The notes under the pieces are model-generated. The model had not been told where the DNA came from and made no database searches. It saw only the letters and a program-made list of their open reading frames with translations. From Branchiostoma floridae (lineage: Eukaryota; Chordata; Leptocardii; Amphioxiformes; Branchiostomatidae): DNA of 64,000 nucleotides. The position numbers and the translations under genes were made by a program. Shown here piece after piece: positions 1 to 64,000 of this stretch. How positions within the stretch are numbered: position 1 is the first letter of the stretch; each line of letters opens with the position of its first letter. The stretch lies in assembly GCF_000003815.2 (NCBI RefSeq), contig NC_049994.1:15634975-15698974 (forward strand), written 5' to 3'.

Positions 1-1033
1 ACAATCAGCACGTCCAGTCCGCCGGGTGGCGGCGGCGGTCCGGCTCGTAGTCTCAAGCATTTTCTGACGATTTCTTCATTCCAGGACCATATGTAGATTA
101 TTCTGTGGCAAAACATAGCGACCTGTCATGTTTACTCATCAAAACATACTGTATTTCAGTAGATTATACACTCCTTCATGTGTTTTCCGGTGTTTAACTG
201 TGTTTTCCTCTGTTTTCCGGTAAAAAGCCTGACCGCTGACACACAGAGTCCGTGTTTAGGAAATGGCCGGCTGTCATTTAGCGTGATATATTACAGGGCT
301 TGCCACCACCACATGTGGAGATCTGTTTCATGCACTCGATTCCTAAAGTCTACCTCCCTAAACTTGCTATAAAACGTGCCAAAAGATTGTGATTTTAGCC
401 AAAGATTAGCTAAACCGTCCCACAAAACGATAGTACATTAATGTTGGCGTTCAAAAAGGACAATACGGGATACAAAAGGGAAGGCATACACCAGGCGGTT
501 GGGCGGAGAGAATCCATTTTCCTCGCTTGACAAGCATGCCTTATAAACAAACAGTCTAACCCCTTGATAAATATGACAGGAATTAAGGACTACTGGTGTG
601 AAATATCCTTAACGACAACAATCCTGAAGCTCAAGACTTCTGGAAGAAACGCTTCCGGACAGGTGGCTACTTGAAGTTTGCCTGGGACTTCCGCGACGGA
701 TTCGAACCCAGGAAGCTTGGTTTGTCTCGCAAGACTGGGCAAGCCAGACCACAGGAAAGCCGACACGACACACAGGAAAAGTCGGCCAGGACAGAAAATA
801 AAGCCCCGATCACGAGCCAGAGAGGGAAAGAAAAGTCGGCCGTATCCAATCCATTTTCACGGCCAGAGAACAAAACGACTGAAAGGTTCCCGTCCTTTTC
901 AAACAGCCCGGCGGGGTAACGGTACAAACTACGCCGGGAAAAATTCATCCCAGCCCCGCACACACACTTAAACCTCGCGATCGGAGAGAAAATATCGTCC
1001 AAAACGGACGACTTAAACGGAAAATCGACCCAC
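1..1033 (-). other. 5' part of AGAP intron 1, GC-rich toward the promoter
   Basis: This stretch follows the splice donor of the AGAP first coding exon and continues off the left edge. From about 640 to 1033 it is CpG-rich and looks like the downstream half of a promoter-associated GC-rich block. The first 55 bases are also GC-rich (a GGCGGCGGCGG run) and may be the edge of an exon, but I cannot assign a frame. I see no convincing coding exon between 60 and 640. The open frames at 667-1203 and 671-971 have no recognisable protein similarity. Confidence 0.5.
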
Positions 1034-1196
1034 CTTCGATACACACGACGTGATCGCGGACCCGGGAAGCCAGCAGAGGATCGTCGATTTGCTCCAAGAG
1101 ATCGTAGATGGCATAAATGTTGGGGTGGACACTCTCGAATCTGGTGATCTCCTGTCGAATTGCCAGGGAATTGCTGACCTCCGCTTGATAATTCAT
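1034..1196 (-). CDS. AGAP: AGAP-type Arf GAP, first coding exon (partial gene)
   Basis: The exon encodes 54 residues plus one base. It starts [17 protein letters not shown] and continues with [17 protein letters not shown] and ends VRDHVVCIE. This closely matches the N-terminus of vertebrate AGAP1/AGAP3 (centaurin-gamma), which precedes their Ras-like GTPase domain; the full proteins add PH, Arf-GAP and ankyrin domains and act in endosomal and cytoskeletal traffic. The ATG at 1194-1196 was chosen because the similarity begins there and because A is at -3; an in-frame ATG upstream at 1281-1283 is less likely. The exon ends in phase 1 at a GTGGGT donor. In AGAP1 the next residue is Asp, which a phase-1 G permits. 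All later exons lie left of the window. Which AGAP paralogue this represents cannot be told from one exon. Confidence 0.85.
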
Positions 1197-1420
1197 CTTC
1201 CACGTACTCTCCTCCTGTGTGTCTGTCGTTATCTGCGGAAATCCTGGGCCATTTTCAGCGGGACAGCCCGAAAAATCCACCAAAACATCGCACGGTTACG
1301 GCAGACATCCGCCGTCCCAAATCTCACTTCCAGCGAATCACATGAACCGGAAGTAACCGACTTACACTTCCGGGTTGTGGAAAGTACCAAGACAAAGCGG
1401 CCACAGGGGTGAAAGTTTTT
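1197..1420 (-). promoter_or_regulatory. AGAP 5' UTR and candidate promoter with ETS-type sites
   Basis: Directly upstream of the AGAP start codon the sequence is CpG-rich and holds two near-consensus ETS/GABP motifs in opposite orientations: ACCGGAAGT at 1346-1354 and ACTTCCGGGT at 1366-1375. Such paired motifs are typical of TATA-less animal promoters. Beyond about 1420 the sequence becomes AT-rich. The transcription start is not defined by the sequence; I infer it lies between about 1250 and 1400. Confidence 0.5.
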
Positions 1421-4400
1421 TTGCCTAATTACATAGCGGGTACTAATTAAGAGACAATTGCAATTACTACAGTAATACAATTGATTTTAAAACCCGAAAT
1501 ACGTTAATATAAGACGGCTTTTAATTCGGTTCATAGAAATTCAATTATTTTTTTTTACAAATGTTCGTGCATCCATGTAATGTTATATTGTAACGTTATT
1601 TGACGAGTAAACATTGTCTTTTCAAGGAAACGTAAATTCGAAAAGTTGGGAGAAAACTAAAAAACAAGCAACAATATGACGAATGATTTGATATTTCTAC
1701 GATTTAATCGGGACATATGCGTCCTGGAGTGCCAATGCTACTAGAAACCTTTCAATTCAGCAACGCACACTCAGCAGTTCTCGATACATATTTGTCTTTT
1801 TATTTTATTTTTGGTACAGTACTAGTAACTAATTTCATGAAGACGAGAAACAACATTTTGCAAGCTTATGGTCTAAAACGAAAAACTCACTCGTCGGGAA
1901 CGTTGCAATTAGTGATGAAAGTTTTGTACAATTATAGACAGTATTAGCAAACTCAGAGAGATGAACAAGAACACAATTTTCAAATTTTCATAACTTTAGA
2001 GTCCATTCCATGTCACCATGCGGGTTTTTAGGTGATATTTGTTATTAGTCTGAATTATTTTGAATACAAGAATATCTGAGCCACAATAATTAAATTCTTT
2101 TTAAAAAATGAGTAAGAAAATACTCATCTTTTTGAATTCCTTTGAATATCTTAGAAATATTTTGAAAGTAACTGTACAAAGATATCTTTATTTAGAAGAA
2201 TTGTGAAACTTCTGCGTGAATATTTCACATTTACAAATATTTGTAAACTTTGCCAAATGGTGAAATTAGTTTATTGCCCCCATAAAAGTAAGCCCTATTG
2301 TTGCATCTGTATATTTTTAGATTTCACTGCTGGGCACTGGTGGATCCTTTGTAGTGGGCCATTGTTGCATGGCACCCAACCATACTTTGCAAGGATGTGT
2401 GAATTGCTATCTTCCCAGCCCACTGAATCATTTACAAAAAATGGTAGAAAATGGTAAATAATGGTAGAATGCTGTTATCATTATTTAGAAACCATTAGAA
2501 GTATCCAATTCCACACCATGAATATTTCCAAAGTTTTACAGAACCAGGGAAATATTTATAAAGTTCAAATAGTTTTAAAAATATTTCTGAATTATCAAAT
2601 GTCCTAGACATATAATTACAAAACGTAAAAATCAATTCTAAACAATAGCAACAAACATCCACTCGGTGTCTTGGAATGGACTCTACCTTCTCTTTTGAAG
2701 CTTGAAAAGGGAACTCCGCTTCGTTGACTTTTTCGCATCTGTACTTCAAAATGAGATATTGATACTTTGTGTACAGTGCTTCTGATTCAGCTCGGCAGGT
2801 GGTTCGACTTTTTAAGTAGATTTTCAAGGTCGTACAGCAAAAAATCTACTAATCGAAACAAAAGTCAAGCTTGTACGAACTCGAAGCTTGGAAATAGAAC
2901 CTAAATCGATCTTCTTTGAAAACGCTGACGTTCCATTTTCTTTTAAAACCACCTGCTTCAAGTTTCAAAGCACTGAAGCATTCCGAGGATGACGGTCTGT
3001 CTGCTTTTACCTTCTGTGCTAAAAGGGTGGATTCCAGTCTCCGGTAGTTTCAAATCCTTGCACTGCAACGTCTTTTTATGTGCGTTTTAGTGACGTCTTG
3101 TTTCAAGGCTCACCCCTAACTGCTTTTCTAGACAAAAAGGCGCCACTGCGGATCGGTAAATGCTTTGAGCGGCCGCGAGTTGAATGCTATAGGTCCCCGG
3201 AGAGTTTCTGACGGATTCCTTTTCCGATATTCTTTGTTGTCGGTGTTATTTTTATTCGGGTGACTTATAGCAACATACATGTGCTGATATCATCTATATC
3301 ATAGCGTTGTTTATCATCTGTCTGCTACTGTTATTCCCCGCACCAGATCTAGACTAACAACTTTGAATGAATGAATGAATAAATGGTTTATCGACTTGTG
3401 AAATTTTGCAGCCCTTTCTAGGCTGAAATACATTCCACTCACATCATTTTAAAACTCAAAGTGCAATTTCGCTCAAAACGTCACATATCTATAGTACACG
3501 AATCAAAACTTCAAGATGGCAGTTTAAAAATATCAAAATAGTACAGCAATTTCTACATGTCATGTTTCGTCGTTTAGCTTTCTTAAGTTAACAATTATTA
3601 TAACGGCCTGTTTTTCTAATGGGTGGTTCGGCAGAATGCTAGGGTCATTTTCTCAGAGTTTCTTGGATTAAAAAAAATAGTCAAATTTAGAGAAATATGG
3701 AAAATAATATGCCAAGGGATTTAAGCCATCATTTGCCAGCACAGGGAAATATTACCTTTGCCGAGGATTGACTCTCCTGGCCAAGTTGATATTCACCCAA
3801 TCGTTATGCCGACTTCTACTATCCATACGGCACAATTCAACGCCTTAGATCGTCCGAGCGTCGACCGTATTTTTCAATGAAAATCTGCCCCGTCACAAAT
3901 AGGACTGGCCTCGTGTTTCATCCCAGAAAGTTGAAGTAGTTGTCTTTTTTAGTTGCCTTTTTGCTGCACAACTCACATCACACGAGGTTTAAAGCCAAAC
4001 GAACGAGCTGCTAAAAATCGCCCGAAGCCCTAGTAATCGTCAGAACGTCGGCCGTACTTTGACCGAAAATAAAGTACGTTTGGAGCTCGCCGACAGGTCG
4101 ACCGAGCTCAGTTCTTGATTTGCAATTAATTGTGACGGGGGCCTTACAGGGGAGGCCCGGTGGAGGCTACTGTATTGTTGAGAGAATCCCTTATTGTCAG
4201 TCGTCATTCTGATTGAATGGTATCATGTGTGCCGCTTTGATATGGCTAAGGTCGTCATCAATAGACGCTAATCTCTGGATAGATGTTTGGAAGATTGTAT
4301 CATGTTGTTAAACTTATTAATGCCAAATCATGTGCATAATGTAGCATTGTAGCTTGCATTAACTAGGGATGACCAGTTACAACGCATACAAAACTATTAT

Positions 4401-5789
4401 TCCCATACTGTACATTTATGTCAAATTTAGAGTAATATGACTTTAGACCGAGTCATTCTAATAATTTTACTGTAGAGTTAACCGTTACTTCGAATAGTTA
4501 AATCAATATATATCATTACGAAATGATCTTCCTACGGAGCTACCATGTATAGAAATGTCTTCATGATAAAGGACACATCGTTTGGCGGATACTACCTATT
4601 TGAAGGAGCTTTTCAAGTGCCTTGCCGACACCAACTAAGCCAATATTCAAAAGCGACCTCTAGTGGACTGAAGCAATATAACATATACCAAAAACAGTGT
4701 TATGCATGTAACTGTCAACAGAAATTTCATCAGCATTTGTCATCAGAAATATGATTCCAGTTCTAGCTTTGAGAAAACCTGAGAAAAGCTTCACTTCTAC
4801 AAGAGAAGAGCAATGATGATGATGTTTTTGTGATCACATTCATGAAACACAATGCCAACTCGTTACCTTAAATCCACCAAAGGATGCAGTTGGTCAAGAT
4901 CTAGCTTTGACCCCTGCCCCCACCAGGCCCCCACATAAGCTTGGACTTGGTGATTAACTAGGATTACATCGACAGAATCCTTGACCTTGGATTGGCTCAA
5001 CATGCTGTGGGTCATCCCTTAATGTCAGAGGTCATCCACTTTCTCTTTGGTCAATATTCAACAACAGGTTTTCTATCCTCTGGGGTGCATTGATTACAGT
5101 GTAGTTGAGCCTGCCATACAGCTATGAATGTAGATGGGTAATTTTCAGCAGGGTATGGTTGCCATTCATTCACTTCGATGTTCTGTCATGTTTTCTTTGA
5201 GTGAGTTTTTTTTCGTTCACTTGTGATCAAATGTCCAGCTACATTGTATGTCATGTAAAATAAGCATGTTCATGAGGTATTTGTTTGCACCTCTGGTTTA
5301 CATGATCAGTAGAATAGAGAGGCCCTTTGGATGAAGTTAAACTTTTTTATATCCAATTTGATTTCTTGATTCCCATATCACTTTGATTACTTGGTTCATA
5401 GATTCCTCTGCATCTTTCGATGTTTCAAATTTGAAAAAGACTAACGCCTAAATGTTAATATTGTAGCACCAATTTTGAAGGAGGTTCTTTTTCCCTAGTT
5501 GTTTAATTTTTCCATTTAACCATTCATTAAAACTCAATTTCGCTGTTTGAAATGCTGAACAGTTTGTTATGCTGGCACTATGGCTTCTATATAATGGTTT
5601 AATATTTGAGTATTTGAAATGTCTATTTGCAATGTCTATGTCACATTTTATTTCAGCTGCCTGCTCTAATATTCCTTAAAAATCTGACAACCCCAAAAGT
5701 ATATTGGTGTAGCCTTTTGCTAGTCTATAATTGTGTTAATTAATACAAAAAGAGCAAATCATTTCATACAAGAAACAGTCAATGTGTAC
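1421..5789. other. Intergenic region between CLASP and AGAP
   Basis: AT-rich sequence with only short, unsupported open frames. I found no splice-bounded coding exon, RNA gene or clear transposon apart from a LINE-like 3' tail near 3360-3386. It separates the presumed polyadenylation site of CLASP from the AGAP promoter. Confidence 0.5.
3130..3386 (+). mobile_element. Possible 3' end of an L2/CR1-like LINE
   Basis: A run of GAAT repeats ending in AATAAATGG (3365-3386) follows about 230 bases of unusually GC-balanced sequence. Short TGAA/GAAT tails of this kind are common at the 3' ends of L2/CR1-type LINEs. No coding remnant is visible, so the assignment rests on the tail only and the left limit is a guess. 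Confidence 0.3.
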
Positions 5790-8589
5790 AGTACATGTCA
5801 TAGGATTTTATTTTGTGGCAAAAAATTTACAGGGAACAAAAATGGCATCTAAAGACCAAGATAGCATTTCACAATGTTTCATTGGGACTTTCACAAACTT
5901 GCTATTCTAAAATCTCACTCATGCATATTGCAATGTACTTAATAGAATGAACCAATGAAAAAATCACATTCAATATGCATCCTTGCATCTCTAACATATG
6001 TGACTAAAATTGGCTAAATCTACGAACAAAATGTACAAGAGACACAGCTAGTCTAAAACAATACAGCCTCTTTTGAGAGAAAAAACCTTTCCGTTTTTGC
6101 TAAACTTACAAGAAAAGCTTCATATGTACAAATCCACACAATGTTGTAACATATTGATGCACATGTAGTCTTGCCACTGTATACATATACAAGTTGTTGT
6201 TTCATACATAACAACAAATATTGTAACAGCTGCTAATTATAGTAAGCTACGATAGAAATGGACCAGCAAAAACAGTTTGGTTATCAAAGTTCTTGCCATA
6301 AAATACAAATGGTATCATGATATATATGTTTGCCACACGTTTTTACATAGGTCGCCCTGCAAAAACATTTTTTCTTTCAAAAAACCCTTGCAAATAATGT
6401 TCACACAAATACATATACTGAATGTTACATGTTGTAGTAATATTATGGACAACTGCACATGTGTAAGTTGTGAGGGGAACGTGTTGCTTTACATGCACAA
6501 GGACTCCACTGCAATGTCTGATGTATATAACATTATGTGTGTGTGTATCTGTGTGTGTTATGCTCTTAGGTGTATAAAACAATGCTACATACAGATCTAG
6601 AGAAATAACAGTGAATTTCTAGTCTCCAGACACAAACATAAAGAGTACAGCTGTAATATCACTCACAGAGAATAGCAGCTTATTTTGCAGGCCAGCAAAC
6701 ATAAGAGTACAATGGTCAACAAGACGATTTCAGGAAGTATTAGTACATGTGCAAGTATTACAAAAGGACAGCGTTTTTTCAGCAAGATAACCTGTTACAG
6801 CCAAGCAATATATAATCCAGTGTATGATTCTTAGACACTTTTTAAGCAAAAAAATAATGAAAATTCTTTGTTTCTTTGAATCCTAACATACATTTTTTTT
6901 CATTCTGTAGGTCTTGTCCAGTAAATACGTAAAATGACAGATTGTTTTTGATTTCCATTTTCTGAAACTAAGATAGCAAATAAGTTGTGTGGATGGATAT
7001 GTTGTGTTGGAATTTTGACAGAACATAATGGACAAAAAGACTTTGAAAGTCAGGGTAAGGGTTGCAGATGTGTATTTGGAACATCAATGTTGGAATTTTG
7101 ACAGAACATACTGGACAGAAAGACTTTGAAACATCAATGTTGGAATTTTGACAGAACATACTGGACAAAAAGACTTTGAAAGTCAAGGTAAGGGTTGCAG
7201 ATGTGTATTTGTAACATCAATGAAAAGTCGAGATTTGAAGGATAGGAATTTATGGATATATTTTGTAGTGAAAGAGGAAAGGAAAGACAAAAATGACATG
7301 GTGTTCTTTGGGATTTAGGTGAAAAAAAAGATGGAGATTCTTAAAGTAGTACTCATTTTACATGTTGTAAGACAGATAACTGTGTTTGAGTAGCCTCAGT
7401 CTTATTGTAATTGTCATGATCTTTTGTCAACATCTGGGATATTACTACAAACACTAAACATTTCCTGATGATTTTAGTTGCTATAGAAGCAGAGAAATAA
7501 AGAAATTTGAAAAGCAATACAGTCTAAATGTTAGACAAAACAAAATATGATGCAAGACAGGATGTTGCAGGTGTTTTCAGCATCTGTGTGCTCTCAAGAT
7601 GGTTACACTAGGCCAAAGTAGCACCTTGTCAAAGACACACGACAACAGATGAACTTGTAAACTAGCAGTATACCTGATCTCAGCTTAGATGCCAGCCTCC
7701 TTATAGCTTGAGTACGCTCTCTTTGTTGCTTTCCAGCCGGGAAGTGACAGAAAGAGTGCACAGAGCTAAAAAGGCTGGGAACAGGCTATGCTGCCCTACA
7801 TTGTAGGATTACGGCTGGCTGCAAAGTTTTCAATTTAACATCCATTCAAACATCATTATTGTACTTTAAAAGTTATTCAAGTTTTTCTTCAAGTATGATT
7901 TTATACTACCATCAAAGTTAAAAGCAACATGTTTTTCAATCCCTTCATAGCTACAATGGAACCCTTACAATACAATTTGTCACTAATACTAATTTCTCTA
8001 TGTTACTATGTCTGCGTAGACGTAGAAGTTTTGTGTATTCTTGTGACTGAGGTTGTGCTGTGTGTTGTTGCATGAAAAATGTGCACTTATGTTTGAAAAG
8101 AAACCTGTTGTCTTTGGCAAGGGTAACATACACACTCCGTCAACGTTCAATTTGTACACTTGTTACAATTTTTATCAAGAATGCTCCTCCTCCCCACACA
8201 TGACGTGGAACAGTCCAAAACCTTACAGACTCGATACAAGCTTAGGGACAAACCATACTACACAGGGGGGCATTATATGGGAGGAAAGTGATGAAAATGG
8301 TTACTTAGTTTACATGCTTCACATAGCATGGTGGTACTTCAAACAGTTTGTACAGAGGTTCCTAACATTTCTAACATTGACAACTTGAGCACCCCTTTAT
8401 CATATAATGGCACAACCCAGTCTTCAGTTCTCAAAGTTCTCTTGGAAACATCTACAGACTATACCAATGGGGGATGATGGGGGTGGGAGGGTCTGTCAAA
8501 CAATGACTGAAGTAATGCACAGTCTGTCGCCATGGAGGGACCCGCCTTGTGCAGGGTTGTCATGGTAACGTGATGATTGACAGTCACTG
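5790..8589 (-). other. CLASP: Putative CLASP 3' UTR
   Basis: The region lies downstream of the CLASP stop codon. The first AATAAA I see on the minus strand after the stop corresponds to TTTATT at 5807-5812, so a cleavage site near 5785-5795 is plausible. This would make a 2.8-kb 3' UTR, long but not unusual for CLASP genes. It includes a threefold tandem repeat at 7005-7220. A shorter UTR using a variant signal cannot be excluded. Confidence 0.35.
7005..7220. repeat. Imperfect tandem repeat, three copies
   Basis: The segment TTGGAATTTTGACAGAACAT followed by (A/C)TGGACA-AAGACTTTGAAA occurs three times (about 7008, 7090 and 7139). The first and third copies also share a following AAGGGTTGCAGATGTGTATTTG block. 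It lies in the presumed CLASP 3' UTR. Confidence 0.8.
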
Positions 8590-8652
8590 CTATGAAGCCG
8601 CGCTGGCGGATCCGCCCTCTGCTCTCTTGATGTACAGGTTCAGCAGCTTCAT
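8590..8652 (-). CDS. CLASP: CLASP last exon
   Basis: An AG acceptor (8653-8654) is followed by MKLLNLYIKRAEGGSASAAS and a TAG stop (8590-8592). MKLLNLYIKRA is identical to the C-terminus of vertebrate CLASPs, and the short Ser/Gly/Ala tail is also typical. The exon before it should encode roughly 62 residues, but a 100-N gap begins 27 bases upstream. Confidence 0.93.
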   Translation of the reverse strand: MKLLNLYIKRAEGGSASAAS

Positions 8653-11600
8653 CTGGAATCAACAACAACTCAGGTTCAGNNNNNNNNNNNNNNNNNNNNN
8701 NNNNNNNNNNNNNNNNNNNNNNNNNNNNNNNNNNNNNNNNNNNNNNNNNNNNNNNNNNNNNNNNNNNNNNNNNNNNNNNCCTACAGGAGATCATAAGATG
8801 TTGTTATGTTTACATTTATGGAAGATAAATTGCTTTTGCTCTGTTTCTCCTTCTGCCTGAAGTTCTGGGACATCCCAAAACTACATGGAGACGTACTGTG
8901 GCTAAAGACCTAGAGGCCATTGGGATCCCCTGGGATGCTGCTCAGCCGCTAGCACAGACCAGACCCCAGTGGAGGAAACTAATCACAGCCTTATGTCCCA
9001 CATGGGATGAAGAGGATAAGTAAAGTAAGTAAGTAAGTAACTGATGTCTGAGCCTCACAATAGCTATCCAATTGTTTGAGGAACTTTTGTATTGAACATC
9101 TAACCTTTGTCAGCATCTTGATAGCCGCGAGGTTGATGGGATACTCTGCCGTCTGCACGATGGGACACAGGACACGGACACACTGCTCCGCCTGCAGGGA
9201 GTTGGCAGCTGTACTGCAGGTCTCCTCTGCAGCACGGACAACCTGCATCGAAACTTCAAACATTTAGTCTTGCTGCAATTGACTCTCCTACTTGCTTTCA
9301 TGCTGAATAAAACATTTGGCCATTGCGTCTAGCATTAATTTGGGAATCAGTTCATTTGTGTATCAAATTATTTTTCAGACGCAGTATAACATCTGAATGC
9401 TTGTTTAAACCATCTTATACAATGTCTTCAATACTCTTTGCATTGTGTAAACAGATATGATGCAAACATTTGGCAGCAGAAAACATAGTTTTCTAAGAGA
9501 TCCATAATAATCAATCTTTAGTTCAAATGACTTGTCATTTTTGTCAAAATGTAAAAACTATCCGCAAACTTGCCTCTTTCTGTACATCCTTGTGAGCTTC
9601 CAGAATCTTCATGATGGTCAGCTCAGCGTAGCTCTTAAATCTGGCCGGCTGGTTCCTCAGGATCTCGCGTAAAATTACAGGATTTACTGTAAATGCATTT
9701 AAGTTTGCGGGGATTTAATTTCGCGGTAACACCATCTACTGCAGTCTAATACCTTAATAGAAAAATGTTCGCGGTGGATTTAATTTTCGTGGTAAAGTGG
9801 TCGCCGACTCGCCGCGAAAACCGCGAACATAAATCCACCGCGAAAATTTCTGCATTTACAGTATATGTATTGACCAATACAAGATACAAATGTATACTGC
9901 ATGGAGCTATCCGTCTCTTTACTCAAGGAAGGAAATATTGTAAATGTATGTAAGGAATTAACAGTATGTGTTGCGCTTTTGTACAGTTTGTAGTGTGCCA
10001 TTTTGGAAACATTCAAATAAGTTTCTAAAAACTAAAAAAAAAGGATAAAGAGATGAAGGTAAACAAGCTGCTCTTCAACTTTGGGTGGGGGTAGAAGAGG
10101 ATTTATGTGTATTTTTCATATACAAGATATGCTGCAGGGAACTATCTATATTTATGTTTTCCTGGAGGAGAAAACATATTGTTTTGCTGGTACATTCGCT
10201 TTTTTTCTTCCTCCAAGCAGAAAAGGTTTTGAATAAAATAAAATAAAAGCCAATCCACTATAAGTCTGCAAAGAAGGCTAAGGAATGACTGGAAAAAAGA
10301 AAAAGAAAAGCCAAGCTGGCTAAAACTCTATTTTGTTTAGCTTTACCAACTGAAAAGTTGGCACCTAAAATCTATAGTTGCCTTAACTATTAGAGTTCGA
10401 AGGTACAAATGTATATGAATGATTGATAGTTCAGATGTGTGATGTCATTGAGACGTGTGATGTCATAGAAACGCGTGCCCGTGTGATGATGTCATTGATA
10501 CGTGTGCCAGTGTGATGTCATAGATACGTGTGCACGTGTGACACCAGAAAAGCCTCTCCCGACAACCCCACCATGTACCAGCGCTCACCTCAGTCGATGC
10601 GCCACAAACTTCGATTTGTCTTGTCTAAACAACAACAAAGTAAAACGTGCAAGAATAAGCAATTATATGGTGCATATTAAAAAAAAAGCAGAAAGCTCTT
10701 CTAAACTACTGCTGAGTTTGCTCTGTGAACAACTGGTGCAATCTATAAAAAGGTTGTGTATGTAAATTGAAAAAAATATGAGCAAAACATATGGGCATAA
10801 AAGACCTTTTAATTTTGGGCAAAATACCAAATACGAACCTCAAAATCGCATCTCTTTTACCAAGGACAAGTATCTCGACCTATACTTTTTTCCAAGACTG
10901 AAATTTCAGCAATATTTATGTACAGATATCAGACTTCTGTCAAAAAGTTTGCAAAAACTTTTACATGAGTTAATGAGTTAGAGTGTGGTGTGAATGAAGG
11001 AAATATGCTGCATGTTACTTTGCAATTCGAATTCCTACCTTTCATCGTGATTGGATAATTCCCTCAGGAGTTCTGCTATCATCTCTGATTGGTCAAGGGG
11101 AACAGCTGAAAGAACAGGAGCATCTTGGGTGAAAAAAGACAAACTTACAGAAACCTATGAAAGAACTCAAGCATCTTACACAATATACAAGATGCGTTGA
11201 TGAAAGTTAGACATCGAAGTATTAAGATAGCAGTTGGATATGATTTTGTGAAGGGTCAGATGTTCAGACAACCATCCAGTGTCTTTCGTCAGTGACAGTT
11301 GCTTGAGTAACTGCTTTTTGGCATATAATATACAAGATGTGTAACTTTAGAATCAAGTCAAATCCAGTGAAGTTTTAACTGCTGAATATTTATTGCTCAT
11401 CACTTTTCATGACACATGTAAATGTAAATAGCAACTTTTCAACAATCTGTATATTACTAGGTCTTTCAATAATGTATCTTTCAATTTGAAGTATCTATTT
11501 GTACAAGAAACTTACATCCACAAAAATCTTCATCAAATGTGGCCTCTGCTAGAGCTGCTCTATTGTAGGCATTCACATTGTTCTGAAATAAAAGACAGCC

Positions 11601-14600
11601 ATATTAGTTAGCAGTAATCAACCATACCTTTTTGCTATTTTCCCTATCAAAGTTTCTATGAAAGTTCTTCATACATAGCTATCTTCACTTTGAGAACCTT
11701 CATCCTCCTCCTACGACAACCTTAAGAGGTTTAGGTGTGATAGGTCATTCAGTGTGATATAACCAGCTGCGAAGCTGGTGTGTTAAGCCGAATGCCGGTT
11801 ATACAGGCTATATAGACACAGATACAGAAGTACACCTACCTCATCTTGGTACTGAGTTGGGTTGTAGAGTCCCTGCTTTTTAGAGTGGGAATCCCCGGCG
11901 TGGTCTGTGTGCACGATCTTGGCGTCCGGGCTGTCGGACCGAATGTCCGGCATAGAGCTAGTGATTCCACTGTCTCCTGAAACCTGTGGAATCATAGATA
12001 ATCTATGAAGTAAATCACATCTGTAACAGTGTCAGCAATCAGACCTGAGTGACATTCTTACATCTATACAGTTGCTTTTCGCTCCAACGTTTATCATATA
12101 CTATAAACAGTCGTTTCTCGCTCCGACTTTTATTATACACTATGTACAGTCGCTTCTCCGCTATTCCATCGGGGAGCATTGACATCTCTAACATCTGGAA
12201 TCTTCACATTAAGGAATGGGTTCAAGCACTCATTCTTTCTTGCGGGAAGACCTGTTGTCATCGAACAAGCGCTTTAGAACCCATTCCTTAATTTGCTCAT
12301 TAACTGACATCACCACCAAAAAATTTGAATGTACAGTTCCCCAGATAACCCAGACGGGTAGCAGAAGCGAACATAGGAGTGAACTACTACACGGATGGTA
12401 TCCAGGCTAGATACTACTATGTAAAACAGTGGATAAATTTATGTAATACCATGATTGTTGTCACCTTTATAATTACCTCATCACTGTCTTTTTTCTTGTC
12501 TAGTTTGATCGGTTCGTGGTCGTCGTGGTGAAAGTTGTAGTTCTGAAATTCTGCCGTCATTTGTCGGAGCGAGTTGTACATTTCCTGGTACTACTACTAC
12601 TACTACTACCACTACTACATTGTACATACCCAGAACATGATTTTTGTCACCTTTATAATTACCTCATCGCTGTCTTTTTTCTTGTCTAGTTTGATCGGCT
12701 CGTGATCGTCATGGTGAAAGTTGTAGTTCTGAAATTCTGCCGTCATTTGTCGGAGCGAGTTGTACATTTCCTGGTACTACTACTACTACTACCACTACTA
12801 CATTGTACATACCCAGAACATGATTTTTGTCACCTTTATAATTACCTCATCGCTGTCTTTTTTCTTGTCTAGTTTGATCGGCTCGTGATCGTCATGGTGA
12901 AAGTTGTAGTTCTGGATTTCCGCTGTCGTTTGTCGGAGTGAGTTGTAGATTTCCTCGGAGTTCATGTTCTCGGCATCGTAGTCCACACTGCCCGCGGGAG
13001 AGGCGTTCCGGAGGCTACCAAGTCTGGCCAGGGGGGAGGTCAGCCCGCTGCGAGGGGATTGCACGGGAGTCGTTCTTCTGGGGCTGCCCTGTGGGAATCA
13101 CCAATGAAATACGTTTAAGTCACGTCGATGAAGGTTACAGATCTAAGTAATAAGATACGCCAAAAAGCACTTACTCAAGCAACTGTATATGATTTTGGAA
13201 ACGGTCAGATGTTTCAAACAACATCTGTTGTCAGTGTCACTGATGAAAAACAGTGGATGCTGTTTGAAACGTCTTACCATTTCCAAAATCATATCCAGCT
13301 GCTTGAGTAACTGCTTTTTGGCATAAATATGTTTAAGATTTAATCTAAGATACTTAGGACAGCAACAAACTTTCTCAGACACGGATAAAATTGCCTTCTC
13401 ATTCAATTTACTCTAAGGTTACATAGAAGTCCATTGCCTTGTCGTTACCTGGTTAGCATTGCTGGTGTTGCGTAGATGGTTGTGTCTTACCTGGTTAGCA
13501 TTGCTGGTGTTGCGTAGATGGTTGTGCAGTAGTTTAGTGGCTCCGTCCTGAAAGGTCTTGGGCAGAACTGACAGCATCATGCTGAACTCTGGGGTGTTCA
13601 GCTCAAACAGACCAATCAGCACAGCTGAGGCCGCCTGTGGACACAAAGGGTTCAAAACTAAGTCCACATTACTGTAAATGCAGAAATCAAAACTGAACAT
13701 TTTTCCATAGTAGTAAGAGACTACAGTGCATGTTGCTACCGCGAACTTAAAACCGCCGCAAAAAGTCCCTTTTCCCGCTTCAGCAACATTAATTCCCTGC
13801 GAACTTAAATGTATTTAAAGTAATTGATAACAACATGGGATCAAACTGGTTGCCTTTGTCAGCGTAGTCCTGTATTTCTGTGGCAAGGCGGGTCTACCAT
13901 TCGTTTTTCATTTTCCTTAGTTCTGGTTGTGCATAAGACTGGACTTCAGCTAGCCTGGCTCTGATGGCAAGGTGCCTTGGATCAAACACAATACACAAGT
14001 CTACATGGTAGGTGGTCCTACATTTTGTTGATACAAACAGTTGCCTTTCCTCTATTCGAACATTTGCAAATGAATAAAGAGTAAACAAATATAGAATACA
14101 CTGTTTTGCATCTAATTTATGTCCGAAACGAAATGCGCCAGAAATTGAACAAATTTGGTGCCCTCGAACAAAAAGTGTTCCGACAGCAATGTTCCAACGT
14201 CCGAATCAAGTATTCGAATTGCCAACCGTGCCACACTCGGCCCGCTCGAAATGGTTCAATTTACTCGAAGAAAGCCTGTGTGATACAACTTTCGAACCTG
14301 TGTGATACGGAAGTTATCACACGGTCCAGAGCACCCATATAGAACGTTTTCGCATCACAGGAATGACATAAAATAATTATTTTCTGAATAATACACATAA
14401 CTGATTTTGATGAATGGAAGGCTAGCTATGAACAGCCACCAAAGATTCAGCACCAAGGCTGTACCCTATGGAAAGCTATTAATAACAGTATCACTTTCAG
14501 TACCAAGGACATGAACAACCGTTTATTTGATCTACTCTACTAAAACATTTTCAGTCCCAAAACAGACAAAACATTTTGTGCGACTCAACCACAACTGTTC

Positions 14601-17600
14601 CAAGATTTCTTGTAATGATTTATATGTTCCTCTGCATTTCTGTAGGAGCTGCCTAGGCAGACCCATGTAATGACTTGTCTCATCGTCAATAAAGTCAAAG
14701 TCAAAGATTGCCCCAATCCTGCTGCAACCCTGCCATATGTAATACAGTAATTCAAATCATTCCGACATCTTCCATTTTGTTTGTATAGCCCATGGGCCAG
14801 ACAGACCTTTACAGTAGGTGCTAGTCCACTGGTAATACTAATAGGGTGTGTTCAACTCAAATACTCTTTTTCAAAAGTGCTTTCTTACCTTTCTAACTTC
14901 CACACTCTTTGGCTCGGTGGTCCATGTGATGATGCGCGACACGGCAAGCCTGGTCTCGGAGGAGTTGATGAAGTCCTGGGAGTATTTTCTATTGTTTAAA
15001 CAACTCTGAAAGCCGACAAAGTCTAAAACCTTCTAGAATTTCTTTCTTACCTTTCTAACTTCCACACTCTTAGGCTCGGTGGTCCATGTGATGATGCGCG
15101 ACACGGCGAGCCTTGTCTCGGAGGAGTTGATGAAGTTTTGGGGGCATTTTCTATTGTTTAAACAACTCCGAAACCCGTCTAAAACCTTGTAAAATTTCTT
15201 TCTTACCTTTCTAACTTCCACACTCTTTGGCTCGGTGGTCCATGTGATGATGCGCGACACGGCGAGCCTGGTCTCAGAGGAGTTGATGAAGTTTTGGGGG
15301 CATTTTCTATTGTTTAAACAACTCCGAAACCCGTCTAAAACCTTGTAAAATTTCTTTCTTACCTTTCTAACTTCCACACTCTTTGGCTCGGTGGTCCATG
15401 TGATGATGCGCGACACGGCGAGCCTTGTCTCGGAGGACTTGATGAAGTTTGGGGGGCATTTTCTATCGTTTAAACCACTCTGAAAGCCAACGAAGTCTAA
15501 AACCTTCTTAAATTTTGATCTCCTACCTTTCTAACTTCCACACTCTTTGGCTCTGTGGTCCATGTGATGATGCGCGACATGGCGAACCTTGTCTCGGACG
15601 AGTTGATGAATTCAATTTTCTATTGTCTAAACAACTCTGAAAGATGGCAAAGAATTTCTTTCTTACCTTTCTAACTTCCACACTCTTAGGCTCTGTGGTC
15701 CATGTGATGATGCGGGACACGGCGAGCCTTGTCTCGGAGGACTTGATGAAGTTTGGGGGGCATTTTCTATCGTTTAAACCACTCTGAAAGCCAACGAAGT
15801 CTAAAACCTTCTTAAATTTTGATCTCCTACCTTTCTAACTTCCACACTCTTTGGCTCGGTGGTCCATGTGATGATGCGCGACACAGCGAGCCTGGTCTCG
15901 GAGGAGTTGATGAAGTCCTGGGGGTCCATGAGCACGATGAGCTGCTCCATGTACCTGAGCAGCGCCACCTTCACCTTCAGGTTGGGCGTCTGGGTCTGAT
16001 CCACGATGAACCGCATCAGGATGTTAAACTGCACGTCGTACGGGAAACTATCCCTGTTGTCAAATGTGAGAGATTTATCAGTTTTTAATGTTGAACCAGA
16101 ATGAACTGAAGGGTTTTAAAGTGAAAATAGAACATTTGTACAACCTGCTTTAAACTAGTCTTACAACACCTTAACTTGAGCTTTTACACAGGCAGGAAGG
16201 CCATGTAGGCAAACATATATGCCAGCTCACATAGCTGTGTCAAAAACCTTCTGTACAAACCCCATAACCTGTCTGAGCCCCTTAGCTACAGACATGTATG
16301 ACTATACGTTACATGTATATCATCTCACCTAGCTGTATCCAGTGCCTTCTGTACTTTAGCCTGTACAGACCCCCTAACTTGTCTGAATCCCTACCTACAT
16401 GTGTGACTGTACATGTACATGTATATAGTCTCACCGTGCTGTATCCAGTGCCTTCTGTACTTTAGCCTGTACAGACCCCAGCAGGTCGGCCCCAAGTTTC
16501 TTCAGCAGCTGGGTGAGCAGGACATAGAGCCAGTCTGTCAGGTCTGCCTTATGCACCATCAGTAAGTCCACCAGAGTCTCCAGGAACAGGCTGAAAACCT
16601 TCCCGTGGGGGTCCGCAAACATGCGGTTAAACAGTTCCGTCACCCGCTTCAGCTCAGCACGGCTGGGGGGGAGACAAAGCAAAAACTTAGGTTAATTGCA
16701 TATTTTATGAGTCATTATAGGCACCAGAAACCACATTTGCAAAACTTGACACTACATGTAATAATTAAGGGAGAATTTAAATGAAAAACAAGACTTCATG
16801 GGTATAACACAGAAAGAAACTGAACAAAAACGTAAAGAATAGTAGACTCACAAAGCCTTCTGATAGAAGCTGTAATGTCTAATGACTGTAAATTTCTTTT
16901 TTCAACAGCATCAACACAGAGTCTTTCTTTCCTCTTAACACCGGTGAAAGATCAGCTCTTCAATTTAGCAGGCTTCACAGATTTGAAATCACTTATGCTT
17001 TTTTCACACGCTAAAAACGATATCAGTCCAAATATGTACTGATTGCCATTTTCAGCTTTACAGTACATATCAGATGGGATTACCTGAGCATCTGGTTGGC
17101 CCTGAGCATGGCCTGTAGCCCCAGGAGTCCATCCTTCCTCTCCACCCAGGATGCGAGAGGTCTCCACAAAAATAAAGCATATAAAGAAATGAAACATTGA
17201 AACATAAACAGTACCTGAGCATCTGGTTGGCCCTGAGCATGGCCTGGAGCCCCAGGAGCCCGTCCTTCCTCTCCGCCCAGGAGCTGCTGGCACACTTGTT
17301 CAGGATCTCTGCGATGTCTTGTTGCTGTGGTAGAGAGTAAAGCACTTGTCACAAACAAAAACAGCAGGATTTTTTGTGTCTCACACTTTTAGTGTGTCTC
17401 ACACTTTCACATACATGTAACCATTATAAATTTAAATTCTTTTAAATTGTTAATTTGCTGTGACAGAGAGAAAAACACATGTCACAAACCAAAATAGCAG
17501 GATTTCTCGTGTGTCACACATAGAAGCTGTAATGACAAGTGAAGTGGTGAACATCTTTTATTACTCAACAGCATCAACAGATTCTCTCTTTCCAACACCA

Positions 17601-20600
17601 ATGAAAGATTAGCTCTTTATTTTAGTGAGCTTTACAGATTTGACATCACTTTTACTCCATAAAAACGATAATGGTCCATGTACCTTAGCTTTTAGCTTCT
17701 TACTAGCGCATACATGTAAACCAATATAAATTCAACATTTGAATTGTTGACTTTATTTCTCAGGTTTGGTTATATTCTCATAGTCTGGGTACCATCCTAT
17801 TTCTCTGGGGCTCCTTACATTGGCGAGTGGCAGCGAGTGTAAGGAGCCCCAGTAGAAATAGGATGGTACCCAAGCTAAAATTCTCATACATATTAGTATG
17901 TTTTGATCTCTGATGCATGTTTGAAAAGCATGAAAGATTTACAGTGCTGTTGTATTTGTAGCCTTGTAGGCTTGCGGATGCATCTATAACTTAGATTTAA
18001 AGCGTGGCTACGCCATTGTTTATTCCTTAGTTTCAGGGAAAAAATGAGAGTTCATCAGCCCCTGATGATGGTAGCTGACAAGTTGCTAAGATATTGGTTG
18101 GGTATAATCATTTAAGTTGTGCAACAAGAACGTCGATGAAGTTCAGAGTCAGACGTCCAGATAATAAGATACACCAAAAAGCAACTAGATATGATTGTGG
18201 AAACTGTCAGACATCTCAGACAACCATCTGGTGTCTTTCGTCAGTGTCACTGATGAAAGACACTGGATGATTGTCTGAAACGTCTGACTGTTTCCAAAGT
18301 CATATCCAGTTGCTTGAGTAACTGCTTTTTGGTGTACAATAAGAAGTTAAGTTTCTACTAATGACTCTACTTGAGAGCCAAAACCGTCCCTGCATATGCA
18401 TATGTTGCAGAGAAAGATGTGATACTACTCTGGATACTACTGAGGAATGCAAAACTGAAAACACCTCTACGGCAGTGACACAAAACAGCACAACATATCT
18501 CACCAACTACACAGCAGTACCAAACACCATACAAGTAAAACACTCAACAATGGCCATGCTGCAACCAAAGGGTGGAATGGAGCCACAGTAATACTTATAC
18601 AGGTAACTTGGTGTCCAGAAGCTAAGTAAACACTTGTCAAGAAGATAAGCTAAAGAAACAGTTGCCAGCCTTGAAGCTTTATAAACCTTCTGTAGGACTA
18701 ATAATGATTGCCAGAGTTTTATTTTCCCAACATGTATCTGCATGAGAAATTGGTACCAAGAGTTTATAAGTCTGCATAATGATTTCAGAGCCAAATAGCT
18801 TCTCTGTGAGGTTTTGAATGCAATCTAGAATCTACTAGCAGATATCTTTGAATGCAACCAAGTGCAAGTACAGTTGTAACTGTTTTCCTCAAGACACCAG
18901 GTACCTTCAAGAAAACTTGAAGGAAATAGTCAGATTCTGAAATGGCTTTCAGATAAACTCTTCAGAATGACTTCAAATAATTTTGATCATAATCACAATT
19001 TTTTTTAACTTACCCTACAAGTCTGAAGTGACATCATCAATTTGTGTGCACCTATTACCCACAGCTTAGGTGCACAGAATTTAATGATGTCACAGGCTTT
19101 TATATGGTGGTTGAACTCTAAACTTTCTTCTCAAGAATATCTGAACATCAAAAGAAAAAACACTGTATCTGAGAGCCCCTTCAAGATCACAACCATTTCC
19201 TTTAAGAAACAGTGCTGCTACGACAGAATGCCCCAAGTCTACGTGGCGCTTTTCTCCTGACCTCATTGACTAGAAGCAGAAGGTGTTCGTGACTTGACCA
19301 GTCAGTTTTGTTGCTTGGCTGGAAGGTAGTCGTTAGCAGAAATGTAAAACCAGATACGTTGATGAGGGTTAGACATCCAGGTAGTAAAGATACTCAAGAT
19401 AACAATTACCCAAGAAACTATCGAACACTTCAGGTAGCTTCTACGACCATTCATCAGTGACTGAAGGATCTACAGTTTAACAAGTAATGCTAGTTCACCT
19501 TTATCCGGAGGGTAACCTATATCTGTTATTTTTGGCATTTAGAAATATCAACTTGACTGACATGGTTTGGAACTACATCATTTTGAAACTTTTGCTGTTT
19601 GAAACCACAATCCATCTACTTGATATCCCTAAATACCATTTTTTAAAATAACGGATATAGATTACCCCGTGGTCAAAGGTGAACCAGCAGTATCTAGCCA
19701 AAAAGAAGAAGCTGCCTGAAATGTTTAACTGTTTGCAAATCTATCTGGTCACATGGTTACCTGTTATCTTGCATTAAGCCGGATAGTTTAGTTACCATCA
19801 GCAATATAGCTAGCAGAGATGGCAAGGGGGTAGCATGTTTTAGTAGGTAAGTAAAGGTAGTAACTATTTACTTTACTCTTTAGAAAAGGAGAAGGACTGA
19901 GTGTGTTTTCAGCTTGTAACGATGGTGTCTTTTAACTTCAGACTGTAACATAATTAAACTTACACCATTGCACTTCTATATGGTGCATTTACATTGTTTC
20001 CTATAGCTTATAATGTTGGCAATACATTTTAAGGTGTTTTTGCAACACTGTATTTAACTTAAGCTTTGAATGCTTTTCTCAGAAGTTTGTATGTGTAGTT
20101 ACAACATGTTGACAAGGATATCAATAGACATGTACATTACTTATTAGTAAGCATATCATTGATGTGTGTATGAAAAGCTTTGCAACAACAGGAAAAAGCA
20201 CAAATATAAGAAGTGACTAAGAACTACTTTTAAGAATCTACAGAAACACTAGAGTAAAAAAAACGAACAACAAATACTCTACTGACCTCAAGTTGACGCC
20301 CGTAACTTGAACCGTTTGACTTGTCCGAAGAAACGGAACAAATTTCGCTGTCGTCGTCGTCCGAGTAGACATCGTAGCGTCGCCTCATTGGTCGTCTCTG
20401 TGGGTGACACACGGTGTCATACTGCGTCGGTACAAACATGGGTCTTTAAATCAGTACTGTACATGAACGCCATCTAGCAACATTCAATTGAACTGCAGAT
20501 CATATTTGTAATACAGTCAATATAGTCACTGTGCATAACATTGTCATATTGCATTGGTATACACATGGGCCTTATCAATACATGTACTTTTAAGCACATG

Positions 20601-23600
20601 CATGCTATATAGCACCATTCATATGATTGGTATTCATTTCTTGGTTCCCAAACATTCCAATGATTTAGCAAGAGGTCAAGATAATGACAGATTACATTCA
20701 CTTCCAAAAACTTAGCAGAGTACAGACTGAATGTGGGTGTTACAGTCACCATGCTTAGATGTATGACATTTATGCCATCTCATAACGTTATGAATTTTAT
20801 TGGTACTATAGGCTGAAGGTTCTGCAAATCTATGATACTACTTACACATACATGTAGTAAACATTTACTGGCACACACAACAAACAGTATATTAAGCGCT
20901 ACATTTACTGGCTCTGTTAATACTACAAGCAATGGAGATCAGCATATCATTATCACTGCGTGTTAGGACATCCTGCAAACATGTGAGATACTCTAATTTT
21001 CCCACAAAATTCACGTTCTCAACATACTGCGAAGAAAACAGCTAAATGCAATTGATAAAATTACAATCTGTTGCTAATGTAATAGTTATTGTATCAACAT
21101 CTTATTAAGGGTTGGAATCCTCTAAATTCTCAGACATACGGGTAAAGGATGTTTACTGATCAATCAATCTTGACAATTTAAAAGACTGAGAAACTGAGAT
21201 CACTTCCAAGCCTTTTGAGTGACATCCATCAAAAAGTTTGGAAGTAATTCCCAGTTGTAAATATTGATTTTATCTCTTAAGATCACAACAGAGACTTGAG
21301 GGACTAGGTCTAGTTGGGTAAGTAAAAATCGCAGGGTACAGATTTAAGAGTTAGGGAGGGGGGGGGGGCACAAGACAACACATATGAGAAGGAAACCTTC
21401 CTTACACTGTAGTTTGCCTGGTGGTGGAGTGCAGTTGTGGAGAGAAGGAACATGGACAAGTTATCAACTGTGCTTGTAGACTGTACAGTGCTAGTACCAA
21501 ACTATCCAATGCATATATTACATGGCAGGGCTGTCTCCAGCTTTAATTTCTTTTTTTGTCCTACTCATTGTTTGGAAGCCTAAGTTGTCGATTTTCCTTG
21601 TTAAACGTGTCATTTTACAGGTCACGAAAATGGATTTTCAACAGTTTCTTGTCGCGAAGTTTGGATTTTTGGGACGGATTGGGTAATATATTTTTCTGTC
21701 CCAACAAGCAAATTTCCGTCCTGCGATGGAGGGATGGGTCCTGGAGACAGCCCTGATACACTGATGTAGTTTGGTGGTTATGACAGTACTATAATGTATA
21801 AGTATCAAATACCTAATAATTCTGTTGAATGGAAAGCATAATGTAAAAAAGGAGTTGTTTGCAGTGGTTCTATTTTTCTGTTTTTCTCGGTGGCCTCTTC
21901 ACCGCGAACATAAAACCATCACGAACACTCCATTTTCTCCCTAAAAGGAAATTAAATCCTAAGCAATCTTACAGCATATCATGACATTGTTTACAAAACA
22001 TTATCATCTTCAAGATTTAGTCTTAGGCATTGCTGAACAAAGGGGAGGCTGAAAAATAACTACATTTGTTTATACTTCTACAGAAAGTGAATATAAAACC
22101 TGCATGTCTTGGGTAACGTTATGTAACCTTGTGTCTGAGCTAGCACGTGTTTTGTGTGCTGTGCCAGCCCAGTGTGTGAGTCTCACCAGTGCATCGGCAA
22201 CAGCTGCCTCCACATCTTTGCCTGGACCCAGGACTCTTAGGGCTGTCACGGGGGGATTCGCTGAAAGGGAGAATTAAAAAGGTTTTACAATAATGATGGA
22301 AACACAACATACTGGTGGTAAAAAAAGAAAGCTTCTGAAAAAAGCTGGCCGGTGCCAAAATCACATGAAAAAAGAAGAGTTTTTAAACATCAAATTACTG
22401 AATTGGTATGTCTTCTATTAAAAAAAAACATTACATGAGATTTGTCTAACAAAGAAAAAAAATTGTAACGTCAAGTGGGATTTGAACCCACATTTGTAGA
22501 AGCAAATTGCTACCTACACCCAGCGCCTTGGACCGCTCGGCCACGCTGACTCAATTACGTAATCAGGCGTATAGAAGGGCTATTTAGAAGCATGCATCCA
22601 AATGAACGGTTGAACGAACGCACCAGCAAAAAATAGGGCTATGGTTCAAGAAGACTGAAAAAAATGCAACCCAAATATTGAAAGTACCTTGTTCCGCTGT
22701 CAATGGGAGATTTAATAGTAAAAAAAAAAAGGAAAACCATTTTTAGAAAATGTGTCTATGGTTGTTACACAATACACAGCACTTCACATAGCATTTATTA
22801 TAACAATAGCATTTCTGAGACAATGCCAGTAAGCCCACATCACACCAGTCAGTCTTTTTCTATTATGTATGCTAATACTGACTGACTGTTTGTTTGTTTG
22901 TTTTTTATGTATGTATGTTTCATATTTTACAGACCCTTAACCCTTAAACTGCCAAACTCGGATATATCCGGCACACATAATAAATGCCCTGTGTGCCGCA
23001 CCCGGGATATCTGGGATAGCGTATTCCCCCGAAGTAGCAGCTTTGCGCTCATGTAGCGCACGAACCCCAGAAGTTAGGGACTTCGGCCTTGTTCGGGGTT
23101 TCTTTTTGGAGGTCAGCAGCCAACCCTGGCACTGATAGCATCTTATAGTGCCGAAACTCTGGCAATTTAAGGGTTAACATTATGATACATGTATACAAAC
23201 TATAATATAGACTGAATCACTTTATGTCTATTTTATCATTTATCTGTAGTTACCTGAGCTTGCAGCCCGTGAGGCCACAGGTCTTCTCTCAGCAGGACCC
23301 AGAACCGGTCTTCTCGCACCGCTACTTTCACTGAGGCGCCGCTCTCTACTGGTCGCTGAAGCAGAGTTCACAAAGGTTGAATCTTTCTGACACGTTTACG
23401 ATAAATAAGCAAAGATGCACCAAAATTGGGAACATTGATGAAAATGACCTTCCTGGAAATTTTCTTGTTAGACAATGATAGCTTAAATCTTAGAAACTCT
23501 GATGGAAAGATTATTGTACCAAAAATCTTAAGAAATTTCATGAGATTTCATACATTTCTTAAGATTTTGCGTACAATAATCTTCCAAAAACATCATTACC

Positions 23601-26600
23601 ACCAAGAGAAATGCTCCTGAAGTTTCTATAAGCACTGACATGTGTACTTCTCTAAATAATTGTAATTCACGAATTACCTTTCTTTCACACGTAATGTTAA
23701 TATCGATGAGAAAAAATCCAAAAATTCTTATCACCGAAATCAAACTATTACACAGACAAACAAGTGATTTGCTGCAGTAGCACAACACTTTGCTTCAAAT
23801 TCACATTTCAATGTTAGAGCTTTGCCATTCATATGACTAATTAAACAATTAATAAGCACATTATTGGTCACTACATTCCATCCGAGATGTTGAGCATATT
23901 CACATAACATTTGTGTCTTCTGCCATATTGGTGTACCTACATGTAAAGTTTGGGGAATATTTATCACTAATAGGACACCAACATGGCAGATATCATTTGT
24001 TGACTGCAGTATTAATTTCCATAGAAATCAAAAAGAGACTAGTATAGTGTCAGTATTCTTAATGCCTGTGTCAATGGGAAAAATAAAGAAACGTATTAAA
24101 AGAAAACACTAAAAAAATTTGCCACAATGGCCAGGTGGTCCATGTGCAATGCTGGTCTCTAGTACATGTTTCACTGTATTGTCAAACCTGTACAAGTAAC
24201 CACCTAATATATTTTATACAAAAAACCACTTGGCTATTGTGACCACATTTTGGCCGTGCATTGACACAAGTGTTATGAATCCTGTCTATAGTGACCACCT
24301 GTCAACAAAGACCAGATTCTATTGGTCCTCTGAGTGGTCTTCTTGAGTAGTTTTGACCTTCTCACAAAGACGAGATCTTATTTGTTTCAGGAGTGGTGTT
24401 CTTGAGCAGTTTTGACTGTATAACATTAGGAACATTCCCTGCCAGTGAGTATGCTCTACCAAAGCGACAAGCAAAGCGTGTGAGTTAGTAGTCTTACATC
24501 GCATGCCATATCTCTTCGGGCTTGTCTCCCGGCTCGTTCCGGTGCTGCGAGGGATCCCGCTGCGTGTGCGTCGGCGCCCGGCCCCCGCCTCCACACGGCC
24601 GTAGCTTGTGTACGCGCTGGTGTGGCGGCCAGGGGAGCCCGACCGACTGCCCGCTACGGAGAGCACACAGACATGGACGGGCACGGGTTAGCCGGGGATG
24701 CAAAAAATGTTACACACTCAACACTCACAGAAAATGAAGTTGTAAAAATATGTTTTAAAACCCCACATTTCTAATAAGAAAAAAAATTAATACATTGTGG
24801 TATAATATGATAATATATTTCAAGAATTTACTTTTCACAGTCTCTTCATCAAGAGTGGTCTTGAATACAGAATAATTCAAACATTAGTTTGTATCAAATC
24901 TGCCAAATGAATTTGATACGAAAGTACCTTGCTTTAAATCAATTCCAATATTTGTTCTGCTAAAAGGTACTTTGTTTCTTTTAAAATGTTGAAAGGTTTT
25001 TATATCAATGGTTTATTCAAACATATACATATACATACATACATGGACATACTAAAACAACGTTGCAGCCTTTCATACAATGCTGTAAAACTGGCTGAAT
25101 TACGTTAGTTTTAGTCTTAAAAGCATCTTAATATATACAACATAACATATTTAACAATAATTGATGCACACAAAGGCTTACATGAGCAGTAATCGAGATT
25201 CCATGTAGTAGTCATGTGACTATAAACAGGCTATAAATCAGTATTTAAGAGTGTGGACAAGTATGGAATAGCACTGTTTCTGTACCTATCATGTCTGGCA
25301 AAAGGTATGCTAAGCTCGAGCCCTCGTTTTAAGTCTCTGTTGTGAACTTCATTACGGGTAGCTGGCAACCAGCTTCGAAAAATGGGTGAATTAAACATGG
25401 ATTTCGCGAACTTAAGACATAGAAATTCTCTTCTTGCTTTTAAAGTGTTCATATTTAGCCTACATAGAGCTTCGGTATAACAAGTATATTCGCTGCCCAG
25501 AATGATTCTTAGCGCACGCTTTTGTATGCGTTCTAATGCATCCGATTGTTGACATGTTAAACCTGGATGCCATACTGGGGCCGCATATTCCATGATAGGT
25601 CGGACATATAATAGGTAAATCTCACAGAGATCTTCAGTGCAGACACCAAAGCGTTTTAGTTTTTTAAGCAAAAAAAGGCGACAGCTTCCTTTTTTTATAA
25701 TGACGTTAGTATGCTTTCCCCATTTCAAGTCCGCAGACATCCAGATACCTAGTATACAGGCATCTTCAGTGTACTCCAAGGCTTTGCCATTCAGTAATAA
25801 CACAGGGGGTAGAGGAGGATCCTTCATGAAGGAAATACACATTAATTTACACTTATCATCGTTCAATGTCATACGGTTTTCGGATGACCATGTATCTAGT
25901 TGGTTAATTGTTGTCTGCATTGAGCTCTCTTCACTGAATAATCTACTCTCTTTTAACGACAGATCATCAACATACTTCCATCTATCCAGAAAAAATTGCA
26001 TTGCATCATTCACATATACTAGAAACAGGATCGGCCCTAGTTTTGTCCCCTGTGGGACACCAGAGGCAATTTTTTCCCAACTGGAAATAACGCCTCGGTA
26101 CCGGACACATTGTGTACGCTCAGTCAGAAAATCACAAAGCCATGGTAAAATACAAGTACGCACACCACATGTTAACAATTTACGGATTAAGATAGTATGA
26201 TCAATTCTATCAAACGCTTTGCTAAAATCAGTCAGCAAAACAGTCTGGATGCTTTTAGGGGTCTCAGCACCGCGAAGAATTGAATCAATCATACTAATCA
26301 AGTAGTGGACAGATGAGCGCCCTTTTCTACTGCCATATTGGTTTGGATCCAGAATTTTGTCAATGTCTTGGAAAATCCATTTTGAAATGAACGATTCAAA
26401 CGTTTTCATAAAAACAGAAGTAAGTGATATTGGTCTTAGATGCTCTACTGACGCCGGGACTTTCTTTGGAATTGGGGCAATAATGGCTTCTTTCCATTGT
26501 TTGGGAACACGTCCCTCTTCCAATGAGCAGTTGAAAATATGGGCAAGAATTTCACTAAATTCGACAGCAAATGTTTTGACAATTTTCGGGGAAATGTTAT

Positions 26601-29600
26601 CAGGGCCGCAACTTTTCCTGGCATCAAGGCGCTTCAAGATTTCATGAACCTCATATGAATGTATATGCGGAGGTTTGGAAGGAGAAGGCAGGTAAGATGG
26701 CAATGACTCAAGATCAAGGCATGGAAGTTCGTTAACAATGTCAGAAAAGTGATGATTGATTACATTAGCAATATCATTGTCAGTCAGAGGAGTGCTGCTG
26801 GGCACAGACACTGATACGCTCCGCTTGGAATTTAGTATGTTGCGTAGACACGCATGCCACCTGGCTGGATTCTCCTTCTTTAACACGTGGATCTTACAAA
26901 CATAATATCTTTTCCTTGCCTTAATACACAGTCGATTCACACTGTTTCTTAGCTTTCTATACAATGCCATATTTCCAGAGTGAAAAGCTTGCTGTCTCTT
27001 CTTAATAAGTGATTTGATATGGGGAGTAATCCATTCCTTATCAGTATTGTGTTTAACGACAGATTTCATAGGGAAATGATGGTCTATTCTACTTTGGAGA
27101 GTTTCATAGAAAATATTAGCTTTAGTTTGGATGTCGTGGGCATCAAAAACTTCAATCCACGGGTGGGAGGAAATCCACCGTCCAAAAGAGCGGACCTCGG
27201 AGTCCTTAAAAGGGCGAATTTTTGACCTCGTTTTCGTATTGATAGCTTTGTAGTCACTGGGAAACCATAACACAGTATTGTGGTCGCTCATTCCTAAGGG
27301 CTCCTCAATCCTAGGAATTTGGTAAAATGGCTTCAAATTGGTAATAATTAAATCAAGAATGGCTTCTCCCCTAGTAGGCTGTCTGACCAGCTGTTTTAGC
27401 TGGGCTCCATTAAGAATATTGCTAATATCACATCTATTAAAATCTCCTAAAACACAAATTCCTGCAAGTGGGTACCTAGTATTAATCTTATCAATGCTAT
27501 CAATAATATGTCTACGTAACAATTCTTGGCTGGGTGACGCCGGAGGATTATAAACAGCACAAATGGCAATATTTGCAATGGAACGTGGTAGCCAAAAGGG
27601 CTTAGCCCATACCCACAGACATTCAAGTTCTGTAGGTATTTCTATGAAGTCTATGATCTCAGCATGTATGGAATCATTAACATATATAGCAACACCCCCA
27701 CCACGGCTTTCCTTACGACATTTAGAGAAAAGATTAAAGCCATCAATATGTGTACATTCCAGAGGGTGTTCATGAGTAAACCAAGTTTCAGAAATTACGG
27801 CTATATCAATCCCATAACTATTCAACGAATCAGACAAATCATCCATCTTATTCAACAATGATCGAGCATTACTAAGCAAAAAAGATGTAAATATCAAAAG
27901 ATGTAAATATCAAAAGAAAGAAGTAAAAAGAAACTCAGAGAATAGAAACAGAATCTGCAGATATATTTGGAACTTATCAAAGTTGATGCCTAATAATTAT
28001 GCACTTTGGCTAGTCTGTCTGCTTTTTCCATTTGACAGGGTGTAGCAAAAATAATTATTATACCAAGCCAAAACTGAAGCAACTGCACATACAATGTTGC
28101 GGAACTGTCTTGACTAATTTGCAATATGTCGCTGCGTATCATACGTTTAACACTTCAGGTACTTGCTATAAGGTTGAATAACAAACAAGCCATTGTACAA
28201 CATACTGTTTAACCAAAAAAGTACCTCAAGTGTTGTACTTTTGATCACACATTTTAAAACCAAGACAATTCCAGCATCTGTTTTTGCTCTAACTGTCTCT
28301 GGGACAATGTTTTGTGGAAAAGAGACAGACAATGGAGTTAAGAAGACAGACAGCAGTTGAAGAACAGTAACTCACATGCTGGACAGACTGAAGTACACGT
28401 ACACAGTTGATACAAGTATAGCACACTGCATGCACACATGCAACCACACAGAAGACTACAACGCCCATGCAATCATGCTTAACACTAGTTCAAAGACAGG
28501 ACAGGAAGAGCTACCAGAAAAATCTGTACTGAACACACTATAATGTAATCTACAAGAAGTACAATGTACAGCAACTAGTCTACATATACTAAAATACGGA
28601 AAGGGTCCTCAAGGTGCCGTCACAAGATTCGCAGACAAGAAGATCAGATGGGTTTGGATAAAATTTTGCATGAAAACTTTTTTGGTAAGAAGAATCTTTA
28701 GGCCCCATCCATTTAAAATGGATTCAATGTAGAGGATGAATAATGATGATGATGATGAGGCCACATACAATTTGAAGTTCTTGGACTTCAAAATAATATC
28801 CTCCAACTCTCCTCAATATACAACTTGATGGTAAGATTGGCACCCAAGAGACCCTTTAGCTGAATCCTACATGTTAAGACGCTGCTAGAGGTCCTACTTC
28901 AACGTCTAAGAGTTCTACAGAGACTACTGACAGTACTGCAAGATGGTTGAGAGGAAAGAAGGAAATAAAAGTGGAGAAACAGAACCTAAGAAAATCAAAT
29001 CACATGAAATGCATAATTTGTACCCACAAGCCACTCCTTTGGTGGGCACTTGTGCCTAAAATCAAGGGAAATACAACATTTTTCCTCTGTCTCAACACCA
29101 AATACAAAAAATTACAATAATTTTTTTGTCAATCACAATCTGTTGCTAAGGTAATGGTTATTTTAACATCTTATTAAGCGTTGGAATCCTCTAAGTCCTT
29201 AGACATATGTCAAATTATACAATTATTTGCCTTTTGCCTGTTTTTCAATCATGTATCTGGTAGGTGCTATTGAGAATGAGGGCTTCTGGGTACAAGTTGG
29301 TTGTCATGACAACAGAAAAACAGAATGTGTGAAGAAGAGTACCAGGGTCAGAGGTCGAGGAGATGTCAATGTCAACTATCTTCAGCTGGGGGACAAGAGC
29401 TGTCGGGAAATAGCAAGTCAGAAATCAACAACAAATAAACAAACAAATAAAGAAACAAACAATGCAGGCTGGATAAAAAAAAACATCTGCAAAAATCTGT
29501 TTGAAAATACAGCAGTAAAAAAATTAAAATCTTGGTGACAAAATAAGTGCCAAAAACGTGGTACTTGAAATGTAACCAAAAAAAAAAGCAAAATGCAAAG

Positions 29601-32600
29601 TGTGTAGTTCACTTGGTATTTTGTTGTTGGGGTGGCAACTTTGATATTCAAAGTTATAGTTTGATTACATAAAATTCAGTGAAATTTGATTTAACAAAGT
29701 AAAAAATGTCTTCTGTATCAGCTGCACTTTAGTACTGTTAAGTAGATGGCATGTGAAGCCATTGACATACTTCTATCACTATCATAGGGAATTACATTTA
29801 CATTTCAAAAAAGGTTTACAATTCATACATTTGCTGCATTTGGAGTAATACGCTGTTTTCAGGGCTAGCTTGCCATCCATTCAAGGTATCAATAAATGAC
29901 GTAACCAGCAAAGACATTAAAGCTGTGAACACCACACCACACCATGCAAAGCTCTACAACTAACAGAATTTTTGGCTTTCCCTGCTTGAAACTTTGTACA
30001 GTCATCTGATTCAATAAATGCCTGTATGCTAGTAAGGCCTGAATAAAAAGACACTTTTAGAAAGTATACTGATTTTGGCAAAGCAATTTCAGCAGCTTGA
30101 GTGTTTTTCTTGTAGAAATAATGCAAGAAAAAGAAAAAAAGATTCAAACAGGATTTTTGTGAAATTATCAAAGATGAAATTCAAAGGTTTATAAGTCAAA
30201 AATTCAAAATTAATTTCAAATTTGTGAACAATCAAAACTTTATTTTTTCTCAAAGTCCATGCAGTTACCCACACATTTATGGAGCTACTGCTGATGAGCA
30301 ACACACCATGCAACTCACCTTGCCCACCCCTATATAAAAGTGGTTGTGTCTACTTGATGAACTATGTGTATGGTGCCTTTTGACCAGTCCAACTGGGACA
30401 GAGGGGTGGTCAGGGTATCATTTCAAGGGCTTGTACAGCACTAAGTATTTCCTCATTTTCATATTACAAACGACTTTCACGTTACAAAATGTGGTACCAA
30501 AATTACGATGGAATCACCCTAAGAAAAAATGGAACAAAAAGGGAAAGACTTTTATTTTGATATCCAGGAAATTCGCAAAGCCTTCATCATGAGTATGAAA
30601 GTTCATTTGCATCATAGTTCCTGTAGTATAGAGCTAGCCTGGAATCCAGCCGTGTTGTGCTTTGGTCGCTCTGCTTCCTGTGCGAACACGTCTGGCATTC
30701 GTTACGATTGGCCCTTACGTCACTAATGAGGAGACTCATGAATATTCATATTTGTTTCTCTTTGCTGATTGGATGACCCCTGAGAGAAGAACACCAATCG
30801 CGAGGCGCTATTTCTAGTGTGATCTGTTGTTGTGATACTGAAAAGTTCCCGGGAAAGATAGAAGTAGTGTTCCGTTCGATTACAAACTGTAAACTTGGAG
30901 CTAACAGCCAATCAGAAATCTCGCAGATAAAATCTGCGAATATTTAAATGCCGATCGTTTGAATGCTAACGAATGCCAGTCGTATTGGCAGGAAGCGTAC
31001 CTCAGGGGAGCGACCAAAGCACAATACGGCTGGATTCCAGGCTAGTATAGAGCAAACACTTTGTTAAAAACATTTTTGAGTTGAAATAAAATTTCACTTG
31101 CGTGCCTTGATTGCGAGAGTTTTGAATTTCTGCTAGAACTAAGAGTTAATCAAACATCTTTGGGTTTGAACAATATTTTAGCTCCGAGCCTTTATCCCAA
31201 ACTTTGTGTATAGAAAATTTGGAATTTCTGCACAAGTACAAGCCCTTATTAGGAGTGTAAAGCAGGTACTACCCTACCCAACTATGCGTGACAGCAGCAA
31301 AATGTGCGTGACTGCAGCAGAACGTGCACGAGAGCAACACAGGGACAGAGCGAGAGAGCGTAACCCTTACCCGCGGCGGAGCAGGAACGAGAGCGGCCTG
31401 AGGATGGTATCAACACCCGTGGTTAGTTCAACATCGTAATACACCCACCAATCACCACCCAGTGTAGCGTTGGCAAGAGCCAATCAGAGGAGTGCATGTG
31501 TTTCAAATTATACCACAGACTGACAGACAGGAATGAGTATTAGTTGCACAATACATGTACATACACAGCAGCAAACAAGTATAAAACACACACAGGGATA
31601 CAAACAGGCATTGAGACAGACATGTAAAACATAGTCATTTTGTCAGCTTTTCCTTGCAATCGCTTGTTACATGATTTTACAATCTCAAAGAAGGTATTCC
31701 TCTTTGAAAGCTTAAACGTAAAGCGTAATTTTCTTTTACTAAATTCTACTACAGTTACAAGTCTCTACAAAAAATATTATTTTTCTTGAAACATTACCTA
31801 CTACTTACTGATGTGACATTTTACTGATATTATAGATCTAAACATATTTGCTTTTTTTTCTTCAATTCCTTGCTTATTGCAAATCATACTTAAAACCTTT
31901 TCTCAACATCTTTCTTTCATGAGTTTTTTTTTCAGAATAAGACCAATCAATAATATTCCTCTCTTGATTGTGAAATTTTTAAACTTCAGAAATACCGTTT
32001 CATAACTTTTCACCCAAAAGATAAAATCACAACATTTTCAATCGTGACAGAAAAGTTTTCCTTCATATTTGTGCTGCTTATATCTTTAAATTCATCTGCT
32101 CTAATAGTATGAATAAGATTCTATCAAGAGTAACTTGAGGTTGGCAAAAATTTTTGAACGAGGTTTAGAGACATTGTACATTCTTAAATGTTGCTCTAAG
32201 CTATGACACAATCAACATAAAAAAAGTAAAAGAAAAGAGACAAAACAAATAAGAAAAATAAAAAAGCAACATCCAAAAGAGTAGAAAATAAATACACTTA
32301 AAGAAAACTGAAAGTACAAACAGCAATTACAGAAGTTTAAACAAATAATTAAGAACTGAAAAATAAACAGAAAAGCAAAGAAACTGATCATTCATACAAA
32401 AGGAAATAACCTCCAAAAGAACCACATGTAATGTTGTGCTTTCATACAGCTAGACTAGGGCTGTGTACCTAAATACCCGTACCTGTACCGTACCTAAAAA
32501 AATTGTTTAGGTACAGGTCTGGACCTAAACATCTGTGTACCTGTACCTGTACCTAAACAAACAAATCACTATTAAACACTACTTTTTAAGACTGCTGGAC

Positions 32601-35600
32601 AAGTAAATCCTGAATCAACAATGACAATGGTAATAATCTTGCAATTGGAACTTAAGAAAACTTGCAAAGAAATTGTTTTGAGATTCAAATATGTAATTCC
32701 CCATACAAAGATGACAATTTATCACTAGCAAAGACAGTTAGCTACATGTTTAACTTACATATACTTGGTTAAACTTTTTCAGGTACAGGTGCAGGTCCGG
32801 ACCTGTACCTAAACCCGTGTACCTGTACCTGTACCTGAAAATTTGTTTAGGTACAAGCCCTAAGCTAGACAATGATATGTCAGTTGATCTATACTATTAA
32901 CACACAGAAAAGGGACAAAAACAAGGAAGTACAATGATATTATGTAACACTAGTTCACCTTTATCTGTTGGGTATACCAATGTCCATTGGTGTACCTTAC
33001 TGTGCTATTTTCAAATACAGCTTTAACCTTTATCAGATTCTGAGTCGTTATATAAAACTTTGAAACTATTGTCAGTGGATTTGATATCCAATCAATACTC
33101 TGCTTTTGAAATCAACGGATAATGGTTACCCCACGGATAAAGGTGAACCAGCATTAGAGCAAGGAGGACAGACAGATAGTACAAGAAGTGCAGTGGTGAT
33201 GTCTATATGAACATGAAAGTCGTGGTGCAACAGTGATAACAAAGTGCTAGTAAGATGTATGTGTTCAGGAAATAAAGACATTCTGGGTATGTACAATATA
33301 GTTAGTTTACTGGGGCTTAAATACTCCTCTTTTACAACTTAGACCCATGACCTTATATGGAATTATTATGATAATAAGCATGTTCAAGAATATGCAGCAA
33401 CAGGAATTAAGGGTAATATGTCAAAGTTTAAGGCCCCTGAGACATAAACAAAGCATGTCTGGACATTGTCATGCAAATTGAGACAATGGTCGAGACAAGA
33501 ACTGTTTACAACTTAGGGGCTTTAACCTTTGACATATTACCCATAATCCCTGTCTACTCGGAACTGTGAATGTGAGTATGGTAAGGTGTGGTGACATCAT
33601 TATGTGGGGTGTGGTGCTTTTTTTTCAGATGAATACAGTGTAACACAAATTTCTTGGTCTTCTGTGTCTGCAAACTTACTCCAGACTGTAAGATAACCTA
33701 AAGAAAGGTATGATCCATACAGACAAACAGAACAGATACAGACAAAAGTTTGGCTCATACGAAAACAGGAGAATAAAACATACAGAAGAAGTACATGGTA
33801 TAACGAGGGTGGGAGGGGTCCTTCTGAGAAGACTTCATATCAATATCTTTAGCATTTCACTGACTAAAATAATACAACATCTTTTATCAAAATATCATCT
33901 TGATCCATGCACTACATGTACATGCACAATGAAAAGGACTGAAATATTCTAATGTCTAATGTCTAATCTCACTGGCTACTACCACATGATATTAAATGAC
34001 ATGCTCTATTTTTTAATCCAAAAGAATCTAATGTCAACTTACTGGTTAATCCTTGCAATTTACCTTCAGGTAAATATATGTTCTAATCTAGCCTGGTTGA
34101 ACCAGAGCTAGATTAGAATGGATACAATGCTAATCCTTATCTGAATTGTTAACACTAGTTCACCTTTATCCGTGGGATAACCTATAACCATTGTTTTTAA
34201 AAACAGGGTATTTAAAGATATCAAGTCAACGAATGGTGGCTTCAAAGTGCAGAGTCAAAGTGCAATATTTTCAAAATACTTCAGTTATTTTCAAAATGTT
34301 GCACCGCCCGTTGACTTGATAAGACTAAATATCCTGTTTTTAAAAACAACAGATATAGGTTACCCATGGATAAAGGTGAACAAGTGCGAAATTCCTTGTG
34401 TCAGTAACAGTTACTTTAGGACTTACGTTGTGACTGCGACACCCTAGTTTGTCTGCCGGCTTGTCTTCCTCTCGCTTCCGCCGCTTTTTCCGCCGCTGCG
34501 CCGGGCGACGTCCGTGGCGCCTTCCAGTTCCGACCTGAACCAATCAGAACAGCCGTTATATAATCTCTCTAACCAATCAACATCAGTGATACAACGATCT
34601 TATAGGATGCATGGACTACCTACGATCTACTCTCACCTTTTAATTAACCTACATATAAACCACTACAAAGTGCAGTATGTTATGGATCATGCAATTAAGA
34701 ATTTGTTCGATTGATTTTTTTACCCAATTATAGGAATGATATGTGTTTCTGTACTTTCCTTCAATCTAAATTTTCTTTTATTGCAAGGCAGATAATGAAC
34801 TTTGGAAGCATGCAAATGAACGTTGACAGCATGCAAATGCAAACAAGCAATTACAATGATGGCAGCAACATGTAATGGAACAGCAAACAAGTGCAAACCA
34901 TGGGTATATGCCGAGAGTATGTCACTTTGCAAAAATATGCATTATCAAAGCAATTCAATGTCAATTTTCTGAAGGAGCTATTGCAAATCTGTTTTTATAT
35001 TCTTTTGAAATAAGTGACTGCATATAATTTATAAAGGCATGGTTGAAACTTGCATGACTTGTACACCACAGCAAGCAACAGTTAGCATGCAAATTACATG
35101 GTGCACAGTTACACATAAAGAGGGATACAACCGTGCACTAAAGATACTGAATGCACAATTGTGTGTGTGTTCCTTCAAGAAAAGGACATTCTGTACTCAA
35201 TTTGTGCACTCTCCGTTGTTCATTACGCAAAATTCCAATTGTCGCACAATTTTTTCATCAAAGCTTTTTCAGCAAAGCTGTAACACAACTGACCAAAGAC
35301 AAGGATCAATGACTGACTTTTCCTGTCATAAGAAATCTGAATTTTGCACAACATATTCACAATTCTCCAAAGAATGCCTTCAATTAGGTGTTTTAACACA
35401 TCGTGTTACAAATGTTACCTTTGGAACACACACAGAATAGTAAGAGAGTTCACGATCAGTATCTTTAGTTCCCTATGTATCCCTGAAATGGGTGCAAAAA
35501 AGTACAACGACCAAAAAACCACCTCTATGCCTCCGATAGACAACTATATATGGAGCAAATCAGGAGGAAATAAAGGCAGATTAGACGCTGAAATGGAGCT

Positions 35601-38600
35601 TCATGAAGCAGTGATTCTTTCTATAGAGCGTTTCACATGACATCATACATGTACATGTAGCTGTGCCTGCTGCCATGTTGGTGTCCCTATTTGCATTGCA
35701 GTGGATCATAGCTCAGCATTTTCAGACATTCACTGAATCCTGAATGTTCAAGTTTAAGTCCTTCCCACATCAAATGGGGCATAGGGCGGCCCCCATCACC
35801 GTTTCTGTTGCTCTGAGTTTGACTACCAGATTCTTTCTGGTCTTCAGCAGAGAAAGCAGTGTGTACCATTTTGACTTGGTCGGGGTTGAACTCACGACCT
35901 ACTGATTACAAGAGCACTCTACCTACATGGCCACTGACCCTCTTGAATAATCACTATCATATGTTTAAAGGTCAAAAGGGGAAATACAAGAAGAATATTT
36001 CATACACAAAAAATGCCATATTCACTTCAGCTATGATCCTTCGAAATGCAAATAGGGACACCAACATGGCCACCAGCACCAGCCAGCTTCATTGACATGG
36101 AATGTGTGTGAAAAAGCTCTATAGCCATGAGTAAAAGATAAAGGGGGACAACAGTGCATGTACACGAAGAACCTTGAAGCCCTACTAGACTATAGTAGAA
36201 TTAGATGCTGAATGGGGGTGTTGGCATATGCTTGGGGTTTGAAAACACCATTGGTAGTAGAATACAATCGTGTACAACTTTGCTCAGGAAAGATTCAGAG
36301 TACCTGATCTCAAGAAATTCATGCTTTGAAAAAGGCCTTGAAAGTCGATTTTTCATTTCATTTTCTTTCCAGATATTGCAGAAGTGAAAGCCCAGCATAT
36401 GCCACAAATTTCCAACCAACACTTACTTCAAAGATGGTAAAATACTCTGAGCTTGTTTTTTTCTAAGAATTAGCACTACGCACTTCTACACCTAAGTTCT
36501 ACCAAACCACACCAGTGCAAAACCAAACGGTACCGACTCCCCCTACAAAACCGCAACCAATCTACCGACCTGCCCACCCCCGTATGTGCAGTGGTAAGGT
36601 CTACGTTCTGACAAACCTGGTGTCTTTTTCTTTGCACTTTGACTCCCAGATTTTCCCGCTGGGGAGGGTCAGGTACATGGAATGAGAAACAGTTATTCTC
36701 ACTTGTGACAGCCAATAAGAATGAAGAAAACACCCTGTGAGAAAAATGGAACGTTCCAGATGTCTGCAGGACAGCTGCTGAAGAGCCTGAGTTTGGACTA
36801 GACCATGTGAAATATAGGGATGGGCAGGATGGCAGCTCTCTCATCAGGAGAAGGGAACAAGAGGACAAAACTTGGACCCAAAGGCAACCCTCCGGTGTGG
36901 AATGGTCTATGATTCCATTTTTGTGTAGGCGATTGTAAGGTTTGTTATAAAATGTTAAAACCGTTAGTTATTTGTTATTACGCCTGCACTTAAATGACAT
37001 CAACAGTTGAGTGTTCTGATGATGTTTTATATCGTACAATTGGTAAGGATTTAAGTTGGGTCAACAAAAGTATGTAAGACCAAAGACATTTCAAAAAATA
37101 CTAATTTTGATGTTTGAACATTTTATTGTTAGTTCAACTCATTGTTTACGAGGGGGTTTAGCCAGATGGAATTTTTAAAGTGAAGGGTATGAGATATCAT
37201 AAGAGAAATTTGATAGCAAAGATACACAGACAACGAAAAAGACTGTGTGGAAATAGAGGCTACCGAAAATTTCTGGACTGTTCTTGTACTACAGTTTTGA
37301 AATCGAAGAAACAGTGGCGTGTACTTTATTTAAGTTTTATCAATAATTATTGCTCAGTCAAGGGATTTTGGACAGTATTATGTTGAGAAACAGGTTTACG
37401 TTAACACACACAATAATTTTCTTTGCTGAAGAAATAACGTTACAATTGATGGAAGCAGGTTTTATACAATCACAGCAAAACACACACAGGGAGGAACCAT
37501 TCCACAGTGAGAAGGGGGTGTCTTGGGGGTGAGGAAAAGACAATGAGATTGTTAACACAGCAAACAAACAACACACAACACATCAGACATGTAGCAAGTG
37601 GTAGATTCTTACCCCTACTGTAGCCATAGTCCAAATCTGAGCATTGCGATTCTTTAGGAAAAATGGGAATGATAATGAGTTAGTATTACTATTAGCATTG
37701 TACATAACGCTGGTTCACCTTTATCCGCAGGGTAACCTATATCCGTTGTCTTGAAATATAGGGTATTTTGGGATATCAAGTGGACGGACGGTGGTTTCAA
37801 ATTGCAATATTCTAAGATATTGAGTTTGAAACCATCGCCCATGGACTTGATACACCTCAATACCCTGTCTTTAAAAACAACGGATATAGGTTACCCCACG
37901 GACAAAGGTGAACTGCCGTTACATGTAGTTACACATGCTAACGACACATCACATGCAATGGACAAACAAACAGTTATGCATTTATCAATGGTTCGTTACA
38001 GTATGATTGGTTAACACATTCAAAATGTTAATTTCATAACAAAACAATCAACACTGCACTCTGCTACATGTGTAGTCTGCAAAATATATGCTAAAATTCA
38101 CATGCAATGGACAAACAGTTATAAATTAACCAATGAATCAGTTACAGTATGATTGGTTAACACATTCAAAATGTTAATTTCATAACAAAACTATCACCAC
38201 TTCACTCTACTAGTTGGCAAAAAAAAGTATTTGCTGTATGGCCACATTATCATCGGTAGTGTTAAAGGATTAGGTTTGAATGATTAAAAAAAAAAAACAC
38301 AAAAATAGTGTTAAGTTGATCCAGGAAGGCACTATACACACATCTGTAGTGTGAATTTCATATTGACAATATATTGAATATTGATTAGCAAGCAATGTCT
38401 TGAAATCAAAGGTTTGAGTGTTAGCAATGATTCCTATTAATCGATTATCACGAAAGTTTTAAGTATCAATTAACGCTTATTTACCTTTTTACGCGGGGTA
38501 ACCAATATCCGTTGTCTCTAAGCTAAGGGTATTTAGGGACATCAAGCAAATTTACGGCAGTTTCAAATTGCAACAATTTCACAATTGTTTAGTTTGAAAC

Positions 38601-41600
38601 CACTGTCCATTGACATGATATCCATAAGTACCTTGCTTTTATAACCAACGGATATAGGTTACCCGCGGATAAAGGTGAACTTGCGTTACTTGTACAAAGC
38701 AGAATTCTATAATTTTCCAAAGCTTTCAAAATTTTTGTTAGGCACGACCACAACAAGCTTACCGGTCTCAGAGCCTGAGGAGCAGCCTGCTCACAAGCCA
38801 AGCAGCGGAAAACACAAACATACGGCAGTTAGAGACAACCACACCATGGCTTAATACTATCCATTGGGCATAGAATTAATACTGGGTGCTTATTCACATT
38901 TGTCCAGCCAAATTTAGAGCTGTGTAGCTATTTTTTTACTGTGGGTGCACTGGTGCACAGAAGCGTTAGGGACAACCGCACCATGGCTTATTACTTAGCA
39001 TTGGGCTTAAAATACTGGGCACATAATTTTTTATGCAATTTTGTTCAACCAAAGTTAGAGCTGTGTAATGTTACCTTACTAGTATCTTTTTACTGTGGGT
39101 GCACCATTGCACAGAAGCGTTAGGAACAAGCATTGGGCTTAAAATACTGTGTGCCTAATATTATGCAATGTTGTTCTGCCAAAGATAGACCTGTGCTGTG
39201 CACCTATCTTTTAATTGTGGGTGTATCAGTGCACAGAAGTGTTAGGGACAATCACATCTTGGCTTAATACTGAAGCATGGCCTTAAGCCCGTTACACATA
39301 GCCAACAATGGCCTCCAGATCAACATTAGACAATGGTTGTGATATTGTCTGTGAGCAATGTCATCTGTATACGTAGTTGGGAGTTAATCAGCAAGGTGGC
39401 CTACTTGTCTTTAAAAGTCGTCTGTACAAGTAACAATTTTGAAAAATTAAAGCCGAGTTTTATAATTCTTTTTTTTCCTTATTACTTTCCTTTCTTTCAT
39501 ATTTTCACACCAAACCTATCAAAAATGAAGCATCATACTTTAAAAGGTATGCATATATCAGAAATTACTTAGGGATTGTCCCCTCCCCCAAAAACAACCA
39601 ATTTATTGCTCTTTCCTTTCATAGTAAGCTAGGTAGCAACTACTTTGTAAGAACACTTGTTTGTAAGAAATATGTCAAAAACCTGATGAAAGCCGCATTT
39701 TAGATATGGGAGAAAGCTCAGGCATGAATGAACCAATTCAATCATGAAGCACATCCAATCATTCCTTTTGTAGTCCATTATTTGACATACATGTATGTAC
39801 ATGTACATCCCAAAATTACTATAGTTATGCCGATACCCACCTAAGGAAGCTGTCGCCCCCGCTCTCATATGTGCGGTAGACAACATGCCTGTCCCCAGCC
39901 GCGTCTTGGCACGGGAGGCCGCAGACATGTCGATGTCGCTACGGGAACGGGACAGCGGAATTCCAGCGGGCGTCTTGGCATCTGCTTTGTCTGAGAAGAC
40001 ATTAGGAAGAGTTCATTAATATTTCTCATAAGAAAGTTGCACTTTCTTGATGCAAGACAACTGTCAACACCATGAAAACATAATAAAAAAAAATAATCAG
40101 GGTACATTTGCAAGTGTAATAAAAGAAAAGTAGCTTGATGCCTTTAAAAAGAAAAACATGGATTCTTCAAAGTTTACCAGTAGTTGCAGAAAAGGCAGGA
40201 AAGGAAAAAAAAAACACAACCTGACAGTGTCAAATGTTTGAAGCAACATTCTTATACTTATAAGTTAGAGCAAAAATATTTTCAAATTATCTGGACACAT
40301 GTTTGTACCAATTTCACCACTGTGTATTCCCCATCAAGAACAGTGCATTATTCTAAGGTACTTTACCTTTCTTAGGCAGCTTAGAAGGAGTCGTGCATGG
40401 GGCTGTATGTGTTCTGCGAGCGCTGTAGGAATAGCAAAATGTACATGTACATTGTTAACAAGATCCAGTATTTTGCTTAACCGTCGTTAGTCTCTGCCAC
40501 TGATGCACGGCACTTTGATCCTCTTAGTGCTTCGTAGATTCTGTTGGGATCCATCTCTGGGTCTGAAGAACTCTCACCAGGCCATCACAGGTTCCCTTTG
40601 GTTGATTTGTCTTTATGTTCGATCTCTAAGTAATTTGAGTCTTTGCTACTCTTGTTGTTAGACAGTATCACACAACATTCAAGGCAGTTTTAATGACAAG
40701 GAGGGGTGACACCAAAGAATAAACATAAGGGAACACCTCGGTATTAAAACCTAGTTTGTTAAAATAACTGTCAATTATAAAATCATGGTAGAAAAAGTAA
40801 GGCTGTTGGGGTTACAATTTCTTAACAAAATAATAAACACAGAAACCGTATTAAGGACTGAAATATAATGTTATTCCTGAATGAAATATGATGTAATTGT
40901 AAACAATATTACGTAAGGGAAATTAACAGAAAGAAAAGAAAAGGGGGTTCCATTCCACCCACACAACACCAACCTTCCCGGTACAGACCTGACGTTTTCC
41001 GAGGACGACGCCCGCAGGCGCGTGGACTGCGTTGCCAAACTGTCAGACGAGGCGGAGTGCGCCAGAGATCCCAGGAGAACCTTCTTCTGCGCCGGAGTGA
41101 GCAGCTTCAACAGGTTGTCGCTCAAGTTGGGGTAGTGTTCCTTGAAGGCCCAGAAACATCTAGAAGAAAAAAGTCAAGGTCATGTTAGCTCTCTTATTAG
41201 ATTTCTAAGACTTAAAACAACTTGCAATAGTACAAGTGTGTTCATAATAACATATGGTACATAAGAATGTCAGAAAAGCAACAGGTTGTTGCTCAGGTTG
41301 GGGTAGTGTTCCTTAAAGGCCCAGAAACATCTGGAAGAAATTCAAGGTTAGGTTCAGATCTTTTACCAGACCACCAAGTCTTTATATAGCTTATAATAGT
41401 ATGTCACTTAGTCTAGCAACATACGGTAGATATGAATGACATGAAAGCAACAGGTTGTCACTCAGGTTGGGGTAGTGTTCTTTACAGGTCCAGAAACATC
41501 TGGAGAAGAATTCAAGGTCAGGTTAGTATGGAGTTCCTTAAAATTCAAGGTCATGCCAGGATAAGGTTCCTTAAAGGCACAGAAACATCTGCAGAAGTAG

Positions 41601-44600
41601 TGAAGGCCAGGTTCAGGTCTTAAACAAGCATAGCAAGTCTTTGAAATAATGAATAAAGCTAGTTCCACTGCCACTTCTATAACTGAAGTTAAAATGAGAA
41701 ACATACGACAGGAAATAGAGCAACGTACCTCTGTGATGATACACTTTACCAAGCAATGTTATACACATTAGCAGAAAGTAACACTCACTAACAGTATGTC
41801 ACTAGATTCTACTTACTCTCTACATATACTGTTTATGAGTAACTGGACCCAAGTGTTAACTTAGAAATATTTTGCAATCTCTACAACAAATTTTCACATA
41901 TTTTCCTGTACTTGACAACAAAGGTTTGTAAAAAGAAAGTACACTCATAGCACTCAATTGCAACTACAAGGACATCCACAGTGTTTTGGCCTTCCAATGT
42001 TTCCCTTTCCTTCGGTAAAGGATACTGGGGGAGTGAGGCAAACAAATTATGTTTGTATCAACAACTCACTTAAATACAAAGAATAGGGGTTGTTTTGTGT
42101 CTTGTTTATGCTTCCTTGGTTATTCAGCTGGCCACCTGCAAGAAATATTCCCCAAGCCAAGTTCTTTTTCCTTCCAAACACAGTTAAGTAAATAGTAGAA
42201 AAAGAAAACAACAAAGAGTCATGTCTTTGTCCATGAATACTTCAATCATTCTAATAAACTTTTGATATTTTCCATTCTTGTCCAGGGATTTTTGATGCTT
42301 TGAATTATACCTACATTGTATAAGCTGCTGTATATGGCTCACAGACAAATGAAAAAAGGACGTAACTTACTTTCTAGCATCTACTCTTGCTTCAGAGTCT
42401 GCATCTCCTATACCATTCTTGATTGTTTCTACTAGAGTTTGTGAGTGTCTGAAAAAAAATCAGATTAAACATTACAAATCATTCAGGATTCTGATGTTAA
42501 CTACTGCATAGTGTTTATAAACCTACTTTACACAGCTTAACGTAAAGGAGCATAAAAGTAGAGAAAAATGTTTCTAATTTCATTTTGGTGCCTGATAGCA
42601 AAATCACTTGTCAATGATTTGTACGAACAAGAAAATACATATCAAACATAAGTACCTAACAGATGTGCATGGTCTCGACATTAGACTGGTGCACAGTACC
42701 CATAGCATTTCCTTTCAAAACATAATACAGAACTTAATTAATTTTGTACTTACTTTTCTAGAGTATTTGTATCCCACGATCGTAACAACAGGTCTAGCAG
42801 TTCAAATGTTTTCCTAAAAGGGAAGAACAAGAGGTACATTTGTAAACTGAAAACCACAGGCTAACAAATAATGAAGTAATAATATAATTTATGGCCTACA
42901 GAGAACTAATTCAAGAAAAGAAAAGAAAACTAAGAAAAATTGCTGCAGTTTGATTGTCTTATCGAAATATCTTCAACAAAACTTTCAAAACTAAATTCTT
43001 TTCAATTTTTTTTCAACAGAAATGGCAACTGTATCAATCATTGCCTCAAGAAACCTGTTTATATAGCTATTACCAGATGCATATCTTTTTGCACTGAGCT
43101 CTTTTGGGGTGTACAATACTCTAAATGCCTGTAAACATATGTTCAAAGACCTTTATGGTAGGTTGATTTACATGCTGTGCACAGGTTCAGTTCATAACCA
43201 TTTTATTACATGCCAAACTTTTCACTCACAAACTGTTCTTTCCTACTATCTCTGAATTCCAGAGAGTGAGTAGGAAGTAAATTTAGAGTATTTTAAAAAT
43301 GTATATGCACACAGACATTTGTGGTTTGTTGATTAAAGTACTGTGCACAGGTTCAATTCATACCTTTTTTTCTGTAAAAACTTTTGATTCACAGGAAAAT
43401 TCAAATAAAATGAATATAAAACGTCGTCCATAATGCTCTTTTGGGGTGTAAATACTCTACAAATGTGTATGCACAGAGAGGGATTTTTATTTACATACTT
43501 TGCACCATTTTTTACATGTCAAACTTTGCACTCACAAAATGTTCTTTCCTACTATCTCAGAATTCCAGACAGTGCGTGGAAAGTGCCCTTGGGACAGAGC
43601 AATTTCACATGAGACTAACCATGACATATATTATATATAGTGAACCTGTAGCTCTGAGATTGATTTGACTGATATATCAGACAGTCCTACATTCGCTGCA
43701 ATGCTGTCTGAATTACAATCACAGAGTTTCACCTTGATTTATTAAGAGATGTAACACACTTAACCGTACATACTCAGGAAAGCTATTCTATTTCTTCGGG
43801 TTTGAACAGCTGAGCAAAATAAAAATGGTACATTACATAGAGTACACTTTTTATTGACTGTCAAGTTCTTTGCACCAACTTTACAGGATCAAAATAAATG
43901 TGCAACTAGGTGAAATTGTCTGAAGCATGTTTCCATTTCATTTGGAGTTTTAATGTTCCTTTGCACTACATTTTTCATCACTTGAATTATGAAGTGCAGA
44001 AAAAATATAGTATGAGCTTAAGACCATTTTAAGAGAAACCAGTCATGGCTGTGTGCTTTATTCAAACAATAGAAGATGAAAAGCATCGTCTTATGCCATT
44101 CCATTGATCCCTGACCAAACAAATTAATGCATGGAATTTTGCACATATAACAAAATGAACAACCATGTGCTTTACAACTACAACTTGTATCTAAATTCAG
44201 TTCAGATCACAATCTTTGCAAAAAAAATGCTTAATATAACAAAACAGCAACAATCAATTTCAAGCTAAAAGAGGGGGGGGGGAGTTTTAAACCTATTTCA
44301 ATTTGTCTTTTAGACATTGTACTCCTCGTATCTGCAATATTTATTCATTATGATATTCATGCTACTTATTTGTATTGTTTATGTTACAATGTTATGTTCT
44401 TGTGAGTGATAAGTTAGCATTACACAATGTAAACAAGCCTAACAATTCTGCTTTCGAGCCGCAACTTGGCTGTGAAACAAATAAACCATTCTTTCTCAAA
44501 AACATTTCTTTTCTTCACAAGTGAACATGTACAAGTAATTACTTTGCTGAAGCATGTTCTGGTAATGTGGCCCAATTACCTCCTTGAGAAGCAGACCGAA

Positions 44601-47515
44601 GTCTGAGGTACATTAAGACAATCAACTGTGACAGGGAGCCGACAATGTCATGAATACCAATTAAGGGAATTACGGTAAATATTCTAGGGTCAATCCTTTA
44701 CTTCCTATACTTAGGAAATTTTTGCTCTTGAGAGGAGAAGAATGTAAGGGAAAACCAATGGAGGAATTCACATTTTTAAAGACTGAAGTCTGAGGCACAT
44801 TAAGACAATCAACTGTGACAGGGAGTTAGCAATGTTGTGAATACCAATTAAGGGCTTTATTATTCTAGGGTCAATCCTGTACTTTATATACTTAATAAGA
44901 TATTTTTGCTTATGAGGGGAGAAGAATGGAACTGAAAACTAATGGAGGACTTCACATTTTCACAGACCACCAAACTGCTTGCTACTCTGTCAACATCCCA
45001 TTGCATTCTAAGGGACTGTACGATATTTATCGGGGGGGAGGGCTGGTGCGTTAGGGGGGGAGGGCCATGTTAATTTTTTTTGAGGTGGGGGGAGGGCCAT
45101 GTTAATTTTTTTGAGATAGGGGGGAGGGCCATGTTAATTTTTTTGAAATAATTGTTTATATTATTTTTGCTTGATATCTTGACATGGCCCTAATACTGAT
45201 AAAATAAGCCTTCTGAATAGCCTAAAATGCAAGAGCTTCCGGGGGGCTTCGCCCCCCTTGGTCCCCCAAAGTGGCGCTGCCCTGGACCAGCGTTCCCGCC
45301 ATGCATACGTCATTCCGTCTTCGGACTTACTTTTTTCTGGAAAGACGCACTCGGCTCGGCTGAGTTTCCCCAAATATCAAAGTTACAAAAGTGCTGCGCG
45401 GTAAATATGTAAAGAATCCAAAACTATATACTTTATTTATTTATTTTTTATTTACAACGTAACATTTCTTTTGTTTCAAAAAGACAAAATTTGCGGCAGA
45501 AAATGGGCCGCAATATTGTTGTCAAGCGTCGATCGAGTCGGCTGTGCACATGGCGCGGCACGCCCCCCTCCCCAGACGGACTGTCGATCGCAGCGCCCAG
45601 CACGTCTTTTCTGGCTATTCCTTCAAGGCTACACCGGCACTGATCACTGCCAAAGACGCAGCAGATCGCCCTCCTTCGTATAATGTATAACGTTCTTGGT
45701 CTATGTAAAAAGAAATCCAGCCAAAGATTTCACGCCGAAAACGGGGTTACCTGAGGTCGCAAGATACAAACGCACGCTCGTGGAAAATGACGTCGCGGCC
45801 TTGTAAAACCCGACAGATTCGATAAATTTGAGTAAAATCATCGGGCAAAATAGAAAAAAAAAACACAAGGTGTGATGGCGCCGTTATTCTATCCTCTGGA
45901 AAAATGACTAGCATTTGATGCGGGAGGGCGCAACATCGATCCCACAAGGTAGACATTTTTTTTATTTAATGCCGGAAATTGGCAGGATTTTTCCATGGTC
46001 TGACCAAGGAGCTTTTCTGACGAACTCACTGGCTAGAGCCCTGTTTGGAAGCATCAAAAACCCAAAATTTTCATATAGACATGACTGGACAAATAATACC
46101 CGGGCCAGATCACGGACTGCTGATTCCCCGTGCTTTTGGTGGAGAGGTCGGACGTCGATTTAATACTGAAAAATGGAAGTAAAACATTCAATCTCAATCT
46201 CAAGTGCATGATTTTCCTCTCAAATTGCAGGAAATTCTGTTTTAGAGGGTTTGAAAATCCAAATTTTCCCGGGGTGGCCCCGGCCCCGGACCCCTGCCCC
46301 GACACTGTGAAAAAATCCTAGCGAGAACACTCAGGCTATACCAGTTGGATGCCGGGCGCCCTTGTGCCCTGACATCTTTATTAAGATTATTTTATCGGTT
46401 GTTTTTCTACCCTTTTAATGATGCCTGTCGGGGGGAGGGCCATGATGATTTTTTTGAGGTGGAGGGGGAGGGTCACGTTAAATTTTTTTGAGATGGGGGG
46501 GAGGGCCATGAAAAATTTTTTTGACTGGACTTCCAATGCACCAGCCCTCCCCCCCTGATAAATATCGTACAGTCCCTAACTGCATACATGCGCAATATTC
46601 CAATACATTGCATGCACATCCAGACTGTTAAAACAAGACATTCTGCAAAAAATGACCGATATGTACCCCCCCACCCCCATGACAGAAATGGTTTGATGGT
46701 GTGCAAAATGTGTCCTCCTCCATTCTTGTTCATTATTACAGTCATCTACTACTAACTTCAACTCTTGCAAATTTTGGTGTATCAGTGTATCAGTTTTTTT
46801 TTCTTTAAAAAAAAAATCACGGGTTTTAGTGGCAAGCGTGCAGGTGTTGACACACAGGCAGCACCAAATCCGTAGGTGTTTTTGGCACCTTTAGACAGGT
46901 TAGCCGTGAGGCTCGGTGGGCATCACTCCACCGTCATGGGGGCTGGGGCATGGCGAGTATCAAACTCAGGACCAACTGATTCTTATTTCAACGCTATAGT
47001 TGTTGCGCCACACAGACATCCCCCAAAAAAGAGAGAGAAAATAAGAAGTTGTACTGACCTTCTGATGGCAACAGACTTGGAGTTGTGATGACTAGTGATG
47101 ATGGGGATCAATCTATGGGCGTGGGTGTACTGGGGAGGGGGGAATAAAACATGTTTACAAACATTCTCTACAAGCACAAATTCTTAGATTGAAATACAAA
47201 ATGTTATGTCACAAAATATCGCTTAAAGTTAAACACTTTGTATTCTCAAACTGACATTATCATAAATAGCATTGTTGGGACTAGAATAAATTTCTAGTCC
47301 AAACAATTGTTATCCTGAAAAAATTTTTCACTTCATTTCACTAAGCATTTCAGATGATTAAATTACGTAAATTTGTTTTACATATACAAGTGACTGAAAA
47401 TCTTATCCACAAAACCTGACAGAGAGAGAGAAGAGAGAGATAGATGATGAGGAGAAAGAGAGAGAGAGGAGAGAGAAAAGAGGGAGAGGGAGAGAGAAAA
47501 AGAGAGGGAGAGAGT

Positions 47516-47564
<49 letters not shown>

Positions 47565-50500
47565 GAAGAGAGAGAGATGGGAAAGAAAGGGGGGGGTGGA
47601 AGCAAACCAAGTTCCTTACCTGTATAATAAACCTACAGGTGACGGCTCCTGCCGTGGCCATGATTTTTGCACTGTTGGGGATGAGGTTGAACAGGTTGGG
47701 CATCACCACTTCCGCAAAGTGGTCAAACTTACTTTGTAGCCTTTGTGCTAAATAACTGCGGGGAAAAACAAGGGAAAATCGTAACTTTACATTCAACAAC
47801 AAGTTGCAAAGCTGCTATTGACAGAATTGTTCGGAAGTGCAGTGTGAAGACAAGCCAACTGTAGCCCACCACTATGTCTTTGTGCTTAATAACTGTGGAG
47901 AAAAAACAACGGAAAATCATAAGTTTACATTCAACAACCGGTTACGAAGCCGCTTGACAAAGAAGTTTCTGCACCAGTTTCAGGGACTGAATAGTTAGAT
48001 TCAACTTCTACACAAATTTAGGTGTCTTGTTTTCATCTTGTCTTCCTGATGAATACTATTTTCATTAAAATATCAAAATTTATTTCTGTAAACAAAACAA
48101 TGCAATATGTTTAGTGTGGCAAAAAGCTTATTAGAATCAAGGAATACTCTGATTGCTATGCTTTTATCTTCTTGTCTTGACTGTTAGTGTTACCTGCCAG
48201 AAGATCAGGTTTTGGGGGAGCATTCGTGTGTGTGAGTGTCTATCGACATGATAACTTGAGAGGGCCAAGATGGACAATGTCTTGATATTTGGCATGTGGG
48301 TAGGTCTTGTTTTTACTTTGAAGATGAAAGAAAGAAGGAAATAGATATGCATGCCCTACAACTTTATCGCATCACAAAAAGCTTGTAAGACGTCCTACCT
48401 TAAAGTAATACATGCTTCTCTAACTACTTGTGAGCGCAGGTCTCTCACAGCCAGCTTGAAGACCGGCTCCAACAATTTCAGCTGCTGAAAAAAGTTGTCG
48501 TAGTCCATGGCTCCGTGTACGAGCAACGACCTCACTTTTTTTATCTGGAATAAGATATAAAAAAATCATATCATTATCAGCAAGAAATGAACATACACAT
48601 GTAGAACATGATAAGTGCATAAAAATACTGTAAATGCATTTAAGTCCACGGGAATTTAATTTCGCGGTAGCGGGAAAAAGGACTTTTCGCGGTGGATTTA
48701 AGTTCACGGTGAAGTGGTCACCGCAAAAACCGCGAACATTAATCCACTGCGAACATTTCTGCATTTACAGTAGATGGCAAAGACCATAGTTGGCTCTACA
48801 ACCCATTGAAAAGCAAATAGGGACCCCAATGTGGCCTGCTACTCTCTGAGTGGAGCTTGGTGGGGAAGATTGTTATTATTGTTTATCAAGGTTTACGGCA
48901 TTTGTGTTGAAAAACAAAGGCCATCCCACCAACCTCTGCTTGAAGAGTAGCATCTGCCTGCTTCATTCATGATGAAAGTAAATCAAAGTTTTTGAGAAAT
49001 TCACAAGAAATACGAAGTGACAGTTTAGAACACTTACAGAGTCTACTCTCTGTTCCCAGTCACATTTGTCGTCGCCCAAGGTATCCTTGATCTTGTGCAT
49101 GTGATCCTCGAGATCTCTGGCTGAAAAAAGCTGCAGAAACAAAGAAGAAACAATTTCAAGATGACTTAAAGCCATTGTCACTGTCACTATACATGACTAT
49201 GTACCATGTAAGTGTATTATTTCAATGACTGTCATGCACACTAAGTGTAGTACAGTCAAACCTGTCTATAGCGGCCACTCAAGGGACTGGAGAAATATGG
49301 CCACTATAGACAGGTGGCCACTATAGAGAAAATGTTGATCAATTGACCATGAGCAAGCTACACATGATTTCAGTTCCCACTAATCTTTCTCACCAAGTAA
49401 CATTGTTTCGATCGGTAAATTCACCGACAAAGACTTGCACTTTAATGCTACCGCCAAAATGACCCTGTTGGGAATTCCAAATCCTCGCAAATTACAATTT
49501 CAAACTCGGTGCAGGGTGACATAAGGCTGAAGTATGGTTGCAATAGGCAGGGTTTCTGTATCGACGGGACTGGAAATCGTGTGGCCGTGGCCGCATTGGA
49601 CAGGTGGCCGCTAAGCCTATTTCTTAATCATTACGAATCCAAGGGACCGACAAAAAGTGGCCACTATGGCCAGGTGGCTGCTATACAAAGGTGGCCGCTA
49701 ATACAGGTTTGACTGTACTTCTAAATCATTTTTTTGTTGTCAAAAAGATAATGGCGTTAAAGTGGCTGCCACAATTAGCAAAATAGGTACTAGTTTATCT
49801 ATGTTTATATAGCTATATATTATTGATCACAACCCCCACGACATCCCAAAAGCCCTGGTTGTCTTGAACTCTTCGACTGCTTCAGAAAAGACAATCCAAT
49901 TCATTTAGGCGAAAGTTGCTAAGAACATGTGCTCTCATCGACAATTGCATCTTACTTACTTAATCCCATCTTAAGAAGTTTTCATCAAATCTCAGCATTA
50001 CTTACGTTGACTTTTGGGACCTCTTCAAAGAACTTGATGAACATCTCTTCGTCCGCTCCTCCCGCACCCGCAGACGAAGACGGGGCGAGCGGCGGCTTCA
50101 TGCCTGCTGATGCCGGTCGCCTAGGTGGCGCACTGGACACCCGCTTCGCTCCCGACATTCTGGATACCTGCGAGGAACAAGACAAGAATTGATCAATGTC
50201 TAGTTCAACAGAATGTATCTGTATCTTTGTCTACTAGTATATACCTGTTGCCAAGGTAACTGCTCTTCATAGTAACACACCATCTTCTGTATCCGTGATA
50301 CTATAACTGGTAAAACTGCTCTACAACATTACACACCAGCTTATTAGTCTGTATCTGCATCTGTAACCATGGTGTAACAGCCACTCAGCGTAACACACTA
50401 GCTTTAAAATTTAAACGCAACATACCAACCTGGAGGAACAGAAACAGAACAGAAAGAACATGGGTTAAAATTGAACAAGGGCTTGTCTGGTTACCAAAAA

Positions 50501-53500
50501 CTGAAACTTAATTCAGCTTAGTGCAAGGAATCTGTATGGAAGTATTGACCACAGAACATCGTCTTCAAGTGGATGGTTGTGTAGTTAAGTGTTCCAGGAA
50601 CTCCTGAAAAACAGGGCTTTTGTCCTGAGAGTGTATCCCTGGCTAAATAAATCCAAGAAAAAGTTTGAAAGTGTCATCTTGACTAATGATGAGTTGCTGA
50701 CTATACTGATAGGTCTTCTATCCAAAGAAACCGTTTGAATTGAACAATTGAAAGTCTGGTTAAACTTTTCAACTGAAGGTATAACAAATCCTTCATGCAT
50801 ACGGACTGCCTCATGTGAAACTTCAAGAGCGGCTGTGTAGGAGACAAGATCTTAGCTGTATATCTATTGTTCCTCTCAAAACGCTAAAACTGAAAAATAC
50901 AAAGTCCACCTCCAGAGTTGGCCTATGACCAGAGCGCATCCTGACTCTGTCGGGCCGTGACAGGTCGTCGGTTAGGCACAACGAGAGGTCCCCATTGGCC
51001 AGGAGTGCCGCGTACGCCTTCCACAGCATGTAGCGGTTAATGTACTCCAGATACAGCGAATGGCGAGGCATCTTGGTCAAAGTTTTGTAGTAGCGTTCCG
51101 AGGTGCAATCAGTAACTTAGTGGCCCAGCTTTTATGCAAAGACGGGAAACGCAACAGTCGTGGGATCGAATCCCTGGACACTACTGGTAGTGACTACTGT
51201 AACAATTCCAGTATTTGAATCAGTACGATAAGATACAGCGAATGGCGCGGCATCTTGGTTAAAGTTCAGTAGCGTTCCAAGGTGCAATCAGTAACTAAGC
51301 AGTTGTGGGTTTGAATCCCTGGACCTCCAAGTTGTTCATTCCTGGAAGGGACTGCTGTTATGTGAACAGGTTGTCCTTCGGAAGGGTCATTAAAACTGTA
51401 AACACCATGTATGGCTGAAGGAGGCATGTACATGTATCTGATGATATCACTGCAAGAAGTCAAAGATGGCAGATGCATATGCTGTAGATAGGAACAAAAG
51501 AGATCTACTAATATCACATCAAGTATCTGTACAGTCACTGTTGAAGTTGATGATCAAAGGCAATTGACGAAGCCAGTCAATTGTTGAAGAACTGTACCAT
51601 GAATGAACTCAACCTTGACCATCACCAAAACTATGACTGTAGCAGAATCACAACTGAATGTAAAGGTCAACTTGGACGATCGCATCGTCCAGAATTTAGT
51701 TTGATTCCAAGAAAAAGGATATTTGCAGTTGTAAAAAAAACAGTCGGTAGTATCCAGTGGCTAGGAACGTGCAGACATACTTGGTTCCCACATTGACGGT
51801 TAATCACTTCCCGAAAAGTGCCATCCACGGAAACCATCAAAGTCGAAAGCGTCCATTAATGAAGTTGAAAGCCACTTGCAGATGACGGCGTGCTAAGACG
51901 GCTGCCAAAAAGCAGAACTGAGAAGTGTCACACACCAACTGTCAAAACAATCCACTTTTAAGTCCATAGTTGCATCAGGGACATGACAAGTACTCTGATG
52001 AGGACCATATAGAAGAAGAACCATGAAGCAGAATTCTTCTCTTCCAAACAAAAACTTTGCAACCTCCGACAATTGCTCCTCCGGTTCCGTTTTTTATTGT
52101 TCCGCAAGGTGTTAAAATGTCTCTTCAAATTAGGCTTTATCATGGATCAGGACAAAGAACCAGAACCAGAATTGCTCACTTTCTCTGAACTGTATTCCAT
52201 CCAACAATCACCTGTACTGCTGGTTCCCTTTTTTGTTGTTCCACAAGTTGGCAAACAGTCTCTTGGAATTTGGCTGTTGTTGTAGCTTCAGGAAGAACTG
52301 TGAAACCGAATCAGGGTTCCTTCAGAAACTGTACATCCTTCGATGCCTTCGTGCCATGTTGTTCTGCAAGTTAGCAAACCGTCCCTTCCTAGTAATCAGC
52401 TGTTCTTGTAGCTTCAGGAACAACCGGGAAACGGAATCATTCTCACTCAAAGTTCCTTCAGAAACCGTACGTCCATCGACAATCATATCATGATCCTTCT
52501 AACTAAGCTGTTGTCATAGCTTCAGGAATAACCATGGAACAGTTCTTCGGAAACCGTACGTCCTTCGACAAACACATCGTGTTGTTCTGGAAGTTGGCAA
52601 TCCGTCCCCTCCGATTAGGCTGTTGTGGTTGCACGTCGCGGATTAATGTCCAATCCTTGGTGTGATGTTCCATGTCATGAGTAGATACTTCACACGTACA
52701 TTTAACGGCACACATTAACATCTGGGCCTACCGTAAGAGCCTGAATATCTGGATCTATGTCTTTTTTGTCGGACAAACTGCAACTGACCATTAAAAGCAT
52801 TTTCCTTCACTTAAAAAAAATCTATTTGATGGATTATGTAATATATAAATGTATGTTACAATTATATATAGCTGTCTCATTTCCAATCATTAAGAGCAGA
52901 CAAAACAAACGAAAAGAATAAAGGAATGTGATATTAAAATTGCTAAAACAAGTATTTGAGTATTCTACATACTGGAAGAAGAGATCTTTTTTGGCCTCAC
53001 AAAAGTAAATGACCCAGTGAATTCAAACTCAGATCTGATGATTAACTTCAAAATTGTCAAAACGTTTTACATCCCAATTCACAACAATGTACACCCTTGT
53101 AGCCACAGTCTTCCTTCATTTTCTGTTAACGTAAAATTAGCAGGTCTACCGTACGGGATCGCAACAGGGCAGTGAATGTAATTAGCTGCTTGGAGAATTC
53201 CCTGTCACTGGTACCATTGTGATGGCTAATGAACTGTTCTTTAGGCCACAGCAATTAGATTTTTTGCTTCTCAGATTCAGCAATCCATTTTTTTCTGATA
53301 CTAAAAGAGCACATGTACCATTTACGATATGAATCAACCTCAAAAGCTTTGACAGTTTTGTCACTGATAGTTGAAAAAGAAAATTTTCACAGTTTCTGCA
53401 TTCAACAACTTGTCTAGTATGATGGCATTTAGACTCTTGCAAGGTGCAGTTTTGTCACACTTATCCCTTGTTGTTGACTTTCATAGTCAAAAATTGGTCT

Positions 53501-56500
53501 TCTAAGCTTTTAAAAATACATTTTTCATTAATTTGATGTCATGAAATTCAGATTTTAGGATGGAAGGGGTGAAATTTTTGTTTGTCCCAAAAAGCTAACT
53601 TCCGTGCTGGGACTGAGAGATGGGTCCTAAGGTCTGTCCTGGTCTATCATGATATCTGTTTCTGTTTTCTTTTCATTCCTATTTCATTCTCCTACGCTAT
53701 CATTTGCACCTGGTGCAATGGCCGAGTGGGTAAAGTGTTCGCCTTGCATTTGGTAGGTTGTGAGTTCCATCCATGGCCAAGTCATAGACTTTAAAAATGG
53801 TACATGCTTTCTCCGTTTAGCACTCGGCACCTAAGAGGAAGAGTATGGGAGTTAAAAACATATCACTACCAGCGGACCAGCCCCCTGCTGTAGTGGCTTG
53901 CACAAATGATAAGAAATGGAGATGGGCCCACCCCTAAGCATCTGTTACAGATGTATTGGCAACATTAACTTTAACTCTATCCTTTTCCTAGAAAAATTGC
54001 AAAACCAAGGAGTTGATCTGGTACAGCCTAACCGTGATGTTTTGAATCAGAATTCCCTGCCAAACCAACCATGTTTATGGCTAATGAACAGGTTCCTAAC
54101 TGCCTTGTGATGAAGCACGTGCAGCGCAGATATGATTGGCAGCAGACGGCAGATCGATGTGACAAACTGTCAGTGTAATCGTTTTGTCACGCTCCTCGCA
54201 TATCATTATGCATATAAGGTCATTGGCCGCTGGTAACAATTAATGCTAAGACATAGGCTGCTGTGAATATTGATTTTGTTTTTTTGCTTGAAAGCATTTT
54301 AGAATTGTATTAAGAAGAAATAATGGCTGAATGTCTGTTTGATACATACATGTAGTTCCTACTGTGATTTTTATCTGTAAAATTTTTATCACTGTTTTCC
54401 AATAATTAGAACTGGCTTAGAAATTGCTTAAACAACATTTTTCATTGCCATTTTACAAATATTGTGCAATACACTTTGACTTGACTTGTTTTGAAAGTAG
54501 TCCTGTGTAGATATACTTTTACACTAGTCCTACAACAAAACGGGTAAAAATAAATGGTTTTAACCCAACAATTTCTCAAACATGAGAAAACTTAGTTCAA
54601 TAGTCCAACATTTAATCTTAATTGAAACAAACGAGAATGTAACTGAACTGTCAGTAACGGGGGAACTTTGAAAACAGCCTGGTAAAAAAAAAAACTTGAC
54701 AAACAGCGATATTAGAACTCTGCAATAATAACATCTTGTCAAATTAATGAACCAGATCAAGAACAACTCCAGGTCAACTAACTGGATTCTAACTTTTGTG
54801 AACAGCTTCAATGGTTATCGGAAACTGATAAGCCTCTACGAGCTCCACAGGTTGTTGAAAAGTAGTAGAAATTGGCCAAATAGATCTCAGTCGCAAACTA
54901 TAACGCTAGTTCACCTTTATCCGCGGGGGTAACCTATATCTGTTGTGTTGCTAAATAGGGTATCCTGAGATATCAAGTCGATGGAAGGTAGTTTCAAATT
55001 GTACTATTTTCAAAATAATCAGTTTGAAACCATCATCTGTCGACTTGATTTCCCTAAATACATTGTTCTTTAAAAGAACGGATAAAGGTTACCCTGCAGA
55101 TAAAGGTGGACTAGCATTACTCCTCAGCCAGCCAACTCCTCTGGCGTGTTACCTGTCTATTCGGCCAACTTACGATTTCTCTAGCAACCTGTGGAGCCTG
55201 GTAGAGGCTAGAAAATAATGTCTTTGTGACATAATCCAAGGGAAACGTCCCGGCCAACATTTTGGTACCTCCGGAGCTATCTTCATATGAGCCTGAATCA
55301 TAGCAGTCTCCATCATAATGGGGGAGTCGTATATGTGCCCGCTCCAGTAGAGAAAGGGTCTGTTCTGAGGTGGGCAGGGAAGGGGAGAAACTTCAGGGGT
55401 TGGTTATACCATTGGGAGGTTATTATCACGATCAGAAATATAGCTACAGAGTAAGCAGGTAGCATACAATCCAAATCTGCACGACTGACCACCTCTACAT
55501 AAGGACTAGCTGGCCACTGATATATACATAATACAGTCAAACTTGCACTAGGTAGGTAGTTAGACAATTTTTCCTAATTATACCAGCACAAACTCTCTTG
55601 GCTATAGAGACCACCTGTCCACATAGACCGTTTTTTTATAGGGTCCTGTGATCTTCTTGGATTGACAGTCAGTATTTCTAACATGTTTGCAATCAAGATG
55701 TATTGTTTTCGGGCATATGCATAGTCAAGGTGGCAGGTGTGCAAATAGAGCTTTTCACAGATCACAGAACTCTGGATAACACAGAACTCTGTCAAACAAG
55801 ACATTGCCAAAATTGACAACTTGTGTGTTTTCATGGTAATGATGCTGTAATGATTTTGTCTAGCCCTGTATTACCAAAAGTTATCAATCTTTCCCAGAAA
55901 GCCAAGGGATCAGTACAATGGTGTTTGTCAATGTGGAACATGGCTCTCAAATACACACTGTACATGAAAAGCAATAGAACATATTAAACTTTGTAAAAAT
56001 GTAGTATATAAGTTATAACCCTCCTCAATTCAATACACACTCCAACCTCTCATAAAAGTTCTACATGCCACTATGTTTAACAATGGGGGAATTTACACCT
56101 AAGGATGGATTATCTGTTTCATGGAGTCAAGGTGTGAAAAACAATCACCACAACTCACAGAGAACAAAAGGGTGTTTCAGTGTGAATGACTGATGAGTGG
56201 GCAAGGTGGTAAAACAATTCATTATCACCTAAGTGCTATGCAATTCACACCTCTTACAACAACCTGAACAAGCTACAAAGATTTGAATGTATAAAGGGAA
56301 AGAGGTTTCAGACATTAAGCATAAAGGATTAATTTCATTGGAGCAACCGTTCTAAAACTGTTTTCTTTTCATATATATCATGAGAGAGTTATTGGGAGAG
56401 AAACATTTCTGTTTAGGAGGCAGGAGGTGTTGGACTGCAGAATGTATATCCCTCCACTTTAATGTTGAATTGCTCCAGAAAAGCAGAAGACTTTGCTGGA

Positions 56501-56764
56501 AGTGATCAGATGTTGAGACAATGTTGCCTTGGCAGAGTCAATTTCAAGTTCAAATGATAGTCTAAATTATTTACCACCCTCTGTGGTACAAACAAAAACA
56601 AAAATGCTGAACTTCTACTGAATTCCAGGAAAATAGGTTCTAAAGAGAGTCTTTCTTAGAATTGACACATTCCATGAAAAGGAATGATTGAGGAAGAATG
56701 TTCAGACTAACCTTGGCAGAGTCTGTCTCGTCTCCGTCTCCAGAACTGCTGGACCGAAGGGAGG
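8590..56764 (-). CDS. CLASP: CLASP (CLIP-associating protein), multi-exon gene, N-terminus outside the window
   Basis: CLASP proteins bind microtubule plus ends through EB proteins and use TOG domains to suppress catastrophe and promote rescue at the spindle, kinetochore and cell cortex. Thirty exons on the minus strand join in consistent phase. Together they encode a linker, TOG2 (49130-40989), an Arg/Ser-rich region with an S-x-I-P EB-binding motif (40422-22187), TOG3 (17324-13491), a second Ser-rich linker (13088-11516) and the C-terminal CLASP domain that in vertebrates binds CLIP and CENP-E (11105-8590). Order and sequence match human CLASP1/2 throughout. TOG1 is not seen and presumably lies right of 64 kb. 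Two segments expected in the C-terminal domain are absent: about 55 residues before LREILRNQPARF, and about 62 residues before MKLLNLYIKRA; the latter falls at the N gap. Introns are full of transposons and copies of exon ends. Confidence 0.93.
8680..8779. other. Assembly gap (100 N)
   Basis: Exactly 100 N, the usual placeholder for a gap of unknown length. It lies between the last two visible CLASP exons and borders a LINE tail. The expected coding segment between AAIKMLTK and MKLLNLYIKRA is not visible on either side, so one or more CLASP exons probably lie in the gap. Confidence 0.95.
8862..9040 (+). mobile_element. 3' end of a LINE ORF2 with (GTAA)n tail
   Basis: A 53-codon frame reads HPKTTWRRTVAKDLEAIG, then WRKLITALCPTWDEEDK and a stop at 9021-9023. 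This W-rich ending is a common C-terminus of non-LTR retrotransposon ORF2 proteins. It is followed immediately by GTAA repeats (9025-9040), the kind of microsatellite tail such elements carry. The copy is cut off on its 5' side near the assembly gap. It lies antisense in a CLASP intron. Confidence 0.8.
9105..9242 (-). CDS. CLASP: CLASP exon, C-terminal domain
   Basis: 46 codons, phase 0 to 0. It begins VVRAAEETCSTAANSL and includes RVLCPIVQTAEYPINLAAIK, matching vertebrate VLCPIIQTADYPINLAAIKM. The acceptor is GATGCAG and the donor AAG|GTTAGA. The next exon downstream is not visible (assembly gap). Confidence 0.93.
9574..9686 (-). CDS. CLASP: CLASP exon, C-terminal domain, with GC donor and MITE-derived acceptor
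   Basis: The well-supported part (9574-9675) encodes ILREILRNQPARFKSYAEL and then TIMKILEAHKDVQKE, matching vertebrate VLREILRNQPARFKNYAELT. It ends in phase 0 at GAG|GCAAGT, a strong GC-type donor that joins in frame to VVRAAEE. The only AG upstream is the end of an adjoining MITE (TTACAG), giving an exon start at 9686 in phase 1 with the extra codons for N-P-V, which do not match CLASP. The preceding conserved segment (VEERK... to ...ALALK in vertebrates) is not found between here and 11039. Confidence 0.8.
9687..9861. mobile_element. MITE family A, copy 1 (TA-flanked)
   Basis: A 175-bp palindromic element begins CTGTAAATGCA and ends TGCATTTACAG, flanked by TA on both sides. Inside are CGCGGTGGATTTAA-type arms. 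The TA duplication and lack of coding capacity suggest a Tc1/mariner-type MITE. It abuts a CLASP exon, and on the minus strand its last two bases are the AG of the apparent splice acceptor. Confidence 0.8.
10437..10550. repeat. Minisatellite with repeated TGATGTCAT
   Basis: About four imperfect units of 18-29 bases, each with TGTGATGTCAT(T/A)GA followed by an ACGTGTG-type spacer. TGATGTCAT resembles CRE/ATF sites, but function is not implied. Intronic in CLASP. Confidence 0.65.
10589..10624 (-). CDS. Candidate CLASP microexon (36 nt), unconfirmed
   Basis: A pyrimidine/GT-rich acceptor (TTGTTGTTGTTTAG) and a strong donor (GAG|GTGAGC) bound 36 bases. Entered in phase 2 from the LSNHDE(R) exon, it reads QDKSKFVAHRL with no stop and leaves in phase 2. 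It sits where the missing VEERK... segment should be but does not resemble it. It does not join in frame to the 9574-9686 exon. Confidence 0.3.
11039..11105 (-). CDS. CLASP: CLASP exon, start of the C-terminal domain
   Basis: Phase 1 to 2. It encodes (S)VPLDQSEMIAELLRELSNHDE(R), matching vertebrate DHSDLVAELLKELSNHNER. The acceptor is TTTCAG and the donor GTAGGA. The next conserved segment is missing (see 9574-9686). Confidence 0.93.
11190..11345. mobile_element. MITE family C, degraded copy 1
   Basis: Contains GTTGATGAAAGTTAGACAT at the left and TTGCTTGAGTAACTGCTTTT at the right, with a CAGTGTCTTTCGTCAGTG centre. Fuller copies occur at 13121 and 18131. Confidence 0.7.
11516..11582 (-). CDS. 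CLASP: CLASP exon, linker before the C-terminal domain
   Basis: Phase 0 to 1. It encodes NNVNAYNRAALAEATFDED and then FCG, corresponding to vertebrate FNKSALKEAMFDDD. Acceptor ATTTCAG, donor GGAT|GTAAGT. The phase-1 T joins to the SVPLDQSE exon. Confidence 0.9.
11840..11983 (-). CDS. CLASP: CLASP exon, linker
   Basis: 48 codons, phase 0 to 0. It starts VSGDSGITSSMPDIRSDSPD and ends GLYNPTQYQDE. The last part corresponds to RDYNPYNYSDS of vertebrate CLASPs. It is low-complexity, acidic and Ser-rich, and probably unstructured. Confidence 0.88.
12209..12291. repeat. Short inverted repeat
   Basis: TTAAGGAATGGGTTC at 12209-12223 is a perfect inverted match to GAACCCATTCCTTAA at 12277-12291. It may be a very small MITE. 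Intronic. Confidence 0.7.
12477..12584 (-). CDS. Duplicate CLASP exon candidate B (36 codons)
   Basis: A 108-nt open segment bounded by CCAG and GTAATT, phase 0 at both ends. It reads EMYNSLRQMTAEFQNYNF and then HHDDHEPIKLDKKKDSDE. It is a near copy of the 3' half of the functional exon at 12846-13088. A TAC/GTA repeat replaces a normal polypyrimidine tract upstream, so splicing efficiency is doubtful. It could act as an alternative or additional exon. Confidence 0.5.
12585..12620. repeat. (TAC)n trinucleotide run
   Basis: About ten TAC/CAC units lie between the two duplicate exon copies. A matching run lies at 12773-12802. The repeats sit exactly at the junctions of the duplicated segments and may have mediated the duplication. 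Confidence 0.85.
12663..12770 (-). CDS. Duplicate CLASP exon candidate A (36 codons)
   Basis: Same structure as copy B: 108 nt, AG/GT bounded, phase 0 to 0, reading EMYNSLRQMTAEFQNYNF then HHDDHEPIKLDKKKDSDE. At positions where copy B differs by silent changes this copy agrees with the functional exon, so A and B are not simply one recent duplication. Flanked upstream by the same GTA repeats. Confidence 0.5.
12846..13088 (-). CDS. CLASP: CLASP exon, Ser-rich linker after TOG3
   Basis: 81 codons, phase 0 to 0. It includes GSPRRTTPVQSPRSGLTSPL, VDYDAENMNSEEIYNSLRQ and DKKKDSDE. This corresponds to vertebrate SPLTSPTN...FDYDTENMNSEDIYSSLRGVTEAIQNF. Acceptor CCCACAG, donor GTAATT. Its 3' 108 nt are copied twice downstream. 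Confidence 0.93.
13121..13328. mobile_element. MITE family C, copy 2
   Basis: Long imperfect palindrome. The left arm holds GCCAAAAAGCACTTACTCAA and the right arm its inverse TTGAGTAACTGCTTTTTGGC, with GTCAGTGTCACTGATGAAA at the centre. No coding capacity. Intronic. Confidence 0.85.
13449..13490 (-). repeat. 42-bp copy of a CLASP exon end with its donor
   Basis: The last 36 nt of the 13491-13634 exon (HNHLRNTSNANQ) and its splice donor are repeated once, 42 bp downstream. Because 42 is a multiple of three, use of the distal donor would add VRHNHLRNTSNANQ in frame. Confidence 0.85.
13491..13634 (-). CDS. CLASP: CLASP exon, end of TOG3
   Basis: 48 codons, phase 0 to 0. It reads AASAVLIGLFELNTPEFSMM, then PKTFQDGATKLLHNHLRN. 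It matches vertebrate LISLFELNTPEFTMLLGALPKTFQDGATKLLHNHL. Acceptor CCACAG, donor GTAAGA. Confidence 0.95.
13672..13820. mobile_element. MITE family A, degraded copy
   Basis: Starts CTGTAAATGCAGAAA after TA and ends near AATGTATTTAAAG before TA, with CCGCGAACTTAA arms inside. About 149 bp. The right end has diverged. Confidence 0.65.
14889..15765 (-). repeat. Tandem array: six extra copies of the 3' half of a TOG3 exon
   Basis: Copies end at 14889, 15051, 15207, 15363, 15527 and 15667, with the source exon ending at 15831 (spacings 162, 156, 156, 164, 140 and 164). Each holds most of INSSETRLAVSRIITWTTEP plus KSVEVRK and a splice donor, then intron sequence. Most differences from the source exon are silent by eye. 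The 156-bp units are multiples of three, so the array is open without splicing from 15033 to 15416. A weak acceptor (CAATAG) precedes some copies. Confidence 0.9.
15831..16053 (-). CDS. CLASP: CLASP exon, TOG3
   Basis: Phase 2 to 0, 74 codons. It contains DSFPYDVQFNILMRFIVDQT, then TPNLKVKVALLRYME, and ends SRIITWTTEPKSVEVRK. It is almost identical to vertebrate CLASP (FNILMRFIVDQTQTPNLKVKVA). Acceptor CAACAG, donor GTAGGA. Source of the array at 14889-15765. Confidence 0.96.
16226..16372 (-). repeat. Two partial copies of the 16435 exon end
   Basis: Copy one (about 16329-16370) repeats GSVQAKVQKALDTA with a following GTGAGA donor. Copy two (about 16226-16270) is more degraded. Both lie just 3' of the functional exon end. 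Confidence 0.7.
16435..16662 (-). CDS. CLASP: CLASP exon, TOG3
   Basis: 75 codons, phase 2 to 2. It includes RAELKRVTELFNRMFADPHG, FSLFLETLVDLLMVHK and LLTQLLKKLGADLLGSVQAK. It matches vertebrate VELKRLCEIFTRMFADPHSKVFSMFLETLVDF. Acceptor CCCCCAG, donor GTGAGA. Confidence 0.96.
17084..17153 (-). repeat. Partial copy of the 17215 exon with donor
   Basis: Repeats WVERKDGLLGLQAMLRANQM plus LR and a GTAATC donor. The 5' part of the exon is missing and no good acceptor precedes it. Confidence 0.8.
17215..17324 (-). CDS. CLASP: CLASP exon, start of TOG3
   Basis: 36 codons, phase 0 to 2. It reads QQDIAEILNKCASSSWAERK then DGLLGLQAML, matching vertebrate EDVAEVLNHCASSNWSERKEGLLGLQNLL. Acceptor CCACAG, donor GTACTG. 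Confidence 0.95.
17783..17879. mobile_element. 97-bp palindromic element with 9-bp target duplication
   Basis: Arms GGGTACCATCCTATTTCT and the inverse pair at the right end, with GGGGCTCCTTACA/TGTAAGGAGCCCC inside. It is flanked by perfect ATTCTCATA repeats at 17774-17782 and 17880-17888. A 9-bp duplication suggests Mutator-like transposition. Confidence 0.8.
18131..18344. mobile_element. MITE family C, copy 3
   Basis: Starts CGTCGATGAAGTTCAGAG and ends TTGCTTGAGTAACTGCTTTT-TGG. It has a nearly perfect central palindrome (GTCTTTCGTCAGTGTCACTG). Best-preserved copy of the family here. Confidence 0.85.
19357..19475. mobile_element. MITE family C, degraded copy 4
   Basis: GTTGATGAGGGTTAGACATC at the left and a CATTCATCAGTGACTGAAGG centre; the right arm is lost. 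It lies directly before a family B MITE. Confidence 0.55.
19485..19692. mobile_element. MITE family B, copy 1
   Basis: Left end TAGTTCACCTTTATCCGGAG and right end a near inverse (AAAGGTGAACCAGCAG). Inner arms hold AACGGATATAG-type inverted sequence. About 208 bp, non-coding. Confidence 0.8.
20287..20397 (-). CDS. CLASP: CLASP exon, acidic segment before TOG3
   Basis: 37 codons, phase 0 to 0. It reads RRPMRRRYDVYSDDDDSEIC then SSYGRQLE, matching vertebrate KKPVRRRYEPYGMYSDDD...SYGSRN. Acceptor CCCACAG, donor GTCAGT. Confidence 0.93.
21062..21145. repeat. Dispersed repeat shared with 29136-29213
   Basis: ACAATCTGTTGCTAA...TAAT(A/G)GTTATT...AACATCTTATTAAG-GTTGGAATCCTCTAA occurs in both places in the same orientation. 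Element type unknown. Confidence 0.7.
21536..21755. mobile_element. hAT-like MITE, 220 bp
   Basis: Ends CAGGGCTGTCTCCAG and CTGGAGACAGCCCTG, a perfect 15-bp inverted repeat with the CAGGG start typical of hAT elements. The flanking 8-mers match at about five positions, so the target duplication has decayed. A diverged relative lies at 53476-53645. Confidence 0.75.
21886..21950. mobile_element. Remnant of MITE family A
   Basis: TCGGTGGCCTCTTCACCGCG followed by AACATAAAACC resembles the inner part of family A. Ends are not recognisable. Confidence 0.35.
22187..22260 (-). CDS. CLASP: CLASP exon, linker
   Basis: Phase 1 to 0. It reads (A)NPPVTALRVLGPGKDVEAAV then ADAL, matching vertebrate NAMRVLSTSTDLEAAVADAL. 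Acceptor TTTCAG, donor GTGAGA. Confidence 0.94.
22463..22550 (-). pseudogene. tRNA-Leu-like sequence, degraded
   Basis: On the minus strand GTCAGCGTGGCCGAGCGGTC (acceptor and D-arm, box A) and GTGGGTTCAAATCCCAC (T-arm, box B) are intact, followed by a T8 run. The anticodon stem does not pair properly, and the 3' acceptor strand (TTGAC) is two bases short. A TAG anticodon-like triplet sits in the loop. Most likely a tRNA-Leu pseudogene or the head of a tRNA-derived SINE. Confidence 0.6.
22941..23173. mobile_element. piggyBac-type MITE, 233 bp
   Basis: Begins CCCTTAAACTGCCA and ends with the near inverse TGGCAATTTAAGGG. TTAA lies exactly at both borders (22937-22940 and 23174-23177). CCC...GGG ends with TTAA target sites are the piggyBac signature. 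No transposase frame. Confidence 0.85.
23254..23355 (-). CDS. CLASP: CLASP exon, Ser/Arg-rich linker
   Basis: Phase 1 to 1. It reads (S)TSRERRLSESSGARRPVLGP then AERRPVASRAASS. It occupies the place of the vertebrate segment with the second S-R-I-P motif, but no S-x-I-P is present. Acceptor CTTCAG, donor GTAACT. Identity rests on phase continuity and composition. Confidence 0.85.
24179..24418. mobile_element. pogo-like MITE, degraded copy
   Basis: Left TTGTCAAACCTGTACAAG, right AGTTTTGACTG, flanked by TA. It shares its GTCAAACCTGT end with the element at 49253-49715. Confidence 0.6.
24498..24653 (-). CDS. CLASP: CLASP exon with S-x-I-P EB-binding motif
   Basis: Phase 1 to 1, 51 codons. It begins (A)GSRSGSPGRHTSAYTSYG and includes RTRSGIPRSTGTSRETSPKR, matching vertebrate RSKIPRSQGCSRETSPNR. 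SGIP is the EB1-binding S-x-I-P motif surrounded by basic residues and SP/TP sites, as in vertebrate CLASP, where GSK3 regulates plus-end binding. Acceptor TCCGTAG, donor GAT|GTAAGA. Confidence 0.94.
25005..27900 (-). mobile_element. CR1/L2-like LINE, 5'-truncated, ORF2 largely intact
   Basis: Non-LTR retrotransposon in the same orientation as CLASP, inside the intron between the 31371 and 24498 exons. The body is the ORF2 at 25231-27897. The 3' part has a short non-coding tail with TATG repeats and TTTGAATAAA near 25005-25040. The 5' end falls at about 27880-27900, where a 16-bp sequence (AAAAGATGTAAATATC) is directly repeated. No ORF1 or 5' UTR is present. Confidence 0.9.
25231..27897 (-). 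CDS. LINE ORF2: endonuclease and reverse transcriptase
   Basis: An 888-codon frame without stops; no ATG starts it, so it is truncated at its 5' end. The apurinic-type endonuclease comes first, with NARSLLNKMDDL (about residue 10), ISETWF (35), RGGGVAIYV, GDFN (150) and SDHN (203). The reverse transcriptase follows, with IAPIPKK, LRPISLTSVFMKTFES, QYGSRKGRSS, LLTDFSKAFDRIDH, GVPQGTKLGPILFLVYVND and the active-site KYVDDLS. The C-terminal part has YAAPVWHPGL and IQKRALRIILG. All catalytic motifs are present. The YVDD site and C-terminal style fit the Jockey/CR1/L2 group; the exact clade is uncertain. Related ORFs are usually about 900-1000 residues. Confidence 0.92.
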   Translation of the reverse strand: MIFTSFLLSNARSLLNKMDDLSDSLNSYGIDIAVISETWFTHEHPLECTHIDGFNLFSKCRKESRGGGVAIYVNDSIHAEIIDFIEIPTELECLWVWAKPFWLPRSIANIAICAVYNPPASPSQELLRRHIIDSIDKINTRYPLAGICVLGDFNRCDISNILNGAQLKQLVRQPTRGEAILDLIITNLKPFYQIPRIEEPLGMSDHNTVLWFPSDYKAINTKTRSKIRPFKDSEVRSFGRWISSHPWIEVFDAHDIQTKANIFYETLQSRIDHHFPMKSVVKHNTDKEWITPHIKSLIKKRQQAFHSGNMALYRKLRNSVNRLCIKARKRYYVCKIHVLKKENPARWHACLRNILNSKRSVSVSVPSSTPLTDNDIANVINHHFSDIVNELPCLDLESLPSYLPSPSKPPHIHSYEVHEILKRLDARKSCGPDNISPKIVKTFAVEFSEILAHIFNCSLEEGRVPKQWKEAIIAPIPKKVPASVEHLRPISLTSVFMKTFESFISKWIFQDIDKILDPNQYGSRKGRSSVHYLISMIDSILRGAETPKSIQTVLLTDFSKAFDRIDHTILIRKLLTCGVRTCILPWLCDFLTERTQCVRYRGVISSWEKIASGVPQGTKLGPILFLVYVNDAMQFFLDRWKYVDDLSLKESRLFSEESSMQTTINQLDTWSSENRMTLNDDKCKLMCISFMKDPPLPPVLLLNGKALEYTEDACILGIWMSADLKWGKHTNVIIKKGSCRLFLLKKLKRFGVCTEDLCEIYLLYVRPIMEYAAPVWHPGLTCQQSDALERIQKRALRIILGSEYTCYTEALCRLNMNTLKARREFLCLKFAKSMFNSPIFRSWLPATRNEVHNRDLKRGLELSIPFARHDRYRNSAIPYLSTLLNTDL
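28735..28760. repeat. (GAT)n run
   Basis: About six ATG/GAT triplets. Intronic microsatellite next to a small hairpin (ATCCATTTAAAATGGAT). Confidence 0.8.
29136..29213. repeat. Dispersed repeat, second copy
   Basis: Counterpart of 21062-21145, same orientation, about 85% identical by eye over 75 bases. Confidence 0.7.
30635..31044. mobile_element. Mutator-like MITE, 410 bp, with 9-bp target duplication
   Basis: Ends TAGCCTGGAATCCAGCCGTG and the inverse CGGCTGGATTCCAGGCTA; the inverted repeat continues through TTTGGTCGCTC. It is flanked by perfect GTATAGAGC repeats (30626-30634 and 31045-31053). A 9-bp duplication is characteristic of Mutator-like elements. No transposase. Lies 326 bp from the 31371 microexon. 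Confidence 0.88.
31371..31397 (-). CDS. CLASP: CLASP microexon, 27 nt
   Basis: Phase 1 to 1, encoding RRSRSCSAA. It joins VSQSQ (34427 exon) to AGSRSGSPGR (24498 exon), giving VSQSQRRSRSCSAAAGSRSG as in vertebrate VSQSQRSRSANPAGAGSRS. Acceptor CCTCAG, donor GTAAGG. Codon-perfect agreement on both sides makes it convincing despite its size. Confidence 0.9.
32456..32862. mobile_element. hAT-like MITE, 407 bp, rich in GTACCT motifs
   Basis: Ends TAGGGCTGTGTACCTAAA and TTTAGGTACAAGCCCTA. Flanked by perfect 8-bp AGCTAGAC (32448-32455 and 32863-32870), the hAT signature. Subterminal regions are packed with GTACCTGTACCT repeats in both orientations. Confidence 0.88.
32945..33156. mobile_element. 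MITE family B, copy 2
   Basis: Left TAACACTAGTTCACCTTTAT, right GGATAAAGGTGAACCAGCAT. About 212 bp palindrome. Confidence 0.8.
33401..33552. mobile_element. 152-bp hairpin element
   Basis: Terminal inverted repeats of about 40 bp: AGGGTAATATGTCAAAGTTT at the left and its near inverse with TTTGACATATTACCC at the right. Superfamily unknown; no clear target duplication. Confidence 0.75.
34081..34120. repeat. Small perfect hairpin
   Basis: TTCTAATCTAGC and GCTAGATTAGAA flank TGGTT/ACCAG with a 2-base loop. It could fold in the transcript but has no assigned role. Confidence 0.7.
34150..34386. mobile_element. MITE family B, copy 3
   Basis: Left TAACACTAGTTCACCTTTAT, right GGATAAAGGTGAACAAG. It contains an extra internal duplication of TTTTCAAAATACTTCAG. 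It ends only 41 bp from the 34427 exon. Confidence 0.8.
34427..34534 (-). CDS. CLASP: CLASP exon, basic linker
   Basis: Phase 1 to 1. In that frame it reads (G)RNWKAPRTSPGAAAEKAAEA then RGRQAGRQTRVSQSQ; GRSRAKVVSQSQ is the vertebrate match. Another frame of the same segment is Lys/Arg-rich and open but does not join its neighbours. Acceptor TTCAG, donor GTAAGT. Confidence 0.88.
35672..36073. mobile_element. Palindromic element containing a SINE
   Basis: GCCATGTTGGTGTCCCTATT at the left has its inverse AATAGGGACACCAACATGGC at the right. The inverted repeats reach about 40 bp (…GATCATAGCT). The interior holds a tRNA-derived SINE (35700-35945), so this is either a composite or a SINE inserted into a MITE. 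Confidence 0.65.
35700..35945 (-). mobile_element. tRNA-derived SINE
   Basis: Reading on the minus strand from 35945: GTCAGTGGCCATGTAGGTAG (box A region), then GGTCGTGAGTTCAACCCCGA (box B), followed by a GTCAAAATGGTACA-type body and GATGGGGG...CCGCCCTATGCC. The plus-strand copy at 53709 has the same layout. Confidence 0.7.
37613..37636 (-). CDS. CLASP: CLASP microexon, 24 nt
   Basis: Phase 1 to 1, encoding (D)LDYGYSR. Acceptor GCTCAG, donor GTAAGA. No vertebrate match is needed at this variable position; acceptance rests on splice signals and phase agreement with both neighbours. It could be alternatively included. Confidence 0.65.
37705..37921. mobile_element. MITE family B, copy 4
   Basis: Left TAACGCTGGTTCACCTTTAT, right AAAGGTGAACTGCCGTTA. 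The arms pair over about 100 bp (AACGGATATAGGTTACCCC). Confidence 0.85.
38471..38688. mobile_element. MITE family B, copy 5
   Basis: Left TAACGCTTATTTACCTTTTT, right GGATAAAGGTGAACTTGCGT. It lies 75 bp from the 38763 microexon. Confidence 0.85.
38763..38786 (-). CDS. CLASP: CLASP microexon, 24 nt
   Basis: Phase 1 to 1, encoding (G)CSSGSET. It follows ...ATASL(G) and resembles vertebrate SYASLGR...SSGSAT. Acceptor GAGCAG, donor GTAAGC. Plausible but small. Confidence 0.65.
38826..39290. repeat. Tandem repeat, about three units of 120-145 bp
   Basis: Units share GTTAGGGACAACC(A/G)CACCATGG, GCATTGGGCTTAAAATACTG and CTGTGGGTGCACTGGTGCAC. The third unit has lost about 20 bp. A GGGTGCACTGGTGCACC motif recurs at 59826-59870. 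Confidence 0.8.
39841..39990 (-). CDS. CLASP: CLASP exon, RSRSDID segment
   Basis: Phase 1 to 1. It includes KADAKTPAGIPLSRSRSDID then MSAASRAKTRLGTG and RAGATASL. It matches vertebrate SLQRSRSDIDVNAAASAK...SYASLG. Acceptor TCTCAG, donor GTGGGT. Confidence 0.94.
40367..40422 (-). CDS. CLASP: CLASP exon, linker
   Basis: Phase 2 to 1. It reads (S)ARRTHTAPCTTPSKLPKK. Acceptor CTACAG, donor GTAAAG. It corresponds to the poorly conserved Ser/Thr-rich stretch after TOG2. Identity rests on phase and position. Confidence 0.82.
40989..41159 (-). CDS. CLASP: CLASP exon, end of TOG2 and start of Ser-rich linker
   Basis: Phase 2 to 2, 56 codons. It reads (K)CFWAFKEHYPNLSDNLLKLL, then TPAQKKVLLG and SASSDSLATQSTRLRASSSE. 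KCYWGFHSHF is the vertebrate match at the start. Acceptor TTCTAG, donor GTCTGT. Its 5' part is copied three times upstream. Confidence 0.94.
41281..41595 (-). repeat. Three partial copies of the 40989 exon 5' end
   Basis: Copies at about 41281-41334, 41444-41503 and 41545-41595 each keep a splice acceptor followed by KCF(W/C)xxKExYP. The first two continue to NLS(N/D)NLL. None has a downstream donor in register. They lie in the intron upstream of the functional exon. Confidence 0.85.
42371..42448 (-). CDS. CLASP: CLASP exon, TOG2
   Basis: Phase 2 to 2. It reads (K)HSQTLVETIKNGIGDADSEA then RVDAR, matching vertebrate ISVLAETIKKGIHDADSEARIEARK. Acceptor TTTCAG, donor GTAAGT. Confidence 0.95.
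42754..42813 (-). CDS. CLASP: CLASP exon, TOG2
   Basis: Phase 2 to 2. It reads (R)KTFELLDLLLRSWDTNTLE, matching vertebrate RCFEFLDLLLQEWQTHSLE. Acceptor TTTTAG, donor GTAAGT. Confidence 0.95.
43100..43575. repeat. Imperfect tandem repeat, about three units of 150-180 bp
   Basis: Shared blocks are GCTCTTTTGGGGTGTA-AATACTC, CTGTGCACAGGTTCA(G/A)TTCATA and CACTCACAAA-TGTTCTTTCC. Intronic, non-coding. Confidence 0.7.
44597..44968. repeat. Tandem duplication, two units of about 185 bp
   Basis: Both units contain GAAGTCTGAGG(T/C)ACATTAAG, ACAATCAACTGTGACAGGGA, TCTAGGGTCAATCC and a GAGAAGAATG block, in the same order. Confidence 0.85.
45012..46576. mobile_element. Harbinger-like non-autonomous DNA transposon, 1565 bp
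   Basis: Terminal inverted repeats of about 42 bp begin GGGACTGTACGATATTTATC. TAA lies at both borders (45009-45011 and 46577-46579), fitting the 3-bp TWA duplications of PIF/Harbinger. Next to each end are three direct copies of GGGGGAGGGCCATGTTAATT-type sequence in the same orientation at both ends. The interior has GC-rich hairpins (GGGGGGCTTCGCCCCCC at 45241) and only short open frames without recognisable transposase. Confidence 0.75.
46805..47018 (-). mobile_element. Possible tRNA-derived SINE
   Basis: On the minus strand GTCTGTGTGGCGCAACAACT (box A-like) and GGTCCTGAGTTTGATACTCG (box B-like) are spaced as in a tRNA head, followed by a GGGGGCTGGGG-rich body and an A/T run. It ends 41 bp before the 47059 exon. 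Confidence 0.45.
47059..47129 (-). CDS. CLASP: CLASP exon, TOG2
   Basis: Phase 0 to 2. It reads YTHAHRLIPIITSHHNSKSV then AIR, matching vertebrate HTHIPRLIPVITSNCTSKSVAVRR. Acceptor CCCCAG, donor GTCAGT. Confidence 0.95.
47420..47576. repeat. (GA)n microsatellite, 157 bp
   Basis: Nearly pure AG with interruptions. On the CLASP sense strand it is a CT-rich tract lying 44 bp downstream of the donor at 47620. It makes artificial Arg/Glu and Ser/Leu open frames on both strands. Confidence 0.95.
47620..47755 (-). CDS. CLASP: CLASP exon, TOG2
   Basis: Phase 2 to 0, 45 codons. It reads (S)YLAQRLQSKFDHFAEVVMPN then LFNLIPNSAKIMATAGAV, matching vertebrate NKFDHGAEAIMPTIFNLIPNSAKIMATSGVV. Acceptor CCGCAG, donor GTAAGG. 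Confidence 0.96.
48399..48544 (-). CDS. CLASP: CLASP exon, TOG2
   Basis: Phase 0 to 2, 48 codons. It reads IKKVRSLLVHGAMDYDNFFQ, then QLKLLEPVFKLAVRDLRSQV and VREACITL. It matches vertebrate LKKIRSLLLAGAAEYDNFFQHLRLLDGAFKLSAKDLRSQVVREACITL. Acceptor ATCCAG, donor GTAGGA. Confidence 0.96.
48628..48770. mobile_element. MITE family A, copy 2
   Basis: Ends CTGTAAATGCATTTAAGT and TGCATTTACAG, flanked by TA. Inner arms are CGCGGTGGATTTAAGTTC. 143 bp. Intact counterpart of 9687-9861. Confidence 0.85.
49038..49130 (-). CDS. CLASP: CLASP exon, start of TOG2
   Basis: 31 codons, phase 0 to 0. It reads LFSARDLEDHMHKIKDTLGD then DKCDWEQRVDS, matching vertebrate IYSSRDLEESINKIREILSDDKHDWEQRVNA. Acceptor CTGCAG, donor GTAAGT. 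Confidence 0.96.
49253..49715. mobile_element. pogo-like non-autonomous transposon, 463 bp
   Basis: Ends CAGTCAAACCTGTCTATAGC and the inverse TACAGGTTTGACTG, flanked by TA. Subterminal GTGGCC(A/G)CTA motifs are repeated at both ends. The CAGT start with TA target fits pogo/Tigger-type elements. Confidence 0.75.
50006..50167 (-). CDS. CLASP: CLASP exon, linker before TOG2
   Basis: 54 codons, phase 0 to 0. It starts VSRMSGAKRVSSAPPRRPAS and ends ADEEMFIKFFEEVPKVN. The end matches vertebrate DEEDFIKAFDDVPVVQ. Acceptor CTCGCAG, donor GTAAGT. Both upstream candidate exons end in phase 0 and can join here. Confidence 0.94.
50910..51071 (-). CDS. CLASP: Candidate alternative first exon of CLASP
   Basis: 54 codons from an ATG with A at -3 to a GAG|GTGGAC donor in phase 0. 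It starts MPRHSLYLEYINRYMLWKAY and continues AALLANGDLSLCL, then TDDLSRPDRVRM. The codon use looks coding and the exon joins in frame to VSRMSGAK. I do not recognise the sequence from vertebrate CLASPs. If it is a first exon, the product would lack TOG1, comparable to the short vertebrate CLASP2 isoforms with their own N-termini. It could instead belong to an unknown nested gene. No obvious acceptor or core promoter is visible upstream. Confidence 0.6.
51099..51185 (+). mobile_element. Possible tRNA-like SINE head
   Basis: AGTAACTTAGTGGCCCAGC and GTGGGATCGAATCCCTGGAC resemble box A and box B at tRNA spacing. A related box B (GTGGGTTTGAATCCCTGGAC) appears at 51304. Weak evidence. Confidence 0.35.
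51235..51300 (-). repeat. Partial copy of the 50910 exon start
   Basis: AGATACAGCGAATGGCG(C/A)GG and the bases that follow repeat 51052-51110, including the ATG and about 40 bp of 5' flank. It codes only MPRHSLY before diverging. Confidence 0.8.
52073..52640. repeat. Degenerate tandem repeat, four to five units of about 110-125 bp
   Basis: Recurring blocks are GTTCCTTCAGAAACCGTACGTCC(A/T)TCGAC, GTTGTTCTGCAAGTTGGCAA and TAGCTTCAGGAA(C/T)AACC. Non-coding on both strands; intronic if CLASP begins upstream. Confidence 0.75.
53476..53645. mobile_element. Diverged relative of the 21536 hAT-like MITE
   Basis: TTTTTGTTTGTCCCAA-AAGC, ACTTCCGTGCTGGGA and GATGGGTCCTAAGGTCTGTCCTGG match the 3' half of the 21536-21755 element. 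Confidence 0.55.
53709..53935 (+). mobile_element. tRNA-derived SINE
   Basis: Box A-like AATGGCCGAGTGGGTAAAG, TTGCATTTGGTAGG (Ala-type TGC anticodon loop) and box B-like GTGAGTTCCATCC at normal spacing. The body has AATGGTACATGCTTTCTCC and GATGGGCCCACCCCTAAGC. Same family as 35700-35945. Confidence 0.7.
54901..55119. mobile_element. MITE family B, copy 6
   Basis: Left TAACGCTAGTTCACCTTTAT, right GATAAAGGTGGACTAGCATT. 219 bp palindrome. Confidence 0.85.
56712..56764 (-). CDS. CLASP: Candidate upstream CLASP exon (acidic Ser-rich)
   Basis: Phase 1 to 0. It reads (A)SLRSSSSGDGDETDSAK. Acceptor TCTGCAG, donor AAG|GTTAGT. It resembles the acidic Ser-rich stretch after TOG1 in vertebrates (FDDEDSVDGNRPSSASS) and joins in phase to the 50006-50167 exon. 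This would be the route from the TOG1 exons, which are not in the window. Confidence 0.7.
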
Positions 56765-57211
56765 CTGCAGAAAACAACAACAGGTGGACAGTGGTTAGAT
56801 GTTTGTTTGGAAAAACTGTGCCTATTATGTGTATTCATCTTGTATGTAATGTATACTTTCGAGGGCCCCACAGAAAAGCAGTACCATACCACTGAGATGG
56901 GCAAATAAAAAAAAGGTAAATAAATAGATAGAGTATGCCATGCTACATGATGAAAATAACATGTCAGAATCAAAATATAATCAAATGTAAAAAAAAACTC
57001 ATTGTCATTGAAAGAACTCAGTACAAATAGAAGTAGACTGTGTGGCAGGTTTGTCATAAACCATATCTACTACTAGTACTAGTATACCACACCACACACA
57101 TCAACAATAATATACAATAGACCAGGTATTATAATTCGTATATATTTGCATATCTTCATATTGATAAATGGCAAAGGGATCATCCAAAAACCAGTAATCA
57201 AGTAATGGTAC

Positions 57212-57345
57212 ATCAATGAAGGTTAGACGTTCAGGCAATAAGATACGCCAAATAGCAGTTACTCAAGCAACTGAATACGATTTTGGGAACAGACATATCA
57301 GCATCCACTTTCATCAGTGGCACTGGTAAAGGTAGATTGACATTT
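57212..57345. mobile_element. MITE family C, degraded copy 5
   Basis: ATCAATGAAGGTTAGACGTT, then AATAAGATACGCCAAATAGC and AGTTACTCAAGCAACTG; the right arm is lost. Confidence 0.65.
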
Positions 57346-57553
57346 CAGACCCGTATCTAAAAAAAAATTGTGGTATCATACCTGAATGCAACCATAGTAT
57401 GTGGCCTAGAACTGACTGATGGCTAATAATATTTATGAGAGGGCAGCAGACGCTTCAGACAGCATCAAATTCCACAACCTTTCATCTGACAGTTGCACTT
57501 GTAAAGCTAGATTGACATTTCAGACCCGTACCTAAGAGATTTCCATGGTACTG

Positions 57554-57981
57554 TAACGCTAGTTCACCTTTTTCCGTTGAGTAACCTAGATTCGTTGTTT
57601 TAAAAAGCTGGATATTTAGAGATTTCAGGTCATTGACGCGGGTTTCAAATGTCAACATTTTCAAGATATTGCAATAAGAAACTACCTTCCATCGACTTAA
57701 CGATCCCCAAATACTGTAATTCCTGATTTTTTCAATGTACTGTTATGTTCACGGTTTTCACTGTGACGACTATAACGTGAACTTATCATTACTGATAAGA
57801 AATAAATCACAGCCTTTTTTAATGTGCACTTGTCACGACAGTGAACATTAAGTTCCGAGAACAAGTTAAATTTTCTCAGACCGTGAAAATTTGGTACCGT
57901 GAAGACAAAGTGAATTAAAGTACCCTATTTCTTTATACAACGGATATATGTTACACTACGGATAAAGGTGAACTAACGTTA
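57554..57981. mobile_element. MITE family B, copy 7, with nested insertion
   Basis: Left TAACGCTAGTTCACCTTTTT, right GATAAAGGTGAACTAACGTT. The right arm is interrupted at about 57712-57920 by a roughly 205-bp element that begins TACTGTAATTCC and contains GTTCACGGTTTTCAC, similar to family A. Confidence 0.8.
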
Positions 57982-58131
57982 CCTGTATAGAACAGCTAGG
58001 TCACTGACTGAAGGCCAATAATATTTATGGGAGGGCAGCACAGAATATAGGTCAGTAGTGAAACATTGACAGTCTACACAACACGGGAATGTCCTCCGAA
58101 TACTGAACATTTCAGCGAAGCACAGTCTGGG

Positions 58132-58450
58132 ATTACTGTTACTGCTGTGGATTATCGAAAGGGTGGTCCTTAACATGTATGCAATAATAGATCTGGCTTT
58201 GCATTCAGCTCATTATTAGTACATTCAGATACAAATGTGTATATTCAACAACCTTCTTAAGCAGAACAATTTCTCCAACATCATCATTGAAAATATTATT
58301 ATTCAATACACACAAGCCAACGCTAGAGCACCCACCTTACTGTTACCACTGTGGATTATCTAAAGAGTGGCCCTTAAAATGTATGCAAGCAGAGATCTGG
58401 CTTTGCATTTAGTTCATTATTACATTCAGATACGAATGTGCCTGTTGAAA
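58132..58450. repeat. Duplicated segments (also near 59103)
   Basis: CTGTGGATTATC(G/T)AAAG...GATCTGGCTTTGCATT(C/T)AG...CATTCAGATAC occurs at 58143 and 58347. TTTCTCCAA-ATCATTGAAAA...ACACAAGCCAA(C/G)GCTAGAGC occurs at 58270 and 59130. Interleaved duplications of unknown origin. Confidence 0.7.
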
Positions 58451-60387
58451 ATTCTAGTCTACATGAATGTTGTTTCAATGGAGTAACAGTGTTGTACCAC
58501 TGTGTTACACTCGTCATGTTGACAGTTTTTAAATCTAGGTTATTTCATTCTATTTTCTTCAAAATTTGGCCAAATTTGGCCGAGGCTCATTCTCCCCAGA
58601 CCTATGACTCTGCCCTGCTCTAAATTCCAGGGGATAGCCTTGATTAACATACATGTACATGTGCACAATGTAAGATATTCTATCTGTCCTGTTTCCGGTT
58701 TGCACAGATAGCCATTATTACTATTAGGCCGATATTCAAGACTCTGAATGAAATGAGGCTTCTCATTCTCAGACTTGAAAAATGTCTGGCAAGATTTCTG
58801 ATAGACTAACACACAGTCTTAAATGCCTTGTTAATGCTGTTATGCCAGACTATGGTATATTTATATAGCCCACTTAATAGCAGACAATCTACATACAAAT
58901 GACTGGTATGGGCTGCATGGGCTTCAATTGACCCAGTTGAAAAATACACTGTCCAAAGACTGAATATTGAATCTGAATATTCTAAATCTCAAAGACCATG
59001 ACAGAAAAGAAATGCAATAACCTAAGAGCATTTAGTCCCTATCCTTAGATTTTTCAAAAATACATATTCAAGAACAAGTAACATTATATATTTCAATAGC
59101 TCACCTTTCTTTAGCCTAACTATTTCTCCAATATCATTGAAAACATATTATTTGATACACACAAGCCAAGGCTAGAGCACCCACCTTATACAAGAAAATG
59201 AGATTCCAACCTACTAGTTATAAATTGTCACACACTACCCAGCCACAAGTAGGCATTGGCAAACCTCCATCAGAAGAGCGTAAAGTGCACGGCACATTAT
59301 GAAACGAAACCCACTCAAGACCATGATATAAATGTGTCCATTTCTACCCTAAACAGATAGACTATGTGCTGTAATGCCAAGGAGTTTAGGAGTGAGACTC
59401 TTTCAGAGTTTTCTAGTATCCTAATAGGTAACAATTCCACTAAAACTTTGTTTATACGTTTGAAACTGCTGATCTTACAAGTCTTGCCAAAATGCTTTAC
59501 AAATGTCAAATAACAATTCGTTAGTCAAAATGAAAAATAATGTATCTTACATCATGATATGAATGCGATCTAGTTCTTTATAAAACCCTTTGCTATCCTC
59601 TGTCTTCTGGTTGAATAATTCATTGTACATTCAGGCCCTTTCTGCTATTTGATGGGTAATTCAATTTCTGGCCTGGTCAGACTGCGAAACCCTCAGTTTT
59701 CAAGTCCTCATTAATTTGCATAAGGGACAATCCAGAAGATGAGGGCGAGGGGGTATAGCCTGGTATCCAGCCATATTATAGTCCTGTAGTGTCCATATTA
59801 AGTCTCGAAATTCATTTTTGGGATTAGGTGCACTGGTGCACCCAGCTTGAAAAATTGGGTGCACTAAAAAAATTTTGGGTGTACCACTTAGATTTAAGTG
59901 ATAATCTAATAATAAAACTTAGTTACAAGCTATCAAATTCTTACACAAGTGCCATGACAGACATTTCCATCATCTTTCTAACTTAGATGTCAAGAATATG
60001 TTGTATACTGAGTATACTTTGATATCTTTACATACATAAACCTAAGAAAATATTTGGGTGCACCCGTGTCTTAACGTCCTGTCTTATAGACTGCAACCCT
60101 TTCCAGGAGCAAGACATTGGGCTAGCAGGCATTCAAACTCTCGACCACAGCAGTAAATATATGTCCAGATGCAGAAATTCTTACTCCTAGACCATGCTCA
60201 TTACAATGGAAAGTCTTTCAGAAGAGCTAGGTGATATCAAGGATAACCCAGCTCTAGGACAACCATAAATCGAGCTGGCAAATGGACGCGAATCTTCCCT
60301 TAGTAATAGCCCCGAGCGCTGCATCAGCACTTTCTGTCCCCATCAGACGTCACATCTGGGTGCACTTTACTGCAGAATGATGTTACC

Positions 60388-60690
60388 TGCTGTATCAGTT
60401 GTTGCACATGTACAGGGGGGTTCCAGGTAACATTTAGGGGGTGGTTGCTAAGCGTACTTCACAATCAGGTTTTGTCACTTTACTGTTCTATGCTGCAGCA
60501 GTTGTTGCATTTGGGGGGCACCAATAACATTTGGGGGGTGGTTGTCTTACGTATTTTGCAATAAAGTTTTGTCGCTTTACTGTTCTCTGCTGCATCAGTT
60601 GTTGCACACGTACAGGGGGGAAACCGGGAAATGTTTCGGGGGGTGGTTGCTATAACTTATACGTACTTTGCAATCAAAGTATGTTTGCTA
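60388..60690. repeat. Tandem repeat, three units of about 110-120 bp
   Basis: Each unit has GCTG(T/C)A-CAGTTGTTGCA, a G-rich run (GGGGGGT/C), ACATTT-GGGGG(G)TGGTTG and TTTTGTC-CTTTACTGTTCT. Confidence 0.85.
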
Positions 60691-60729
60691 CTATGTAGTG
60701 ATGACAATTATACTTCAAGCAAGAAAAGG

Positions 60730-60792
60730 ACTGTGTGTGTGTGTGTGCGCGCGCATATGTGTGGATGTGCATGTGAGTATGAATGTATGTAT

Positions 60793-60839
<47 letters not shown>
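60730..60839. repeat. (TG)n microsatellite
   Basis: An interrupted TG run at 60732-60780 and a pure one at 60794-60838. Confidence 0.97.
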
Positions 60840-60842
<3 letters not shown>

Positions 60843-61087
60843 ACTCTATTCTAATCTATTAATGTTAGTCGGAATCAAATGCCCCATATATCTACCATGG
60901 TAATTGGTATACTATATGATGACGCATGTTGCAGCTTTATTGGAAACCCATACAGACGTACGTAGTGCAGTATTGCGTGTGGATGAAGCTGTGATTTCAT
61001 TACGATAAGAAAGAACAGGATGCGGCAAAATCCACAGGGACATAGTAACATCACTGTTGAGTCATCACTCTTAGAACTACCTTACCT

Positions 61088-61428
61088 CATCATTTACCTG
61101 TCCAAAGGTATATTACGTCATTACCCTATTTTTTTTTATTCAGAACAGATATGATGAAATAGGTGTGTGACTCATTAATTATACCTATAAATTATCTCAT
61201 ATTTTTTCCAAGTATATGACATCATTGCTTTTTTTCTTACAGTAACAAGAACTTTGGGCTTTTTACCTGTCCAAAGGTACCTTACATCATTGCCTTGATT
61301 TTTTTAAATTCGAAACAGATATCATAAATTCAGTGTGTGACTCATCGATTATACCTGGAAATTAGGTCATTGTTACCTATTTCAAAATATTTGACATTAT
61401 TGCCTTTTAACTTTTTCTTACAAGAACT
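61088..61428. repeat. Tandem duplication, two units of about 170-180 bp
   Basis: Shared blocks are TTTACCTGTCCAAAGGTA, AACAGATAT-AT-AA-T, GTGTGTGACTCAT and a TTATACCT-AAATTA block. Confidence 0.8.
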
Positions 61429-62412
61429 GTGTCACAACTTGTCAAGTCCAATTCTTACTGTATATTTTCTAACCTCTTCCCCTAACATTAACATAACATA
61501 TGTAATTTGTTATGTTGGTGGCCAATTTTAATGCAATAAGGAAGCCATTACAACGATGAAGGGAATTCTATCTCAACTACCCAATAACAACAGTGACCAT
61601 TAGATTTCTGCAGTCAATAATCCTGGCCTAAATGCATTAATATATGGGTCAATGATCTGTTAAAACAACATCAAGTTGTTCTGGCACAGATATTATCAAA
61701 TCAATCAAACTTCAGTCAGTTGATCATATAAATCTTAATGCAGTTCTAATGTCATTTTCGTATCTTTATTTTATATTTGATTTTAACCTGTTCAATGTTG
61801 CAGTATCCCTGTCAACTCTAATGCCACAAGCTGCTTGAGCAAGAAACGGTTTAATAAAATCAGTAATTATAGATTCCCCAAATATCCTAATTATGCTAGT
61901 ACTAGTGTATAATTACTGTCATTTTATACCTTCCTTTAATGCTGATAATTACTATAATTATAATCTGTCCTGTACCGAGAAGCTTTTGCAAAAACATATT
62001 CCCAACTGCATCCTACACTCTTAGTGGAACAGTCCAATGCTGAAAGCCAGAAGAAGAATTTGACCTACAACCTTTAACAACAATAGGGATTGGACACTGA
62101 CAAATATGTTGGCCCTGTCTCAGTATACTGTGAATTTTGTCATTCTTACTGCGTTTCAGGTCTGCATTTTGTCTATAGCTGCAAATTTATCCTAATTGAA
62201 ACATATTGGTTACTGTATGCTCTCAGACTGTCTTTTATTGACTGTGTTACTATGTTGTTGAAACTGTTAAATCGCAAACTCTTAATATTTGCCTCGAAAA
62301 TCTAAGAGTCACGAATTTACAGTTTTCTACAGCACACGTCACCCCTAAGGAAAAGAACACAATGTACCAAGACTGTTCCACACGACACAATACACCCACG
62401 GAAAACTTCTTA

Positions 62413-62803
62413 GGCCTAGGAAAAAAAATGTTGTGTTTCCTGTTTCCCTACCTACGCTAAAAAAACCTGCCGACCCTAGACTTTTTTTTTGGGTGGGCAG
62501 TGGAGTCACATAGCTTCCAGTTAGAATTTTTATTTGGCCTGCTTCCTATTGAAGTAAAACACTGCTTGTCCCATCTAATGAAGGATAAATGTATCTATCA
62601 TGCACAAAATTAAAGTTTGACATTGAAAGACAAGTGTCATCATACCTTTCAGTTTACTTTGTTCAACTGTATTGTAAATATGTATCACTAGAATTTTGGC
62701 CAGCCTAAAAAAAAATACAAGAAAAAAAAAAGATAATCCCTACCTACCGACCCTAATTTTTTCAGGACTGAAACAGGAAACACAACATTTTTTTTCCTAG
62801 GCC
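62413..62803. mobile_element. Harbinger-like MITE, 391 bp
   Basis: Inverted repeats of about 34 bp begin GGCCTAGGAAAAAAAATGTT and are perfect. TTA is duplicated at the borders (62410-62412 and 62804-62806). TWA targets and GGC ends suggest PIF/Harbinger. Non-coding. Confidence 0.75.
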
Positions 62804-63008
62804 TTATACCAATCACTGTCAACGTCGTTTGTCTCAATGGTCGCGAGCTCAATAGAAGAAAATGGACCAAGACATCTTGATAATATGTTTGTCTTCTGCC
62901 TGTAAATTACATCGTCGGCACACATTCGGGGTAGGGTAAATCTTGTTTTTAATGGGGGTTCAAATGTGCGCGAGTATCAATCACGCAGTGCCAGTGAGAA
63001 TGTTTCAG

Positions 63009-63305
63009 TTGTTGGGCAGAGACCAGGATACATTCTTTGGTGCTCCTTTACCATAGCCATGGGAAACTACATGACTTGTGCAAACATTGTAGAAAGAAGA
63101 AAGAAACAACAAAGCAGAAAACCTTATGATAAAATTTACAAAGTTCCTAGAGTAACTGGATAAGTTTGTAAACTATCAATTGTTGGGCAGAGACCGGGAT
63201 GTGTTCTTTGGTCCCCCTTTACCATAGCCATGGGAAACTACATGACTTGTACAAACATTGTAAAAAGGAATGCAAGAAAGAAAGAAACAACACAGCAGAA
63301 AACCT
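63009..63305. repeat. Tandem duplication, two units about 171 bp apart
   Basis: GTTGTTGGGCAGAGACC(A/G)GGAT and ACCATAGCCATGGGAAACTA each occur at 63009 and 63180 onward, followed by AGAAAGAAACAACA-AGCAGA. Confidence 0.85.
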
Positions 63306-63360
63306 TATATAACTAGAGTTCGGCGACCTCATACCTCCATGAAAAAGCTTTCATAAATTT

Positions 63361-64000
63361 CATGCAATTATGAATAGGAATATATATTTCATAAATGACT
63401 TGCTGTCCCCGGACGGCAATTTTATGTCTTACGATGAATTCAGTACAAATTTCCCAAATGCTTGTGACCAACATAGATATCTACAACTTATTTCAGCTAT
63501 TCCCGGTAAATAGAAAAAAATACTTAGTACTGAGAAGCGTAAAGACCTTGTGTGCCTGCCCTTTCAAAAAAATTATAAATGGTTACGAAATATAAAAATC
63601 AATAAAAGCATGTATATCTACTTTCTTACGTCCAGGAACGAGGTCAGCCTTGCACACAAGACTAGACTTTCTTGGTTCTATTATTTTGACAAACCTATAC
63701 CATGGCGAGATGTATTTACAAACTTATATAGATGTACTATTGATCCAAGTACTAGATATTTTCAATACCGATTAATTAATAAATTTTTACCTTGTAACAA
63801 AATTCTACATATATGGAAATTAATAGACTCTAGCTCTTGTTCTTTCTGTCATGACGATGTAGAATCCTATGTTCATATTTTCTGGGAGTGTCCACATGTA
63901 GTATCATTTTGGAATGATGTAAAAAATTGGTTGAAAGTAGAAACTTCTATAGAGTGCTACCTAAATTCCTTTATTATCATATTTGGAGATACATGTAACA
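63361..64000 (+). mobile_element. Tx1/L1-like LINE ORF2 C-terminal part, one stop, cut by window edge
   Basis: One reading frame runs from 63361 to the edge with a single TAG at 63511-63513. It reads RNIYFINDLLSPDGNFMSYD, TLYRC-type text (FTNLYRCTIDPSTRYFQYRL), INKFLPCNKILHIWKL and CSFCHDDVESYVHIFWECPH. The last is the CCHC-type zinc knuckle region found at the end of L1/Tx1-group ORF2 proteins. The visible part lies downstream of the reverse transcriptase active site. The in-frame stop makes this copy non-functional unless readthrough occurs. The 5' limit is uncertain. Confidence 0.85.

Follow-up and report, generated by a model that had tools for sequence, protein, structure and literature searches.

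The minus strand of a 64,000-nucleotide stretch of Branchiostoma floridae DNA (the window) carries what its predicted exons identify as a CLASP gene, with a tandem array of partial exon copies inside its TOG3 domain region. The TOG domains are most like those of CLASP1/2 according to structure-chain matches, with 3woz matching four exons and 4k92 one; 3woz_A is the TOG3 chain of CLASP2 (CLIP-associating protein 2). Pfam was weaker than the chain matches, placing CLASP_N on the TOG2 exon below its cut-off and yielding no CLASP model on the TOG3 exons. The matched exons are as follows.

47755-47620, minus strand: TOG2 exon, matching the CLASP1 chain 4k92_A (E 1.1e-12)
17324-17215, minus strand: TOG3 exon, 3woz_A residues 5-36 (E 2.6e-10)
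16662-16435, minus strand: TOG3 exon, 3woz_A residues 41-114 (E 4.1e-35), ending in phase 2
16053-15831, minus strand: authentic TOG3 exon of 223 nt, entry phase 2, donor phase 0, 3woz_A residues 117-190 by phmmer (E 1.3e-32)
13634-13491, minus strand: TOG3 exon, 3woz_A residues 191-232 (E 2.7e-18)

A run of 100 N at 8680-8779, beside the last CLASP exons, indicates an assembly gap there. Elsewhere in the window, two separate minisatellites (45055-45150 and 46430-46524) have a similar 32-33 bp GGGGGGAGGGCCATG unit. A minus-strand open frame at 1034-1232 (31 protein letters, not shown) gave no match in Pfam, and we take it to resemble the start of AGAP proteins.

Six tandem partial copies of an exon 3' half and its donor follow the authentic exon at 16053-15831. 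The features of the array are given below, with splice scores in bits that derive from approximate consensus weights and not from a trained model.

14873-15924, minus strand: whole tandem array (exon 3' half, donor and spacer), TRF score 1469, 6.7 copies
15716-15857, minus strand: 142-nt exact tract comprising the last 27 nt of the authentic exon, the donor and the spacer and running into copy 1
15667-15783, minus strand: copy 1, from TTTCAG to AAG/GTAAGA, 117 nt, phase 0-0, open in the TOG3 frame, acceptor 8.0, donor 10.4
15527-15636, minus strand: copy 2, TTTCAG of 8.9 with the frame lost in the shortened 140-bp unit
15363-15479, minus strand: copy 3, in-frame cassette of 117 nt, phase 0-0, TTTCAG acceptor 8.0
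15207-15290, minus strand: copy 4, exon part, TTTCAG lost (TTTCGG)
15051-15134, minus strand: copy 5, exon part, with TTTCGG in place of TTTCAG and, for splicing from the authentic exon, a single weak in-frame acceptor (1.0)
14889-15005, minus strand: copy 6, in-frame cassette of 117 nt, phase 0-0, acceptor 8.0, adjoining unique intron

An earlier sequence-only reading had described six extra tandem copies of this exon half with its donor, spaced at 140-164 bp and with three units that are multiples of three, and both the donors and TRF confirm this layout. The seven GAAGTTAGAAAG/GTA donors end at 15831 (authentic), 15667, 15527, 15363, 15207, 15051 and 14889, giving donor-to-donor steps of 164, 140, 164, 156, 156 and 162 bp, of which three of six are divisible by three. 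TRF detects a 156-bp unit plus a 304-bp higher-order period. Each unit is composed of an 84-nt exon block followed by 56-80 nt up to the following block. The exon parts of the seven sequences show 2-6 differences per 84 nt in all 21 pairs, with no identical pair (0/21), and a range this narrow rules out chance as the source of seven near-identical blocks.

The array is open without splicing, as had been noted, with an open frame that measures 165 codons from stop to stop (15033-15530) rather than the 127 originally given. It runs through copies 3-5 and ends in the spacer after copy 5. We do not regard this openness as evidence of coding, since near-identical units whose length is divisible by three will share an open frame, while the three remaining steps, of 140 and 164 bp, break the exon frame. 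Read-through of the authentic donor is likewise rejected because the frame stops nine codons past it (KVGDQNLRRF then stop). The 165-codon frame matched 12 Pfam families, the best at 2.1e-5 with no stretch passing alone, and Mab-21_C at 25 bits lay just above its cut-off of 24.1; the query being repetitive, these matches were taken as noise. An Rfam search gave no match.

Exact tracts indicate that exchange between units extends to the real exon. The 142-nt tract recurs exactly 304 nt downstream in the stretch from copy 2 to copy 3 and, since the authentic exon end lies within it, exchange has reached the exon itself. A second exact tract of 149 nt, beginning in copy 3, is found again 156 nt further downstream and is common to copies 3 and 4. 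The authentic donor reads GTAGGA, the same as in copy 2, and the five remaining copies read GTAAGA. Of the 15 spacer pairs, 13 diverge by 11-25% and the other two by 0% (gaps aside). Past copy 6, the unique intron has GTAAGAAAG in common with the copy-5 spacer; after GTAAGAAAG no likeness between the two was detected, with 399 of 500 shuffles scoring as high. A search of the window for the source of the copy-5 spacer returned matches inside the array alone, and the spacer may have been added as filler when the array was founded or may derive from intron sequence that has since been lost.

The exons flanking the array are collinear with CLASP2 and a standard transcript should skip the copies. 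The array sits between exons matching 3woz residues 117-190 and 191-232, with no room for an insert at 190/191. Since the four TOG3 exons tile CLASP2 TOG3 in this way, we infer that the DNA from the authentic exon to the next exon, array included, is intron in the standard transcript. Such skipping is not obvious from the sequence because of the strong donors and TTTCAG acceptors of the copies. Donors score 10.4 bits in five of six copies compared to 8.5 for the authentic donor, and TTTCAG scores 8.0-8.9 in four of six copies compared to 4.3 for the authentic acceptor. For splicing from the authentic exon, strong in-frame acceptors are found in copies 1, 3 and 6 and weak ones in copies 2 (1.4 bits) and 5; copy 4 has no in-frame acceptor of at least 0.5 bits. 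In-frame routes from the exon ending at 16435 reach every copy, the best scoring 7.7 at copies 4 and 6 (61 nt), and would swap the TOG3 exon for a short remnant.

The motif CAATAG had been proposed as the point of entry from that exon. It is indeed present ahead of copies 2, 4, 5 and 6, with GATAG at copies 1 and 3, and splicing to it from the phase-2 end at 16435 would give the anticipated RKCPQNFINSSE for copies 4 and 5 (first residue by eye). We reject CAATAG as a likely acceptor: it scores 0.9 bits (1.4 at copy 2) versus 4.3 for the authentic acceptor, and at copies 2 and 6 the better acceptor TTTCAG stands 17 nt upstream. Entry at CAATAG would yield 100 nt instead of the 223-nt TOG3 exon, with 41 residues lost.

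Duplications of exon boundaries recur throughout the gene. Self-comparison and TRF identified 23 loci with tandem duplications. The gene span (8500-50200) contains 15 of them, and seven of these 15, the TOG3 array counted, span an exon boundary (five donors and two acceptors). Random placement gave a mean of 3.2 boundary-crossing loci (P 0.022); with loci padded to at least 300 bp the mean was 3.9 and the enrichment weak (P 0.066). These counts are approximate: the 22-exon list is partly by eye and probably lacks one exon or more, five TRF loci were added by hand (13440 among the seven) and an AG microsatellite locus was dropped. Affected donors belong to the exons starting at 17324, 16662, 16053, 13634 and 13088 and affected acceptors to those starting at 41159 and 47755. 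The five donor-affected exons look successive, the first four by their 3woz residues and the fifth by eye. In addition to the TOG3 array, the following boundaries are duplicated.

47741-47959, minus strand: acceptor-side duplication of TOG2 exon 47755-47620, one copy
41108-41642, minus strand: acceptor-side duplication of the exon starting at 41159 (CFWAFKEHYPNLSDNLL; CLASP identity by eye), two good copies and one decayed by eye
17081-17282, minus strand: donor-side duplication of exon 17324-17215, one copy, with a spacer of ~60 bp unlike the right flank
16251-16479, minus strand: donor-side duplication of exon 16662-16435, one good copy and one decayed (by eye)
13440-13526, minus strand: donor-side duplication of exon 13634-13491, 42-bp unit
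12450-12955, minus strand: donor-side duplication of exon 13088-12846, two copies, 183-186 bp unit

The layout of the TOG3 array, in which part of an exon and a few intron bases are duplicated with an unrelated spacer in between, is similar at 17.2k and also at 12.9k, where 27 intron bases are shared. Both 12.9k copies form open 108-nt phase 0-0 in-frame pieces with a weak acceptor (2.3 bits), and the 17.2k copy offers a 78-nt in-frame route (acceptor 3.0). Exon 13088-12846 was assigned to CLASP by eye and has no Pfam match above cut-off; the spacer of its duplication contains a TAG-rich microsatellite. At 13440-13526, splicing from the second rather than the first donor would lengthen the protein by 14 in-frame residues (VRHNHLRNTSNANQ).

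Coding differences among the exon copies are mostly silent, as the earlier reading had judged by eye. Across 28 codons of the seven TOG3 sequences there are 11 distinct changes, eight silent and three replacement (P 0.005 under a null in which the authentic exon changes silently only and the copies drift freely). The replacements are N to K, common to copies 1 and 3, and L to F and V to M, both private to copy 2; copy-specific silent variants include TCT in copy 4 and CTT in copy 6. Changes confined to a single copy are silent in four of six cases (P 0.03-0.09). No replacement change is seen in copies 4 and 5, where the good acceptor is gone, a weak observation given how few changes there are. 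Pooled over six arrays, 25 of 35 changes are silent and 10 replacement, with 11.6 silent expected and a count as high in 1 of 200,000 simulations; the short array at 47.7k and the decayed additional copies of the 16.3k and 41.6k loci were not pooled, an omission that favours silent changes. Silent and replacement changes number 3:1 at 17.2k, 2:0 at 16.4k, 8:3 at 15.8k (TOG3), 0:0 at 13.5k, 8:3 at 12.9k and 4:3 at 41k, and only the 15.8k and 12.9k arrays are significant alone.

Similar structures have been described in amphioxus. Globin genes carry tandem repeats across exon-intron boundaries, named mirages after work on Adh3 (PMC3087553). In the parts of that paper drawn on here, the BflGb9 mirage repeats an exon's 3' boundary in units of 157 bp, while that of BflGb6 duplicates the end of an intron and the start of an exon in 150-160 bp units, with 6 and 3 units in two haplotypes. 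Many units keep AG/GT signals, units are homogenised and a model of intron gain is proposed; Adh3 data and globin RT-PCR suggest, according to the authors, that mirages leave regular splicing undisturbed. Troponin C and PGBD5 also carry mirages (PMC3902484). All of these resemble the CLASP array in being minisatellite-like tandem duplications of exon-intron boundaries. The known globin mirages are characterized by units of ~150-160 bp, homogenisation within a cluster and boundary units that are set apart (PMC3087553, PMC3902484). In the CLASP array, six of six copies have the exon 3' part and a GTA donor, and the two exact tracts together with the 304-bp higher-order period indicate homogenisation within the cluster. 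Unlike known mirages, CLASP has seven affected boundaries in one gene, five of them donors, and its array displays a measured silent excess and three copies that are in-frame phase 0-0 cassettes. Among the matches listed in a search of the open-licence literature, no mirage paper mentioned CLASP, and by comparison with the described cases the CLASP array is likely a new member of the amphioxus mirages. The Rogers model, as cited in PMC3087553, derives new introns from tandem duplications bearing AG/GT sites, and potato RdRp is a case of intron gain by tandem duplication (PMC4974935). The CLASP array is comparable in that duplicated splice sites could make a repeat into a new exon or intron. 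It differs in showing no new intron or exon, and its authentic exon junctions still match CLASP2.

Taken together, we consider it probable that the array is a minisatellite of the mirage type that arose at the edge of an exon and is normally skipped and homogenised by exchange with a constrained exon. Among the three original readings, that of a minisatellite originating in an exon is the best supported and matches a described class (PMC3087553, PMC3902484). The array may have been founded by a tandem duplication of the exon 3' half and donor, together with a spacer absent from the right flank, and unequal exchange would then have amplified the units. The authentic exon would splice from 15831 to 13634, with the array removed as intron, and unequal crossing-over or gene conversion would homogenise the units, reaching the authentic exon end as well. 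We read the silent excess as a product of such exchange: copies that are snapshots of an exon under purifying selection keep its protein sequence without being used, and the six extra copies are probably unused. Use of the copies would also give a silent excess, which does not cleanly discriminate between the two. The lean of the private changes toward silence means that exchange would have had to copy silent variants of the exon, or that there is some use of the copies.

Alternatively, the copies could act as cassette exons, which we judge unlikely. Copies 1, 3 and 6 would be entered at TTTCAG and left at AAG/GTAAGA, so that between one and three modules of 39 residues, each with the ending FIxSSETRLAVSRIITWTTEPKSVEVRK, would be inserted in frame at VRK/AAS and tune TOG3. 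The three stop-free 117-nt cassettes with their 8.0-bit acceptors and 10.4-bit donors are consistent with this, as are the silent excess, private changes included, and the in-frame pieces at 12.9k and 17.2k, but a copy would be in frame by chance about one time in three and an insert would interrupt a conserved TOG domain. The weak or missing in-frame acceptors of copies 2, 4 and 5 and the absence of replacement changes from copies 4 and 5 despite poor acceptors also argue against it. The idea of a reservoir of alternative exons retains an in-frame TTTCAG route for three of six copies and loses the proposed CAATAG entry, which is weak (0.9-1.4 bits). Dscam1 is a mutually exclusive tandem exon array and, like the CLASP gene, contains a series of closely similar exon sequences side by side. 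In contrast, the CLASP copies are half exons that hardly diversify the protein, and a strong in-frame acceptor for splicing from the authentic exon is present in no more than three of the six. Published mirages, moreover, are reported not to disturb regular splicing (PMC3087553). It is more doubtful still that copies 1, 3 or 6 are sometimes spliced in via TTTCAG, with exchange with the authentic exon keeping the modules current; if so, the TOG3 domain of some CLASP isoforms would carry between one and three additional HEAT-helix modules of 39 residues.

We give similarly little weight to the idea of a conversion reservoir, with the array rewriting the end of the authentic exon largely as a by-product of mutation and not as an adaptation. 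The 142-nt tract, which includes that end, and a donor shared with copy 2 and distinct from the other five, including the copy beside the unique intron, point to such rewriting, but one haplotype cannot tell direction, unequal crossing-over gives the same tract and there is no sign of benefit. The earlier suggestion of a gene conversion source thus holds as far as the tract goes, which establishes neither direction nor function. An assembly artefact, with haplotypes or misordered reads of a shorter repeat merged into one contig, is very improbable: the 149-nt tract common to copies 3 and 4, the 100-N run in the window and a published mirage said to be aberrantly assembled in the genome draft (PMC3087553) would agree with it, but 21 of 21 pairs of exon parts differ and six further boundaries of the gene show the same pattern with sequences of their own.

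If the array is, as we favour, a normally skipped mirage, it extends a phenomenon found in few lancelet genes so far and proposed as a source of new introns. The most valuable parts of the finding are the number of affected boundaries in one gene and the measured silent excess. With seven boundaries, five of them donors within 5 kb, CLASP constitutes a compact natural system for asking how splicing ignores several decoy exons whose signals outscore those of the real exon, and whether the coding sequence of the copies is preserved by exchange with a constrained exon or by use.
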